56,034 nucleotides of DNA, from assembly GCA_944323685.1 (NCBI GenBank), contig CALUTJ010000018.1:1-56034 (forward strand). Direction: 5' to 3'. The translations under genes were made by a program, and so were the position numbers. The stretch comes from Candidatus Gastranaerophilales bacterium (GTDB taxonomy: Bacteria; Cyanobacteriota; Vampirovibrionia; Gastranaerophilales; Gastranaerophilaceae). The notes under the pieces are model-generated. The model ran no database searches. It worked only from the letters and a program-made list of their open reading frames with translations, and was not told the origin of the DNA. Positions 1 through 56,034 of this stretch are shown here, piece by piece. Numbering within the stretch: the stretch's first letter is position 1; each line of letters opens with the position of its first letter.

Positions 1-45
1 TGGTTCGGAATAGTGTAGTGCTGGCGGTCTATCTCTTGTTTTCGG

Positions 46-681
46 TTGCTTGCTTCCTTACCGTACATGAGCATTCTTTCAAGGCTTGTAACAAAAGGGC
101 TGAGCGCCAAAACGGCAAATATAATAAAAAACAATGCACAAAATTTTAACTACACCTCGGGGGTGAGCATGTCAAAAACCGTTAACGCGATGAAATGGGC
201 TTTTACGGGGTTTCTTGCAAAACTGCCCTCATCACGTGACAAATACGAGTTAAGGGATAGAACAGCAAGAGAAGGCGCAACTTTTGTTATGTTTTTCGGC
301 GGTGATTTTTTGATAAACAACATCTTAGGCCGGTTGTCGGACACGTTTTTGGGCACAAAAATTATGAATACAGACAAATACAAAGGCCAAAAAATAGCAT
401 TCTTTAAAAGTTTTACACTGCCTGTTAGACGGTTCAAAAAAATAAACAGCCTCAAAAATGTTTCGCCGGAAATTATAAAACGCACACGCAATGTCGGGGC
501 GGCGCTTTACTGGGTGTCTTTAATTTCCAATATGGCGGTTTTGGGGTTCTGCGTCCCTCATTTTTTGAACAAATTCTTAAGACATTGCGTACAACAGGAT
601 AAGCAAAAAGAAGCGCAAAACCGGCAGCGTTTAAACTCTCCTTACAAAAACATATTATCTTTTATGAAAGCTAAACAATAA
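46..681 (+). CDS. Lineage-specific putative membrane protein, probably 5'-frameshifted
   Basis: I do not recognise a named family. The 211-residue product has one or two hydrophobic stretches (about residues 75-95 and 150-175) and a basic C-terminal tail, so membrane association is likely. There is no ribosome binding site in front of the TTG at 46 or the ATG at 67, and an in-frame TAG lies at 16-18. The +3 frame is open from the window edge up to a tandem TTGC duplication at 46-53; removing one TTGC joins that frame smoothly to this one. The gene is therefore probably the 3' part of a longer, frameshifted gene that starts left of the window. It ends overlapping the convergent gene at 671 by 11 bp. 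Confidence 0.6.
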   Translation: MLASLPYMSILSRLVTKGLSAKTANIIKNNAQNFNYTSGVSMSKTVNAMKWAFTGFLAKLPSSRDKYELRDRTAREGATFVMFFGGDFLINNILGRLSDTFLGTKIMNTDKYKGQKIAFFKSFTLPVRRFKKINSLKNVSPEIIKRTRNVGAALYWVSLISNMAVLGFCVPHFLNKFLRHCVQQDKQKEAQNRQRLNSPYKNILSFMKAKQ

Positions 682-1309
682 AGTAATTTTCACCTTCATC
701 AGTCAGCGTATATTCAGTGTATTCGTTTGTTTCAGTCAAATCGGGTACGATTCTGAGCAGGTTCTGTTTTATTGCCTCATCAACTGTTGAGTGGTCTATT
801 GCGCTGCCTGTTGAGGGAACGAGTTTTGCGTTAATTTGTTTAATCGTGAATCTTTCTTCGTGCTCGATATTCAGGATATACAATCCAGCAACAACAAGTT
901 TATCAATATCATTTTGAGGATTGTATCTGTTGTAAAATTCTAAAAAATCAGTGCCTGTGTCTTGTTTTTCAACAACTTCTGTTTTGGGGTGCTGCATTGA
1001 TTCTTCCAGTGCACGTTCAAAATTCACCTCGGCAACGCGTTCTTCCTTTGTATCGCTGAAATCAAAAGACGGCGCAGTCATGGAATTAATTGAAGCAAGC
1101 GCCTTAATCTCCTTAAAACCGCTGCGGGGTGCACTTTGTTCGGCTTCTTTGCTTTGAAAAATTTCGCTGCTTTGTGGCTCTTTAACATGAGCTCCGTTAA
1201 CAAGCCCGTTTATCCAATCCGCAAGCTGCTGCTCGAACGCTGTTTTGTCGGTTGTTGAAAACTCAAATTCAATATCGTCTTTTCTTATTTTAAAGTAGTA
1301 TTCGTGCAT
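671..1309 (-). CDS. Hypothetical protein, 212 aa
   Basis: No named family recognised. The N-terminus (about residues 1-40) looks like a compact alpha/beta segment, the middle (about 45-115) is acidic and low in complexity, and the C-terminus (about 125-212) reads like a winged-helix-type domain ending in a TLTDEGENYF segment. The gene starts inside the 3' end of gcvPB (25-bp overlap), so the two are probably co-transcribed and translationally coupled. A role linked to glycine cleavage is not supported by anything beyond this position. Confidence 0.75.
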   Translation of the reverse strand: MHEYYFKIRKDDIEFEFSTTDKTAFEQQLADWINGLVNGAHVKEPQSSEIFQSKEAEQSAPRSGFKEIKALASINSMTAPSFDFSDTKEERVAEVNFERALEESMQHPKTEVVEKQDTGTDFLEFYNRYNPQNDIDKLVVAGLYILNIEHEERFTIKQINAKLVPSTGSAIDHSTVDEAIKQNLLRIVPDLTETNEYTEYTLTDEGENYFIV

Positions 1310-2751
1310 TCTTTATCCTCTTTTTTTAAATCAAGGTGTCTTGCCGCATTTGTTTCGTCAACCCTTTTGACAGGGGCATTGTGGGGAGCGGACAGAATAT
1401 TTTGCGGATTTTGCTCAACCTCCTGCGCAATTTCTATCATTGCCTGCGCAAAATCGTCCAGCCTGTCTTTGCTTTCGGTTTCCGTAGGCTCTATCATCAT
1501 CGCCTCGGATACGATAAGCGGAAAATACACCGTTGGCGGGTGGAACCTGTAATCCATAAGCCTTTTTGCAATTTCAAGGGTATGAACGCCTTTAGCCTTC
1601 TGCCTGTCGCCGGACAGCACAAACTCGTGCATACAGGTGCAATCATAGGGCAGGTCATAATACTTTTTCAATTTTTCTTTAAGGTAATTCGCGTTCAGCA
1701 CAGCGTCTTGAGAAGCCTGTTTCAATGCATCACCCTTCATCAAAATGTAGGTATAAGCCTTGACAAGCACACCGAAATTGCCCTGAAACTCTTTGATTTT
1801 GCCTATGGTGTTTTTAAGGTCGTATTTTCGGATATATTTTTCGCCGTTAAAATCAATTACGGGTACGGGTAAAAATTCTTTCAAACTTTCCACAACACCT
1901 ACGGGGCCGGCTCCGGGGCCGCCTCCGCCGTGGGGAGTCGCAAAAGTTTTGTGCAGATTCAAATGTACAATATCAAAGCCCATTTTTCTCGGAGTGGTTA
2001 TGCCCATAATCGCGTTTAAGTTTGCCCCGTCATAATACAAAAGCGCCCCGTTCTCATGCGCAATAGCTGCGATATCAGAGATTTTTTCTTCAAATAGTCC
2101 GAGGGTGTTGGGGTTTGTCATCATAACGGCGGCAATTTTGCCTTTATTCCCGTCAAACAAAGCCTTTAAGTGTTCTACATCGACCTGCCCTTTTTCGTTA
2201 CTGTTGACTTTAACCACCTCAAACCCGCACATGCCTGCCGATGCAGGGTTGGTGCCGTGGGCGGAATCGGGGATTATTACTTTTTTGCGTTCGGGAAGAT
2301 TGTTCACCTTAAAATAGTGCTTTACAATCATCATTCCGCAAAGCTCGCCGTGTGCTCCCGCAGAGCCGTGCAGGGTCATTGCGTCCATTCCCGTAATTTT
2401 TTTTAGTGCCTCTTGCAGTTTGTACATAAGCTCAAGCGCCCCCTGAGCATCGTCATCGCACTGCATAGGATGAAGGTTTGTAAAACCCTCTGACGAAGCA
2501 AGATACTCGTTGACTTTTGGGTTATATTTCATCGTACAAGAGCCTAAGGGATACAAGCCTGATTCCACGCAAAAATTTTTGTCGGAAAGCTCTTTAAAAT
2601 GTCTCATTGCTTCTATTTCGCTAACCTGCGGCAGTTCGGGCGTATCAGTTCTTAAAAATTGCCGCGGCAAAAAATCAGGCGTGATTTCTTCTTCGCTCAA
2701 CGATACTCCCGTCATTCCGTTTATTGATTTTTCAAAAATAGTTTTTGTCAT
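1285..2751 (-). CDS. gcvPB: Glycine dehydrogenase (decarboxylating) subunit 2, P-protein
   Basis: This is the PLP-carrying half of the split P-protein of the glycine cleavage system, which decarboxylates glycine and passes the aminomethyl group to the lipoyl H-protein. The 488-residue length fits subunit 2. The PLP lysine is visible near residue 268 in LNLHKTFATPHGGGGPGAGP, and SAHGTNPASA lies near 163-172. A good ribosome binding site (GAGGGAG) sits 5 bp before the ATG. Subunit 1 (gcvPA), gcvT and gcvH are not in the window, so the system is encoded in separate places. It is transcribed away from the solute-binding protein gene across a 68-bp gap. Confidence 0.95.
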   Translation of the reverse strand: MTKTIFEKSINGMTGVSLSEEEITPDFLPRQFLRTDTPELPQVSEIEAMRHFKELSDKNFCVESGLYPLGSCTMKYNPKVNEYLASSEGFTNLHPMQCDDDAQGALELMYKLQEALKKITGMDAMTLHGSAGAHGELCGMMIVKHYFKVNNLPERKKVIIPDSAHGTNPASAGMCGFEVVKVNSNEKGQVDVEHLKALFDGNKGKIAAVMMTNPNTLGLFEEKISDIAAIAHENGALLYYDGANLNAIMGITTPRKMGFDIVHLNLHKTFATPHGGGGPGAGPVGVVESLKEFLPVPVIDFNGEKYIRKYDLKNTIGKIKEFQGNFGVLVKAYTYILMKGDALKQASQDAVLNANYLKEKLKKYYDLPYDCTCMHEFVLSGDRQKAKGVHTLEIAKRLMDYRFHPPTVYFPLIVSEAMMIEPTETESKDRLDDFAQAMIEIAQEVEQNPQNILSAPHNAPVKRVDETNAARHLDLKKEDKECTNTTLK

Positions 2752-2782
2752 TGCTGCTCCCTCAATTAATCATGTTAAGAAT

Positions 2783-2819
2783 TTGCGGCGCTTATGTCAA
2801 ACATTATATAATACTTATT
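2783..2819 (+). promoter_or_regulatory. Promoter for a leaderless transcript (solute-binding protein gene)
   Basis: A TTGCGG hexamer (2783-2788), an 18-bp spacer and a perfect TATAAT (2807-2812) stand 7 bp in front of the ATG at 2820. Transcription would begin at or next to the A of the start codon. No ribosome binding site is present, which agrees with a leaderless mRNA. Confidence 0.6.
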
Positions 2820-4064
2820 ATGAACAAGAATTACTTTAAACTGACTGTTGCAATATCTTTTGCCTGTATAATACTCGTAAGCTTTGTTTACATTTTTACA
2901 AGACCTCAAAACTCAAACGATAATGAGGTTGTGTTCTGGTCGCTTCAGATGGGGACATTTGACGGGTATATGAAGCCTCTTATTGCGGAATTTGAAAAGC
3001 AAAATCCCGATATTAAAATCAAATGGATTGATGTTCCATACTCTGAAGGTGAAAAACGCACACTTGCTTCTATTTTAAGTTCAAACCCGCCTGACCTTGT
3101 AAACCTTACGCCGGATTTTTCCAGCATACTGGCTCAAAAACAGGCGCTTGAATATATTGATTGCGCTAAACTTAAAGACTATAACAGTCAAATCACCCAA
3201 TCGCTTATGACGGACGGAAAATGCTACGCGGTTCCGTTTTACGCAACGTCATCTTTGACTTTTTACAATAAAGACATTCTGAAAAAATCAGGCGTTAAAC
3301 GCATACCAAAAACTTATGACGAGCTTAATGCAATCGCTGTGCAGATAAAAGAAAAATCGGGCGCGTTTGTCACAATGCCTACTCTGACCGAAAACGACAC
3401 ACTGTTAAAAATATTAAACAAGTCTGCAATAAATAGTCCTGAAACGCTTACTTCGCCAAGAGCAGTTGAAATATTTGAAAGCTACAGGCAGCTTTACCGG
3501 AATGATTTAATCCCGAGAGAATCCATAACCCAGAATCATCAGGAAGCGCTTGAAAAATATATGTCAGGTCAGCTTGCTTTTATCCAGTCCGGTTCAAATT
3601 TTTTGAATATAGTAAAAGAGAATGCGCCTCAGGTATTTAAACAAACAGATATCGCAGAGCAGTTTGTTGGTGACAACGGCAAGTACGATGTCTCCGTTAT
3701 GAATTTGATTATTCCGCTGCGGGCAAAACACAAAGACGGAGCGCTTAGATTCGCACTGTTTTTGACAAACAAACAGAATCAGATTGAGCTGGCAAAGTTA
3801 ACAACTATTTTGCCGGTAAATAACTACGCATTAAAGGATGGGTATTTTTCAACATACGATTCCGGCGATGTTATTGCAAAAGCAAGGGTGCTTAGCGCGC
3901 GCCAGCTCGGTAATTTGCAAAAAAACGCAAGGTTTAAAAACAACCATAAAGAGATTCTTACTCTGTTAAATACGACCGTACAGCAGATTCTGCTCGGTGA
4001 TGACGACATAAAAAAAGTGCTTGAAAAAACGGCAAAAGACTGGCAAAGACTGGAGCAGCAATGA
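2820..4064 (+). CDS. ABC-type sugar solute-binding protein
   Basis: A 414-residue extracellular solute-binding protein of the sugar (MalE-like, family 1) type. The N-terminus has a hydrophobic anchor at about residues 8-26 without a clear lipobox, then EVVFWSLQMGTFDGYMKPLI and FEKQNPDIKIKW, typical of the first lobe of such proteins. The longer open frame from 2745 is ignored because it runs back across the gcvPB start. No permease or ATPase genes lie next to it; instead the stop overlaps the start of a carboxypeptidase-like gene (ATGA, 4061-4064). The ligand cannot be told from sequence. Confidence 0.88.
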   Translation: MNKNYFKLTVAISFACIILVSFVYIFTRPQNSNDNEVVFWSLQMGTFDGYMKPLIAEFEKQNPDIKIKWIDVPYSEGEKRTLASILSSNPPDLVNLTPDFSSILAQKQALEYIDCAKLKDYNSQITQSLMTDGKCYAVPFYATSSLTFYNKDILKKSGVKRIPKTYDELNAIAVQIKEKSGAFVTMPTLTENDTLLKILNKSAINSPETLTSPRAVEIFESYRQLYRNDLIPRESITQNHQEALEKYMSGQLAFIQSGSNFLNIVKENAPQVFKQTDIAEQFVGDNGKYDVSVMNLIIPLRAKHKDGALRFALFLTNKQNQIELAKLTTILPVNNYALKDGYFSTYDSGDVIAKARVLSARQLGNLQKNARFKNNHKEILTLLNTTVQQILLGDDDIKKVLEKTAKDWQRLEQQ

Positions 4065-4723
4065 TATTCGCTGATTTGGAAGTAAAAATTAATACAAAAA
4101 ACAAAAACGAAATTTTGCTCTTAAAAAGAGCGCCAAAAGACAATTTTGACAAAACCGTACTCGTTATAGGAGTTGTCCACGGTGACGAACCTGACGGGGA
4201 ATACCTTATAACAAGATACCTGTCAGAACGCAGTGAAACAAAAAACAGGCTGCTTTTTATCCCCTGCCTCAACCCTGACGGAAAATCCGCAGGCGCAAGA
4301 ACGAACGCAAACGGGGTCGATTTAAACAGAAACTTTCCCTCAAAAAATTGGGAAAAAACGGAAAAAAATGAATACTTCGGCGGCGATGCCCCCGCAAGCG
4401 AGGATGAAACGCGTTTTTTGATTTATATTCTTGAAAAATACAAACCGGATTTGGTCATTACCCTGCATGAGCCATATGCAATCGTAAACTATGACGGACC
4501 CGCAAAAGATATTGCACAAAAAATATCACAAATAACAGGTTTTAAAACGGAAGAATCAATCGGCTATCCCACCCCGGGAAGCTTTGGTTCATATTGCGGT
4601 ATAGAAAAAGACCTCCCGACAATCACTCTTGAGCTTCCGGAGCATGTTGAGAACTCAAAAGCAAAAGACGCGCTGTGGGAAAAGACAAAAGGTGTTTTTG
4701 AGTTTATTGCAAACGGATTTTAA
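4061..4723 (+). CDS. M14-family zinc carboxypeptidase / murein peptide amidase-like protein
   Basis: A 220-residue protein with the M14 zinc-peptidase layout: a VVHGDEPDGEYL motif (His and Glu zinc ligands, near residues 34-40), DLNRNFP (substrate-binding Asn-Arg), a second zinc His in TLHEP, and a catalytic Glu in ITLELPE. It resembles MpaA-type murein-peptide amidases, which trim cell-wall peptides, more than secreted digestive carboxypeptidases; there is no signal peptide. It overlaps the solute-binding gene by 4 bp, so it is translationally coupled to it, and the pair may handle uptake and trimming of a peptide or glycopeptide. That last step is inference. Confidence 0.82.
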   Translation: MIFADLEVKINTKNKNEILLLKRAPKDNFDKTVLVIGVVHGDEPDGEYLITRYLSERSETKNRLLFIPCLNPDGKSAGARTNANGVDLNRNFPSKNWEKTEKNEYFGGDAPASEDETRFLIYILEKYKPDLVITLHEPYAIVNYDGPAKDIAQKISQITGFKTEESIGYPTPGSFGSYCGIEKDLPTITLELPEHVENSKAKDALWEKTKGVFEFIANGF

Positions 4724-4727
4724 AAAT

Positions 4728-5264
4728 ATGGAAATAAACGAAACCTCTCAAATACAAACTACAAGTGAGTCAATCGGCCCTAACGGTGAAAGGATTACAA
4801 GCATTACTTTTAGAACTCCTCAAAAGCAGGAGGAGTTGATTGTTACATACCAATCAATGAAAGATATTTTTAAGCAAGAAATTGCCCTTGAACAGTATTT
4901 TAAGCAGGAATATTACTTTGACGGTGATTTTAAAGAACTTTGCTGTGTTTACGAAGATAAATCAAGCATTGAGCCGTATTTTAACGAGCGAAAAATTACT
5001 TATTCAACTACGGAAGGTCAAAGAGATTACCTCTCTTTACACTACCTTGAAAAAGACGGCACAATAACAGTTTGCTATTACTCCGACAAAAATCTCCAAA
5101 ACTTAATCAAAAAAGAAATACAAAACTTTAACGAACAACTGGAAGCAATTGACAGGATAATAAACCAAACTGACACAGATACAAGTTCTCACTACAAAGA
5201 AACAAGCTATTACGACAGTGAAGGCAACTTGATTAAGCGCATACATTCTGACGGAAATACGTAA
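4728..5264 (+). CDS. Hypothetical protein, 178 aa
   Basis: No family recognised. The start at 4728 (MEINETSQIQ) is chosen because it lies 4 bp after the stop of the peptidase gene; the longer frame from 4629 overlaps that gene. The product is acidic and hydrophilic with no signal peptide or membrane segment. It has recurring DxxGxxxxR/YYDSEG-type turns (for example near the C-terminus), which resemble the short beta-hairpin repeats of MORN-like or RHS-like proteins, but too few to call. It is the last gene of the three-gene + strand unit starting at 2820. Confidence 0.65.
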   Translation: MEINETSQIQTTSESIGPNGERITSITFRTPQKQEELIVTYQSMKDIFKQEIALEQYFKQEYYFDGDFKELCCVYEDKSSIEPYFNERKITYSTTEGQRDYLSLHYLEKDGTITVCYYSDKNLQNLIKKEIQNFNEQLEAIDRIINQTDTDTSSHYKETSYYDSEGNLIKRIHSDGNT

Positions 5265-5380
5265 AACCGGCAGGGCTGTTAATGTTTTGTAGCGGGCTTT
5301 GCTTTTATACTCGAGTTTGAATAAGGGAAGTACGAATCAAGAGTCCGGCGGGCACAGGCTGGATTTTTCAGCAGGCAATA

Positions 5381-7696
5381 TCAATGGAAACCTTTAGCCA
5401 GAAACTCGTCAAAATAATAATCTTTTTTAGAAGCAAGCAGTCTGTCGTCGTGGTTTACAAGCTTTAATTCCATTTTGTAATCCATAGTCTTGTTGCCTCG
5501 GGTTATCTTTTTTATACCCGAGGAACCTTTGTCTGTGGCAAGGGTTGTCATAAATTTTTCAAAATCATACATAAAATCCAGACAGCGGGGATATTTGTAT
5601 TTTTCAAGTATTTGTTTTTTTGCATTAGCCGCTATTGTCACATCAACAGTGTCGTTGTCGTTAATTTTGGCGGGAGAAACCGTGTCTGAATTTATGTAAT
5701 CATTCTCGATTATATATTTAAGTATAAATTTTTCGACGTTATCTTTCCTGTTGAACATATCAACAAAATCACAGAGATGAGATTTTGTATCTGCCGGCAG
5801 TTCTTCATATTCCTCATATTTGCATAAATACTCGATAGCAGTGTCCAGAGAAGACGAGCGGTCTATTATTTCCTGAATAAAAGATTTCTTTTCGGCGGAT
5901 TCTATATTTTGTGCTCCGTTTGCGGCTATTGCCGCGCAGTTTAAATACATGCCGGCTTTATTGAGGTCTATGCTTCCGTCCTGTTTTTTCGCAAACTCTT
6001 TAGCCTTTATAAAATACGGGTTATCACGTTCATTATCTTTGTAATAGTAGTAGGTATCCCAATTTTTTACGGTATTTTTTATTTTTGCCGGATTAAAAGG
6101 CTCTTGAGTTATAAGCTCAATAATAGATTTAGACTTTAAATTTTGTTTGACATCAAAGTTTTTGGGGCGGTATTTTGCGCAAACTGCGGCTGTTGAGCCT
6201 AAATCATTTTGATAAAGAATATTCATTGCATTATCAAATTCGCTTTTTATATAGTTAAGCTCGGTGTTTATTTTTTGCTTGCGTTTGATTGAATCCAGAA
6301 TTTTTTGTTTTTCAATCTCATTAAGTCGTTCTGTTTCAGCGGGTCTTATATTTTCTTTCTTGATAATTTTAACCGCGTCGGTCTCGGAAATATCGCCGTC
6401 GTGTACGGAATCTAAAACACGCAGCAGTGCAATCAGCGATTTTTTGTCTTCTTTTGTAAAATGACAGGAATCAAATGCAATAATACGTTCCAGTATCAAT
6501 TCATTATCGCCCGCATCAAGCTCGGCGTGTTGTGTCAAACACCCGCGCAATTGGTCGTTATCAAAGTTTTCGTAATCTCTTTTGGCCTCCTGTATCTTCC
6601 TGGCTGTAGAAATTATTGATTTAACGCGCTCGGGAATTTTTTCGAACTTGTAATAACTTTCTTTTAAAGTCGAAACCGGTATTGTAACATCTTTGTATGT
6701 GTAGGTGATTTCAGAGGGCTTTTTGTTTTCAAGGTACTGCTGTCTAAGTACGGACAGTACAAAATCATCGTAATCAACCGATAAAAGTTTTTTGTCGTTT
6801 TCGCTCAGTTTGACAGTAGTATTTTTTCTGAATTGAGGTACCGTAGAAAAAGAATTTGTTTCTCTCAATTTTTCGTATTTATCAAGGATAGAGCCTGCTG
6901 CCGGAATCGACACCATTGCGTAGATATGTTTTGAATCAGGGTCGTTTTTCGGCAGGGTATCTCTTATCTTTGACGTAAGAAAATCATAAATTTTTTGCTC
7001 GTCTTTTTTGCGCATTAATCTGTTGAGCTGCTCGTAAAAATCACGGGTTAAAACCTCTTGAATTTTGTCTGCGGCAACATAAGCAGGGTCAGAGGGGATA
7101 TCTATTTTCGGGTATTTTTTATGCAAATCCTCGAGAGTTTTTATGGTATTCAGGTCTTTGTAATACTCTTTAAAAACTTTGTCCAGATTAAAATTATCTT
7201 CGTTTATTGCTGTTTGAAATTTTCTAATCAAAGCATTGTCGACTCTGGGGTCAAGCGGTTTTGGAGCTGCAAATGGTTTTATTTTGCTGTAATTTTTTTC
7301 TAAAGTGTTGAACTCTTTTTTCAGCGCAACCAATTTTTCGTGTTTTTGAGTATTGCTTATATACATTGAATCGGCAATTTCTTCAGCTTCCTGTAGTATT
7401 TGCTGCAATCGTCTGTCTTTGGCCTGCATCTGGGTCATAATCTGCCTTTCATAAAGACGCAGAAGTTGTTCTATATCAAGGTCAGACTCGAGCAAATCAT
7501 CAAACTGTTTGAGCAGTTTTTGAGTTTCTGCTGCCGTGTCAATTTTCTTTTTCTTAAAAGAGATGTAAGAATACCCGTATGGCACGGCGGCCTGTGTTTG
7601 TTCTTCACCCCCGTGAGTTTTTTTGACAGGCTCGCTTCTTTTGAGGCTTGTGTTGCCTGTTGTATAAATTCTTGTTGTTATATTGTTAATGCGCAT
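5381..7696 (-). CDS. Large lineage-specific hypothetical protein, 771 aa
   Basis: No known domain recognised. The protein is rich in Lys, Glu and Asp and has long helix-prone stretches (about residues 55-140 and 280-500), with no signal peptide or membrane segment. Its first about 50 residues form a leader (MRINNITTRIYTTGN ... YSYISFKKKK) that ends in the S-F-K motif also seen in the 960-aa protein at 48661 and the 164-aa protein at 13014. Repeat A copy 1 begins only 3 bp upstream of the ATG, so any promoter must lie inside the repeat, and no ribosome binding site is visible. The location and role of the product are unknown. Confidence 0.8.
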   Translation of the reverse strand: MRINNITTRIYTTGNTSLKRSEPVKKTHGGEEQTQAAVPYGYSYISFKKKKIDTAAETQKLLKQFDDLLESDLDIEQLLRLYERQIMTQMQAKDRRLQQILQEAEEIADSMYISNTQKHEKLVALKKEFNTLEKNYSKIKPFAAPKPLDPRVDNALIRKFQTAINEDNFNLDKVFKEYYKDLNTIKTLEDLHKKYPKIDIPSDPAYVAADKIQEVLTRDFYEQLNRLMRKKDEQKIYDFLTSKIRDTLPKNDPDSKHIYAMVSIPAAGSILDKYEKLRETNSFSTVPQFRKNTTVKLSENDKKLLSVDYDDFVLSVLRQQYLENKKPSEITYTYKDVTIPVSTLKESYYKFEKIPERVKSIISTARKIQEAKRDYENFDNDQLRGCLTQHAELDAGDNELILERIIAFDSCHFTKEDKKSLIALLRVLDSVHDGDISETDAVKIIKKENIRPAETERLNEIEKQKILDSIKRKQKINTELNYIKSEFDNAMNILYQNDLGSTAAVCAKYRPKNFDVKQNLKSKSIIELITQEPFNPAKIKNTVKNWDTYYYYKDNERDNPYFIKAKEFAKKQDGSIDLNKAGMYLNCAAIAANGAQNIESAEKKSFIQEIIDRSSSLDTAIEYLCKYEEYEELPADTKSHLCDFVDMFNRKDNVEKFILKYIIENDYINSDTVSPAKINDNDTVDVTIAANAKKQILEKYKYPRCLDFMYDFEKFMTTLATDKGSSGIKKITRGNKTMDYKMELKLVNHDDRLLASKKDYYFDEFLAKGFH

Positions 7697-7698
7697 AA

Positions 7699-7914
7699 AA
7701 TGTCTGAGTGGGACCTCGTTTGTAGTAGTGGTACACGGAGTGCGGGTGGCGCCGAGTCTAGCATTTTACGACTCTGCCGAAGAAACAATTAAGTATTGTT
7801 TCTGAGAGGTAGACCCCATGTACTTGTTGCGGGTGCTCGGGTTATAATACAATAGTTGAACTTGTTTTATGCACCCGCTCAATAAGTTATCGGGGTCAGT
7901 TGACTATATGAAAT
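7699..7914 (+). repeat. Interspersed repeat A, copy 1 (216 bp)
   Basis: Starts AATGTCTGAGTGGGACC and ends GTTGACTATATGAAAT like the other four copies. The 3' half holds GACCCC pairing with GGGGTC around an inner GCGGGTGC/GCACCCGC stem and a TTGA/TCAA pseudoknot pair. Compared with copy 3 it carries one extra hairpin module (ctctgccga, arms GAAACAAT/ATTGTTTC with a 5-nt loop, then tgagagg) at about 7772-7812. It separates the 771-aa gene from the L,D-transpeptidase gene. Confidence 0.9.
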
Positions 7915-8056
7915 TTCTCCGGAGCAAATATTCTAAAGCGTTAAAATAAAATTTTTTGTCGAAAAATTTAAAAATCAGTCATAAAATTTTACAATAGAAA
8001 ATAAATTATCACATCAAATGGCAAAAAAATCTTGTTTTATGATTTATATTTAAAGT

Positions 8057-8776
8057 ATGAAGATTAACAATAAATTTATAAACAAATACACCGGCCTGAC
8101 TGTTGCTGCGGTTGCACTTGCAGCGGTTACGCCTGCAATAAAGCCTGATAAAAAATATACAATAACTAAAGATGCCCCTGCCGCTTTAAGCGCTGACACG
8201 TTTGAAAGCCGCAAAGATACACTCAAACTCTCTGTCGAAGCTTTTAAAAATACATCTGATGATGTTTTTGAGATTAATAAAGATTCCATGGTTATTCCGC
8301 CTCAGGGCACAAGCTATAAAGGCGTGCTGCTAAACGCCCCCAGCCCTAAAATCAAAGTTTGCGGAAAAGACAGTTTAGCCGCAATTGTTGTTGACTTGTC
8401 CAAAAATGTTTTGTACAAATATGACGATAAAGGAGAACCAAAAAGCGCCTACCTTGTTGCAAGCGGAAAAAAGAGATACCCGACAGATAAAGGGTTGAGA
8501 ATTGTCAGCCACGTTGAATCATATCCTTACAAGTCGGCTCCGCCTTCAACAAAAAGGCACAGAAAACCGTGGGATTACGGCCCGCGTGCTATTATCCTCG
8601 AAATACTTGACCCAGAAACCGGAGAAAAATCAAGAACCGGTGAATTTATCCACGGCAACAATAACCCCTCAAGTATAGGACAATATGCCTCTCTTGGCTG
8701 CATAAGAATGGATAATGAAGTAATCAAAAAACTGGCAAAACAGGTAAAGAGGGGAGATTTAGTTCTTATACAATAG
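8057..8776 (+). CDS. L,D-transpeptidase, YkuD domain
   Basis: A 239-residue enzyme that forms 3-3 cross-links or attaches proteins to peptidoglycan outside the cytoplasmic membrane. The YkuD domain covers about residues 105-239, with the active-site motif HGNNNP (His199) and SLGCIRM (Cys215). The N-terminus has a hydrophobic segment (about residues 12-28) that acts as signal or anchor. An ALSADTFESRKD segment at about 42-54 resembles a short motif in the 13014 protein. No ribosome binding site is seen; a TATATT box lies about 6 bp before the ATG, so the transcript may be leaderless. Confidence 0.92.
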   Translation: MKINNKFINKYTGLTVAAVALAAVTPAIKPDKKYTITKDAPAALSADTFESRKDTLKLSVEAFKNTSDDVFEINKDSMVIPPQGTSYKGVLLNAPSPKIKVCGKDSLAAIVVDLSKNVLYKYDDKGEPKSAYLVASGKKRYPTDKGLRIVSHVESYPYKSAPPSTKRHRKPWDYGPRAIILEILDPETGEKSRTGEFIHGNNNPSSIGQYASLGCIRMDNEVIKKLAKQVKRGDLVLIQ

Positions 8777-8783
8777 CCGGTTA

Positions 8784-8960
8784 TCTAATCTAGTGCCGCA
8801 GTTGCCGCCTCGAGCCTTCGAGCCGTAACTGCTCACCTTTGCCTTCTTTTTCGGCTGAACTGTGGTGAAGCCTGAAAAATGGCTTCACTATGTGAACAAG
8901 GTGACACTCCAAAAATTCGTTCACGCCGCTTTGCTCCTTATCACGAATTTTTCTCGGACA
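8784..8960 (+). repeat. Interspersed repeat B, copy 1 (177 bp)
   Basis: Begins TCTAATCTAGTGCC and ends TCTCGGACA. It holds three hairpins: GCAGTT/AACTGC enclosing CTCGAG-type arms, GTGAAGCC/GGCTTCAC with an 8-nt loop, and AAAAATTCGT/ACGAATTTTT near the 3' end. It fills the gap between the L,D-transpeptidase gene and the PHP gene; the latter's -10 box lies just outside it. Confidence 0.9.
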
Positions 8961-8980
8961 ATTTATGATATCATCTTGTT

Positions 8981-10315
8981 ATGTACGATATCGATTACAA
9001 AAAAACACTGGCTAAGGCTCTAAACATTGACGATTTATCGCTTTTAGATTCCGTTGTAGGAGAAAACGAATTTAAACTTCTGCTTGCACGGTTTAATGAG
9101 CGGAATTATTCTCCCGGAAAACGTCAGAGCATTGATAAGATTGACAATTTTGACCTGTCGAATCTCAACGACCGCACGTTTTGCGCAAACCTGCACGTGC
9201 ACACTAACGTATCTGACGGTGTTGCGAACATAGAGCAGATACTCAACGCGGCAAAAACAATTGCCGATAACAATGCAAAAGCTGGCAAGTTCGGCTTTTT
9301 GCTTGCGATAACAGACCACGATGCAGCAGAAAACGCTCAAAAGGCTCTGCGTATAATCACAGAGAACAAAAAAGAATTTAAAAACCTCAAGTTTGCCGCA
9401 GGTGTTGAGATTTCAACTGTGGGCACGGAATTTTCAAATCAGCTTAAAACCCTTGATATACACACGCTTTTGTATTGCATAAATCCGTTTGAAAAAACTT
9501 TAACGGATTTTTTAGAAAACAAAATGCGGCTTAAATTTGAACTTGCAACCCTCACTTTAAACAGATTAACACAGGCGCTTTGCGGGGATTTAAAAGAGCT
9601 TGGCCTTGACTTAACCCTTGAAGAGGCTGCCAAAATTCACCCGATGATTACAAAAGGTCAGGACGAGGTGAGCCACCCGCTTAAAAAATATATTTTTGCA
9701 AGAACTTTATTTGCTTATTATGTTGACAAAAATCCTGTTATAACAGCGCTTTTAGATAGTGAATCCGTTGACAAAAGCCTTTTAAGCTACGAAAAACCGG
9801 TCTTTAAATACAAAAGTATGTTTAATAACGAGAGGTATTTTTACATTTATAAAGACGCGCTTGAAAAATACCTCAACTCAATCACGGGATGCCGTTTTGG
9901 CATAAGGCTTCCTGAAATTCCCGAAAGTTTGGAAAACTCACTGCTAAAAGCAAAAAAGATTTGCGAAGAAGCTCACCCTGCAAAGGACAGACCCATAGAA
10001 GCATTCAGCGAGTTTTCAAAAACGCTTGAGTTTGTTAACACGCTTGATTTTGCAACGCTAAGTATTGCACACCCCGCAAGAATAAACACAAATTACATAA
10101 ACTCAAACTTGCAAACCTTCTTTGACGAACTGTGGAAAATGTACAAATTTTACGGCAAAGACAGAGCATATGCCTATGAAAAGTACTATCAATCGTACAC
10201 GGGCAAAAAACATTTTGACAGGTTAGCGGCAATCGATGAAACTGCCGCAAAATATAATCTCGCCTTCAGCGGCGGGATAGATTCTCACGGATGCGGGGTT
10301 TGCAGCCGTGCGTAA
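8981..10315 (+). CDS. PHP-domain metal-dependent phosphoesterase
   Basis: A 444-residue protein with the polymerase-and-histidinol-phosphatase fold. Metal-binding motifs are visible: LHVHTNVSDG (His72, His74, Asp79), AITDHD (Asp112-Asp114), and the closing GGIDSHG (Asp434, His436) near the C-terminus. The family hydrolyses phosphoesters such as nucleotides or sugar phosphates; the substrate cannot be told here. The protein is larger than the usual 280-residue single-domain members because of an insert at about residues 165-330. No ribosome binding site is seen; TATGAT ends 11 bp before the ATG, so the leader is at most a few bases. Confidence 0.85.
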   Translation: MYDIDYKKTLAKALNIDDLSLLDSVVGENEFKLLLARFNERNYSPGKRQSIDKIDNFDLSNLNDRTFCANLHVHTNVSDGVANIEQILNAAKTIADNNAKAGKFGFLLAITDHDAAENAQKALRIITENKKEFKNLKFAAGVEISTVGTEFSNQLKTLDIHTLLYCINPFEKTLTDFLENKMRLKFELATLTLNRLTQALCGDLKELGLDLTLEEAAKIHPMITKGQDEVSHPLKKYIFARTLFAYYVDKNPVITALLDSESVDKSLLSYEKPVFKYKSMFNNERYFYIYKDALEKYLNSITGCRFGIRLPEIPESLENSLLKAKKICEEAHPAKDRPIEAFSEFSKTLEFVNTLDFATLSIAHPARINTNYINSNLQTFFDELWKMYKFYGKDRAYAYEKYYQSYTGKKHFDRLAAIDETAAKYNLAFSGGIDSHGCGVCSRA

Positions 10316-10321
10316 AAAAAT

Positions 10322-10366
10322 ACCGCATGGAACATTGGGAGGTTCGTGTTTGCGGTATAAAGTTCT
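10322..10366. terminator. Possible transcription end hairpin between convergent genes
   Basis: ATACCGC at about 10320 can pair with GCGGTAT about 40 bp later, between the stop of the PHP gene and the stop of the convergent TolC-like gene. There is no clear T tract, so this is a weak call. Confidence 0.25.
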
Positions 10367-10402
10367 TATATAAGAAGTGTGTGGTTATTATGAATAATCA
10401 GG

Positions 10403-11773
10403 TTACTGAAGTTTTGCTCCCGTTGCTTTGTACAGGCCGATGTAATCGATATTACAATCCAGCTTGTTTGAAACAACAAGTTTGTTTATTGTCAGGAGAT
10501 TTTCCCGTCTTTGCAGCAAATCCAGATAAGAAATCAAGCCCTCATCGTATTTGTGCGTAGAGTATTTAAAATCCTCCTGCTCTAATTTGTAAACGTCAAG
10601 GTTTGTTTTGTACTTCTCATCGTCCTGTTTTAAAGAAACCAGAGAGTCGTTAACCTCCTGTATTGCTGTCAGGTTGGTCTTGTAGTAGTTTTGCAAAACC
10701 TGTTCATACTGATTTTTTTTCAGTTTCAGGTTTGTAACTTTTCTTCCGCCCGTAAATAAATCAAACATTGCGCTTGCTCCTAAAAATCCAAGCACATTGC
10801 TCCAGTTGAAAGCTGTATTCAACGCCGAGGAGCTGAAAGAAATCAAGCCAATCAAATTAATACTCGGCAGAAATTCTTTCTTTGCCGCTCTTGTGTCGAT
10901 ACCGGCTTTTTCAACGGAAATTTCCGCAGCGAGATAATCCGGACGCTGGTCAATAATTTCTGAAGAAATTGAATCGGGTACTTTTACTAAATAAGAATCT
11001 TCATAGCTTGCTCTTGGTAAAGATTCGCTGTTAGCAGGGCTTTCCCCTATCAAAACAGCCAGCGCATTGAGCAGGGTTGAACGCGATTTTTCCAAATCCA
11101 GCAAATCAGCCTGTGCCGAAACATAGGCCTTGTTTGCCCTGACAACATCTGCCGTTGATGTCAAACCTGCTTTATTTCTTTCCGACATCAAATCATAAAT
11201 TTGTTTTCTGTCTTTTATAATATCTTTTTGCAGCTCAATAAGCTTGTCTGCTCTGATTATATTGAAATACGTAGTCCCGACAGCGGAAGCTATTGTTATA
11301 AAAGCAGCTCTTTCTTCAATTTTGGCTTTTTCCCAATCTTTTTTTGCCGCACGTGTTTTATCTCTGTTCTTTAAAAAGATGTCGGCTTCGTAATGAACCA
11401 TTAAAGGGAAAGCCCACATACCAGAGGTATTTGTTTGTCCGGGTAATTTCAACCCCGCAGGAGCAAACCCGCCCGAAACTGTCGGCAGTTCCGAGGACAA
11501 TTGCATTTTTTCAAGCTGTCTGTATTGTTCTATACGCAGCGTTGCTATTTTTAAATCATAGTTATTACGTATTGCTCTGTCGAGATAATCATTTAAGTGC
11601 TCGTCGTTAAATGTTTCCCACCACGGCATGTTAACGTAATCTATTTGTGTTTGAGATATTTGTGATTTTATAACTTTATTCTTTTTATCTTTGGCCAGTG
11701 CCGGCAGCGGTAAGAAATTCATGCCCGCAATACTAAACGCGATAACAGCAGCCAGTGTCTTTTTATACTTCAT
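10403..11773 (-). CDS. TolC/NodT-family outer-membrane efflux protein
   Basis: A 456-residue outer-membrane factor. It has an N-terminal signal peptide (MKYKKTLAAVIAFSIAG then ALA/KDKK), two repeated outer-efflux domains (about residues 70-250 and 265-450) rich in long coiled-coil helices, and internal conserved pieces such as SSTADVVRANKAYVSAQADL and DQRPDYLAAEISVEKA. Such proteins form trimeric channels for RND or ABC exporters and imply a two-membrane envelope. The expected Cys of a NodT lipoprotein lipobox is absent. No pump genes flank it. Ribosome binding site GAGGAGAA precedes the ATG. Confidence 0.9.
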   Translation of the reverse strand: MKYKKTLAAVIAFSIAGMNFLPLPALAKDKKNKVIKSQISQTQIDYVNMPWWETFNDEHLNDYLDRAIRNNYDLKIATLRIEQYRQLEKMQLSSELPTVSGGFAPAGLKLPGQTNTSGMWAFPLMVHYEADIFLKNRDKTRAAKKDWEKAKIEERAAFITIASAVGTTYFNIIRADKLIELQKDIIKDRKQIYDLMSERNKAGLTSTADVVRANKAYVSAQADLLDLEKSRSTLLNALAVLIGESPANSESLPRASYEDSYLVKVPDSISSEIIDQRPDYLAAEISVEKAGIDTRAAKKEFLPSINLIGLISFSSSALNTAFNWSNVLGFLGASAMFDLFTGGRKVTNLKLKKNQYEQVLQNYYKTNLTAIQEVNDSLVSLKQDDEKYKTNLDVYKLEQEDFKYSTHKYDEGLISYLDLLQRRENLLTINKLVVSNKLDCNIDYIGLYKATGAKLQ

Positions 11774-11814
11774 TCCATTCTCCTCGAAGAATCCTCAATA
11801 TAAATATTAGCATA

Positions 11815-11843
11815 ATGTTATCATAATAACAACATGTTATCAT
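11815..11843. promoter_or_regulatory. Direct repeats upstream of the TolC-like gene, candidate operator
   Basis: Two exact copies of ATGTTATCAT at 11815-11824 and 11834-11843 (19 bp apart) sit about 45-70 bp upstream of the start codon of the minus-strand outer-membrane gene. The interval also forms an imperfect palindrome (GTTATCAT/AATAAC). Spacing close to two helical turns suits a dimeric repressor of the TetR or MarR kind; no such regulator gene is adjacent. Confidence 0.35.
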
Positions 11844-11880
11844 TACAACAATTTTTTTATTTCAAATAGTTAACTAAATT

Positions 11881-12057
11881 TGTCCTGGAAAAATTCGTGA
11901 TAAAGAGCAAAGCGATGCGAACGAATTTTTGGACTGTCACATTGTTCACATAGTGAAGCCATTTTTCAGGCTTCACCACAGTTCAGCCGAAAAAGAAGGC
12001 AAAGGTGAGCTGTGACGGCTCGAAGCCTCGAGGCGGCAACTGCGACACTAGATTAGA
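11881..12057 (-). repeat. Interspersed repeat B, copy 2 (177 bp, reverse orientation)
   Basis: Reverse-complement copy of the 8784-8960 element, ending in CACTAGATTAGA on the + strand. Length is exactly 177 bp. It lies between the divergent TolC-like gene and the 12199 gene. The hairpin arms are all conserved, with a few substitutions (GCGATGCG in the loop of the end hairpin). Confidence 0.9.
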
Positions 12058-12198
12058 TAAAATATTAACTAATGTAAACAATTTAGCAAAAACTATCAAG
12101 TTTGACATCAAAAAGGCCGATAACTATTTTGGAAGTCATAATCTTTCAAAAAAAACAGGGACTATACAAAGTCATAAAAAGCCAGAAGGAGATTTTTT

Positions 12199-12573
12199 AT
12201 GCAGGTAAACAGATTAAGTTTGGGATTGCAAGAAGAATTAAAGTCAGCATCAAATTTCAACACTGCCAGAAGCGAAACGCTTTTTGACAAAGAAAAATTC
12301 GGAGTTTCCGAAGAAGATGGTCAGGAGCAGGAGCTTGATTTTTCGACACTCAATACCGATGATTTGAATATAACTGAAGACCAGATTGCAGGTTTGTTTG
12401 CAATGTTTCAGGACGAAGTTATTGCGGTGTTTGGCAGCGGTTTGCCTTTTATGTCCCCCAAAAATAACGAAAATGACCCGAATGCAAATCCTCAAAATCC
12501 TGATGCGCCTCAAAATGCGGCAGGTGAGCCTCCAAAAGTTGAAGCTACTCAATCCAGAACGTTTATGGCATAA
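12199..12573 (+). CDS. Small acidic hypothetical protein, 124 aa
   Basis: No family recognised. The start is fixed by a strong ribosome binding site (AGAAGGAG) 7 bp before the ATG at 12199. The N-terminal leader MQVNRLSLGL ... SNFN resembles the leaders of other lineage-specific proteins in this window. The middle (about residues 40-85) is acidic and helix-prone with IAGLFAMFQDEVIAVF, and the C-terminus is a disordered Asn/Pro-rich tail. No membrane segment or signal peptide. Confidence 0.75.
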   Translation: MQVNRLSLGLQEELKSASNFNTARSETLFDKEKFGVSEEDGQEQELDFSTLNTDDLNITEDQIAGLFAMFQDEVIAVFGSGLPFMSPKNNENDPNANPQNPDAPQNAAGEPPKVEATQSRTFMA

Positions 12574-12593
12574 AATTATTTTTTATAAAATAA

Positions 12594-12623
12594 AAAAGCC
12601 CGACTTTTTAAGCCGGGCTTTTT
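12594..12623. terminator. Bidirectional rho-independent terminator
   Basis: A stem with arms AAAAAGCCCG and CGGGCTTTTT lies between the convergent genes ending at 12573 and 12638; the A and T runs on both sides let it work on both strands. Confidence 0.88.
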
Positions 12624-12637
12624 ATTGTGTTTGATAA

Positions 12638-13006
12638 TTACATGGAGTAAGTTATTAAAGCTTTTACGGAACGAGCGGTATCTTTGATATCCTGCTTTTG
12701 TTCTTCGTTATTCATTGTTTCTTCCAAAATTTTCAAAACTTCTGTTTTGTCGTTTAATGAAAGAATTTCGTTGATAGAGCTCATTGCAACTCTTGCGCTC
12801 AAATCGTTAATGCCTTTGCCGCTTGATGCAACAACTACTTTTAAAGAATCAGGAGTGTTCTTTTTGATAAGAGCGTGAGCTGTTTTTTCTCTGATTTCAT
12901 CAATTTCTGAATTTGTGCCGATTTCTTCAAGAACAGCTACAGACTTAGGGTCTTCGTGTCTTGATAAAGCTTCGATGATGTTGTCAATTTTATTTATAGT
13001 TTTCAT
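12638..13006 (-). CDS. Small HEAT-like repeat hypothetical protein, 122 aa
   Basis: An all-helical 122-residue protein with paired helices reminiscent of HEAT/armadillo repeats (for example DPKSVAVLEEIGTNSEIDEI and ARVAMSSINEILSLND), which serve as protein-interaction surfaces. No catalytic motif. It follows the 13014 gene after 7 bp on the same strand, so both are likely one operon closed by the terminator at 12594-12623. Confidence 0.72.
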   Translation of the reverse strand: MKTINKIDNIIEALSRHEDPKSVAVLEEIGTNSEIDEIREKTAHALIKKNTPDSLKVVVASSGKGINDLSARVAMSSINEILSLNDKTEVLKILEETMNNEEQKQDIKDTARSVKALITYSM

Positions 13007-13013
13007 TCTTCAC

Positions 13014-13508
13014 CTACGCTTTCGCAATTTCTGTTTTGTAATCTGCTTCACAAGTTTTAAACATTGCGGATAAGTCATCCACCGGCTGTTTTAACAGATT
13101 GTTTACACTGTACTGGTTGTTGAATTTAGAAGATATTGAATCTGCTAATGTTCTGAAATCAAGAGAGATTTCTGTATTTTTAGCTTTTTCCCATGAATTT
13201 GCTATAGAATCTTTAATCTGTCTTCCAAAAGAAATGATAGAATTGATTCTTGAACGGAAGGCTTCATTAAATGAATTGATGCCGCCTACAAAAGCACTTG
13301 CAACCATTTTTGATTTACCGCTTACTGCTGCAAACGGATTTGTGCTTGCTGTATTTGTTGTTTCTTTTGCTTTAGATGATTCAAATACATCTGATGTTAA
13401 TACGTTACCTTTGAAATTAATTCCAAAAGGATTTGAGTGAACTTCCTGTCTTTCTTCTTTAGAAAGAGGCTTGCTGAATAGTGAAAAATTTGTGTTGGTG
13501 ATTTTCAT
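13014..13508 (-). CDS. Lineage-specific hypothetical protein with I-N-F-K leader, 164 aa
   Basis: No family recognised. The N-terminus is the clearest example of the recurring leader: MKITNTNFSLFSKPLS ... FGINFKGNVLTSDVFESSK (to about residue 45). The rest is helix-prone and hydrophilic with no membrane segment. It is the first gene of a two-gene operon with the HEAT-like gene downstream. The ATG is preceded by AAGGAAGGCAAAG, a usable ribosome binding site. Confidence 0.75.
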   Translation of the reverse strand: MKITNTNFSLFSKPLSKEERQEVHSNPFGINFKGNVLTSDVFESSKAKETTNTASTNPFAAVSGKSKMVASAFVGGINSFNEAFRSRINSIISFGRQIKDSIANSWEKAKNTEISLDFRTLADSISSKFNNQYSVNNLLKQPVDDLSAMFKTCEADYKTEIAKA

Positions 13509-13652
13509 CTTTTACTTTGCCTTCCTTATTTAATTGATACTCATAACTCGTGTTTAAATTAGAATACCTTACTAAATTACCATTATAAGGAAGCTACATA
13601 ATCATCTTTATGGAGGATTTATCAGCTATTGACATACAACTTTAGTATAAAA

Positions 13653-14402
13653 CTAACCTGCGCTCAAACCCGCACACAGACTAATACTCTGTGCTGTCAT
13701 GCCTTTTGCGTCTTCTGAGGCTAAATATTTTACAAACTTAGCAATTTCCTCCGGCTGAATGAACCTTTTTTGAGGAATCATATCGATTTCTTCCTGATAG
13801 CTAAAATCGCTCTGTTCAACAGCGTCTTGAGCAAGTTCTGTTTGCACCCAGCCGGGGTTGACCGTGTTAACTGTTATGTTGTACTGTGCAAGTTCCAGCC
13901 CGAGTGCTTTGCTAAAGCCCTGAAAACAGGATTTTGTCATAGAATACAAAGAGGCGTTAGCTTCGCCCACTACCCCGCTTATTGAGCCAATGTTTATAAT
14001 CCTTCCCTGCTTGTTTTCCTTCATATATTTTGCCGCGTATTTGCACAACAAAAACGGCGCTTTTACATTTAGATTAATCAGCCTGTCTATGTCATTTTCT
14101 TCTGTTTTTTCTATAGGAGAATATACGTAATCCCCCGCATTATTAACAAGAATATCAAGACTGCCCGTGGCATTGACTATATCTTCAACAAGCTTTTTAC
14201 AATTTTGCGCACAGGTTAAATCCAGCGCAAAATATCCTGCCGCGCCAATCTGTTGTGCCGTTTGTTTTAAAAGTTCGTTGCTGCGTGCACAAATAAAAAC
14301 ATTATACCCGTCTTCACAAAACTGTTTTGCTATTGCTTTGCCTATCCCTTTAGATGCACCCGTCACAAGTACTGTCTTATTCTTCTTCTTTTGATTTGTC
14401 AT
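13653..14402 (-). CDS. Short-chain dehydrogenase/reductase (FabG-like)
   Basis: A 249-residue classical SDR. It shows the NAD(P) motif TGASKGIG (residues 14-21), NNAG (87-90), and the catalytic set Ser140, Tyr153 and Lys157 in YSMTK. Length and C-terminus (substrate loop then LCAGLSAG) match 3-oxoacyl-ACP reductases or related alcohol dehydrogenases; no fatty-acid genes are adjacent, so the substrate stays open. Its start overlaps the 3' end of the upstream gene by 26 bp, pointing to translational coupling. Confidence 0.9.
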   Translation of the reverse strand: MTNQKKKNKTVLVTGASKGIGKAIAKQFCEDGYNVFICARSNELLKQTAQQIGAAGYFALDLTCAQNCKKLVEDIVNATGSLDILVNNAGDYVYSPIEKTEENDIDRLINLNVKAPFLLCKYAAKYMKENKQGRIINIGSISGVVGEANASLYSMTKSCFQGFSKALGLELAQYNITVNTVNPGWVQTELAQDAVEQSDFSYQEEIDMIPQKRFIQPEEIAKFVKYLASEDAKGMTAQSISLCAGLSAG

Positions 14403-14721
14403 AGTTGTATTCCGTCAAAATCTGGACGATTGATTCCATTATCAAAGAAATAATCTCCTGTCTTTGTTCAGTATTCAAATTTTTTATTATTTCCACCGCT
14501 GAATGCAGGGACAGATTTTTGTCATACCAGCGCTTGTACTCGGTAATTTTGTTATCACTAAGATGAGAGATTTCTCCGTCTGTGTTTGTTTTTATCTCTG
14601 ATAATATAATTTGAATTAAATCCTGTGCAATCTCATCTCTGACCTCTTCGTTTAAGGATTCCAGAAAAGACATAAGACTGCTCAGGTCAGGATCTTTATC
14701 ATACCAGCGAACATACTTCAT
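14377..14721 (-). CDS. Small protein with two R-W-Y-D-K repeats, 114 aa
   Basis: No family recognised. The start at 14721 (MKYVRWYDKDP) is chosen over an upstream in-frame ATG at 14844 because the extra residues are a poorly coded hydrophobic run. The protein consists of two tandem units of about 45 residues, each starting [KE]Y.RWYDK and continuing L...LN.E.R.EI (about residues 2-46 and 55-100), so it arose by internal duplication. It overlaps the SDR gene by 26 bp and is probably its operon leader. Confidence 0.7.
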   Translation of the reverse strand: MKYVRWYDKDPDLSSLMSFLESLNEEVRDEIAQDLIQIILSEIKTNTDGEISHLSDNKITEYKRWYDKNLSLHSAVEIIKNLNTEQRQEIISLIMESIVQILTEYNYDKSKEEE

Positions 14722-15043
14722 TATTAATACCCGATAATGTATTAAAAACAAAATTAAAATAGCATATTTTCGGGTTATCGTAAAGAAGAAAAATGAAAAA
14801 ATCCGGCGCACAAGGCTTTTGATATTGCAATAAAACGCAGTCATTTTATAAAAAATGATGAAATTGTTAAAATTAATCCCAAGCTAAATACGCAATAGAT
14901 GTTTCTTGTTTGACTGATTAGTTCTGTTAACTTGCTTTTAAATAGGGCTTGGTTTTGTAATAAGAAATATCAATAATATTTTATTGTTTAGACAATTTGA
15001 AGTTATCTTTTTGGTGTCACATGTAAAACTTGTAAAATATGTA
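14722..15043. other. Intergenic stretch, no gene seen
   Basis: About 320 bp of AT-rich sequence between the R-W-Y-D-K gene and repeat A copy 2. I see no convincing open frame with a ribosome binding site, no clear terminator and no hairpin of note. Confidence 0.5.
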
Positions 15044-15260
15044 AATGTCTGAGTGGGACCTCGCTTGTAGAAGTGGTACACACTCTGCCGAGTAAATATG
15101 CCGGTGGCATATTTATGAAGGTAGCGAGTGGCGCTGAGTCTAGCATTTTACGGAAGTGACCCCATGTACTTGTTGCGGGTGCTAGGGTTATAATATTATA
15201 GTTGAACTTGTTTTATGCACCCGCTCAATAAGTTATCGGGGTCAGTTGACTATATGAAAT
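15044..15260 (+). repeat. Interspersed repeat A, copy 2 (217 bp)
   Basis: Same ends as copy 1. It lacks the module seen in copy 1 at the third site, but has a different hairpin at the second site: ctctgccga, then a perfect palindrome with arms TAAATATGCC/GGCATATTTA around a 3-nt loop (15093-15115), then gaagg. The GACCCC/GGGGTC and GCGGGTGC/GCACCCGC stems are intact. Confidence 0.9.
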
Positions 15261-15335
15261 ATTTAGACGATGCAATATGATTGCAAAATTAGTTTATTGG
15301 TCATTATGGAGCTTGAAAAAATTCTATTCTGTTAT

Positions 15336-15476
15336 TCATACAGAATGTTTCGTTGTTTTACCCTCTTCGACTTTATGTAAAACACCCAGTTTATACATTT
15401 TCTTCAAATCTCTTAATGTTTTATTTGTTAATTCCTGATAAAATAAACTGTTATAACCATGGGTTTTTATAACCAT
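15336..15476 (-). CDS. Possible small ORF downstream of the NYN gene, 46 aa
   Basis: An open frame of 46 codons starts with an ATG at 15476, inside the last codons of the frame-restored NYN gene, and ends at 15336. The translation (MVIKTHGYNSLFYQELTNKT, then a LRDLKKMYKLGVLHK segment) reads like a helix-turn-helix or winged-helix fragment. It could be a tiny gene coupled to NYN or a decayed C-terminal extension. No independent ribosome binding site. Confidence 0.3.
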   Translation of the reverse strand: MVIKTHGYNSLFYQELTNKTLRDLKKMYKLGVLHKVEEGKTTKHSV

Positions 15477-16247
15477 TTATTGTGTCGGGTAAAAGACATT
15501 CTCTAAACTTTGATAGTTTTATTCTTAAAACTTTTACGCCTATTTTCTCAAACTCTTTTGTTCCATACCTGAATTCTGACTTTTCTTTAATTTGTCCGTT
15601 TTCAACAAATTTTTTGACTCTTTTGTCAGAAGGTGCAACAACATATAATTCTACATCTGGGCAGTTTTCTTTTATATATTCAGCAGCGGGTATAAAGTCA
15701 CTGTCTGTGCTAAATAGATATATTCTGTTGTAATGCCCATCTCTAGCCGTATTTATCAGGTCAACAGCTATTTTTACATCTGTTTTTTTTTCTTCAACCT
15801 TTTTGAAATATTTATATTTTCTGTATTAATTTCTTCTCCACAGTAGCATTTAACCTTATTCGGCAAACTAATATTGAATTTATGAATAAAAAACATTTGG
15901 TTGCATTTATCACAATCAATATAACAGTTTAGTTTTTCACTTCGAGGTTTGAATTTCCCTTCTATTACTTCTATACCTCTAGCTTTTAAAGCACCGGTAT
16001 ATGCTTTATGGTTTGCAATACTCTTGTGTGGTCGTCCTTCTGAATCCAACTTATAATTATTAATTGCTGTATAAAAGTTGATTTTTAATTCGTCATAACT
16101 ATGCTTTTTTATGATAACATTCTTGACAACCTTGTCATAATCAAGCCATTTCAAATGATAAGTGTATAAAACATCTTTCATGTGTTGACAAATTGCATGA
16201 TAGTAATTGAATCCATCTATGAATACAGCGATATTATTTTTTTTCAT
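15451..16247 (-). pseudogene. NYN-domain ribonuclease-like protein, split by a frameshift in a run of nine A
   Basis: The first frame (16247 to 15774) gives 157 residues starting MKKNNIAVFIDGFNYYHA, the NYN/PIN-like (LabA, DUF88) signature with catalytic Asp11. A zinc ribbon (CYIDCDKC ... CYC, about residues 108-140) is inserted. It stops right after a run of nine A (T9 on + strand, 15783-15791). Adding one base, or a -1 ribosomal slip, opens a frame to 15451 that encodes the missing half, including LFSTDSDFIPAAEYI with the second catalytic Asp pair. Full length would be about 265 residues. It may be a pseudogene, a phase-variable gene, a slippage product, or an assembly error. Ribosome binding site AGAGGAA. 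Confidence 0.75.
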
Positions 16248-16497
16248 TACATTCCTCTAATAATGCAGAGGGGGCTTTAAAAAAGCCCCCATCTTGCGGC
16301 CTTGGATAAATATCCTCAGCGGGTCTAAAATAAGAATAAAAAAAAATATTTTTATTGTCAAATACACAATAAAACATTACATTTTATTAAAAACAAAAAA
16401 ATCATACATATTGCCGAATCTGTTGGGGAATTTTCGTGTATTTATATTATAACAAACTTTTATCATATTTTCATTATAACATATTATTTGTACCCAT

Positions 16498-16517
16498 TCG
16501 GGTACAATTTTATAAAA
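16498..16517. promoter_or_regulatory. Palindrome TTGTACCC-attc-GGGTACAA, candidate operator
   Basis: A perfect 8-bp inverted repeat with a 4-nt spacer stands between the divergent NYN and nuclease genes. It could be an operator for a dimeric regulator such as the HTH protein at 17919, or a weak terminator. Confidence 0.35.
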
Positions 16518-16587
16518 AACTTAGTATTAGCTAAGGGCTACATTCATATTTCGGGACTGTAATTAATAAATTATGGCTCAGTTATGC

Positions 16588-16593
16588 TATAAT
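16588..16593 (+). promoter_or_regulatory. Extended -10 promoter for the PD-(D/E)XK gene
   Basis: TATAAT at 16588-16593 is preceded by TATG, an extended -10 element; the -35 region is weak. It would give a leader of about 100 nt for the gene at 16699. Confidence 0.45.
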
Positions 16594-16698
16594 CGCATAC
16601 ATACTGTTGTCTGCTGATGGTCTATAGTAAATTTTATTGGACAAGTTTTTGTATAGAAATGTATTAAATTATTAGTGAAAGAATAGAAAGAAGCAGTT

Positions 16699-17853
16699 AT
16701 GCAAAATACCGGTATTAAAGAAAAAGAATTATTGCAGCAATTCTTTCAAGATAAGAGAGTAAAAAAATTACAACAGACTATTTCAGAATTAAGAAAAAAT
16801 GAAAATGAAAAATTTAATATTTTCAAAATTTTAAAGCTGGATAAATACGAAATTCGCCATTCAAATTTCTTAGCTTGGCTGTTAAATCCGAAAGGAAGTC
16901 ATAACTTGGGAGATACTTTTTTTAAACAGTTCTTTCAAGTAGCACTAAACGAAAATGTAGAAGATATTAATACCTCTGATATCAGAATAGAAACTGAATA
17001 TCCTGCTAATGTCGAGGATACGACACGTCGTATAGATATTCTTATCTATTCTGTCCAAACCCCTGAGTTTGTATGTGTGATTGAAAATAAATACGGTACA
17101 GAAGAACACACTGGTCAGTGTCAAGCTTATAAAACTTTTATAGAAAAATATTCAAAGTTTCGGAATTATTCCAGAAAAATTTATATATTTTTAGATTTAA
17201 ATGTACCTACAGATGAACAATTAGATAAAAAATTGCAAGGATATAAACCGATTACCTACAGAGATATATTTTATATTTTGTCGGAAATGCAACAAAATTT
17301 AGGTCAGTATAACTACACAGGTGAGACAATTAAACAATATACGGAAATTATCAAGGAGAATTATACTATGATTGATAAAGAAATAAAAAAACAATATCGA
17401 ATAATTTACGATACCTACAAAGAGGTATTTGATATTTTTGAAGAATATCAAAAAGAATTTTTAAACGATATTTTTGAAATAATGAAAAGTGTAGTTGGTT
17501 GTAAAACAATAAAATTAAAGATGTTAGAAAAGGAGCCTTTAATAAACTACATAGACAAAAATAAAATTAGCTGTGGTGTTCGCTTCGTGCCAGACGAAAT
17601 TGATATTCCTGAATCTAATAACCTTTCTTATCTTTTCCCATTTTTCTTTCTTGAATATAATAAAGAGTTAACGCTATCTATTTGTACAACGTTTGATTTT
17701 AAAAAATGTACAGTAGAGGGGGAAATAATTACAATAGACATAAAAAACAAATCAAATGAAGAGATACAAAATGCCATATTAGATGCAATTGACTCCTTAA
17801 AAGATAGAATACTATCAATTTATAAAGTATCAAAAATTAATATTAAAAATTAG
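16699..17853 (+). CDS. PD-(D/E)XK nuclease superfamily protein (PDDEXK_4-like)
   Basis: A 384-residue protein whose N-terminal half carries the restriction-endonuclease fold: a conserved HSNFLAWLLNP segment (residues 54-63), then RRIDILI (Asp113), VCVIENK (Glu129-x-Lys131) and a following Gln in QCQAY. Order and spacing match the family often annotated as PD-(D/E)XK nuclease with defence-like neighbours. The C-terminal half (about 230-384) is helical and unassigned. A/T-rich codon use and its position downstream of tRNA-Asn point to acquired DNA. A DNA target and a defence role are inference. Ribosome binding site AAAGAAG is present. Confidence 0.82.
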   Translation: MQNTGIKEKELLQQFFQDKRVKKLQQTISELRKNENEKFNIFKILKLDKYEIRHSNFLAWLLNPKGSHNLGDTFFKQFFQVALNENVEDINTSDIRIETEYPANVEDTTRRIDILIYSVQTPEFVCVIENKYGTEEHTGQCQAYKTFIEKYSKFRNYSRKIYIFLDLNVPTDEQLDKKLQGYKPITYRDIFYILSEMQQNLGQYNYTGETIKQYTEIIKENYTMIDKEIKKQYRIIYDTYKEVFDIFEEYQKEFLNDIFEIMKSVVGCKTIKLKMLEKEPLINYIDKNKISCGVRFVPDEIDIPESNNLSYLFPFFFLEYNKELTLSICTTFDFKKCTVEGEIITIDIKNKSNEEIQNAILDAIDSLKDRILSIYKVSKINIKN

Positions 17854-17918
17854 ATGAAAATAAGATTTAATTGTAAGACTGTCAATTCAAAATAATAGTT
17901 AGGGTGAGAATTATAAAC

Positions 17919-18308
17919 ATGTCAAAAGAAGTCAACGATTATTATGCTAAATATTTCAAAGACTGGTTGTTTTTACAGCATATAGACATTAAAACAGCCT
18001 TAGAGATGATTAAGAAAAAATCAGAGACTGAAATCAGGGAAATAATCGGTCTATCATACAACGAAATTGAAAGTTTACCTGCAAAATATGATATTGAATT
18101 AACCGACCCATTATCATGCGAGCTTAAGGGAGGAACAAAACTGACAGAAAGAGAAAAAGAATTTTTTGCTCTGGTAAAAAGCGGTTGTAGCCTTGAAGAA
18201 ATCTCCGCAAAATTAATGTGCTCTCAAAATGTAGTAAAAACAACTATAAAGATATTTATCGCAAAATCACTTATAGGATTGTATCCGGACTTAAAAGAAA
18301 GGTTTTAA
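17919..18308 (+). CDS. LuxR-type helix-turn-helix protein, 129 aa
   Basis: The C-terminal part (about residues 75-125) begins LTEREKEFFALVKSGCSLEEI and has the LuxR/GerE-type HTH pattern (SLEEISAKLMCSQNVVKTTI). The N-terminal part (about 1-70) is helical and unassigned. The ATG at 17919 is preferred over the GTG at 17904 because AGGGTGAG lies at a usable distance upstream. It follows the nuclease gene by 65 bp on the same strand and may regulate it; the palindrome at 16498 is a possible target. Confidence 0.72.
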   Translation: MSKEVNDYYAKYFKDWLFLQHIDIKTALEMIKKKSETEIREIIGLSYNEIESLPAKYDIELTDPLSCELKGGTKLTEREKEFFALVKSGCSLEEISAKLMCSQNVVKTTIKIFIAKSLIGLYPDLKERF

Positions 18309-18402
18309 TAACGAAAATACACAAAAATTTGATATCCACCCTCCCATTTTAAAATCTGATGCAGCTATTAGGATATTTATTTTGTACTATACTGTCTTAG
18401 AC

Positions 18403-18431
18403 TTGACAAGCGTGAGGTTGTAGTAAATAAT
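18403..18431 (+). promoter_or_regulatory. Strong promoter for a small RNA
   Basis: TTGACA (18403-18408), a 17-bp spacer and AATAAT (18426-18431). It points at the short transcript ending at the terminator at 18483-18515; no ORF follows in this direction. Confidence 0.7.
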
Positions 18432-18438
18432 GTAAATA

Positions 18439-18515
18439 CAGGGTGGCAGTTTACCAGACTGCCTGATACATTGAGAAGACTGCGGCTCTTATCTATTTAG
18501 GTGAGAGCCGTTTTT
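18439..18515 (+). ncRNA. Small RNA, candidate antitoxin of a type I toxin-antitoxin pair
   Basis: About 77 nt between the strong promoter at 18403-18431 and a rho-independent terminator. It contains a GGCAGT/ACTGCC hairpin. Its 3' end runs antisense across the last nine codons of the short hydrophobic peptide gene on the minus strand, so the two RNAs are convergent and complementary, as in the Fst/par RNAII-RNAI arrangement. The start and end are predicted, not mapped. Confidence 0.55.
18483..18515 (+). terminator. Rho-independent terminator of the small RNA
   Basis: Arms CGGCTCT (18483-18489) and AGAGCCG (18504-18510) followed by TTTTT. The stem also covers the 3' end of the minus-strand peptide gene, but there is no T run for that strand. 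Confidence 0.8.
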
Positions 18516-18569
18516 CAATATGAATAGAATCAATAACACTAGTATTAGAGTTAGATTGATGTTTTCCAT
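18489..18569 (-). CDS. Short hydrophobic peptide, candidate Fst-like type I toxin (26 aa)
   Basis: The open frame from 18569 encodes 26 residues: a polar start (MENINLT), an uninterrupted hydrophobic helix of Leu/Ile/Val/Phe (about residues 6-18, LILVLLILFIL) and a polar, basic tail ending in NR. GAAAGGGGG precedes the ATG at normal distance, so it should be translated. Size, layout and the convergent small RNA match membrane-acting type I toxins of the Fst/Ldr or holin-like kind. A hairpin (CCAACC/GGTTGG) in the upstream leader could hide the ribosome binding site. Toxicity is inferred. Confidence 0.55.
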   Translation of the reverse strand: MENINLTLILVLLILFILKNGSHLNR

Positions 18570-18691
18570 ATCAGCCCCCTTTCTAGCGGGAACCAACCCG
18601 AAGACTACGTTATAATTGTAGGTTGGATTCAATTAGAAAAGGTACCTTTTAACCCTGTAGGCTTATTTTACTATAACCTGCTTTGTGGTGT

Positions 18692-18898
18692 CTATTTTTC
18701 AATGTCTAACGATGATATATCAACAACTTTGTCGCTATAACTGTAATCAATTTCAATCAAATCAAGTTCATCAATAACGGATGCAGCTTCAATCTGTTGT
18801 TTATTTTGCAAATACTTGCTTGTCCACATAACGCCGTTGTCCGCTATTATACTTGCAAACAAGAGCATTGCCCCCTGTTTACCGATTAATATATTAGG
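18692..18898 (-). pseudogene. Truncated gene fragment (C-terminal 68 codons)
   Basis: An open stretch of 68 codons plus stop on the minus strand. It reads as sensible protein (for example GKQGAMLLFASIIADNG, then an acidic tail IDELDLIEIDYSYSDK). An ATG at 18868 would give 58 residues. Upstream it runs into a TGA exactly where the tRNA-side repeat unit begins (18899), so it is most likely the 3' remnant of a larger gene cut by the repeat. No family recognised. Confidence 0.4.
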
Positions 18899-19061
18899 TC
18901 ATCTTTCGTATTTGTCTCCTCGGGTGAAGGACTCCGTTGGCGTAGCAGCAAAACGATTGAATATCGTTTTGCGTGTTGTATGTATAAAAAATGAAGAATA
19001 ATCTAAAGCCAATGGAGGGAAGAACCTGCGAGGATTGCTGCGCAATCCGAGTCGGTGAGAG
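18899..19061. repeat. tRNA-side tandem repeat unit 1
   Basis: Unit shared with 19221-19383 at a period of 322 bp. It starts with TCATCTTT, contains CTCCTCGGGTG (the reverse complement of the tRNA-Asn 3' end), a palindrome with arms AAAACGAT/ATCGTTTT, a second with arms GGATTGC/GCAATCC around a 3-nt loop (19032-19048), and ends GAGTCGGTGAGAG. The interval up to unit 2 also holds GTCAC/GTGAC and GATTTGC/GCAAATC hairpins. Confidence 0.8.
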
Positions 19062-19204
19062 AGGATTTTGGCAAGTGCGCCGTGTCACGAAGTGACCCAG
19101 CACGCCCTGTGTAAAAGTTCGACGAAGTGGGATTTGCGTAAGCAAATCTTAACGTAGTGCAAGAACTTTAAACTGCAAATAATCCGATAACTAAAAAGCA
19201 TAAA

Positions 19205-19230
19205 AAAAGATGACCTAAATCATCTTTTTT
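19205..19230. terminator. Rho-independent terminator between tRNA-side units
   Basis: Arms AAAAGATGA and TCATCTTTT with a 6-nt loop and T/A runs on both sides. Its right half forms the beginning of repeat unit 2, and half of it is also seen at the start of unit 1. Confidence 0.7.
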
Positions 19231-19383
19231 AAAATGGCTCCTCGGGTGAAGGACTCCGTTGGCGTAGCAGCAAAACGATTGAATATCGTTTTGCGTGTTG
19301 TATGTATAAAAAATGAAGAATAATCTAAAGCCAATGGAGGGAAGAACCTGCGAGGATTGCTGTGCAATCCGAGTCGGTGAGAG
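19221..19383. repeat. tRNA-side tandem repeat unit 2
   Basis: Nearly identical to unit 1 over about 160 bp. At 19233-19248 it shares 16 consecutive bases with the sequence at the 3' edge of the intact tRNA-Asn gene (from 19438), and the match continues with a 2-nt gap into the T-arm (GGACTC). It therefore looks like a duplicated or relic tRNA 3' end. Confidence 0.8.
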
Positions 19384-19403
19384 TCCCTTTCATAAATCTT
19401 GGC

Positions 19404-19438
19404 ACAAAAAAAGAAGGCTCAATGCCTTCTTTTTTTTA
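19404..19438 (-). terminator. Terminator of tRNA-Asn
   Basis: Arms AAAAAAGAAGGC and GCCTTCTTTTTT with a 5-nt loop, placed directly downstream of the tRNA 3' end on the minus strand. Confidence 0.8.
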
Positions 19439-19439
19439 A

Positions 19440-19514
<75 letters not shown>

Positions 19515-19734
19515 ATATCTCAGCGGTCTTAACTGACCTTGTAGAATTATTATAACAAGACAATATTTTTTGTAAACACTTTTTTCTTATTTTGCTAAAA
19601 ATTCTTAAAATGCTTGTGTATATTGATTTTTCTGTGATTGTAAACTAATATTAACACCATGCCCGCATAAAAAAGCAATTTTCATGCCGATATATACTTT
19701 ATATATATGTAAGAGAAATTAAGAGAGTAAATTT

Positions 19735-19800
19735 ATGAGAGCATTATTAGTAAGATTTTTAAACAGAAATAAAAGATTCAGCCCCGCTGATTTAATTTAA
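19735..19800 (+). CDS. Possible tiny basic peptide, 21 aa
   Basis: An ATG with an upstream AGAGAG at usable distance opens 21 codons rich in Arg/Leu/Phe (MRALLVRFLNRNKRF, then SPADLI). It sits 54 bp before the DUF3137-like gene and could be a leader peptide. Only the ribosome binding site supports it. Confidence 0.3.
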   Translation: MRALLVRFLNRNKRFSPADLI

Positions 19801-19853
19801 TAATATAAACTGATGATTTTAATATAAAAGAATGCCGCTATAATTCATATATT

Positions 19854-21017
19854 ATGAGCGGTTTAAATTATTTAAACAAATCTAAAAGAATGCTGCTTGA
19901 GGAATTTCAGCAGTTTTTTTATAAACAGGCAGCGCCTTTGCTTCCCGATTATGAGGCAAAACGCGGCAATGCAAAGATAAACCTTTATGCAAGTAATGCT
20001 ATTTTATTGGGGTTTGTTTTGCTGATACTTTTTAATGCGTTTAAAATTTGTCTGATTGCCGGCTGTGTTTGTATCGTAGGCGGCGCATTAGTTGTAGTGC
20101 TGTCCAACCCGGGCAAAAAAAATGTTCAGGTGGTTTCCGATTATGAAATCACCCTTAAAAATAAATTAATGCCTTCGTTTTTGTCGATTTTCGGCAATTT
20201 TAAGTGGGAAAAATACATTCCGTCTGACTTTAAGAAAGTACTGAAGGAGTTCAGAACTTTAAGAATTTTCCCTGTTACACATTACATGGCATTTGATGAC
20301 ATAATAAGCGGCGAATACGGCGGAGTAAATTTAAAACTGCTTGAGGTCAGAACCGGTTTCAGGGCAATAGATATGGTGAGCATCGTTGTGCTGACCGTGG
20401 TTGCCTCTGTGTCTTTTTCTATCTACTTTACGGTTGTTTTTGCGATAAACTTTGCTATCGTCAGTATTTTGGCAACGTTTAATAAAGAGTTGTCAGTAAT
20501 TTTATTTTTCATTTTCTTGCTTATTACTCTCCTGTTACCGGTTGTATTTGTGATTGGTTATTGCATTTATACATCTTCTTCAAGATTTCTTGTTGCGGAA
20601 TTTGATATGCCTAAAAACTTCAGCGGCAGCACCTGCGTGTATGAAAAGGCCGGTTCAGCTAAAAAACTGATATTTAAAAAGAAAACAGGCATGCAGCCCG
20701 TAAATCTGGAAGATGTTAAATTCAGTGCGCTATATAATATTTATTCCACAGACCAGATAGAAGCAAGATATCTTTTGACTACGGCTTTTATGGAAAGATT
20801 TTTAAATATAAAAACGGCATTCAAGGCTGAGTATATAAGGGCTGAGTTTTTCCGGAATAAATTGATTCTTGTTATCGGTGTAAATAAAGACCTTTTTGCA
20901 ATGGGCAGTATTTCTAAAAAAACTACAGGCAAAACCTTTGTGGAACTTTTTGAAGAACTTTACTCGGTGTTGTCTCTTATAGACGAATTAAAATTGAATC
21001 AAAAAACAGGGTTGTAA
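19854..21017 (+). CDS. DUF3137-like membrane protein, 387 aa
   Basis: The protein has a first pair of membrane helices (about residues 48-87), a soluble segment containing MAFDDIISGEYGGVNLKLLEVR (about 143-165), and a second set of two helices (about 176-240), followed by a soluble C-terminal domain (about 250-387). This order, with the F-D-D-x-I-x-G-x-Y-x-G motif, resembles DUF3137 proteins, whose function is unknown. TATAAT ends 9 bp before the ATG and no ribosome binding site is present, so the mRNA is probably leaderless. It converges with mutS2 and the stops are 2 bp apart. Confidence 0.7.
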   Translation: MSGLNYLNKSKRMLLEEFQQFFYKQAAPLLPDYEAKRGNAKINLYASNAILLGFVLLILFNAFKICLIAGCVCIVGGALVVVLSNPGKKNVQVVSDYEITLKNKLMPSFLSIFGNFKWEKYIPSDFKKVLKEFRTLRIFPVTHYMAFDDIISGEYGGVNLKLLEVRTGFRAIDMVSIVVLTVVASVSFSIYFTVVFAINFAIVSILATFNKELSVILFFIFLLITLLLPVVFVIGYCIYTSSSRFLVAEFDMPKNFSGSTCVYEKAGSAKKLIFKKKTGMQPVNLEDVKFSALYNIYSTDQIEARYLLTTAFMERFLNIKTAFKAEYIRAEFFRNKLILVIGVNKDLFAMGSISKKTTGKTFVELFEELYSVLSLIDELKLNQKTGL

Positions 21018-21019
21018 TT

Positions 21020-23392
21020 TTAGTTTAAATCTACAATAGTGACCCCGTTGCCGCCTTCAGTATCATCTCCCTGACGGAATTTTGCAACGTAAGGCGAATC
21101 GCTTAAGTAATCTCTGATAGCTGTTCTTAACTGGCCGGTACCGTGTCCGTGAACAATCTCCACATACGGAAGATTGACCATACTTGCTTTGTCTAAGAAC
21201 AAATCCAGCTCCGTAAGCGCATCGTCTGTCCTGTAACCTCGTAAATCAATTTTGGGTGACATATTTGTGCGCTGTATCGACACTTTGGAAGAGCTGATAA
21301 TTATTTTCTTTTTTATGATATCTTTCTGGCGTTTGAGGTTTTTAGCCAGTTTTTTCACGTTAATTGTAGATTTAAGCTGCCCCACAAGCACCTGAAGGTT
21401 TCCGTTTTTGTCGGGAAGTGATTCTATGACAACGTCCTGGTCTAAGCCTCTTATAATGGCTTTTGCGCCGATTTTTATATCTTCGGTTTTAAGCTCTTCG
21501 TATTTTACATCAACCTCTTCAAACTCTTTAGCCAGAGCTTGCGCTGCTTTAGAACCTTTTTGAGAAAGCTTTTTGTATGAGTTTATGGCGTTTTCTTTTG
21601 TTTTGTGGTGGTTGAGGTTTTCAAGCACCTTTTTTATCTGGCCTTTTGCCTCCTGCAAATTGTCCTCATAGCGGCGTTTGTAGTCCTTTAGCGTTTTTCT
21701 CTTTTGCGCGTTCAAATTTTCCAAAAGTTCTGTGTATTCTTTGTGTTTTGCTTCGGATTCGGCTTTCAGGGTTTGAGCTTCCTGTGTGAGTGTTTCAAGC
21801 TGCGAGTATTTTTCTTGCAGCTCGGTTAATATTTTTGATTCGTCCGTTCTTTCTTCCTGCTCATAATTTTGTTTTGCTTTTTCAATGATATCAGGGCTTA
21901 TGCCAAAATTTTGCGCAATCGCAAACGCGTTGGATACACCGGGGATACCTATTCTCAGTTTGTATGTGGGTTTCAGCGTCTGCGCGTCAAAATCAACGGA
22001 AGCGTTTTGAAACAACGGATTGTTAAAAGGCAGTGATTTTAACTCGTTAAAATGCGTTGTGATAAGAGAGAGTGCACCTTTTTCAACAAAAGTTTCCATT
22101 AACGCTTTAGCAAGGCTTGCACCCTCTTTAGGGTCGGTGCCCGCTGCTATTTCGTCTACCAGTATAAAGGTTTCAGAGTCTGCGTTGTCTAAAATTTCTT
22201 TAATGTTTTTAATGTGTGAGGAAAACGTTGATAAACTCTGCACAATGCTTTGTTCGTCACCGATTTCGGCAAAAAGTTTTTTAAAAGGGTAAACTTTGGC
22301 GCTGAAACATGGTATATGCAGCCCTGCGCGCGTCATTGCAACCGCGAGTGCTACTGTTTTTAATACGACCGTTTTTCCGCCTGCGTTTGAACCCGTGATT
22401 ATAACGGATTTAAACGGATTGCCTATGGAAAAATCGTTTTCTATAACTTTATCAAGTATGGAAAGTAATACAGGATTTTTCATCGCTTTCAGCTCAATGA
22501 CAGGCTCCTGCGCAATTTCAGGCTCGCAGGCATCTATGCTGGCAGAATATTTTGCTTTTGCAAATATAAAATCAAGCTCTGTTAAGGTTTCAAAAGACGA
22601 TTTTATTTCACCGCAGTGCTCGCAAAGAAGATATGAAAGCTCTTTTAAAATTCTTTGAATTTCCGCTTCTATCGAAATTTCAATTTCTCTCAGCTTGTTG
22701 TTTAACCCTACAATCTGCTTCGGCTCGATAAAATAAGTCTGACCTGATTGGGAAATATCGTGCACAATGCCCTGTACTTTGTTTTTCGCTTCCGACCTTA
22801 CCTGAAACACAATCCTGTTGTCGCGAAGGGTGTATACGGAATCTTGCAGATAAGAAGTAAAATCCGAACTGCGCATTAAATCCGCAACCGTGTTTTTTAT
22901 GTTTTCAGTTGTGTCTCGTTGTGACTGAAACAGGGATTTTAGTTCTGGAGTGGCCGTTTCTTTAATATTAAAAGCCGTATCAAAAATTTCTTCTATTCTT
23001 GCCTGAATATCCGGAAGCGGATAAAGTCCGTGTACAAGGTTAAACAAATCCGGTTCAGTCTGTGCGTATTTATGCAGAAATGAAGAAAATTTTCCGGCTG
23101 AGATTAGAACACTGTTTACGTTTTTAATATCTTCAACCGAGAGCGTAATTTTATTTTTTAAGATACCGAGAGTTTCTGTTATATCGGGAAGATTTTCTGT
23201 AGGGACAGCGTTTACGCTCAAACGGTAAGCGTTTTGAGCCTGTGTTGTCAGCTTTTGATTAAGTATAATTTTTTTTATATCATTTTCGGGCAGTGCGTTT
23301 AGACAGCGCCTTTTGCCTGCGCTGCTCAATGCAAAACCGCTGAGGATATTCAAAACCTTGTCAAATTCAATTGTTGTTAACGCTTTATCCAC
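21020..23392 (-). CDS. mutS2: MutS2 / RqcU ATPase with Smr domain
   Basis: A 790-residue MutS2: N-terminal core and clamp helices (about 1-300), the ABC-type ATPase with P-loop GSNAGGKT (334-341) and VDEIAAGTDPKEGASLA (Walker B/signature), a long coiled coil (about 505-650), and a C-terminal Smr endonuclease domain (about 710-790) with DLRG and HGHGTGQLR. The mismatch-recognition domain of MutS is absent, as normal for this family. It acts in recombination control and, in some bacteria, in rescue of collided ribosomes. Confidence 0.96.
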   Translation of the reverse strand: MDKALTTIEFDKVLNILSGFALSSAGKRRCLNALPENDIKKIILNQKLTTQAQNAYRLSVNAVPTENLPDITETLGILKNKITLSVEDIKNVNSVLISAGKFSSFLHKYAQTEPDLFNLVHGLYPLPDIQARIEEIFDTAFNIKETATPELKSLFQSQRDTTENIKNTVADLMRSSDFTSYLQDSVYTLRDNRIVFQVRSEAKNKVQGIVHDISQSGQTYFIEPKQIVGLNNKLREIEISIEAEIQRILKELSYLLCEHCGEIKSSFETLTELDFIFAKAKYSASIDACEPEIAQEPVIELKAMKNPVLLSILDKVIENDFSIGNPFKSVIITGSNAGGKTVVLKTVALAVAMTRAGLHIPCFSAKVYPFKKLFAEIGDEQSIVQSLSTFSSHIKNIKEILDNADSETFILVDEIAAGTDPKEGASLAKALMETFVEKGALSLITTHFNELKSLPFNNPLFQNASVDFDAQTLKPTYKLRIGIPGVSNAFAIAQNFGISPDIIEKAKQNYEQEERTDESKILTELQEKYSQLETLTQEAQTLKAESEAKHKEYTELLENLNAQKRKTLKDYKRRYEDNLQEAKGQIKKVLENLNHHKTKENAINSYKKLSQKGSKAAQALAKEFEEVDVKYEELKTEDIKIGAKAIIRGLDQDVVIESLPDKNGNLQVLVGQLKSTINVKKLAKNLKRQKDIIKKKIIISSSKVSIQRTNMSPKIDLRGYRTDDALTELDLFLDKASMVNLPYVEIVHGHGTGQLRTAIRDYLSDSPYVAKFRQGDDTEGGNGVTIVDLN

Positions 23393-23507
23393 ATTTAGAT
23401 TTTATCACAAAATTCTTGCAGCGCTCGAATTGTGTCAGCGCAATTAAACGGTGTTTTTTGTTTTTATATATATAGCATTAGTCGAAAAAATGAGTTAAAA
23501 TAATAAA

Positions 23508-23693
23508 ATGGACAACATATCAGATATTAAAGAGAAACTGGCACAAAAAAACAAAAACAGGGCAGATGAACAACAGGATATCAGCCCCGTAAAAACCGTG
23601 TCTAAGGCAACAAATCCTATTTTAAAAAAACTCATGCAGTTTAAAAACGATAATTTGTCCAAAAAATTTGATATCAATGACTTGTTAAGATAA
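23508..23693 (+). CDS. Small hypothetical protein, 61 aa
   Basis: A short hydrophilic, Lys-rich protein starting MDNISDIKEKLAQKNKNRAD. No family recognised. Its stop overlaps the start of the next gene by one base, so it is the first gene of a unit that continues into 23693 and prmC. No ribosome binding site; an AATAAT lies just before the ATG. Confidence 0.6.
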   Translation: MDNISDIKEKLAQKNKNRADEQQDISPVKTVSKATNPILKKLMQFKNDNLSKKFDINDLLR

Positions 23694-24196
23694 TGTACTA
23701 CTTAAAAAATACTCTTTTTGCGGATTTGACCAAAAATCAAAAATCGGCGTTGTTCGGTTTTATGAAAAGTTTTGTCAAAAAACATTCTCAAAAAAATTCC
23801 GGAGAAATTCTCACTCTTTTTATTGAAGATGAGATGTATTATTATGAACAGAAAAACCCGCACTTTGAATGGATTATACAGGAATTTGAAAAAGAAAGCT
23901 TTTTAAAAGAACTCACAAAACTCATAGACGAAAACAAAAAACAACTGCAAATAAAAGAAGCACAAAAACCTTTTTTGCAAAAACAAAAAGAACTGGCAAA
24001 ACAACAGCGCAAAAAAGCAGCGGAATTTAAAATGTCCAAACAGCCGCCCACTAAAAAACAGTTGTATTATTATGATATGCTTTGTAAAAAGTATAATATT
24101 ACTCAACAGAGCGTTGAAAATTTGTCGCGTCTTGATTTAAAAAACATGATAGGAAAAATTATAGATGAACACGATACGGGAATTGAAAAAATCTGA
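23693..24196 (+). CDS. Coiled-coil hypothetical protein, 167 aa
   Basis: No named family. Residues 1-70 form a compact helical part, 75-115 is a Lys/Gln-rich coiled coil, and the C-terminus (PTKKQLYYYDMLCKKYNI ... DLKNMIGKII, about 120-160) resembles the short helical motif found at the ends of some replication or helicase-accessory proteins. It overlaps the gene before it by 1 bp and prmC after it by 32 bp, so the three are translationally coupled. Confidence 0.65.
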   Translation: MYYLKNTLFADLTKNQKSALFGFMKSFVKKHSQKNSGEILTLFIEDEMYYYEQKNPHFEWIIQEFEKESFLKELTKLIDENKKQLQIKEAQKPFLQKQKELAKQQRKKAAEFKMSKQPPTKKQLYYYDMLCKKYNITQQSVENLSRLDLKNMIGKIIDEHDTGIEKI

Positions 24197-25022
24197 CTTG
24201 ATAAAAGCATATACAACGGCAGGTTTTTCAACGGAAACAGCCTCGGCCGAAATTGATTTTGCAATAGAAATAATCTGCGGCCTTACTCCTAAGGATTTGA
24301 TTATAGGTATAATGCCTTCACCAAAAGACATTCAAAAGCTTTATGACGTCGTTCAAACCCGTATTTCAACAAGGCAGCCCGTTGCGCAGATTCTCGGGTA
24401 TTCGTATTTTATGGGGTATAAATTTGAAGTTTCGATAAATACTCTTATACCCAGGCCGGAAACGGAATTGCTGGTGAGAAAAGCAGTTGAAATAATAAAA
24501 GATAATGATTTTAAACAGGTGCTGGATATAGGCACCGGCACGGGTTGTATTGCGTGTATGATTGCAAAAAATACGGGTGCTCAGGCTCTGGGGGTGGATA
24601 TTTCAAACGATGCTCTTAAAATTGCGCTTAACAATGCAATGCATCTTGATTTGATGAACAGAGCACTATTTAGAAAATCCGACCTGTTTTCTAAAATCCG
24701 TAAAGAAGAAAAGTTCGATTTGATTGTGTCAAACCCGCCTTATATCCCTTTGAGAGAAAAACCTCATCTTCAAACGGAAGTCAGAGAGTTCGAGCCGGAA
24801 ACGGCTTTGTTTACAAGTGATGAAAAGGGGCTTGAGTTTTATGAAAAAATAACTTCACGGGCGCGCAGTTTCTTAAATACAGGCGGTTACCTGCTTTTTG
24901 AGGCAGGTGATAAGCAGGCATGCGACATAAAAAATATAATGACAAATTATGGATTTAAACGCACTGAAATTTTAACCGATGTAAGTGGTATAATGCGTGT
25001 AGTGTCAGGTGTTGCTGAATAA
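24165..25022 (+). CDS. prmC: Release-factor glutamine N5-methyltransferase
   Basis: PrmC methylates the Gln of the GGQ motif in release factors RF1 and RF2, raising termination efficiency. The 285 residues have the helical N-terminal domain (about 1-75), PRPETE (97-102), the SAM motif DIGTGTGCIA (121-130) and the catalytic NPPY (190-193). No prfA lies nearby, unlike many genomes. The start overlaps the preceding gene by 32 bp. Confidence 0.93.
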   Translation: MNTIRELKKSDLIKAYTTAGFSTETASAEIDFAIEIICGLTPKDLIIGIMPSPKDIQKLYDVVQTRISTRQPVAQILGYSYFMGYKFEVSINTLIPRPETELLVRKAVEIIKDNDFKQVLDIGTGTGCIACMIAKNTGAQALGVDISNDALKIALNNAMHLDLMNRALFRKSDLFSKIRKEEKFDLIVSNPPYIPLREKPHLQTEVREFEPETALFTSDEKGLEFYEKITSRARSFLNTGGYLLFEAGDKQACDIKNIMTNYGFKRTEILTDVSGIMRVVSGVAE

Positions 25023-25034
25023 AAATAGTAATAC

Positions 25035-25063
25035 TTGATTTTTATTATTTAAACCTGTATAAT
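25035..25063 (+). promoter_or_regulatory. Promoter of the rubrerythrin gene
   Basis: TTGATT (25035-25040), a 17-bp spacer and a perfect TATAAT (25058-25063), about 84 bp before the start codon. Confidence 0.75.
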
Positions 25064-25077
25064 AATTTTATTAGGAA

Positions 25078-25090
25078 TTATTCTTAATAA
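25078..25090. promoter_or_regulatory. TTATT-ctt-AATAA palindrome, candidate peroxide/iron operator
   Basis: A 5-3-5 perfect inverted repeat lies within about 15-25 bp of the expected transcription start of the rubrerythrin gene. Its AT-rich palindromic form recalls Fur/PerR boxes, but it is shorter than the usual 7-1-7 site. Confidence 0.3.
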
Positions 25091-25146
25091 GGATTTAAGA
25101 AAATCCCGTAGTTAATAGTAAGGTATAAAAAGAAAAGAGGAAAATT

Positions 25147-25698
25147 ATGGCAAAATTTGTATGCTCTGTATGCGGTTATGTTCACGAAGGTGACAGTGCA
25201 CCTGAAAAATGTCCTTTATGCGGTGCAACTGCTGATAAATTTAATAAAGTGGAAGATGGCGCCGGTGCAATAGGCTGGGCTGATGAACACAGAATCGGTG
25301 TAGGTGCTGATGTTGATGCGGAAGTAAAACAAGGTTTGAAAGACCACTTTATGGGCGAATGCACCGAAGTAGGCATGTATCTGGCAATGAGCAGACAGGC
25401 TGACAGAGAAGGTTATCCTGAAGTTGCAGAAGCTTATAAAAGAATAGCTTTTGAAGAAGCTGAACACGCTGCTAAGTTTGCGGAATTGCTGGGCGAAGTT
25501 GTTACAAACTCCACTAAAAAGAATCTTGAAATGCGTGTTGAAGCTGAATCAGGCGCTTGCGCAGCTAAAAAAGCAATTGCTGCAAGAGCTAAACAGCTTA
25601 ACCTTGACGCTATTCATGACACTGTTCATGAAATGTGTAAAGATGAAGCCCGTCACGGTCAGGCATTCCAGGGTCTGTTAAAAAGATATTTCGGTTAA
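25147..25698 (+). CDS. Reverse rubrerythrin (rubredoxin-ferritin-like peroxidase)
   Basis: A 183-residue protein that reduces hydrogen peroxide in anaerobes. The rubredoxin domain comes first (Cys6, Cys9, Cys22, Cys25), followed by a four-helix ferritin-like di-iron domain (about residues 55-183) with E-x-x-H-type ligands in EEAEHAAKF and DEARHGQAF. This N-terminal placement of rubredoxin defines the reverse form. It is a single-gene unit with its own promoter, a strong ribosome binding site (AAGAGGAA) and a terminator. Its presence suggests an anaerobe or microaerophile. Confidence 0.93.
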
Positions 25699-25712
25699 TA
25701 AATTCTTTAAAT

Positions 25713-25754
25713 AAAAAAGAGCCTTCCTTTATTTTTAAGGGAAGGTTCTTTTTT
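25713..25754. terminator. Terminator after the rubrerythrin gene
   Basis: Arms AAAAAAGAGCCTTCC and GGAAGGTTCTTTTTT with a short AT-rich loop; A and T runs flank the stem, so it can act in both directions. Confidence 0.88.
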
Positions 25755-25777
25755 GCAGCTTTCCGGTATATGCATAA

Positions 25778-25809
25778 AAAAACACCGGAGTTTGAGCTCC
25801 GGTGTTTTT
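25778..25809 (-). terminator. Terminator after the HU gene
   Basis: A perfect stem with arms AAAAACACCGGAG and CTCCGGTGTTTTT and a 6-nt loop, 15 bp downstream of the minus-strand HU stop codon. Confidence 0.88.
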
Positions 25810-25824
25810 AAAACAGTTAAAAAA

Positions 25825-26115
25825 CTATTTTTTGCAAGCTTTGCAATCAACAGCTTCTTTGAATTTTTTACCGGCAGAGAAAGCAGGAACTGTTTTAGCT
25901 GCGATTTTGATTTCTTTACCTGTTTGAGGGTTGCGGCCTGTTCTTGCTGCTCTTTTTCTTGCTTCGAAAGTACCAAAGCCAACCAGAGTAACTTTTTTAC
26001 CTTTAGCAACTGTTTTTTCGATTGTTTCCATCAAAGCGTTAACAACTTCAGCTGCTTCTTTTTGAGTAACTTTAGCTTTTTTAGATACTTCTTGTACTAA
26101 TTCTTCTTTGTTCAT
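25825..26115 (-). CDS. hup: DNA-binding protein HU
   Basis: A 96-residue histone-like nucleoid protein with the conserved GFGTFEARKRAARTGRNPQTG arm region (about residues 46-66) that wraps DNA. The C-terminus is extended by a few residues and ends VDCKACKK, with two Cys that are not typical of HU. Homodimer or related dimer in the nucleoid. The ATG has a purine-rich ribosome binding site (AAGGGG) upstream. Confidence 0.96.
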   Translation of the reverse strand: MNKEELVQEVSKKAKVTQKEAAEVVNALMETIEKTVAKGKKVTLVGFGTFEARKRAARTGRNPQTGKEIKIAAKTVPAFSAGKKFKEAVDCKACKK

Positions 26116-26294
26116 AGTGGTAAACCCCTTTTCTTAAGTTGTACATTTTTTATTATATAGATTTCTTGAATTATGGCAAGTACTTTTTTTCCTCTATTTG
26201 TTGGTTTTTTTATTCTTATTATGTTGTAAAGCCTTTACTTTCGCAAAAAAAAACAATAAAATATGTATATTGTCAGGAATATAGAGGAAATCCA

Positions 26295-26996
26295 ATGAAA
26301 ATCAGACCGGCTTTTTCGCTTGCAGAAGCACTTATTACACTTTTAATCGTGTGTATAATTGCAGTGGTCTCCGCACCTATGATTACCAAAAAAGCTAAAA
26401 AATCTATGCGTACGGAATTCTGGCAGAGGGATTCCTATGCGGATTCTTCCGTATCTGTACGCAACGGTTATGATGTCAGATTCGGCACGGAATCTGACAA
26501 GGATAAAAATCAGAGCATAGTAGTTGTAGGTACTTTATACTTTAAAGACCGCAACGGTAAAGTCATAGGCTGGATATCGGAAGACGGTTCAAATTCTTTT
26601 ACAACAACCTGTCCTTCCGTCAGCGGTTCGGGTGTTGACCAGCAGACAATCGAGCAGCTTATGCAGATGGTGCGCAATTTGTATTCAATGCTCGGAGAGC
26701 AAAAAAAAATGGCGCCTGACTCTTACGGCGGGTACGCAGTGCAAAACAAATTACCTAAACGGCCTTCAGCCAAGAAAATTCAACCTAAAAAGATTCAACC
26801 TAAAAAGATTCAGCCCAGAAAACTGCCTGCCGCACAGGGGCCCAATGTGCCGGTTTCACCTTCCGTCGGATACAGTTCCCCTCAGGCTGGTATGAATGTT
26901 GACCCTGCACAAATGCAATCTGCTTTGCAGGGGATGGATCAGGCAGAATTGCAACAGATGATGAATCAGCTTATGCAGATGTTCCCTGCTCAGTAG
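26295..26996 (+). CDS. Type IV pilin-like / pseudopilin protein, 233 aa
   Basis: The N-terminus has a class III signal: a short basic leader (MKIRPA) and FSLAEALITLLIVCIIAVVSAP, with Phe at +1 and Glu at +5 of the mature protein, the site cut by prepilin peptidase. The mature part has a small globular region (about residues 40-105) and a long Gln/Met-rich low-complexity tail with three tandem KKIQP units (about 155-172) and a GPNVP word. The start at 26295 is preferred because AGAGGAAA precedes it; the upstream extension in the same frame is unlikely. It probably builds a pilus- or secretion-like fibre with the next gene. Confidence 0.8.
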   Translation: MKIRPAFSLAEALITLLIVCIIAVVSAPMITKKAKKSMRTEFWQRDSYADSSVSVRNGYDVRFGTESDKDKNQSIVVVGTLYFKDRNGKVIGWISEDGSNSFTTTCPSVSGSGVDQQTIEQLMQMVRNLYSMLGEQKKMAPDSYGGYAVQNKLPKRPSAKKIQPKKIQPKKIQPRKLPAAQGPNVPVSPSVGYSSPQAGMNVDPAQMQSALQGMDQAELQQMMNQLMQMFPAQ

Positions 26997-27065
26997 TTAG
27001 TGTTTATTCAGTCTTTATTTTGTCGTACAATACAAACAGAATATATTGAATTAAGAGTATTTTCT

Positions 27066-27398
27066 ATGAAAAATAAAAATTTATTATTAGTTGCGGCGAT
27101 TGCCGCTTTGTCGGGGATTTTTTTGATAACCTCAACTGCTGCATTTGCGGTTAATGTTCCCAAAAAAATACAACCGAACAGAATACAGACGAGAAAAGTT
27201 AACTCTGCGCCAAGATTGAATTCGGATTCACTGAATGTGCCAGACGGCCCCAATGTTCCTAAAAAGCTCAGAGAAAGCCCTCTTCCGACAGAAGAGGAAA
27301 AACTAGAAAAAGAAAAGAAAGAACGGCGTCTGGAAATTTTAAGACAATACTGGAAGATTATGTATCCGTCAAATTCAGTTAAGCAACCGAATCAATAG
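27066..27398 (+). CDS. Secreted partner protein sharing KKIQP and GPNVP motifs, 110 aa
   Basis: A 110-residue protein with a signal peptide (MKNKNLLLVAAIAALSGIFL ... AFA, cleavage near residue 29). The mature start, VNVPKKIQPNRIQTRK, repeats the KKIQP word of the pseudopilin next door, and DGPNVPKKL repeats its GPNVP word. The C-terminus is a charged helix. The two genes are 69 bp apart on the same strand. A shared binding partner or joint fibre is a reasonable inference, but no family is recognised. Confidence 0.65.
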   Translation: MKNKNLLLVAAIAALSGIFLITSTAAFAVNVPKKIQPNRIQTRKVNSAPRLNSDSLNVPDGPNVPKKLRESPLPTEEEKLEKEKKERRLEILRQYWKIMYPSNSVKQPNQ

Positions 27399-27421
27399 TT
27401 GAGAATAGAGGAATCAAAACA

Positions 27422-27874
27422 ATGATAAAACCGTGGAATGAATATTTTTTGGAAATAGCAAAAACATGCGCAACACGCTCAAACTGCTTTAGAGCAAAAG
27501 TCGGAGCTGTTATTGTCGGCGAGGATAAAAAGATAAAGGCAACAGGTTACAACGGTACGCCGTCAAAGGTTGTTTCATGTTATGAATTGGGCAAATGTTT
27601 CCGGATAGAAAACAATATCCCCTCCGGCACCAGATACGAAACCTGCCGCAGTATCCATGCCGAGCAAAATGCAATTATTCAGGCCGGTCAGGATAGATGT
27701 AAAGATGCTACAATGTACATATACGGACACAATTTTATTTGTATTCTTTGCAAAAGATTCATCGTACAGGCAGGTATAAAAGATGTTTATCTTCAGAAGG
27801 ATGAAAAATCCGAGGTCGTACATGTTACCGTAGAAGATATAAGACGTGAACTTGATGAACAGCGCGCTGTTTAG
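27422..27874 (+). CDS. Deoxycytidylate deaminase-like protein (ComEB/dCMP deaminase family)
   Basis: A 150-residue zinc cytidine/dCMP deaminase fold. The active-site His-Ala-Glu is at 79-81 (SIHAEQNAI) and the zinc Cys pair is Cys107/Cys110 (FICILCKRF); the usual Pro before the first Cys is replaced, which is unusual for the family. It would convert dCMP to dUMP for thymidylate synthesis, or, as ComEB, act with competence proteins. The pseudopilin genes upstream make a competence link conceivable but not shown. Ribosome binding site AGAGGAA present. Confidence 0.85.
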   Translation: MIKPWNEYFLEIAKTCATRSNCFRAKVGAVIVGEDKKIKATGYNGTPSKVVSCYELGKCFRIENNIPSGTRYETCRSIHAEQNAIIQAGQDRCKDATMYIYGHNFICILCKRFIVQAGIKDVYLQKDEKSEVVHVTVEDIRRELDEQRAV

Positions 27875-27903
27875 TTTCAGGCAAAATTTAAGAGGTATAA
27901 ATA

Positions 27904-28536
27904 ATGTCGATAAAAAAAATTGTAAAATACGGGGAAGCGGTTTTAAGAAGACCCTCAAAGGAAGTTTCTAAGATTTCAAAAAAAATACAAACACTAGTGC
28001 ATGACCTTTTAGATACAATGTATGCCAAAAACGGTGTAGGGCTTGCCGCGCCGCAAATCGGCGAAAATTTGAGGGTGTTTGTTATAGATGTGTCAACAGG
28101 CAACCAGCCTTTGCACCCTATTGTATTCATCAACCCTAAAATAATCAAAAAAAGCGGTGCATGCAGCAGTTATGAAGGCTGCTTGAGCTTTCCCGATGCA
28201 TATACCGATGTTAAAAGATATGCAAACGTAATGGTTAAGGCTATGGATATTCACGGCAAACCTTTTACCATTGAAGCAAAAGACGGAAGCCTTCTGGCCA
28301 GAGCTATTCAGCACGAATTTGACCACCTTGACGGCATTCTGTTTATTGACCATTGCAGAAGCACTTTTGAAGCAAACAGAATACTTACGGAAAAAGGCCT
28401 GTCACCTGTTGAAGAGGATAAACTGTTAAATGAGCCCGAAATTGAACAGGAGCTTGCCAATATCCCTACAAACCCGGGCGAAACTATACTTGCCAACGGC
28501 CAGGCCAAACCTGAAGACGAAAATCCGGAGGGCTAG
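27904..28536 (+). CDS. def: Peptide deformylase
   Basis: A 210-residue metal enzyme that removes the formyl group from the N-terminal Met of new proteins. All three motifs are present: GVGLAAPQIG (44-53), EGCLSFP (91-97, metal Cys93) and QHEFDHLDG (136-144, metal His137 and His141). The C-terminus has an extra acidic tail of about 40 residues. It is followed after 3 bp by fmt, a common coupling of formylation and deformylation. Confidence 0.96.
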   Translation: MSIKKIVKYGEAVLRRPSKEVSKISKKIQTLVHDLLDTMYAKNGVGLAAPQIGENLRVFVIDVSTGNQPLHPIVFINPKIIKKSGACSSYEGCLSFPDAYTDVKRYANVMVKAMDIHGKPFTIEAKDGSLLARAIQHEFDHLDGILFIDHCRSTFEANRILTEKGLSPVEEDKLLNEPEIEQELANIPTNPGETILANGQAKPEDENPEG

Positions 28537-28539
28537 TCT

Positions 28540-29484
28540 GTGATAAATATTGTTTATATGGCTACGCCTGAGATTGCGGTTAACTGCTTACAAAAACTTT
28601 TAAATTTTAACGATGTAAATATACAGGCGGTTGTAACCCAGCCTGACCGACCCTGCGGCAGGGGCAACAAAATAACTCCTCCGCCGGTTAAGGAGTTTGC
28701 TCTTGCGCATGATATAGAGGTTTTGCAAACGGATTCGCTCAAAAACGATGATGCGCTGAAGCAAAAGCTCCGCGAGCTTGCGCCGGACTTTTTTATAACT
28801 TTTGCTTTCGGCCAGCTTTTGACACAGGAGATTCTTGATATTCCCAAAATTTCCACAATCAATCTGCATGCCTCGCTTCTGCCCGAATACAGAGGGGCAA
28901 ACCCGATTCAGCGCGCTATTTATGACGGCAAAGCCGAAACCGGTATTACAACGATGCTTACCGTGCTCGCGCTTGATGCCGGTGACATCTGTCTTCAGGA
29001 GAAAATAAAAATTACACCTGACATGACGGACGCACAGCTTATGCATATCATCAGCGATAAAGCACCGTTTATTATGTATCCGACTATAAAACAGCTCTAT
29101 AACAAACTTTTGACGCCTCAAAAGCAGGATGAAACAAGAGTTACGATTGCCAAAAAATTCAAAAAAGAAGATGCTGCACTTGACTGGCAAAAAACTGCAT
29201 TGCAGCTGCATAATCACGTGCGCTCCATGACAACATGGCCTGTGGCCTCAACAACCGTTGAAGGCAAAAACGTAAAAATATTGAAGACAACCGTACTTGA
29301 AAACGATTCCGTTAATGAAGATTACGGCACAATTGCTCAGATAACAAAAGACGGCATTGCCGTTAAAGCAGGACATGGCACGCTGCTTATACAGGAACTT
29401 AAGCCCGAAGGCAAGCCCAAAATGGATGCCTTTGCATGGACAAACGGGGCAAAATTAAAAGCAGGCATGAAAATCGGAGGCTGA
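28540..29484 (+). CDS. fmt: Methionyl-tRNA formyltransferase
   Basis: A 314-residue enzyme that formylates initiator Met-tRNA using 10-formyl-THF. The N-terminal Rossmann part has the typical NIVYMATPEIAVN start, VTQPDRPCGRGNK and the SLLPEYRGANPIQ motif near residue 110, with a C-terminal OB-like domain from about residue 205. The start codon is GTG with AGGG upstream, 3 bp after the def stop. It precedes aroH. Confidence 0.95.
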   Translation: MINIVYMATPEIAVNCLQKLLNFNDVNIQAVVTQPDRPCGRGNKITPPPVKEFALAHDIEVLQTDSLKNDDALKQKLRELAPDFFITFAFGQLLTQEILDIPKISTINLHASLLPEYRGANPIQRAIYDGKAETGITTMLTVLALDAGDICLQEKIKITPDMTDAQLMHIISDKAPFIMYPTIKQLYNKLLTPQKQDETRVTIAKKFKKEDAALDWQKTALQLHNHVRSMTTWPVASTTVEGKNVKILKTTVLENDSVNEDYGTIAQITKDGIAVKAGHGTLLIQELKPEGKPKMDAFAWTNGAKLKAGMKIGG

Positions 29485-29488
29485 AAAC

Positions 29489-29854
29489 ATGTATTCACGC
29501 GGTATTAGAGGCGCTATAACTGTAGAAAACGATACTCCTCAAGAGATTGAGCAGGCTGTGATTGAGCTTTTTTCAAAAATCAAAGAGCTTAATGCGCTTG
29601 CGGCCGAGGACATTTCGCATATAATTTTTTCAACGACAAAAGATTTAAAAAGCGCTTATCCAGCAAAGTTTTTAAGACAGCATTTTGATGTTGATACGGT
29701 GCCGCTGATGTGTATGAACGAAGCTGATATAGAAGGCAGCCTGAAAAAATGTATCAGGGTGCTTGTTGTTGTAAATACACAAAAATCTCAGCAGGAAATA
29801 AAACATGTGTATTTGAAAGAGGCAAAAAAACTGCGTCCTGATATTTCCTGTTAA
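29489..29854 (+). CDS. aroH: Chorismate mutase, AroH class
   Basis: A 121-residue AroH-type chorismate mutase, which turns chorismate into prephenate for Phe and Tyr. It shows RGIRGAITVENDTPQEI at the N-terminus and the conserved MNEADIEGSLKKCIRVLVV segment near residues 76-94. The fold is a trimeric barrel, common in cyanobacteria and Firmicutes. It starts 4 bp after fmt with a GGAGG ribosome binding site and is the last gene of the unit before repeat A copy 3. Confidence 0.92.
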   Translation: MYSRGIRGAITVENDTPQEIEQAVIELFSKIKELNALAAEDISHIIFSTTKDLKSAYPAKFLRQHFDVDTVPLMCMNEADIEGSLKKCIRVLVVVNTQKSQQEIKHVYLKEAKKLRPDISC

Positions 29855-30034
29855 AATGTCCGAGTGGGACCTCGCTTGTAGGAGTGGTACACGGAGTGCG
29901 AGTGGCGCCGAGTCTAGCATTTTACGGAAGTGACCCCATGTACTTGTTGCGGGTGCCCAGGTTATAATATGATAGTTGAACTTGTTTTATGCACCCGTTC
30001 AATAAGTTATCGGGGTCAGTTGACTATATGAAAT
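29855..30034 (+). repeat. Interspersed repeat A, copy 3 (180 bp, shortest form)
   Basis: The minimal form without extra modules. It starts at the base after the aroH stop codon. CTCGC/GCGAG forms the first hairpin. GACCCC (29932-29937) pairs with GGGGTC (30012-30017). Inside, GGGTGC (29951-29956) pairs with GCACCC (29991-29996), and TTGAAC in that loop (29976-29981) pairs with GTTCAA just 3' of it (29997-30002), giving an H-type pseudoknot. Confidence 0.9.
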
Positions 30035-30089
30035 AAAGACCCGCTTTAGTGTTTTAAGCAGGCCTTTTACTTATGTTTGGATTTTATGA

Positions 30090-31421
30090 CTAAGCTATTT
30101 CTTCATGAGATTCAACGGAAGTGATGTTGTCGTCATTATGCTTTTGAGGAAGTTTAATCAACTCTGCAACATTCTCGCGTTTTTTAACCATTTCTGCCGT
30201 AACTGTAAACTCGTGAACATTTTCCTGCGAAGGAACCTCGTACATAATGTTGAGCATCAGCTCTTCCACAATCGAGCGCAAAGCTCTTGCACCCGTCTTG
30301 CGTTTTATTGCTTCTTTTGCAATAAGCTCGATAGCTTCAGGTTCAAATTTCAAATCAACATTATCCATTTTGAGCAAGCACTGATACTGTTTGATGATAG
30401 CGTTCTTAGGTTCTGTGAGAATCATCTTAAGAGTAGCTTCATCAAGCTGGTCAAGTACCGCATAGATAGGAACACGACCTATAAACTCGGGGATTAAACC
30501 GAATTTAAGCAAATCTTCCGGCTGTAGTTTTTTAAGCATCTTCTGTGCTGCAATTTCTTTTTCTGCCGCAGTTGCAGGAGCCTTTGCCCCGAATCCCAGA
30601 GATGTACCCTCGCCGGCTCTTCTTTCAACGATTTTATCAAGCCCCACAAAAGCACCGCCAACGATAAACAGTATGTTTTTAGTGTCAATTTGAATAAACT
30701 CCTGATGCGGGTGTTTTCTTCCGCCCTGCGGAGGTACGTTTGCAACAGTGCCTTCAATCATTTTTAAAAGCGCCTGCTGAACCCCTTCACCGGAAACATC
30801 TCTTGTAATGCTGGGATTTTCTGATTTGCGGGCAATTTTGTCGATTTCATCTATGTAGATAATACCTCTTTCGGCCTTTTGTGCATCAAAGTCAGCGCTT
30901 TGATAAAGGCGAAGAAGAATGTTTTCAACATCATCACCCACATAGCCGGCTTCTGTCAGGGTAGTTGCGTCAGCAACGGCAAATGGCACATCAAGCATTT
31001 TTGCAAGTGTCTGCGCCAGCAGCGTTTTACCGGAACCGGTCGGCCCTACAAGCAGAATGTTGCTTTTCTGGATTTCAATGCCCGTGGAATCTTTTTCCGT
31101 CGAATTGTGGGCAATACGTTTGTAGTGGTTGTACACGGCAACAGAAAGCACTTTCTTTGCGTCATCCTGACCTACAATGTGCTCATCAAGATATGCTTTT
31201 ATCTCGTGAGGTTTCGGTACGGAAGAAATATCTGTTTCTTTTACTTCTTCTTTTTCGGATTTCTCTTTGGCTTCAAAGAATTCTTCGTCCAAAATTTCGT
31301 TACACAATTCAACACATTCATCACAGATGTATACTTCAGGGCCGGCAATGAGTTTTTTTACCTGATCCTGAGTTTTACCGCAAAATGAACATTTTAAACG
31401 ACTGTCGTCATGCTTAACCAT
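30090..31421 (-). CDS. clpX: ATP-dependent Clp protease ATPase subunit ClpX
   Basis: A 443-residue AAA+ unfoldase that feeds proteins into ClpP. The N-terminal zinc finger has Cys11, Cys14, Cys33 and Cys36; the P-loop GPTGSGKT is at 126-133 and Walker B YIDEID at 189-194. A sensor-2 GAR motif (TGARALRSI) lies in the C-terminal part. It is the last gene of the tig-clpP-clpX unit and ends next to repeat A copy 3. Confidence 0.97.
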
Positions 31422-31439
31422 TACAAAATCTCCTGATTG

Positions 31440-32039
31440 TTACTCAGCTTTATGAGTTTTATCCATAGTGATTACGCGGTCAATCATACCGTATTCAAGA
31501 GCTTCTTCCGGAGTCATGATGTAATCACGGTCAGTATCTTTTTCAATCTTTTTAATAGATTGGCCTGTGTTTGAGGCTAAAATTTCGTTCAAAGCTTTTT
31601 TGATTCTCAAAATTTCTGCCGCCTGAATTTCGATATCCGTAGCCTGACCCTGAGCACCGCCTAAAGGCTGGTGAATCAATACTCTGGAGTGAGGCAGGGC
31701 AAGTCTTTTGCCTTTTGTACCGGATGAGAGCAAAAATGCACCCATTGATGCTGCCTGACCCAAGCAGATAGTAGAAACATCAGAACGTATGTGCTGCATT
31801 GTATCGTAAATAGCAAAACCTGCCGTAACACTGCCGCCGGGTGAGTTGATATAAAGCATGATATCTTTTTCGGGATTTTCGGAATCCAGAAGCAGCATCT
31901 GTGCAACAACAAGGTTTGCAACCATGTCATCAATCGGTGTTCCCAAAAAGATAATTCTTTCTCTGAGCAATCTCGAGAAAATATCAAATGCGCGTTCTCC
32001 ACGGCTGGATTGTTCTACTACTGTTGGTACAAAACTCAT
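31440..32039 (-). CDS. clpP: ATP-dependent Clp protease proteolytic subunit
   Basis: A 199-residue serine protease forming the 14-mer chamber. Catalytic Ser98 lies in [11 protein letters not shown] and His123 in [10 protein letters not shown]; the Asp of the triad is in the segment near residues 170-175. It lies 18 bp upstream of clpX on the same strand. Confidence 0.97.
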
Positions 32040-32098
32040 AAATTTGCCCTTTCAATTATGATTACTTCTCTATTAACTACATATAATATCATTATAGA

Positions 32099-33406
32099 CT
32101 ATTTATTTGCTCCTGCAACGAACTTAATTTTGTTGTTATCAAGCAGGAATTTTGTTACTTTCTGGCTCAATGCCTGTTGTGACAGTGATTGTATCATCAT
32201 CGGGTTTTTGCTGATTTCTTTAAATATAGCAGATTTGTCGGTTTGATACATCGTAGCCAGTTCGCCTAATTTTTCTTCAAGATCCTGAGGGCCTACCTGA
32301 ATATTTTCAAGTTTGGCAATTTCTGAAATCATTAAAGAATTTTTGATACGGTTTAATGCTTCTTCTCTCAACTCGCTGTCGACTTTTTCCGCACCGTCGT
32401 TTTTAAGCACCTGTTCCCAGGTTACGCCTGATTGAGCAAGTCTTTGTTTGAAATCAGAAACAAGCACCTGTTTTTCTCTTTCAATCATGGAATCCTGAAC
32501 ATCAACCTCCATTTTAGAAAGAATTGTTTCAAAAAGTTTTGTTGCGCATCTTTTGTCGTTTTCGATTTTAGCGCTGCTTTCAAGATATTTTTGGATATCT
32601 GCTTTTAACTCGTCAACAGATTTAAAGTTGCCGACTTTTTTGGCAAGCTCATCGTTAAGCTCGGGTCTGACTTTTTGTCTGATTTCACGGAGGTTAATTT
32701 TAAACTGTGCCGGTTTGCCCTGCAATTTTTCATCGTGGTAAACTTCAGGGAAGGTAACGTCTATAACAAACTCATCGCCTGCGTTTTTGCCAACCAGTTG
32801 TTCCGCAAAACCGGGGATAAAGTTGCTGTTTTCAAGGTCAAGCATATAGTTTTTGGCAGAGCCGCCGGCTATTAACTCACCGTCAACAGAACCTTCAAAG
32901 TCCATTACAACAACGTCTTTGTCTGTAGAGGGTCTGCCTTCCACTTTTTCGTAAGTCGTGAATTTTTTTGTTAAGTCGTCGATTTCTTTGTCCATTGCGT
33001 CATCAGCTGTTTTAAATTCTTCGACTTCAATTTCCATATCTTTGTATTGTTCAAATTTAACTTCGGGTTTAAGCTCAAGTCTTGCAACAACTTTAGCCGG
33101 TTTGCCAGATTCGTACTCGTAAGATTCAAGATAAGGCTCTGTGATAGTGACAAGATTATTTTCCGTGATTGCTTTAGAAAATACAGAAGGCAAAATAGCT
33201 TCAAGCGCTTCACGTTTAATATTTTCCGAGCCGATATTTTTTTCTAAAATGGCTCTCGGGGCTTTACCTTTGCGAAATCCCGGAATATTTACTCTTTGAG
33301 CCAATCTTTTGCAGGCTTTGTTATACTCTTTTTCTGCTGTATCGGCGTCGATTTCAACCTCTAATTTAACTATGTTATGTTCCAGTTTTTCAATTTTTGT
33401 TTCCAT
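32099..33406 (-). CDS. tig: Trigger factor
   Basis: A 435-residue ribosome-bound chaperone. The N-terminal domain has the ribosome signature in NIPGFRKGKAPRAILEK (about residues 38-54), followed by the FKBP-type peptidyl-prolyl isomerase domain (about 150-245) and the helical C-terminal chaperone arms. It leads the tig-clpP-clpX unit, the same order as in many bacteria. Confidence 0.96.
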   Translation of the reverse strand: METKIEKLEHNIVKLEVEIDADTAEKEYNKACKRLAQRVNIPGFRKGKAPRAILEKNIGSENIKREALEAILPSVFSKAITENNLVTITEPYLESYEYESGKPAKVVARLELKPEVKFEQYKDMEIEVEEFKTADDAMDKEIDDLTKKFTTYEKVEGRPSTDKDVVVMDFEGSVDGELIAGGSAKNYMLDLENSNFIPGFAEQLVGKNAGDEFVIDVTFPEVYHDEKLQGKPAQFKINLREIRQKVRPELNDELAKKVGNFKSVDELKADIQKYLESSAKIENDKRCATKLFETILSKMEVDVQDSMIEREKQVLVSDFKQRLAQSGVTWEQVLKNDGAEKVDSELREEALNRIKNSLMISEIAKLENIQVGPQDLEEKLGELATMYQTDKSAIFKEISKNPMMIQSLSQQALSQKVTKFLLDNNKIKFVAGANK

Positions 33407-33566
33407 TTTTTATATCCTTATTTTCCTTAATAACTTTACGCATAATTCCGTACAATAATTATATTATAAAAGTATCATAAATAAAGCATGGGCGCTAAAA
33501 TTAATCAAAATGGAGTAGAAAAACATAAAGTTTATCTACTCCCGACATAAAATATATTTTAAATAT

Positions 33567-35321
33567 TTACATTCTCTCAGGTGCATCCACTGCAAGCAGA
33601 CAGAGGCAGGTTTTTATCACTGTTGACACCGATTTAACAAGCGCAAGTCTTGCTGCGGAAAGTTTTTTGTCGTCCGTTAACACCCTTGAAAATGTGTAAA
33701 ACTGGTGGAAACATCCGGAAAGCTCTTGCAGATATTTGCAAATCATATACGGCGCCCTGTTTTTTGCAGCCATAAGTATCAGCGGTTTGAACTCTTCAAG
33801 TTTGAGTATCAATTTTCTGGCGGAAGCGGTTGATTTTTCGTCTTCAACACTCCACAGAAGGTTTAAGTCGGCTTCTTGTATTGCTTTGTCAAGCTCTGCT
33901 TCTTCAAAAAGCGGGGCTATTGTTTCTTTTGTTTCTACATTGACGCGTTGTGTTTTTGCGTTTCTGAAGATTGAGCAGGCGCGGGCGTGCGCGTATTGCA
34001 CGTAAAACACGGGGTTGTCATCGGTTTTTGATTTTGCAAGCTCTATGTCAAAATCAAGCGTTGTGTCAATACTTCTTATAATCATCCAGTATCTTGTAGC
34101 ATCGACACCTACCTCGTCAATGAGGTCTTCTAACGTAACCATGTTTTTTCTTTTGCCCATTCTTGTGGTTTCACCGTTTAAAACGATGTTAACAAGCTGT
34201 CCGAGCAGAACCTCGAGTTTGTCGGGGTTGTCACCCAGCGCCTCGATTGCGGCTTTCATTCTGGCTACATAACCGTGGTGGTCTGCGCCCCAGATGTTTA
34301 TGAGTTTGTCAAATCCTCTTTGAATTTTGTCGTGGTGATAAGCTATATCTGCCGTCAAATAAGTGTTTGAGCCGTCCGTTTTTTTGAGCACTCTGTCCTG
34401 GTCATCGCCGAAGTTTGAAGATTTGAACCACAAAGCGCCGTCTTTTTCGTAAAGCATGTTAAGCTCTTTCAGCTTGTTGACGCATTTTTCTACTTTACCG
34501 GATTTGTGCAGATCCGTTTCCGAATAAAAGTTGTCAAAATGCGTGTGGAATTTGTTCAACAGTTCTTTTTGCAGCTCAAGCATTCTTGCTTTGGCAAACG
34601 AGCTTAAAACGTCAAGCTGTTCGGGCGTTAAATCTTTTGTTAAGGATTTTGCAAAATCCGGATTTTGTTCGACAAATTCTTTTGCAACAGGTATGAGGTA
34701 GTCACCGGGGTAGTAAGATTTTTTTTCTGCTTCGTCAGAAGGGAAGTCAACTTTTTCGCCAAGCTGCTGCAAAACTCTTATGTGTAAAGAACGTCCGAGA
34801 TTTTTAATCTGGTTTCCGGCATCGTTTATGTAAAATTCCTGATAAACTTCATAACCTGCAAACTTTAAGAGGTTAGCCAGCGCACTGCCCATAGCCGCCC
34901 AGCGCCCGTGACCTATGTGAAAAGGGCCTGTGGGGTTGGCAGAAACGTACTCTAATATAACCTTTTGCCCGGCGCCATAGTCGTTTGAGCCGTAATCGGA
35001 TTTTTGGTTCATAATCTCTTTTACAATTGCGTTGAGAAAAGATTTCCCGGGTTTAAAGTTTATGAATCCCGCTACGGTTGATATTTCGCAATCTTCAATA
35101 TTTATTGCCTCCGCAACTGCCTGTGCAATAGCCGGCGGAGCCATTTTTGCCAGCCTTGCAAGCGAGGAGACGTTTATCGCTATATCGCCGAACTCTTCGT
35201 TTTTAGGAATTTCCGCATTCAAAACAAAGGCGTCATCCTCTTTCATAAAGTTGAGTTTACCTTCTTTTGCCGCTGTTTTGATTGCTTTTGCCGTAACATC
35301 GATAATATATTGTTTTAACAT
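33567..35321 (-). CDS. argS: Arginyl-tRNA synthetase
   Basis: A 584-residue class I synthetase. The N-terminal Add-1 domain covers about 1-110, HIGH is at 135-138 (TGPFHIGHGR), and a KMSKS-like GKRKNMVT lies in the second half, with the DALR anticodon-binding domain at the C-terminus. The sequence ends ...VDAPERM, a typical ArgS end. It is monocistronic, and repeat B copy 3 lies just upstream. Confidence 0.97.
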   Translation of the reverse strand: MLKQYIIDVTAKAIKTAAKEGKLNFMKEDDAFVLNAEIPKNEEFGDIAINVSSLARLAKMAPPAIAQAVAEAINIEDCEISTVAGFINFKPGKSFLNAIVKEIMNQKSDYGSNDYGAGQKVILEYVSANPTGPFHIGHGRWAAMGSALANLLKFAGYEVYQEFYINDAGNQIKNLGRSLHIRVLQQLGEKVDFPSDEAEKKSYYPGDYLIPVAKEFVEQNPDFAKSLTKDLTPEQLDVLSSFAKARMLELQKELLNKFHTHFDNFYSETDLHKSGKVEKCVNKLKELNMLYEKDGALWFKSSNFGDDQDRVLKKTDGSNTYLTADIAYHHDKIQRGFDKLINIWGADHHGYVARMKAAIEALGDNPDKLEVLLGQLVNIVLNGETTRMGKRKNMVTLEDLIDEVGVDATRYWMIIRSIDTTLDFDIELAKSKTDDNPVFYVQYAHARACSIFRNAKTQRVNVETKETIAPLFEEAELDKAIQEADLNLLWSVEDEKSTASARKLILKLEEFKPLILMAAKNRAPYMICKYLQELSGCFHQFYTFSRVLTDDKKLSAARLALVKSVSTVIKTCLCLLAVDAPERM

Positions 35322-35335
35322 AATCCACCCTTATT

Positions 35336-35512
35336 TCTAATCCGGTGCCGCAGTTGGCGCTTCGAGCCTTCGAGCCGTCACTGCTCACCTTTGCCTTCTT
35401 TTTCGGCTGAACTGTGGTGAAGCCTGAAAAATGGCTTCACTATGTGAACAATGTGCCGCTCCAAAAATTCGTTCACGTCGCTTTGCTCCTTATCACGAAT
35501 TTTTCCCGGACA
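35336..35512 (+). repeat. Interspersed repeat B, copy 3 (177 bp)
   Basis: Begins TCTAATCCGGTGCC and ends TCCCGGACA, 177 bp as in the other copies. In the central part, cttcgagccttcgag replaces cctcgagccttcgag of copy 1, which shifts the inner hairpin arms but keeps the overall fold. It lies 14 bp upstream of the argS start codon, so argS would be transcribed from within or through the repeat. Confidence 0.9.
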
Positions 35513-35564
35513 AACTTTGTAAATATACAAAGATTATAGCCAAAACAATATTTTTTTCATATTA

Positions 35565-35729
35565 CTAATTATTTGTTGAACCTGCGAGCATTTTTCTTTT
35601 CATTGCATAGAAATAGAACTTGTCCATTTCGGCCATGCAATCGTCTATTACCCTTATAAGTTCAATTAAATCCTGCTGCATCCTGATATGATTAAGCTGG
35701 TTTTCATCGTATTCGTTATTAAGTTCCAT
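35565..35729 (-). CDS. Small helical hypothetical protein, 54 aa
   Basis: The start at 35729 (MELNNEYDENQ) is chosen because AGGGAG lies 5 bp upstream; an ATG 21 bp further up would lie ahead of that site. The protein is acidic and helical with a Met-rich middle (RMQQDLIELIRVIDDCMAEMDK). No family recognised. It stands between repeat B copy 3 and repeat A copy 4. Confidence 0.6.
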   Translation of the reverse strand: MELNNEYDENQLNHIRMQQDLIELIRVIDDCMAEMDKFYFYAMKRKMLAGSTNN

Positions 35730-35826
35730 GCAAACTCCCTGTTTTTTCAATCACAAATAACAATTTTATTATCGGCATTTGTTTTTTAAACTTTATACTT
35801 TTGATGCGATTTGTTAATTTTTATTA

Positions 35827-36139
35827 AATGTCCGAGTGGGACCTCGCTTGTACCCTAGGGCATCCTGATATGTATGGCTCGTAAACTCGCCAACATCTCA
35901 GGCTAGGAGTGGTACACGGAGTGCGAGTGGCGCCGAGTCTAGCATTTTACGACTCTGCCGAAGAAACAATTAAGTATTGTTTCTGAGAGGTAGACCCCAT
36001 GTACTTTTCCTCCATTCAAAACTTGACATTTAGTCAACTTTTGAACGGAGTCCTTGGGTGCCCAGGTTATAATATGATAGTTGAACTTGTTTTATGCACC
36101 CGTTCAATAAGTTATCGGGGGCAGTTGACTATATGAAAT
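35827..36139 (+). repeat. Interspersed repeat A, copy 4 (313 bp, three added modules)
   Basis: Relative to copy 3 it has three insertions, each a hairpin. At site 1 (about 35853-35908) there is a CCCTAGGG palindrome and a CCTGA/TCAGG stem. At site 3 there is the GAAACAAT/ATTGTTTC module of copy 1. At site 4 (about 36007-36056) there is a long hairpin with arms CTCC...TTGAC/GTCAA...GGAG. The outer stem has GACCCC opposite a GGGGGC variant. Confidence 0.9.
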
Positions 36140-36243
36140 ACCAATTTTTTTTAATTCCAAAATTCTATGTTTTAAAATGCATAATATTTATAAAAAAATC
36201 CCCATAAAACATTGAGGATTCTTAATCTTAGATAAATTTTTAA

Positions 36244-36272
36244 TTGACAAAATACATTAAAATTTTTAATAT
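36244..36272 (+). promoter_or_regulatory. Promoter of rpsA
   Basis: TTGACA (36244-36249), a 17-bp spacer and TAATAT (36267-36272), 44 bp before the rpsA start codon. Confidence 0.75.
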
Positions 36273-36316
36273 TATACTTATAGTAAAATGCTAGGATATT
36301 TAAATGGAGAAAACTA

Positions 36317-37372
36317 ATGGTCACAAAAGCCTACACGGATGACGAATTTGAGTCGTTGATTTCACAGTACGATTACAAATTTCAAAAGGGTGATTTAGTC
36401 AAAGGAATGGTCTGCGGATATGATTCCGAGGGAGTAATCGTTGATATAGGCGCAAAAACGTCAGCCTGTGTTCCGGAAAGAGAAGCAAGAATTGACACTT
36501 CCGTATCAATAGAAGATACCTTGAAAAAAGGCGAAGTCTACGAATTTCTTATCATCAAGGAAGAAGACGACGACGGCAGGTTTATGCTTTCTCACAAAAA
36601 AGTTGCTATGGCTTATGCATGGAAAGAGCTTGAAGAACTTAAAGATAAAGACGAAACAATTGAAGGCACGGTTGTTTCAGTTGTCAAAGGCGGTGTTCTT
36701 GTTGAGGTTAAGGGTGTAAGGGGCTTTGTTCCTTCAAGCCACTTAAGGGCAAAAGATACCGAAAATATTGTCGGTCAAAAAATTGAGCTCAAGATTCTGT
36801 CGCTTGACCCGGCACAGAACAACTTTATTCTTTCAAACAAAAAAGTATACGCAGACAACATTGAAGAATCAAAAGAAAATATGTTCTCTAACCTTGAGGT
36901 CGGTCAGGTTGTCAAGGGTGAAGTTGTACGTATTACTGATTTCGGTGCGTTTATTGATATCGGCGGTATGGACGGCTTGCTTCCGCTTTCTCAAATGTCG
37001 TGGCGCTGGGTTGATCATCCGTCAGATGTGTTAAAAATTGCTGACACAATCAACGTGGAAATCATCGGCATCGACCACGACAAACAGCGAGTCAGCCTGA
37101 GTTTGAAAAATCTTGAGGCAGACCCGTGGATTGAAGCTAAAAAACAAATTAAAGAAGGCGACAATGTTGAAGGTACCATTACAAGAATCAAACATTTCGG
37201 GGCATTTGTTGAGGTGTTTGCAGGTGTCGAAGCTCTTCTTCCTAACAACGAAGTCGTTGAATACCAGAATAAAAACAACTGCATTCTGGCTCCGGGGGAT
37301 AAAATTAAAACAACTATTATTAAATTTAACCCCGATGACAGAAGAATCAGCTTGAGTATTAATGCCGAATAG
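36317..37372 (+). CDS. rpsA: 30S ribosomal protein S1
   Basis: A 351-residue RNA-binding protein with four S1 (OB-fold) domains at about residues 20-90, 107-170, 192-262 and 277-347. Domain 3 (GQVVKGEVVRITDFGAFIDI, then GLLPLSQMS) is the most typical. It is shorter than the six-domain S1 of proteobacteria and close in size to S1 of cyanobacteria and Gram-positive bacteria. It helps mRNA bind the 30S subunit. AGGAG-like ATGGAG precedes the start codon. Confidence 0.92.
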   Translation: MVTKAYTDDEFESLISQYDYKFQKGDLVKGMVCGYDSEGVIVDIGAKTSACVPEREARIDTSVSIEDTLKKGEVYEFLIIKEEDDDGRFMLSHKKVAMAYAWKELEELKDKDETIEGTVVSVVKGGVLVEVKGVRGFVPSSHLRAKDTENIVGQKIELKILSLDPAQNNFILSNKKVYADNIEESKENMFSNLEVGQVVKGEVVRITDFGAFIDIGGMDGLLPLSQMSWRWVDHPSDVLKIADTINVEIIGIDHDKQRVSLSLKNLEADPWIEAKKQIKEGDNVEGTITRIKHFGAFVEVFAGVEALLPNNEVVEYQNKNNCILAPGDKIKTTIIKFNPDDRRISLSINAE

Positions 37373-37392
37373 TTATTAAAAATAAAAACAAG

Positions 37393-37424
37393 ACCCGCTG
37401 CGCTGCATTTCCGGCGGGTTTTGT
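37393..37424 (+). terminator. Terminator after rpsA
   Basis: Arms ACCCGC and GCGGGT with a T-rich tail (TTTGTTTTG), about 20 bp after the rpsA stop. Confidence 0.7.
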
Positions 37425-37600
37425 TTTGTATAATTTGTTTGTATCAGGTGCCGGATTTGTTTTGCTACGCTGCTCTTCGCAGAGTTCCGGCCGGATTTTT
37501 TGCGCGCGACCCCCCGAAAAGCTATTGTCATCATCCAGGTCGGGTGATTATATAAAATTTTTGTTTTTTGTATAATATTAAAAAACACGAAAGGTTTTAA

Positions 37601-38245
37601 ATGCTTGAACATATACATTCATTTTTAGGATATTTTTCAAAACTGTTTGTTACCCTAGACGGTATCGGGCTGGCCCCTGTTTTTATAGCGTTGACGGCTA
37701 ATACAAAGGCAAAATGGCGTAATATTATGATGAACAAAGCCATTGTAATTGCGTTTTTTATTCTGCTGTTTTTCGCGTACACTGGGTCTGTCGTACTTGA
37801 TTTGCTGGATATAAGCCTTACCGCATTAAAGATAGCAGGCGGTATATTGCTTTTGATAATGGCAATTGATCTTGTATTGGGCAACCCCGAACCTGCAATG
37901 AATAACGAAAACAAAGAAGAACGCAAAGAATCGATGCGCAGAAAAGACATATCCGTCTTTCCCCTTGCAATACCTTTGCTTTCCGGCCCGGCTACGATTA
38001 CAATGCTTACAATATGTATGAAAAATGCTCAGGGAATGCCGTTTGAACGTTCATTGATTATAGCAGCGCTTGCGGTTAACCTGCTTGTTGTCTGGTTGAT
38101 TTTAAAATTTTCGTCCACTGTAAGCAGGATGTTAGGCAAAACCGGTGTAAGCGTAATAAACAGAATAGTCGGAATATTGCTGGCTGCAATGTCATGTGAA
38201 TTTTTGATTAACGGCCTTGTTGAAATACTAAAACAGGCAAGATAA
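37601..38245 (+). CDS. MarC-family integral membrane protein
   Basis: A 214-residue protein with six predicted membrane helices. The family pattern is clear: the LFVTLDGIGLAPVFIALT start, the helix LKIAGGILLLIMAIDLVLG near residues 70-88, and FPLAIPLLSGPATITMLTI near 125-143. MarC proteins (UPF0056) sit in the inner membrane; their transport role is unknown. Ribosome binding site CGAAAGG present. The 225-bp gap upstream holds the rpsA terminator and nothing else I can identify. Confidence 0.88.
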   Translation: MLEHIHSFLGYFSKLFVTLDGIGLAPVFIALTANTKAKWRNIMMNKAIVIAFFILLFFAYTGSVVLDLLDISLTALKIAGGILLLIMAIDLVLGNPEPAMNNENKEERKESMRRKDISVFPLAIPLLSGPATITMLTICMKNAQGMPFERSLIIAALAVNLLVVWLILKFSSTVSRMLGKTGVSVINRIVGILLAAMSCEFLINGLVEILKQAR

Positions 38246-38328
38246 TTATTTTTGGTTTAATATATAAAAACACGGCATGCAAAATTTGTTATTAAAGCGG
38301 ATTAACTGGCCTGTGACAGGGTATAAAA

Positions 38329-39243
38329 ATGGATAAAGCTCAAATAATACAAAAGATTAATAAACTAAAAAAAGAAAAAAACGCAATCGTACTGGCGCAT
38401 ACGTATCAGAATATTGAAATTGACGAGGTTGCTGATTTTTCAGGTGATTCTTTGTACCTTAGCCGTCAGGCAGCGGCAGCAAATGCTGATATTATTGTGT
38501 TTGCCGGCGTATATTTTATGGCTGAAACCGCAAAAATACTTTCGCCTGACAAGACAGTTCTTTTGCCTAATCTTTCCGCCGGATGTGCCATGGCTGATAA
38601 GATTAATGCAGCGCAGCTTAGAGAATTCAAAAAAAATTACCCCAGCCTGCCTGTTGTTTGTTATGTCAATTCGACAGCGGAGGTTAAAGCCGAATCGGAT
38701 ATTTGCTGCACAAGCGCCAATGCTTTAAATGTCGTAAAATCACTTAACGCTAAAGAAGTGCTGTTTGTGCCGGATAAACACCTCGGGGCTTATGCTCAAT
38801 CACAAATAGAAGGTGTTAAAGTAATAACTTACCCCGGCTTTTGCCCCGTTCATCATGCCATTACTGTTGATGATATAAAAGATAAAAAGCTTCTCTATCC
38901 TGACGCAAAAGTCATGGTTCACCCCGAATGTCCCGATGCTGTTACCCAAACGGCTGATTTTGTCGGCTCGACAACTGCCATTATCAAGGCGGTAAAACAA
39001 AGTAAAGCTCAGGAGTTTATCATTGTTACGGAAAAAGGTGTCGTACAAAGACTTGAGAGAGATTGTCCGGATAAAAAGTTTGTACTTATTAACGAAAAAG
39101 CAGTCTGCGAAACAATGAAACTGCTGCATCTTGAGGATATATTGCGTTCGCTTGAAAATAACGAGTACGAGATTAAGGTTGATGAAAAAATTGCTGCGCG
39201 CGCATTAAAGTCTATAGACAGAATGATAAGCATAAACGCGTAA
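38329..39243 (+). CDS. nadA: Quinolinate synthase
   Basis: A 304-residue enzyme that condenses iminoaspartate with dihydroxyacetone phosphate in NAD synthesis. The three cluster-binding cysteines are Cys86 (SAGCAMAD), Cys172 (PGFCPVHH) and Cys260 (EKAVCETMK), the expected set for the oxygen-sensitive 4Fe-4S enzyme. nadB and nadC are not next to it. It follows the MarC gene by 83 bp. Confidence 0.95.
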   Translation: MDKAQIIQKINKLKKEKNAIVLAHTYQNIEIDEVADFSGDSLYLSRQAAAANADIIVFAGVYFMAETAKILSPDKTVLLPNLSAGCAMADKINAAQLREFKKNYPSLPVVCYVNSTAEVKAESDICCTSANALNVVKSLNAKEVLFVPDKHLGAYAQSQIEGVKVITYPGFCPVHHAITVDDIKDKKLLYPDAKVMVHPECPDAVTQTADFVGSTTAIIKAVKQSKAQEFIIVTEKGVVQRLERDCPDKKFVLINEKAVCETMKLLHLEDILRSLENNEYEIKVDEKIAARALKSIDRMISINA

Positions 39244-39347
39244 ATGATTGTGCAGGCAAAAACAAAAAAGGTCATGCCTGTTTAACTGTTGTGCAAAGGT
39301 TATTGCCGTAGTTTTTGCTAAAAAATAATAAAAAAAACGCAAAAAAA

Positions 39348-39420
39348 ACGAGGGGTTTTGTAATCTCCGGACATCTTGCGATATCTAAAATATTACATCC
39401 CGACCCTCGTAAGGTTTTTA
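39348..39420 (+). other. Long structured hairpin downstream of nadA
   Basis: ACGAGGG (39348-39354) pairs with CCCTCGT (39404-39410), and inside it TGTAAT pairs with ATTACA around a loop of about 25 nt. A short T run follows. It could be the nadA terminator with an unusually large loop, or a structured 5' leader of the ribF transcript. The rest of the 392-bp gap between nadA and ribF shows no gene. Confidence 0.45.
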
Positions 39421-39635
39421 CACTAGCCGAAACATTAATAACACATTTATTATAACACTTATTACATAACTTTGCAAATACATGGTTTAATATGTTAATT
39501 AATATTACGAATTTAGTAATAATTCTTATATATTTCTATTGCATAAATATATACGCTCTTTGGTGGGACATAACGCTTTTTGTATATTTTTACAAAACTG
39601 TTGAAAATAGAATAACTATAAAATAATATAGTTAC

Positions 39636-40547
39636 ATGCATATTTTAGAAAAATTAGATTACAATCCGGATTTATCGATTTGCCTCGGATTCTTTGACGG
39701 AGTTCATCAGGGGCATAAAGTTGTGCTAAAAAATGCAGTGAATCTCGCCGGACAAAACGGTTTGAAGTCTGCCGTGATAACGTTTAAAGAGCATCCGCTT
39801 TGCTATTTGCAAAACAGAACCCCGCGCTATATCATTCCGCCTGAAGACAGGCTTGAGCTTATTGCTCAACAGGGTATTGATTACATATACCTGCTTGATT
39901 TTGATGAAGAAATTGCGGATTTGATTGCGTATGACTATTTAAAAGATGTAATAGTTAAGTATTTCCGCCCTAAATTTATAACAACCGGCTTTAACCATTA
40001 TTTCGGTGCCGGCAAAAAGGGTGATTCGGGCATGCTCAGGGCTTATCAAAACGAGTACGGATATAAATATTTTGAAATTCCGCCGATAACATACGAAAAT
40101 ACGCTGATAAGCAGTTCCAAAATACGACAGCTTGTGACGGAAGGCAGTATGGAGAATATAAAAAATCTGCTCGGGTGTGATTTTTATATAAAAGGCAGAG
40201 TTGTCACTGGCAACAGGATTGGCAGAACAATTTCTTTTCCAACGGCAAATCTTGAATATCCCGATAACATTATAAAAGCCTCAAGAGGAGCTTATGTCGC
40301 AATGACCGAATTTGACGGAGAAAAGTATCCGTCAATAGTTAACCTCGGCAAGCGTCCGACTGTTCAGGGCGCGCACAATGTTCTGTTAGAGGCGCATCTG
40401 CTTGATTTTAACGGAAATCTTTACGATAAAGACATTAAAGTCAGTCTGCTGAAAAAAATAAGAGACGAACAAAAGTTTGACTCTCTGCCGGCTTTAAAAC
40501 AGCAGCTTGTTAAAGATGAACAGTCCGCAAGAGAGTTTTTCAAGTAG
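39636..40547 (+). CDS. ribF: Bifunctional riboflavin kinase / FAD synthetase
   Basis: A 303-residue enzyme making FMN and FAD. The N-terminal nucleotidyltransferase has GFFDGVHQGH (18-27); the C-terminal flavokinase domain starts near residue 183 with GRVVTGNRIGRTISFPTANL. No ribosome binding site is seen and TATAAAATAATAT lies close before the ATG, so a short or absent leader is likely. ribH lies 4 kb further on the other strand. Confidence 0.95.
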   Translation: MHILEKLDYNPDLSICLGFFDGVHQGHKVVLKNAVNLAGQNGLKSAVITFKEHPLCYLQNRTPRYIIPPEDRLELIAQQGIDYIYLLDFDEEIADLIAYDYLKDVIVKYFRPKFITTGFNHYFGAGKKGDSGMLRAYQNEYGYKYFEIPPITYENTLISSSKIRQLVTEGSMENIKNLLGCDFYIKGRVVTGNRIGRTISFPTANLEYPDNIIKASRGAYVAMTEFDGEKYPSIVNLGKRPTVQGAHNVLLEAHLLDFNGNLYDKDIKVSLLKKIRDEQKFDSLPALKQQLVKDEQSAREFFK

Positions 40548-40572
40548 TCGAAGGTTTCAGGCTGTTAAACGA

Positions 40573-41306
40573 ACTGTCTGAGTAGAACCTCGCTTGTACC
40601 CGAAGGGCATCCTGATATGTATGGCTAGTAAACTGAGCTGTACCCTCAAAAAAATAATCAATAAGCAGGTCAATTTCAAAAACAGTTAGTTATTAAAACT
40701 CGATTATGTCTTTATGTTCCACCCATTCTTTGGAGCAAAGAACGGGTGGAGCCCAAGAAACTCCCGACCTGCTGTTACGTTCATACAGAAAGTAACACAA
40801 ACCAGTGCTCGGCAACTCGGGCTATATAAATTGCTCTCCTTCATTAAATTAAAGAGTTTGTTATATTTACATAGCCCTCAAACAAACCTCGCTTGTAGTT
40901 GTTTGGCGGAATCGAACGGGGCTTTGCCCCATGCGTAGGCGGACGTTACTCCGCCGGAGCGTTCGTATTCCAAGACTATTTTTATCGTTATACGGCACGC
41001 AAAAGCTACGCTTTTGACTTAGCCTGCCTCTATGCAAAACGTGCCACCGGCACCTTTTGCACAGAGTTCTTACAAAGGTCGGAGATGTTGCAATATTCTC
41101 TATTTCAAGTGTTTTTTCTTTTATTGCCTACTTATTAATTCCATTTTTTTTGAGACACTTCAAATCTCGCCAATATCTCAGGCTAGGAGTGGTACACACT
41201 CTGCCGAACAAACGATTGTGTATCGTTTGTGAGAGGAGCTAAGACAGATACGTAGTATCTGCTTGCCGTATAGTTATTATATCGGGGTCAGTTGACTATA
41301 TGAAAT
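40573..41306 (+). repeat. Interspersed repeat A, copy 5 (about 734 bp, with nested insertions)
   Basis: The left end (ctgtctgagtagaacctcgc) and right end (GTTGACTATATGAAAT) match the family. The site-1 module of copy 4 is present but split: its left half ends near 40635 and its right half (ccaatatctcaggctaggag) resumes at about 41168, with about 530 bp in between. That insert is full of near-perfect palindromes (40719-40749, 40918-40930, 41000-41016, 41033-41061). The GACCCC half of the core is lost and replaced by a CAGATAC/GTATCTG hairpin (41245-41261). No believable gene lies here. Confidence 0.85.
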
Positions 41307-41340
41307 TTATGCAGCACCCGCAGAATAACCGCGGGCATGT

Positions 41341-42702
41341 TTAGAAAACATTTGTTTTTGTAATGTTTTTGAACTTTGTTATGCTTCCCTGGAACAGCAA
41401 ATCTATTGAACCGACGGCGCCGTTTCTGTGTTTTGCGATGATAACCTCTGCTTTTCCGCGGTTTTCTGTATTTTCTTTGTTGTAATACTCATCACGGTAA
41501 ATAAACATAATAATGTCGGCATCCTGTTCAATAGCACCGGATTCTCTAAGGTCTGACATCATCGGGTGTTTGTCGGGGCGGGATTCTACTGCACGAGACA
41601 GCTGTGAAAGCGCAATAACAGGTACGTTGAGTTCTCTCGCAAGACTTTTTAAACCTCTTGAAATACCTGAAATCTGCTGGTTTCTGTCCTCTTTGTTGCC
41701 GCCTTCCATAAGCTGCAAGTAGTCTATTACAACAAGCCCTATTTCTTTGCGCTCCATTGCCAGACGTCTGCATTTTGCGCGGACTTCCATTACCGTGGCA
41801 CCCGGTTTGTCATCAATATACAAAGGTGCGTCTGCAAAGTGGTTCATTGCAATGGTAAGTTTTTCCCAGTCCGAAGCATGCATATTGCCGGTTTTAAGCT
41901 TGTGTGTGTCAACCTCTGCCTCAGAACACAGCATACGCTGCACCAGCTGCTCTTTTGACATTTCAAGAGAAAAAATAGCAACCGTCTTTTGGGCTTTTAA
42001 GGCAACGTTTTGTGCAATATTTAGCGCAAGGGCTGTTTTACCCATTGAAGGACGAGCCGCAAGTATTATGAGGTCTGATTTTTGAAGCCCAGAGGTCATG
42101 TTATCCAAATCATAAAAACCGGTAGGCACGCCGGTCAGTTCATCTCTGTGCTCGTATCTGTAAGAAATCTGCTCGTAGCTTGTAAGCACCAAATCTTTAA
42201 CAGACACAAGGTCGCTTGTCGTTTTTTGCTGCGCTATATTGAAGATAAGTTTTTCCGCATTATCAAGCGTAGCCTCTGTCGGCATATTGTCGTAAGCCAT
42301 TTCGACAATCTCTGCGCCCGCGTTAATGAGTTCGCGCTTTATTGCTTTTTCCTGAACGATTTTTGCGTAATACTCAATATTGGCCGTGGTAGTGACATTC
42401 AATGCAAGGTCGTTTATATATGCCCTGCCGCCGACCAGTTCCAGTTTGTCGTTTTCGTTCAAACGTTCCGATACTGTAACAATATCTATAGCCTGATTCT
42501 TATTGAATAATTCGACTATCGCATCGTATATAACCTTATTTGCAGGCTTGTAAAAGCTGGCAGGTGTGAGCATGTCTGCCACTTTGTTAAAACATACTGG
42601 GTTTGCAAGTACAGCACCGAGGATTGCTTCCTCTGCCTCAATATTTTGAGGCGGCATTTTTTGAAGTTTACCCTCATTTGTTTTTACAAGACTGTTCTGC
42701 AA
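41341..42702 (-). CDS. dnaB: Replicative DNA helicase DnaB
   Basis: A 453-residue hexameric helicase that opens the replication fork. The N-terminal domain (about 15-120) starts PPQNIEAEEAILGA; the RecA-like domain has Walker A ARPSMGKTAL (216-225), Walker B VVIDYLQLM and the DnaB motif SQLSRAVESRPDKHPMMSDL. The C-terminus is normal and no intein is present. Confidence 0.97.
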   Translation of the reverse strand: MQNSLVKTNEGKLQKMPPQNIEAEEAILGAVLANPVCFNKVADMLTPASFYKPANKVIYDAIVELFNKNQAIDIVTVSERLNENDKLELVGGRAYINDLALNVTTTANIEYYAKIVQEKAIKRELINAGAEIVEMAYDNMPTEATLDNAEKLIFNIAQQKTTSDLVSVKDLVLTSYEQISYRYEHRDELTGVPTGFYDLDNMTSGLQKSDLIILAARPSMGKTALALNIAQNVALKAQKTVAIFSLEMSKEQLVQRMLCSEAEVDTHKLKTGNMHASDWEKLTIAMNHFADAPLYIDDKPGATVMEVRAKCRRLAMERKEIGLVVIDYLQLMEGGNKEDRNQQISGISRGLKSLARELNVPVIALSQLSRAVESRPDKHPMMSDLRESGAIEQDADIIMFIYRDEYYNKENTENRGKAEVIIAKHRNGAVGSIDLLFQGSITKFKNITKTNVF

Positions 42703-42834
42703 TATTAAATCCTTCCTTTTGGAATATTATATGTTACTCAAAAATTTTATTCATTAAAAATTAAGAAAATTAAACAATAGGATAATGCAAAAAATGTAAA
42801 AACGGTAAAAATTGTTACCATACAGGAGAATGTT

Positions 42835-43140
42835 ATGTACAAAAAAATAATTAACCCCAAACAGGAGCTAGAATACAGACAAGACGGCATAGACAACAAA
42901 TATTTGATTAACGAAGGCAGCCGTGCCATAGGGCTTTTTGCAATGACTAAAGACCAGCAGGTGCCGGCTCAAATGGCTATGCAGGATATATGTTTTTATG
43001 TTATAGAAGGTACCCTGCAAATAAATGCGGAAGAAAAAACCTTCCTGCTTGAGGAAGGTTTTTTGATTTTGATACCTAAAAACTGTGCTTATACCTTAAA
43101 GGTTATAGAAAATACAAAGATTTTAACCGCCAGATTATGA
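42835..43140 (+). CDS. Small cupin-domain protein, 101 aa
   Basis: A single cupin-type beta barrel: an IGLFAMTKDQQVPAQMAMQDICFYVIEGTLQI segment of motif 1 and GFLILIPKNCAYTLKV of motif 2. The usual metal-binding histidines of motif 1 are replaced (QVPAQMA), so it probably does not bind metal in the classic way. CAGGAGA gives a strong ribosome binding site. It is a single gene converging with the DUF4013 pair. Function unknown. Confidence 0.78.
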   Translation: MYKKIINPKQELEYRQDGIDNKYLINEGSRAIGLFAMTKDQQVPAQMAMQDICFYVIEGTLQINAEEKTFLLEEGFLILIPKNCAYTLKVIENTKILTARL

Positions 43141-43884
43141 GTAGCAGTTTGCCTCTTTATAAATTTCTTTGCCTGTATTAACGCCGAACTGTGCAAACAA
43201 ATCAGCAAAAACGAGGCATATATAGAAACTTACAAACGGCAGCATCAAAGCAAGTACCCTGCTGTTGACAAGCAGTACCATAAGTATCAGCATGCACATG
43301 CTTACTAAAATGCAGTAGCACACCAGTATAATATAATTGACTATATTGTGCTTGATAAGCGAATAAGCTTTTTTGATGTTTAAGAATGAGTGAATCTTAA
43401 AATCAAGCGAAAAATTAAGCGCCAGCATAATATACAACGCAGTGTATACAATATGCAGGATTACCGCCGTAACAATATAGGGCAAAGACTCTTCGCTAAA
43501 CGACACCGGTGTAATAAACGCAAGCAGTGCGAACAACGCAATAAACGGTATTGAGAACAAAAAACCGCCTATGTATGATTTCAGCCCGATGTGGATAAAA
43601 TACGTGAAAAACTTCCATGACGGCAGCTTGCCCTTTTCATGAACGATTCTGTTGTGGACGACTTTAAAAAAGTATCCTGATACAGCCAGCAGACACGTTA
43701 ATGTCAGCAGTGCAAAAAGTGTTACCCAGTAATAATTCAAAGGATTAAACAAAATCCTGTAAATCCCTGGGAAAATAAATGCAAACACAGGGAAAAACAA
43801 AATTAAACCGCCAATCAAAACCTTGGGCAGCCAGTTTCTGTCCTGCGGCACGAAAACAAATGCTTGCTTCAGACTTATTCCCAT
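43135..43884 (-). CDS. DUF4013-like membrane protein, 249 aa
   Basis: About six membrane helices. The N-terminus, LKQAFVFVPQDRNWLPKVLIGGLILFFPVFAF, follows the DUF4013 pattern of a short amphipathic start, a W-x-x-K-x-x-I-G-G turn and a first helix. The start at 43884 is chosen for its AGGAG ribosome binding site. It is a distant paralogue of the next gene (44011), which has the same N-terminal pattern. Function unknown; it ends overlapping the cupin gene by 6 bp. Confidence 0.75.
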   Translation of the reverse strand: MGISLKQAFVFVPQDRNWLPKVLIGGLILFFPVFAFIFPGIYRILFNPLNYYWVTLFALLTLTCLLAVSGYFFKVVHNRIVHEKGKLPSWKFFTYFIHIGLKSYIGGFLFSIPFIALFALLAFITPVSFSEESLPYIVTAVILHIVYTALYIMLALNFSLDFKIHSFLNIKKAYSLIKHNIVNYIILVCYCILVSMCMLILMVLLVNSRVLALMLPFVSFYICLVFADLFAQFGVNTGKEIYKEANCYS

Positions 43885-44010
43885 AAGCACGCTCCTAAAA
43901 ATTAAATAATAAACACACTACCATTGTAACACTTTTTGGGTCAAAATGGTAGTGTGTATTGAAAAAATAATGAAAATTTTATGTAATTTTTTATTATTTT
44001 TTATTATTTT

Positions 44011-44679
44011 TTATTGCTGCGGCTGTTGATTCTGCTGTTGTCTTTTTGCAATCATCTGTGCAATATAAGGCGAGCCTTTGAGGTATTGTCCCATAAGGTT
44101 GTACATCGAAATTCCCCACATATAAGAGATAAACGGAGCCAGCACAATACCAACGACTGTTATACAACATAAAATAATAACCGCAAAGTATATAAGACTC
44201 AGCAAAATCATCTGAACAATAAAGTTTACTGTGTCAGGGTGGCCTTTCATAATTTGCATTGTTCTTTGAACATCAAGCATAGAAAGGATTTTTTTGTCCA
44301 TTGCAAAACTCAGGGTCAAAAATATTGCGGCAAACATGGCTGCAATTTCCAGAACCAGAGTAATCAGTGCTGCGACAATCTGCATTTTTGAAAGGATTAT
44401 GGATATCACACCAATAACAAGACTTGCCGCAATACCTATAATAACGTAACCTACAAACAACTTAAAGCCGGTAACAAAATTCTTTGACAAATTGTCAGTA
44501 GGGCCGCCGGGCAGCTGCGGCTTTCCGTTTAATTCACTCAAAAGGCATTGCAGCCAGTAGCCGATAGCAGCAAAACACAATATCGGAACCAGATAAACCA
44601 GACCGCCTATAAACACCTTCAGCGGCCAGCCGTCAATTTGCATCGGTGCTTTTAATGCTTTTTGTAAATCAATACTCAT
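44011..44679 (-). CDS. DUF4013-like membrane protein, 222 aa
   Basis: Paralogue of the preceding entry: it starts LQKALKAPMQIDGWPLKVFIGGLVYLVPILCFAA with the same W-P-x-K-x-x-I-G-G turn, and has about five membrane helices. The C-terminal tail is Gln-rich (KRQQQNQQPQQ), typical of a cytoplasmic disordered end. It lies 126 bp upstream of the 43884 gene on the same strand, so they may be co-transcribed. Function unknown. Confidence 0.75.
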   Translation of the reverse strand: MSIDLQKALKAPMQIDGWPLKVFIGGLVYLVPILCFAAIGYWLQCLLSELNGKPQLPGGPTDNLSKNFVTGFKLFVGYVIIGIAASLVIGVISIILSKMQIVAALITLVLEIAAMFAAIFLTLSFAMDKKILSMLDVQRTMQIMKGHPDTVNFIVQMILLSLIYFAVIILCCITVVGIVLAPFISYMWGISMYNLMGQYLKGSPYIAQMIAKRQQQNQQPQQ

Positions 44680-44753
44680 ACTATAAACTCCTATTCTTCA
44701 TATAAAACTGTACCCTGCAAAAACGCAGTACAACAATGAAAAATGTTACATTT

Positions 44754-45218
44754 TTATATGAGTTTTGTCAAGTTTGCCATTTCAATTGCTGTCTTAGCAG
44801 CTTCAGAGCCTTTGTTTCCGGCTTTTGTGCCTGCTCTTTCTATAGCTTGTTCAAGGTTATCGGTAGTTAATACACCGAATATTACGGGTACACCTGTTTG
44901 CAATGATACCTGAGCAATTCCCTTGGAAACTTCTGCCGCAACAAAATCGTAATGTCCTGTTGCCCCTTTTATAACGGCTCCGAGCGTGATGACAGCGTTA
45001 TATTTCCCTGTTTGCGCGGCTTTTTTTGCAATAACCGGAATTTCAAACGCGCCGGGTGTCCAGATTACATCGATTGTGTCTTCTTCCACCCCGTGGCGTA
45101 CAAGCTCATCAATAGCGCCCGACAGTAGTTTTGAGCCGATAAACTCATTGAATCTTGATATGATAATGCAAAATTTTTCGCCGTTTGTTGTATATGTACC
45201 CTGTATTACGTTTGCCAT
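44754..45218 (-). CDS. ribH: 6,7-dimethyl-8-ribityllumazine synthase
   Basis: A 154-residue enzyme forming lumazine in riboflavin synthesis, usually a pentamer or 60-mer shell. Family motifs are visible: [25 protein letters not shown] (about residues 54-62), [15 protein letters not shown] (about 79-93, with the catalytic His) and [17 protein letters not shown]. The start at 45218 is chosen because CGGAG precedes it. Other rib genes, apart from ribF, are not in the window. Confidence 0.95.
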
Positions 45219-45385
45219 AGTATTTATCTCCGAGTGTTGTTGTTCTGATAACATTTTATAATAGATATATTTTGTTTTAAACAATTTGTGAATATTTTCA
45301 TACTATTCTTTACCATATCGTACAGGGTAATATAAAAAATCTCATGCCTGCGTAAAAATTCTTTTAACACAATGCGGGAGATAAC

Positions 45386-45469
45386 ATGTATTACAAAAAT
45401 ATTTTCGGGCTTTTTTATATATCCTTCATTTATATGTTTATAGTTTTTTGTATTGCGGTATTATTATAG
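45386..45469 (+). CDS. Small hydrophobic membrane peptide, 27 aa
   Basis: An ATG with a near-ideal ribosome binding site (GCGGGAG, 5 bp spacing) opens 27 codons: MYYKNIFGLFYIS, then a hydrophobic run (FIYMFIVFCIAVLL) and stop. It would be a single membrane helix with almost no soluble part, as in small membrane proteins and type I toxins. It stands alone between ribH (other strand) and the 45607 gene. No family recognised. Confidence 0.5.
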   Translation: MYYKNIFGLFYISFIYMFIVFCIAVLL

Positions 45470-45606
45470 ATATTGCAATCTATTCTTATCCTTAAATATT
45501 ACAATTTATTTACAAAATAGCAAAAAATTAAATTTTCAAATTTAATATATACAGGTCTTTTGTGTGATTTTAATATAACAACTTAATAATTGAGAAGGGG
45601 TAAACT

Positions 45607-46302
45607 ATGGCAGTAGAAGGTATTAATGCATTCCAAAATTTTTCAAACGCTGTGAATTTTCATCAGTCTGCGCAAAAACAACAAACAGATAAAGGTACAG
45701 GCGCTTCTAAAAATCACACACCGTTGCCGCCTAAAAAGAATTACACAACTCCTATTGTTGTCGGCGCTGTAGCACTTGCAGCTCTGGGGACAGGTATTTA
45801 TGCTTACAAAACCGGTAAATTTGCAAAAGCTGCCTCAAACGGTGCTGCCTCGGTTCAAAAAATAAAAGACAAAATTGCACGCATAAAAGAAAACTCCCTT
45901 GCGGAAGCCAACAGGGTAATCAATGACAACAGCCCTAACGGCATCATCAATCTACCGATTATTGACCATTCTGCCGGTATGCGCTCCGCTGACCCAGCCC
46001 AGCCGGAAAGATTTCATCAGGCTGCTACGTGGCTGGAAGAAGCTTACAAAAAAGCTTACTCAAAAGCTGAACTTTCTGACGGAAAGAACATGTTTAATTA
46101 CATACATGAATATATGAATGACGGCAAAACAGCACTTGCTCAAATGTATGTCCAAATGCCCGAGGCCGAAGCAAACGTCAGAATCAGGCAATTTGTCGAA
46201 GATATTTCCGCAATGGATAAACATACGGGCATGACAGCAGAAAAATTTGTTAAAGATTTAAAAGAAATTTTTATGCCAAAAGCCAGAGAAGCTTTAAAAT
46301 AA
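45607..46302 (+). CDS. Hypothetical protein with one membrane helix, 231 aa
   Basis: No family recognised. The N-terminal leader (MAVEGINAFQNFSNAVNFHQ) resembles the N-F-type leaders elsewhere in the window. A single membrane helix (IVVGAVALAALGTGIYAY, about residues 50-67) is followed by a Lys-rich helix and a soluble helical domain (about 80-231). The ribosome binding site GAAGGGG lies 6 bp before the ATG. Repeat B copy 4 begins 10 bp after its stop. Confidence 0.75.
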   Translation: MAVEGINAFQNFSNAVNFHQSAQKQQTDKGTGASKNHTPLPPKKNYTTPIVVGAVALAALGTGIYAYKTGKFAKAASNGAASVQKIKDKIARIKENSLAEANRVINDNSPNGIINLPIIDHSAGMRSADPAQPERFHQAATWLEEAYKKAYSKAELSDGKNMFNYIHEYMNDGKTALAQMYVQMPEAEANVRIRQFVEDISAMDKHTGMTAEKFVKDLKEIFMPKAREALK

Positions 46303-46311
46303 GTCTAAATC

Positions 46312-46488
46312 TGTCCGTGAAAAATTCGAGATAAGGAGCAAAGCGACGTGAACGAATTTTTTGAGTGACACATTGTTCACATAGTGAAGCCATTTTTCAG
46401 GCTTCACCACAGTTCAGCCGAAAAAGAAGGCAAAGGTGAGCAGTGACGGCTCGAATGCGCGAGGCGGCAATTTCGACACTAGATTAGA
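46312..46488 (-). repeat. Interspersed repeat B, copy 4 (177 bp, reverse orientation)
   Basis: Reverse copy, + strand end CACTAGATTAGA, 177 bp. It differs from copy 2 by scattered substitutions; the inner hairpin tip reads CTCGAATGCGCGAG. Both ends keep the short imperfect inverted repeat (CTAAATCTGTCC on the left flank versus CTAATCTAGTG reversed on the right). Confidence 0.9.
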
Positions 46489-46506
46489 ATAAAAAATTTA
46501 AATACG

Positions 46507-46537
46507 AGCGGTGTACGGATAACCTGCACCGCTTTTA
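46507..46537 (+). terminator. Possible terminator upstream of dnaK
   Basis: Arms AGCGGTG and CACCGCT with a 13-nt loop and a weak T run (TTTACTTT). It would end the transcript of the 45607 gene beyond repeat B copy 4. The remaining about 200 bp up to dnaK shows only AT-rich promoter-like sequence; no CIRCE element is visible. Confidence 0.45.
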
Positions 46538-46729
46538 CTTTGCAAAAGTTCTTTGTTTTTTCAACGCAATTTTGCTGCCGGAGCTTATCGACCATTGTGT
46601 TTATTGTTTTTGTCGCTTAATTATATGAAATATTAATTTTTTGTTTATTTTTTAATTATTTAAAAAAAACGGTGTTATAAAAGAGTTATAAAGTAGTTTG
46701 GAAATAATATTTTTACAAAGGAGAGATAA

Positions 46730-48586
<1,857 letters not shown>

Positions 48587-48611
48587 TAAACGGATATATG
48601 CTCTTAATAAT

Positions 48612-48639
48612 AAAGCCCTCAAAATCATTGAGGGCTTTT
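48612..48639. terminator. Terminator between dnaK and the 960-aa gene
   Basis: Arms AAAGCCCTC and GAGGGCTTT with a 10-nt loop, A and T runs on both sides; it serves both convergent genes. Confidence 0.88.
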
Positions 48640-48660
48640 ATTTTTATAATCAATAATTAA

Positions 48661-51543
48661 TCACTCTTTTTCCTTAATAAAATGGAATTGCAGCCCGCGT
48701 TCCACTGCTATTTTACGCTCAAAATTTATTACAAGTTTTTCCATAAGCCTGTCTTTTGCATCGTCTGTTATTGTGTCTGTTTTCAGCAGTCTTAAGTATG
48801 CGCTTTTATCTTTGAGATAATTTTTGAGCTTATATGTTATCTCTTTATCATTTTTTTGAAGAGCCTCTACTACAAGGAGTTCAACCTCGTGATAATTATC
48901 GAGGTTTGGTATTTTTTCGTATTTCGGCCCCTGTCCGAAAATGCTCATAAGTCTCGGGAAAAATACTTTCCTGTAGAAGTTTTCAAGTGTTTCTTCTCTC
49001 AACGGGTCTGAATACATGTCATAGCGAACGGAGATATTCTCTTTTTGTTCGGCCAGTTTTCTTTCCATATGTTTTGCTTTAATAAAGCCCGCAATCTCAG
49101 ACGGCGCTATTGTAAGAGCGTCGGGACTCTGTGTCAGGTCATATAGTGTATGCTGCATTGCTGCGTAGATTGCATTGGCTTTTTGAGGAGATTTCTTTTC
49201 AAAATTTTCATGCAGCATTTCGTTCAAAGTTTTTACGATTTCAGCACCGATTTTTTTGTCTCTCTCGCTCAGGCGGTTCAATACATGTTTGTACTTATCA
49301 AATTTAGTTGCAAAGAAAAAGATTAGTACGTCTTTATTAATAAACTTACTGTCTGAGGAATAATTCAAAAACTCGTCTTCAATCTCAAAGGGCCAGTATT
49401 TTGTTTCCGTTTTATGGAAATATTGTTGAAATGCTTCTTTGAGAGAATATTCCGAGTTTAAATCTATATTGTAATTCCGCTCAAGCATATTCCGTCTTTT
49501 TTCTGCGGAATCGGGACTGTTATTCAACGAGTTTTTGTTTTTATTTGCAAGCCGGTATATGTAATCCACAATCATGTGTTCAATTATTGCGTTTTTGGCA
49601 TTTTCTTTGGCTGCGGGGTCGTTCAGATATTTTATCGCGGCATTGTAATTCTTTAAAAAGTCTTTGTATTGGTCATTTTCCTGTTTGTCAGCAAGGAGTG
49701 ACAAAGCTGTTGTAGCAAGATACCCGCTGTATTCGGGGTAAAATTCAAACCCTTCGTTTAGCCTTTTGATTAGATTAGGTTTAAACACGTCGCGGCAGAA
49801 AATTTCGAGTTCTTTGCCTTTAGAAAAAGTTTCCAATTTTTTCATATCCGCATTCAGCATACTTTGTCTTTTTAAAAGGTCGTCTGAAAGTTTGTGCTTG
49901 TTTATATAGTTCATTGCGTCACCCCGTTCAAAGGTAAACACAATCGGGTCGCCTGTTAACAAAAACAGATGTTTGTTGAAGATAAAATCATTTGTTTTTG
50001 CGCACAGAGTACGGGTGCGGTTAAACCTGTCATTTATTTGTTCGCGTTGTTCCGTCAATTTTTCGCCTAATTTTTGCAGCTCATCCTGATTAAGATTTAG
50101 GATTCGGTTTGCGTTGCCCCTGCACATAGCTACAATTTCGCGTCTTGTGCGCATGTTTGTGTTTTGCATTAAGAAATTCATAAACTCTTTTTTAAAGGAA
50201 TCAGTAAACAGACGCAGTCCGTTTAACTCGTAGCTGCGATAGAGTTTGTTAATCTCTGAGGAAGAGTAAAGCTCTGTTCCCGTATTTTTTTGCGGCTGTA
50301 CAGCGGTTTGCTGCGGGTGAGTCTTTTGCTCTTGAGACGGCTGCGGCGCGAGTTTTTGCATTTCGCGTTTATAGCTGCGTTTTTGTTTGGCTTTATTTAA
50401 TACTTTTTCTTTCAGGTCAAGCGCTTTATTAAGCAGACTTTCAAGCAGGGTTTTATCTTCGCTGTAGTATGCCGTTTCAAACTCCAAAATCGTTGACTGC
50501 AGCGCGTCGGAATATTTTGTGCGAAATTCAGGGTCTTTGTTCCAGAATTCAAGCATAATCTCTCTTTGCTGCTCAGAAAATACGGGAAAATCAATTGTAA
50601 ACTGTTCATCCGAGTATTTTTCCGCAAAGATGTCGGATAATTTTTCGCTGAATCCAATATGTGCTGCGGCAATCGTCATAATTTGACCCTGATATTTTGA
50701 AAATATCGAGTTTGACATTTCCTTGCCGTTGAGCATTTTTTGAATTTGCTGCGAGCGTTCAAGCTCGTTGAGTCCTGCCCACCATTTTGTCATTGCGGCC
50801 GAGAGTTTTTCTTTTGTCTGTTCGGAAACAGGTGCAGAAGTCTTTCTCACGGGCGGAATGTATTCCTTATCGTTTCTTGTCGCAAGAAAAGAGTTGTAAT
50901 AAGGCAGTTTGGGATATCTTATGCCCAGTGTGTGTATATTTGTGTATGAAAAATACTTTTTGTCTTTTACGCCGAGTTCTCGTTTTATTGCGTCTGTAGC
51001 GTCGTTATCAAAATCTTTGTTTAGCTCTTCTATTGTTTTGCCTTCGAGATAAACTTTTTTTAGCAGATAAGTTGTAAGCGACTTGTTGTTTTTGTCTTTA
51101 AATATCGGGGTTTGAGAGGTCTGGGCATCCCATTTTAAAAGCAGCAGCGTACCCTGCGACGGTTTTGTATCGCTTGCTTCTTTAAGATGTGCAAACAAAG
51201 GTTCATCGGGGTAGGTGTCTTTTATATCCTGCACGCTGTCTGCCAGTTTCAGGTATTCAAAAGCTTCTCGCTGCAACTGTGCCGGCGGCATATGCCTGCG
51301 CTCTTCAAAATCTTCAAAAAGGTATTTTTTTACGGTGTCGGGCATGTTGTCTATATTGAACTTCTGGTCATAAAAGTTCTCGGGGGTTCTGTTAAGTCTT
51401 GCTTTAAAATTTATATTGTAATCCCAGTAGGCCGGCGCTAAGACCGAAATATTAACCGGAATTGTTTGTGAAGTCTGTTTGTTTTTGGGGACGGAATTTT
51501 GATTGCGGGATTGATTAAAACTATTTATCGGACGTATATGCAT
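48661..51543 (-). CDS. Large lineage-specific hypothetical protein, 960 aa
   Basis: No known domain recognised. It is a highly charged, mostly helical protein with no signal peptide or membrane segment. The N-terminal leader (MHIRPINSFNQSRNQN ... DYNINFKARL, to about residue 50) matches the recurring I-N-F-K leader. A Gln/Pro-rich linker (about residues 405-430) separates two large helical halves. Similar in size, composition and leader to the 771-aa protein at 5381, but without obvious sequence identity beyond the leader. A monocistronic gene. Confidence 0.8.
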   Translation of the reverse strand: MHIRPINSFNQSRNQNSVPKNKQTSQTIPVNISVLAPAYWDYNINFKARLNRTPENFYDQKFNIDNMPDTVKKYLFEDFEERRHMPPAQLQREAFEYLKLADSVQDIKDTYPDEPLFAHLKEASDTKPSQGTLLLLKWDAQTSQTPIFKDKNNKSLTTYLLKKVYLEGKTIEELNKDFDNDATDAIKRELGVKDKKYFSYTNIHTLGIRYPKLPYYNSFLATRNDKEYIPPVRKTSAPVSEQTKEKLSAAMTKWWAGLNELERSQQIQKMLNGKEMSNSIFSKYQGQIMTIAAAHIGFSEKLSDIFAEKYSDEQFTIDFPVFSEQQREIMLEFWNKDPEFRTKYSDALQSTILEFETAYYSEDKTLLESLLNKALDLKEKVLNKAKQKRSYKREMQKLAPQPSQEQKTHPQQTAVQPQKNTGTELYSSSEINKLYRSYELNGLRLFTDSFKKEFMNFLMQNTNMRTRREIVAMCRGNANRILNLNQDELQKLGEKLTEQREQINDRFNRTRTLCAKTNDFIFNKHLFLLTGDPIVFTFERGDAMNYINKHKLSDDLLKRQSMLNADMKKLETFSKGKELEIFCRDVFKPNLIKRLNEGFEFYPEYSGYLATTALSLLADKQENDQYKDFLKNYNAAIKYLNDPAAKENAKNAIIEHMIVDYIYRLANKNKNSLNNSPDSAEKRRNMLERNYNIDLNSEYSLKEAFQQYFHKTETKYWPFEIEDEFLNYSSDSKFINKDVLIFFFATKFDKYKHVLNRLSERDKKIGAEIVKTLNEMLHENFEKKSPQKANAIYAAMQHTLYDLTQSPDALTIAPSEIAGFIKAKHMERKLAEQKENISVRYDMYSDPLREETLENFYRKVFFPRLMSIFGQGPKYEKIPNLDNYHEVELLVVEALQKNDKEITYKLKNYLKDKSAYLRLLKTDTITDDAKDRLMEKLVINFERKIAVERGLQFHFIKEKE

Positions 51544-51721
51544 ATTTATTCTTCTCTTCTTTGTGCGTATTTATAGAATAAGCAAACAAAAAATTTTTTG
51601 CTAGCATCCTGTTAAAATGTTTTTAACTTTGTTAAACAGGTGCGACAAAATTGTTTGCACGTATTTATAACGGCCCTGCAAGCGGTTGACGCTACAGAGC
51701 CGTAAAATTAAAACATTTATT

Positions 51722-53707
51722 TTATATCAATGATTTCATTGTGTTAACGACATTTTCTACGCTAAAACCGAATTTTTCAAACAGAACTTTAGCCGGAGCC
51801 GAAGCTCCGAAAGTGTTCATCGTAACTGTTTTTCCGTCAAGCCCGATGTATTTTCCCCAGCCTGATTCCGTGCCTGCCTCAACAGCTACACGTTTTCTTA
51901 TTTCATCCGGCAGTACGGATTGTTTGTATTCCTCGCTTTGCGCGTCAAACAGCTCCATAGAGGGCATACTTACCACACGTACATCAATACCCTCTTTTAG
52001 CAGTTCATCATGTGCTTTAACGGCAAGGTCTGCCTCAGAACCTGTAGCAATGATTATCCCGTCAGGTTTTGCTTTTGTTTCTTTAATAAGGATATAAGCA
52101 CCTTTCAAAGCTTCTTTTGAAGAATATTTGCACTGCTCTATATTTTGTCTGGTCAACACAAGTGCAACCGGAGTTTTTTTGCTTGTCAAAGCTGTATACC
52201 AGCCTGCAATTGTTTCTCTGGCGTCAGCAGGTCTGAATACAATGAGGTTAGGAATAGCCCTTAGCATGGAAAGATGTTCAACGGGCTGGTGGGTCGGGCC
52301 GTCTTCGCCGACACCTATGCTGTCGTGGGTAAACACGTATGTGACGGGCAGCTCCATTAGTGAAGACAGACGCATCATCGGTTTCATATAGTCGCTGAAA
52401 ACAAAGAATGTAGCGACATAATTTTTAACCCCGCCGTAAAGCGCCATTCCGTTGGCTATGGCTGACATTGCCTGTTCTCTTACACCGTAGTGTATATTTC
52501 TGCCGGCGTAATCTTGTGCGCTGAACTCTCCGCCGTCTTTAATGTAAGTTTTGTTAGACGGGCCAAGGTCTGCGCTGCCGCCGATTAAGTTCGGGATAAG
52601 GTCTTTTACCCTGTTTATAACTTCACCCGAGGTGCTTCTTGTTGCGGCGGGTTTGTCGCTGCAAGCCCAAAAATCTGCACTGTTCATAAGTTCGTCAGCG
52701 TTAACCTCACTGTGGTATTTATCCCATAGCTGTTTCATTTCGGGATATTTTTGACAATATTTTTCAAACATTGCGTTCCACTGAGATTCTTTTTCAGCTT
52801 TTTCTATTGAAATTTGTTCGCAATGGTCATAAACCTCTTGAGGCACAACAAAAGGTTCGCCGCACTCCCAGCCGAGGGTTTTTCTTAATTCTGCTACATT
52901 TTCAACACCCAGCGGTTCGCCGTGAGAAGAAGCTTTGCCCTGTTTTGCGGGGCAGCCGTAGCCTATCTGCGTTTTAACCGTAATAAAAGACGGTTTTGTC
53001 TTTTCGGCTTTAGCCAGTTCGATTGCTTTGCCGATAGCTTCCATGTCGTTTCCGTCTTCAACCGTTATTGTCTGGAATCCGAAAGCCTGCATACGTTTTT
53101 CAACGTCTTCGCTGAAGGTTATGTCTGTATCGCCTTCGATTGTTATTTTGTTGCTGTCATAGATTACTATTAATTTGTCAAGTTTAAGGTTTCCCGCAAG
53201 AGAGAAGGCTTCTGAGGAAACACCTTCCATTAAACAGCCGTCGCCGCAAAATGCGTAAACATAATGGTCAACTATTTTGAAATCAGGCTTGTTGAAAATC
53301 GAAGCCAGATGCGCCTGCGCCATTGCCATACCGACAGCCATGCCAAGCCCTGCACCTAACGGCCCTGTTGTCGCTTCCACAAACGCAGTGTGCCCGTACT
53401 CTGGGTGCCCCGGAGTTTTTGAGCCGAACTGTCTGAAATCTTTTATATCGTCAATAGTTAAGCCGCACTTGAATAAATGCAAAAGTGAATATAAAAGAGC
53501 CGAGCCGTGTCCGGCAGAGAGTATAAATCGGTCGCGGTTATACCAGTAAGGGTTGTTAAAGCTAAAGTTGAGATATCCTTTAAAAAGCGTGTAAGCAGCA
53601 GGTGCTGCGCCTAACGGTAAACCCGGGTGTCCTGAATTCGCTTTTTGGATTGCGTCTGCCGATAGAATGCGAACAGCATTGACGCATTTTTCATCAATTT
53701 TAGTCAT
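51722..53707 (-). CDS. tkt: Transketolase
   Basis: A 661-residue TPP enzyme of the pentose phosphate pathway. The N-terminal TPP domain has GHPGLPLG and GDGCLMEGVSSEA (about residues 154-166); the central pyrimidine-binding domain has GVREQAMSAIANGMALYGG and the C-terminal domain ends with an EAGTESGWGKYIG motif. Full length. It is monocistronic. Confidence 0.97.
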   Translation of the reverse strand: MTKIDEKCVNAVRILSADAIQKANSGHPGLPLGAAPAAYTLFKGYLNFSFNNPYWYNRDRFILSAGHGSALLYSLLHLFKCGLTIDDIKDFRQFGSKTPGHPEYGHTAFVEATTGPLGAGLGMAVGMAMAQAHLASIFNKPDFKIVDHYVYAFCGDGCLMEGVSSEAFSLAGNLKLDKLIVIYDSNKITIEGDTDITFSEDVEKRMQAFGFQTITVEDGNDMEAIGKAIELAKAEKTKPSFITVKTQIGYGCPAKQGKASSHGEPLGVENVAELRKTLGWECGEPFVVPQEVYDHCEQISIEKAEKESQWNAMFEKYCQKYPEMKQLWDKYHSEVNADELMNSADFWACSDKPAATRSTSGEVINRVKDLIPNLIGGSADLGPSNKTYIKDGGEFSAQDYAGRNIHYGVREQAMSAIANGMALYGGVKNYVATFFVFSDYMKPMMRLSSLMELPVTYVFTHDSIGVGEDGPTHQPVEHLSMLRAIPNLIVFRPADARETIAGWYTALTSKKTPVALVLTRQNIEQCKYSSKEALKGAYILIKETKAKPDGIIIATGSEADLAVKAHDELLKEGIDVRVVSMPSMELFDAQSEEYKQSVLPDEIRKRVAVEAGTESGWGKYIGLDGKTVTMNTFGASAPAKVLFEKFGFSVENVVNTMKSLI

Positions 53708-53920
53708 TTTGTTTTTTGTCCCTTCTTTTTTGTTTTTAACTTTGCTTTAACTTATACCGCGATTAACGGTAATTATAATAATACCATTTTTTCTGGAAAA
53801 TCACTACTTAGAATATGTTTGTTACTGTTTTTTATGATTTGTATAATTTTTGTCATATAATAAAGTTTTGAATAAACCTAAAAAAGCTTATTTTAAATAA
53901 GTTAGGAGAATTTTGCTTTT

Positions 53921-54262
53921 ATGATATTGGATGACAAAAAATTTATCGGAAAAATTATCCGACAATATCGACAGAAAAATAAATTAACTCTGGCTCAGCT
54001 TGCGGAAAAAACGGATATGTCCGAAAAACACCTCGGACAAATTGAACGCGGCGCATTTTCTCCTACTATTTCCACTTTCTTTAAAATAGTTAAAGTTTTA
54101 AAAATTAACATTGCGGATTTTGGTCTTAAATACGATGAGGATACAAATAAAACAAGAGAAACTTTGGTTAAGCATATATACGGCGCTGACGAGGCAGAAC
54201 TAAAGCTTTTCTTTGACGTTATAGAAGCTGCAATCAAGTATTCACAAAAATTGAAGAAATGA
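53921..54262 (+). CDS. XRE-family transcriptional regulator, 113 aa
   Basis: The HTH_3 domain covers about residues 10-65 (IIRQYRQKNKLTLAQLAEKTDMSEKHLGQIERG, then PTISTFFKIVKVL), followed by a short helical dimer-forming tail. Ribosome binding site TTAGGAGAA is present. It is a stand-alone gene; its target is unknown. Confidence 0.88.
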   Translation: MILDDKKFIGKIIRQYRQKNKLTLAQLAEKTDMSEKHLGQIERGAFSPTISTFFKIVKVLKINIADFGLKYDEDTNKTRETLVKHIYGADEAELKLFFDVIEAAIKYSQKLKK

Positions 54263-54286
54263 TTTTCAGCAGCTTCGTCCATAAAA

Positions 54287-54329
54287 CTTGTAGGATGTGG
54301 TAAATCTTTGATCTGCCACATCCTACAAG
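54287..54329. other. Perfect 14-bp inverted repeat after the XRE gene
   Basis: CTTGTAGGATGTGG (54287-54300) is the exact reverse complement of 54316-54329, with a 15-nt loop. There is no T run, so it is not a standard terminator. It may be a processing or factor-dependent end hairpin, or an operator pair. Confidence 0.5.
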
Positions 54330-54407
54330 CTTAACTCTAATTAATTTGTGTGATTAATTTTATCTTAATTTAGGAAACTTTGGCGTTAAAATTGTTTTTA
54401 ATAATAT

Positions 54408-55025
54408 ATGGGACAGTTAGAATTAATAAAGAGTTTTGCATTAACTCAAAAATCTGCAAATAAAATTACACAAAAACAATCAAATCCGGTTTCAACAACA
54501 GGAATGAATCTTCAACATGATACATTTACCAGAACTTGTGAATGCAATTTTCATTTTGATGATTCCAAAATTGTAATGTTTGGAAAACTGCCTGAAGACT
54601 ACGTTAATATTGAAAAAATTTTTGTTGAAGCTGAGCCTGAACATTTTTCACGGCTTTTGAAAAAAAAGATTCCTGCAAGACCTGCACACTGGGACACTAT
54701 TCAAATACTTAAACCCTCTTATTATATATCTCATATTTTTTCGCATGAAAAAGGACAGGGAAAGGACGCTGTAAAAAAAATTGTAGAGATGAGTCTGCAA
54801 GATTCAAGAACCAATGGACGCGTAACCTTGCAATCAGATATTATAGACGGAAAGACCTCTCCTTCCGGTTTTTATTATAAACTTGGATTTAGATTTGCAG
54901 ATGAAGGTAAAAACGATATTATGCAAAAATGGCTGGAACAAGGCGGCCAAAAAGAGTGTTCGCCAATGGTTACAGGTTTTATGTTTTTGCCAAAAGAAAA
55001 TATACAAAACTGTTTAAATTATTAA
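54408..55025 (+). CDS. GNAT-like acetyltransferase-fold protein, 205 aa
   Basis: The middle of the protein reads like a GNAT domain: IFSHEKGQGKDAVKKIVEMSLQ (acetyl-CoA-binding loop, about residues 105-126) and SGFYYKLGFRFADEG (about 150-165). The N-terminal 40 residues form a polar leader similar in style to other proteins here. The ATG at 54408 has no ribosome binding site; an AATAAT box lies very close upstream, so a leaderless mRNA or a later start (Met33) are both possible. Substrate unknown. Confidence 0.65.
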   Translation: MGQLELIKSFALTQKSANKITQKQSNPVSTTGMNLQHDTFTRTCECNFHFDDSKIVMFGKLPEDYVNIEKIFVEAEPEHFSRLLKKKIPARPAHWDTIQILKPSYYISHIFSHEKGQGKDAVKKIVEMSLQDSRTNGRVTLQSDIIDGKTSPSGFYYKLGFRFADEGKNDIMQKWLEQGGQKECSPMVTGFMFLPKENIQNCLNY

Positions 55026-55073
55026 TTTATTGTTTTAAGTTTGCAGGTTAGGCATTCATTAACAGTCAGTAGA

Positions 55074-55100
55074 ATGCGCTAAATCTGGGATTTAGCGCAT
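55074..55100. repeat. Perfect palindrome with 3-nt loop
   Basis: ATGCGCTAAATC (55074-55085) and GATTTAGCGCAT (55089-55100) are exact reverse complements around tgg. A second one, GTAATC/GATTAC around aaa, follows at 55114-55128. They fill the gap between the GNAT-like gene and the toxin gene. Confidence 0.75.
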
Positions 55101-55193
55101 CAGAAACGTTTCAGTAATCAAAGATTACCAAAACCTACTAAGCTGATTACCGGAACGTTTGTGTTTTAGAAATTAAATTTATCACAACCTATG

Positions 55194-55221
55194 GACTAAA
55201 TGTCATATTTGTGAGAGGGGA
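55194..55221. repeat. 28-bp direct repeat, left copy
   Basis: The 28 bp starting GACTAAATGTCATATTT and ending GTGAGAGGGGA are identical to 55894-55921, exactly 700 bp apart. The two copies bracket the parDE-like operon. Confidence 0.85.
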
Positions 55222-55262
55222 GGAGCATATTGTTTAATTATTTTGAACAATAAATTTCAGTT

Positions 55263-55565
55263 CTATAATATAGAACAAATATCCTGATAAGTTGTTAGAA
55301 CTCTTAATATTCTTATAGCTTTATTTTCAATTATTCTATAGATAACTAAATAATTCTTTTTCACCACATAAAATTTAACATCTAAATATGTAAAATCATC
55401 CCTTGTTTTGCCAAGATAAGGATGTTTGCATAAAGTTGTAAATGCTTTGTTTAGTAATTTCCCAAATTTTGTTGCAGCAGTTTTATTATCCTTAGCAATA
55501 TAACCCAAAATTATTTCAATGTCATTATATGCTTTACTTGTGATTTCAAGTTGTAAATCATTCAT
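55263..55565 (-). CDS. ParE/RelE-superfamily toxin
   Basis: A 100-residue protein of the ParE/RelE fold: N-terminal helices (LEITSKAYNDIEIILGYIA), the central HPYLGKTRDDF segment and C-terminal strands (VKFYVVKKNYLVIYRIIENKAIRILRVLTTYQD). The YRI and RVL strands and the preceding Lys/Arg residues are typical. It lies after and overlaps the antitoxin gene by 8 bp. The target (gyrase or ribosome) cannot be assigned from sequence. Confidence 0.88.
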   Translation of the reverse strand: MNDLQLEITSKAYNDIEIILGYIAKDNKTAATKFGKLLNKAFTTLCKHPYLGKTRDDFTYLDVKFYVVKKNYLVIYRIIENKAIRILRVLTTYQDICSIL

Positions 55566-55794
55566 ATTTTTTAATCAACTTTTCCATAGCTGAAGGTCCG
55601 TCTAAAATTACTGTATCGTTCCAGCCTTCTGCTATCTCTTTATTTAACTGTGCAATTCTTTCCTGAGATATTTTATCTTTATAAGCCATCATTCTTAAAG
55701 CCTCTCTAATGACTTCGCTGACGGAATTATATAACCCGGATGCAACTTTATCCTGTACAAATTTTTCTAATGCCGGTGTTAATGATATGTTCAT
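55558..55794 (-). CDS. ParD-like ribbon-helix-helix antitoxin
   Basis: A 78-residue antitoxin with an RHH DNA-binding N-terminus (ISLTPALEKFVQDKVASGLYNSVSEVIREALRMM, about residues 2-35) and a flexible C-terminal tail that would bind the toxin. The start at 55794 follows GAGG at usable distance. It probably represses its own operon. Confidence 0.88.
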   Translation of the reverse strand: MNISLTPALEKFVQDKVASGLYNSVSEVIREALRMMAYKDKISQERIAQLNKEIAEGWNDTVILDGPSAMEKLIKKYE

Positions 55795-55893
55795 AAAATA
55801 CCTCATTTATAACAATGTATGTCTATATAATAACAAAGATTGACATAAAGCTCAATTGTTATAAAAATATTTTGTAACAAATGGACAAAATAT

Positions 55894-55921
55894 GACTAAA
55901 TGTCATATTTGTGAGAGGGGA
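55894..55921. repeat. 28-bp direct repeat, right copy
   Basis: Identical to 55194-55221. It lies about 100 bp upstream of the antitoxin start. To its right the window ends in a hairpin-rich stretch (for example GGCGT/ACGCC near 56007), with no gene. Confidence 0.85.
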
Positions 55922-56034
55922 TTCGAATAATCCTTCCGTAATAAAAAGCCCTTGTTAAGAGGGTTAATCTGTTGCGGAAGTGTCTTGCTCGCTCGCAATT
56001 AACGGCGTTACGCCTTCCGCCTGCGCGTAAGGCT

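Follow-up and report, generated by a model that had tools for sequence, protein, structure and literature searches.

A small convergent gene pair of Candidatus Gastranaerophilales, in which a structured RNA almost certainly silences a 26-residue membrane peptide, is very probably a type I toxin-antitoxin module that acts like par of plasmid pAD1, i.e., by antisense repression of a membrane-active peptide. The sequences themselves show the layout, the coding nature of the peptide frame, the structure of RNA II and the matching of repeats within loci. In the proposed mechanism RNA I, read from the minus strand, would encode a single-span membrane peptide of 26 residues that should arrest growth when overproduced, and RNA II, read from the plus strand by the stronger promoter, would be the antitoxin. 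RNA II would recognize its own RNA I by a short locus-specific repeat through which its spacer pairs with the RNA I leader; pairing would then spread over the overlap of ~35-40 nt across the peptide 3' end and the terminator stem, and would keep ribosomes off a Shine-Dalgarno (SD) sequence that is probably already partly folded away. The window, i.e., the whole stretch of DNA analyzed (56,034 nucleotides), lies within a 2.3-Mb genome bin.

Layout and conservation of the locus

The features of the locus are collected in Table 1. The TTGACA-17-AATAAT promoter and the terminator described in the earlier note were both found in place, as was the 26-codon hydrophobic peptide with its GGGGG ribosome binding site, and the small RNA itself was borne out at a length closer to 78-79 nt than to the 77 nt first given. 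The peptide frame reads into the RNA II terminator, whose stem doubles on the other strand as coding sequence for the peptide C-terminus, and the two RNAs are convergent and overlap across the peptide 3' end in the par-like arrangement previously recognized. RNA I is predicted to start near 18658 (ACAGGGTT), and the predicted 5' ends of the two RNAs, both presumably transcribed, are alike (ACAGGGT). With 15 promoter-like sites in the region vs. 6.9 expected, the RNA II promoter taken alone is weak proof; it is retained in nearly all copies found by BLASTN, a set unselected for it, and is near-invariant across the wider locus set, mostly pattern-selected for that very promoter. A bidirectional terminator is not supported, since a U-run follows the shared stem only on the RNA II side (mean of 4.7 T in 8 nt vs. 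2.7 on the peptide-RNA side). The two promoters also have in common, as an inverted repeat, the 13-nt word AGGTTrTAGTAAA (18415-18427 and 18667-18679), present too in several same-genus copies and possibly a common operator or the outcome of gene conversion.

Table 1. Coordinates of the module's features in the window.
Feature	Position	Strand	Details
RNA II promoter	18403..18431	+	-35 TTGACA at 18403, 17-nt spacer, -10 AATAAT 18426-18431; 11/12 consensus
RNA II, proposed antitoxin small RNA	about 18438..18516	+	5' ACAGGGTGG...; 78-79 nt
5' stem-loop SL1 of RNA II	18445..18463	+	GGCAGTTTACCAGACTGCC; both partners changed in 4/6 pairs
Direct repeat copy A in RNA II, proposed recognition site	18475..18484	+	GAAGACTGCG
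RNA II intrinsic terminator	18482..18515	+	13-pair stem 18482-18511, then T's
Hydrophobic peptide, 26 codons, proposed toxin	18489..18569	-	MENINLTLILVLLILFILKNGSHLNR; ATG 18569-18567, stop TAA 18491-18489
Shine-Dalgarno of peptide	18575..18579	-	GGGGG; G-rich stretch conserved in relatives
Leader hairpins	18585..18626	-	CCAACC/GGTTGG stem and alternative UCGGG/CCCGA stem, beside copy B
CCAACC/GGTTGG arms	18626-18621 and 18598-18593	-	
Direct repeat copy B	18600..18609	+	GAAGACTACG; in peptide mRNA leader on - strand
Candidate promoter of peptide mRNA (RNA I)	18665..18694	-	TAGACA 18694-18689, 18-nt spacer, TAAAAT 18670-18665

A 341-bp BLASTN query had matches at 32 homologous places among 99 related genomes (E < 1e-10, window included), and the unit conserved in this set extends roughly from promoter to promoter (~290 bp). 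The promoter-plus-5'-end pattern returned at least 109 stretches from GTDB genomes, nearly all from Gastranaerophilales, and BLASTN, pattern scans and nhmmer together yielded, with duplicates removed, at least 113 distinct full loci in Candidatus Gastranaerophilales; as most of these came from the pattern demanding the RNA II promoter and 5' end, the conservation of both is partly by construction in this set, and both are conserved also in the unselected BLASTN set. A chance arrangement is excluded by the conservation of the locus at 32 homologous places and in this larger set, and the conservation of peptide and antisense pairing among relatives, proposed earlier as a check, proved strong.

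A covariance model of RNA II, matched by the window's RNA II at 1.5e-15, was applied to 288 genomes sampled from the host's family; 107 of them had matches, up to 8 per genome, and these cover 26 of the family's 41 genera. One clear member, with the peptide MNDINLSLFLIILLILCIKNDAHLKR and a matching repeat, occurs in another family of the same order (G070); the sole covariance-model match outside the host's family in a phylum-wide draw (G336) was without peptide. The homologous contigs carry the names Candidatus Gastranaerophilales or Melainabacteria, which by taxonomy are non-photosynthetic gut relatives of cyanobacteria. Seven candidates outside the order (L040, L066, L081, L120, L136, L140 and G336) were set aside as chance or unrelated matches lacking the peptide. 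Another recurring promoter and leader of phage or Clostridia type, TTGACA...TATAATAnnnnTACAGGGTGAG(GGAA), also without peptide, was seen in L144-L150 (IMG/VR), L120, L136 and L081. In a divergent subtype (L033 in G048:C82 and L167 in G070:C3) RNA II starts with CGGGGCGG and the mRNA 5' end is altered to match, i.e., the 5' ends of both RNAs change together. Rfam gave no match at gathering in the module region, and a relaxed cut-off returned one meaningless match (E 2.8).

Coding and structural signals

The peptide frame is kept in 109 of the 113 loci, the first, second and third codon positions having entropies of 0.76, 0.22, and 0.86 bits. The sense frame has a pN/pS of 0.387, as compared to at least 0.54 in the other five frames and a minimum of 0.463 among 200 column shuffles. 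These patterns point to coding selection on the peptide, which, given selection on its frame, is probably translated. Residues 6-18 form a 13-residue core with a mean hydropathy of +3.28, the N-terminus is slightly acidic, the tail is basic in most loci, and the helix is mostly followed by Lys-Asn-Gly. In size and hydrophobicity it is thus the small hydrophobic peptide looked for in type I toxin-antitoxin systems, its membrane location being predicted. A 29-residue reading occurs in 13 loci, most with a different tail (e.g., KTALTRKNKNR); the tail being both variable and read from the terminator stem, this suggests that the RNA may dictate its sequence, charge counting for more than order.

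Among 82 distinct peptides none contained Trp and none the [PDST]xxxG motif. The Fst_toxin family (Pfam PF13955) was found in none of 10 carrier genomes, with a Lactococcus lactis control that scored, though below the model's cut-off; the peptide profile matched nothing in Pfam (Fst included) or NCBIfam, and no peptide sequence match was obtained in the PDB at E ≤ 10. Since there is no profile likeness to any known toxin, toxicity is argued here from size, hydrophobicity and layout. These features could also describe a conserved non-toxic small membrane peptide, such as a membrane-protein regulator or a stress peptide, checked by an antisense RNA, as the toxin label itself draws only on layout and hydrophobicity and the coding signal attests to the importance of the peptide but says nothing of killing. 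We regard this reading as unlikely: a patchy distribution, tandem copies that differ in specificity, and location at prophages favor selfish or addictive modules over a housekeeping peptide, and the variation of the C-terminal tails suggests that a charged membrane helix is the sole requirement.

The RNA expected to hold this peptide in check folds with a z of -4.76, a value equalled by none of 200 shuffles. Across 51 distinct sequences SL1 and the terminator have 94.6% of their cells paired, dropping to 37-46% in slid controls; double changes are present in 12 of 18 pairs, and none of 500 shuffles reached any of five measures. As judged from these alignments, RNA II is a structured RNA under selection, and both of its hairpins covary.

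The leader of the peptide mRNA, on the basis of single-sequence folds of 46 leaders, has the SD paired at a mean of 0.78 and the repeat unpaired at 0.63, above the average of 0.50, with a mean MFE z of only -0.69. The CCAACC/GGTTGG hairpin near the SD, already noticed in the window, has its arms present and 83.6% of its cells kept across relatives, with 11 double changes (14 of 500 shuffles were as high), and the short UCGGG/CCCGA hairpin competing with it keeps 95.4% of its cells, with two compensatory cases; the covariation of the SD-sequestering stem did not exceed that of shuffles. We regard the leader as probably structured, with two competing folds either of which may be the repressive one.

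Direct repeats as candidate recognition tags

The decisive feature of the module, absent from the earlier note, is the direct repeat placed in the RNA II spacer and in the RNA I leader. In the window, copies A and B can pair through nine Watson-Crick pairs plus one G-U, and cofolding of the RNA pair gains about 38 kcal/mol over the separate folds. The repeat begins with GAR, is mostly 7-12 nt long, and is variable among loci while being matched inside each locus. The longest shared words of 57 non-redundant loci sum to 501 for cognate partners vs. a maximum of 370 in 20,000 permutations, a sum that locus relatedness could inflate, tandem arrays being the better control. In such arrays (L036, L043, L046, L087, and L100, plus two copies on L130) the longest match averages 9.35 nt between cognate and 4.13 nt between non-cognate partners, the only non-cognate matches equal to cognate ones being those of two L046 copies bearing the same tag. 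The duplex energy is -22.0 kcal/mol for cognate vs. -16.3 kcal/mol for non-cognate partners. The leader copy of the repeat terminates, in 103 of 105 leaders, at a YUC[GA] consistent with the YUNR pattern of U-turns, which may form such a turn. Matched tags would keep neighboring modules from cross-reacting: with a repeat that varies from locus to locus but is matched by its own partner, several modules per genome could coexist without cross-protection.

Selection on the module is indicated by three independent signals, i.e., the peptide frame, the RNA II covariation and the matched direct repeat. They also bear on the reading of the locus as a non-coding, MITE-like mobile repeat or a chance arrangement, with peptide frame and promoters coincidental, to which a multi-copy unit of this size and two promoters alike as an inverted repeat could lend themselves. 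That reading is refuted, as the codon pattern, the RNA covariation and the matched repeats are impossible from a neutral repeat, and the module is moreover single-copy in the window's own genome.

Known systems, genomic setting and significance

In the par locus of the Enterococcus plasmid pAD1 (Fst / RNA I / RNA II) the direct repeats DRa and DRb are poorly conserved between loci and are thought to set specificity, and peptides of the Fst/Ldr family bear a P/D/S/TxxxG motif inside their membrane helix, while between helix and charged C-terminus a Trp is conserved (Val in the Fst prototype of pAD1) (PMC7472228). The Gastranaerophilales module resembles par in having a short putative toxin mRNA and a small antisense RNA with convergent promoters and 3' overlap at a terminator, paired direct repeats read in opposite directions and variable between loci, and, probably, leader structure near the SD. 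It differs in its host, which is not a Firmicute, in a longer RNA II with a covarying 5' stem-loop, in repeats located upstream of the SD beside a conserved YUCG, in showing no sign of a bidirectional terminator, and in an unrelated peptide of 26 residues that lacks the W or V signature and [PDST]xxxG and whose tail is in most cases basic, not acidic as in Fst. The earlier description of the locus as Fst-like holds therefore for the par-like architecture, as layout and direct repeats indicate, and fails for kinship with the Fst peptide in all features tested: the module is par-like in working and, having no Trp, no [PDST]xxxG, and no match in Pfam, NCBIfam or PDB, is not a member of the Fst/Ldr peptide family. 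We incline slightly towards the view that this is a lineage-specific family, in which an architecture like that of par evolved independently on an unrelated peptide, and that it was spread by prophages and islands, forming tandem arrays of orthogonal modules with specificity from a coevolving repeat of ~10 nt.

Two other systems invite comparison, each as described in the accessible part of its source. Like the Gastranaerophilales module, msoT1/msoA1 of Microcystis aeruginosa is a type I candidate in a cyanobacterial group, but its host is photosynthetic, MsoT1 has 63 residues with two predicted membrane helices, and that part of the report mentions no direct repeats (PMC12390103). The aapA/IsoA system of Helicobacter pylori likewise combines a hydrophobic peptide mRNA, SD-hiding structures and an antisense RNA, with no direct-repeat specificity tag noted in the portion available (PMC6733600); in contrast to what is described there, a metastable 5' hairpin was rejected for the Gastranaerophilales RNA I, its energy being no better than that of shuffles (mean z -0.10).

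Tail, terminase or endolysin genes of phages lie within 4 kb of 20 of 103 loci, the most frequent phage-gene neighbor cluster being at a median distance of 125 nt, and a Cro/CI-type regulator cluster occurs near 11 of the 103. This proximity is what a phage lysis or superinfection gene (a mini-holin or exclusion peptide with an antisense timer) on Gastranaerophilales prophages would predict; however, most loci, the window's included, have no tail, terminase or endolysin neighbor in reach, no copy was found in IMG/VR, by a peptide profile scan or in the phage collection, and tandem arrays would be odd for a lysis gene, which makes this explanation highly improbable in comparison with a par-like toxin-antitoxin module. 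A viral origin was likewise rejected, the promoter pattern having returned from IMG/VR seven matches, all of the other promoter type and without peptide, and seven plasmid matches were 36-nt chance matches, six of the seven annotated as replication initiator genes.

The window's copy is flanked on one side by a variable stretch containing two PADLOC candidate-defense matches and on the other by a tRNA-Asn. The same tRNA-Asn position holds the module in G002 (L003/L173), and the copy of G010 (L002) has its tRNA-side flank in common with the window's copy; at the same site in G013 and G006 the covariance model found no module. The PADLOC matches, both beside the module, are HEC-09 (15774-16247, minus strand, 6.5e-9) and PDC-S26 (16699-17853, plus strand, 3e-48), the latter having a PD-(D/E)XK nuclease fold by Pfam. 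Between module and tRNA-Asn two direct repeats (18900-19060 and 19235-19382) are 98.6% identical, and G013, G006 and G018 have repeats like these at the same tRNA. The 3' end of the tRNA-Asn overlaps a 26-nt word that is found again at about 19223-19248; this looks like the attachment-site duplication of an island. The module may serve in addiction or stabilization of mobile DNA, and so hold prophages and islands in place, a tentative suggestion of which we are more doubtful than convinced.

A 2025 paper, in its accessible part, confines the type I systems known until then to Proteobacteria, Firmicutes and Tenericutes, and presents msoT1/msoA1 as the first candidate in Cyanobacteria (PMC12390103). 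The open full-text literature on Melainabacteria and Gastranaerophilales, subscription papers lying outside this scope, yielded no type I system, in agreement with the earlier remark that no such locus was known in the lineage, and Gastranaerophilales were met together with toxin-antitoxin only in passing mentions (the FNU1 phage genome and a coral metagenome). The tiny gene-pair family is previously undescribed, and its architecture and specificity logic are already known from par/Fst. With at least 113 distinct copies, it resides in a common, hardly cultured gut order, at a size that gene callers easily miss. As the natural arrays offer dozens of paired specificity tags, they allow a direct test of an old question, namely how short antisense repeats separate sibling toxin-antitoxin modules.
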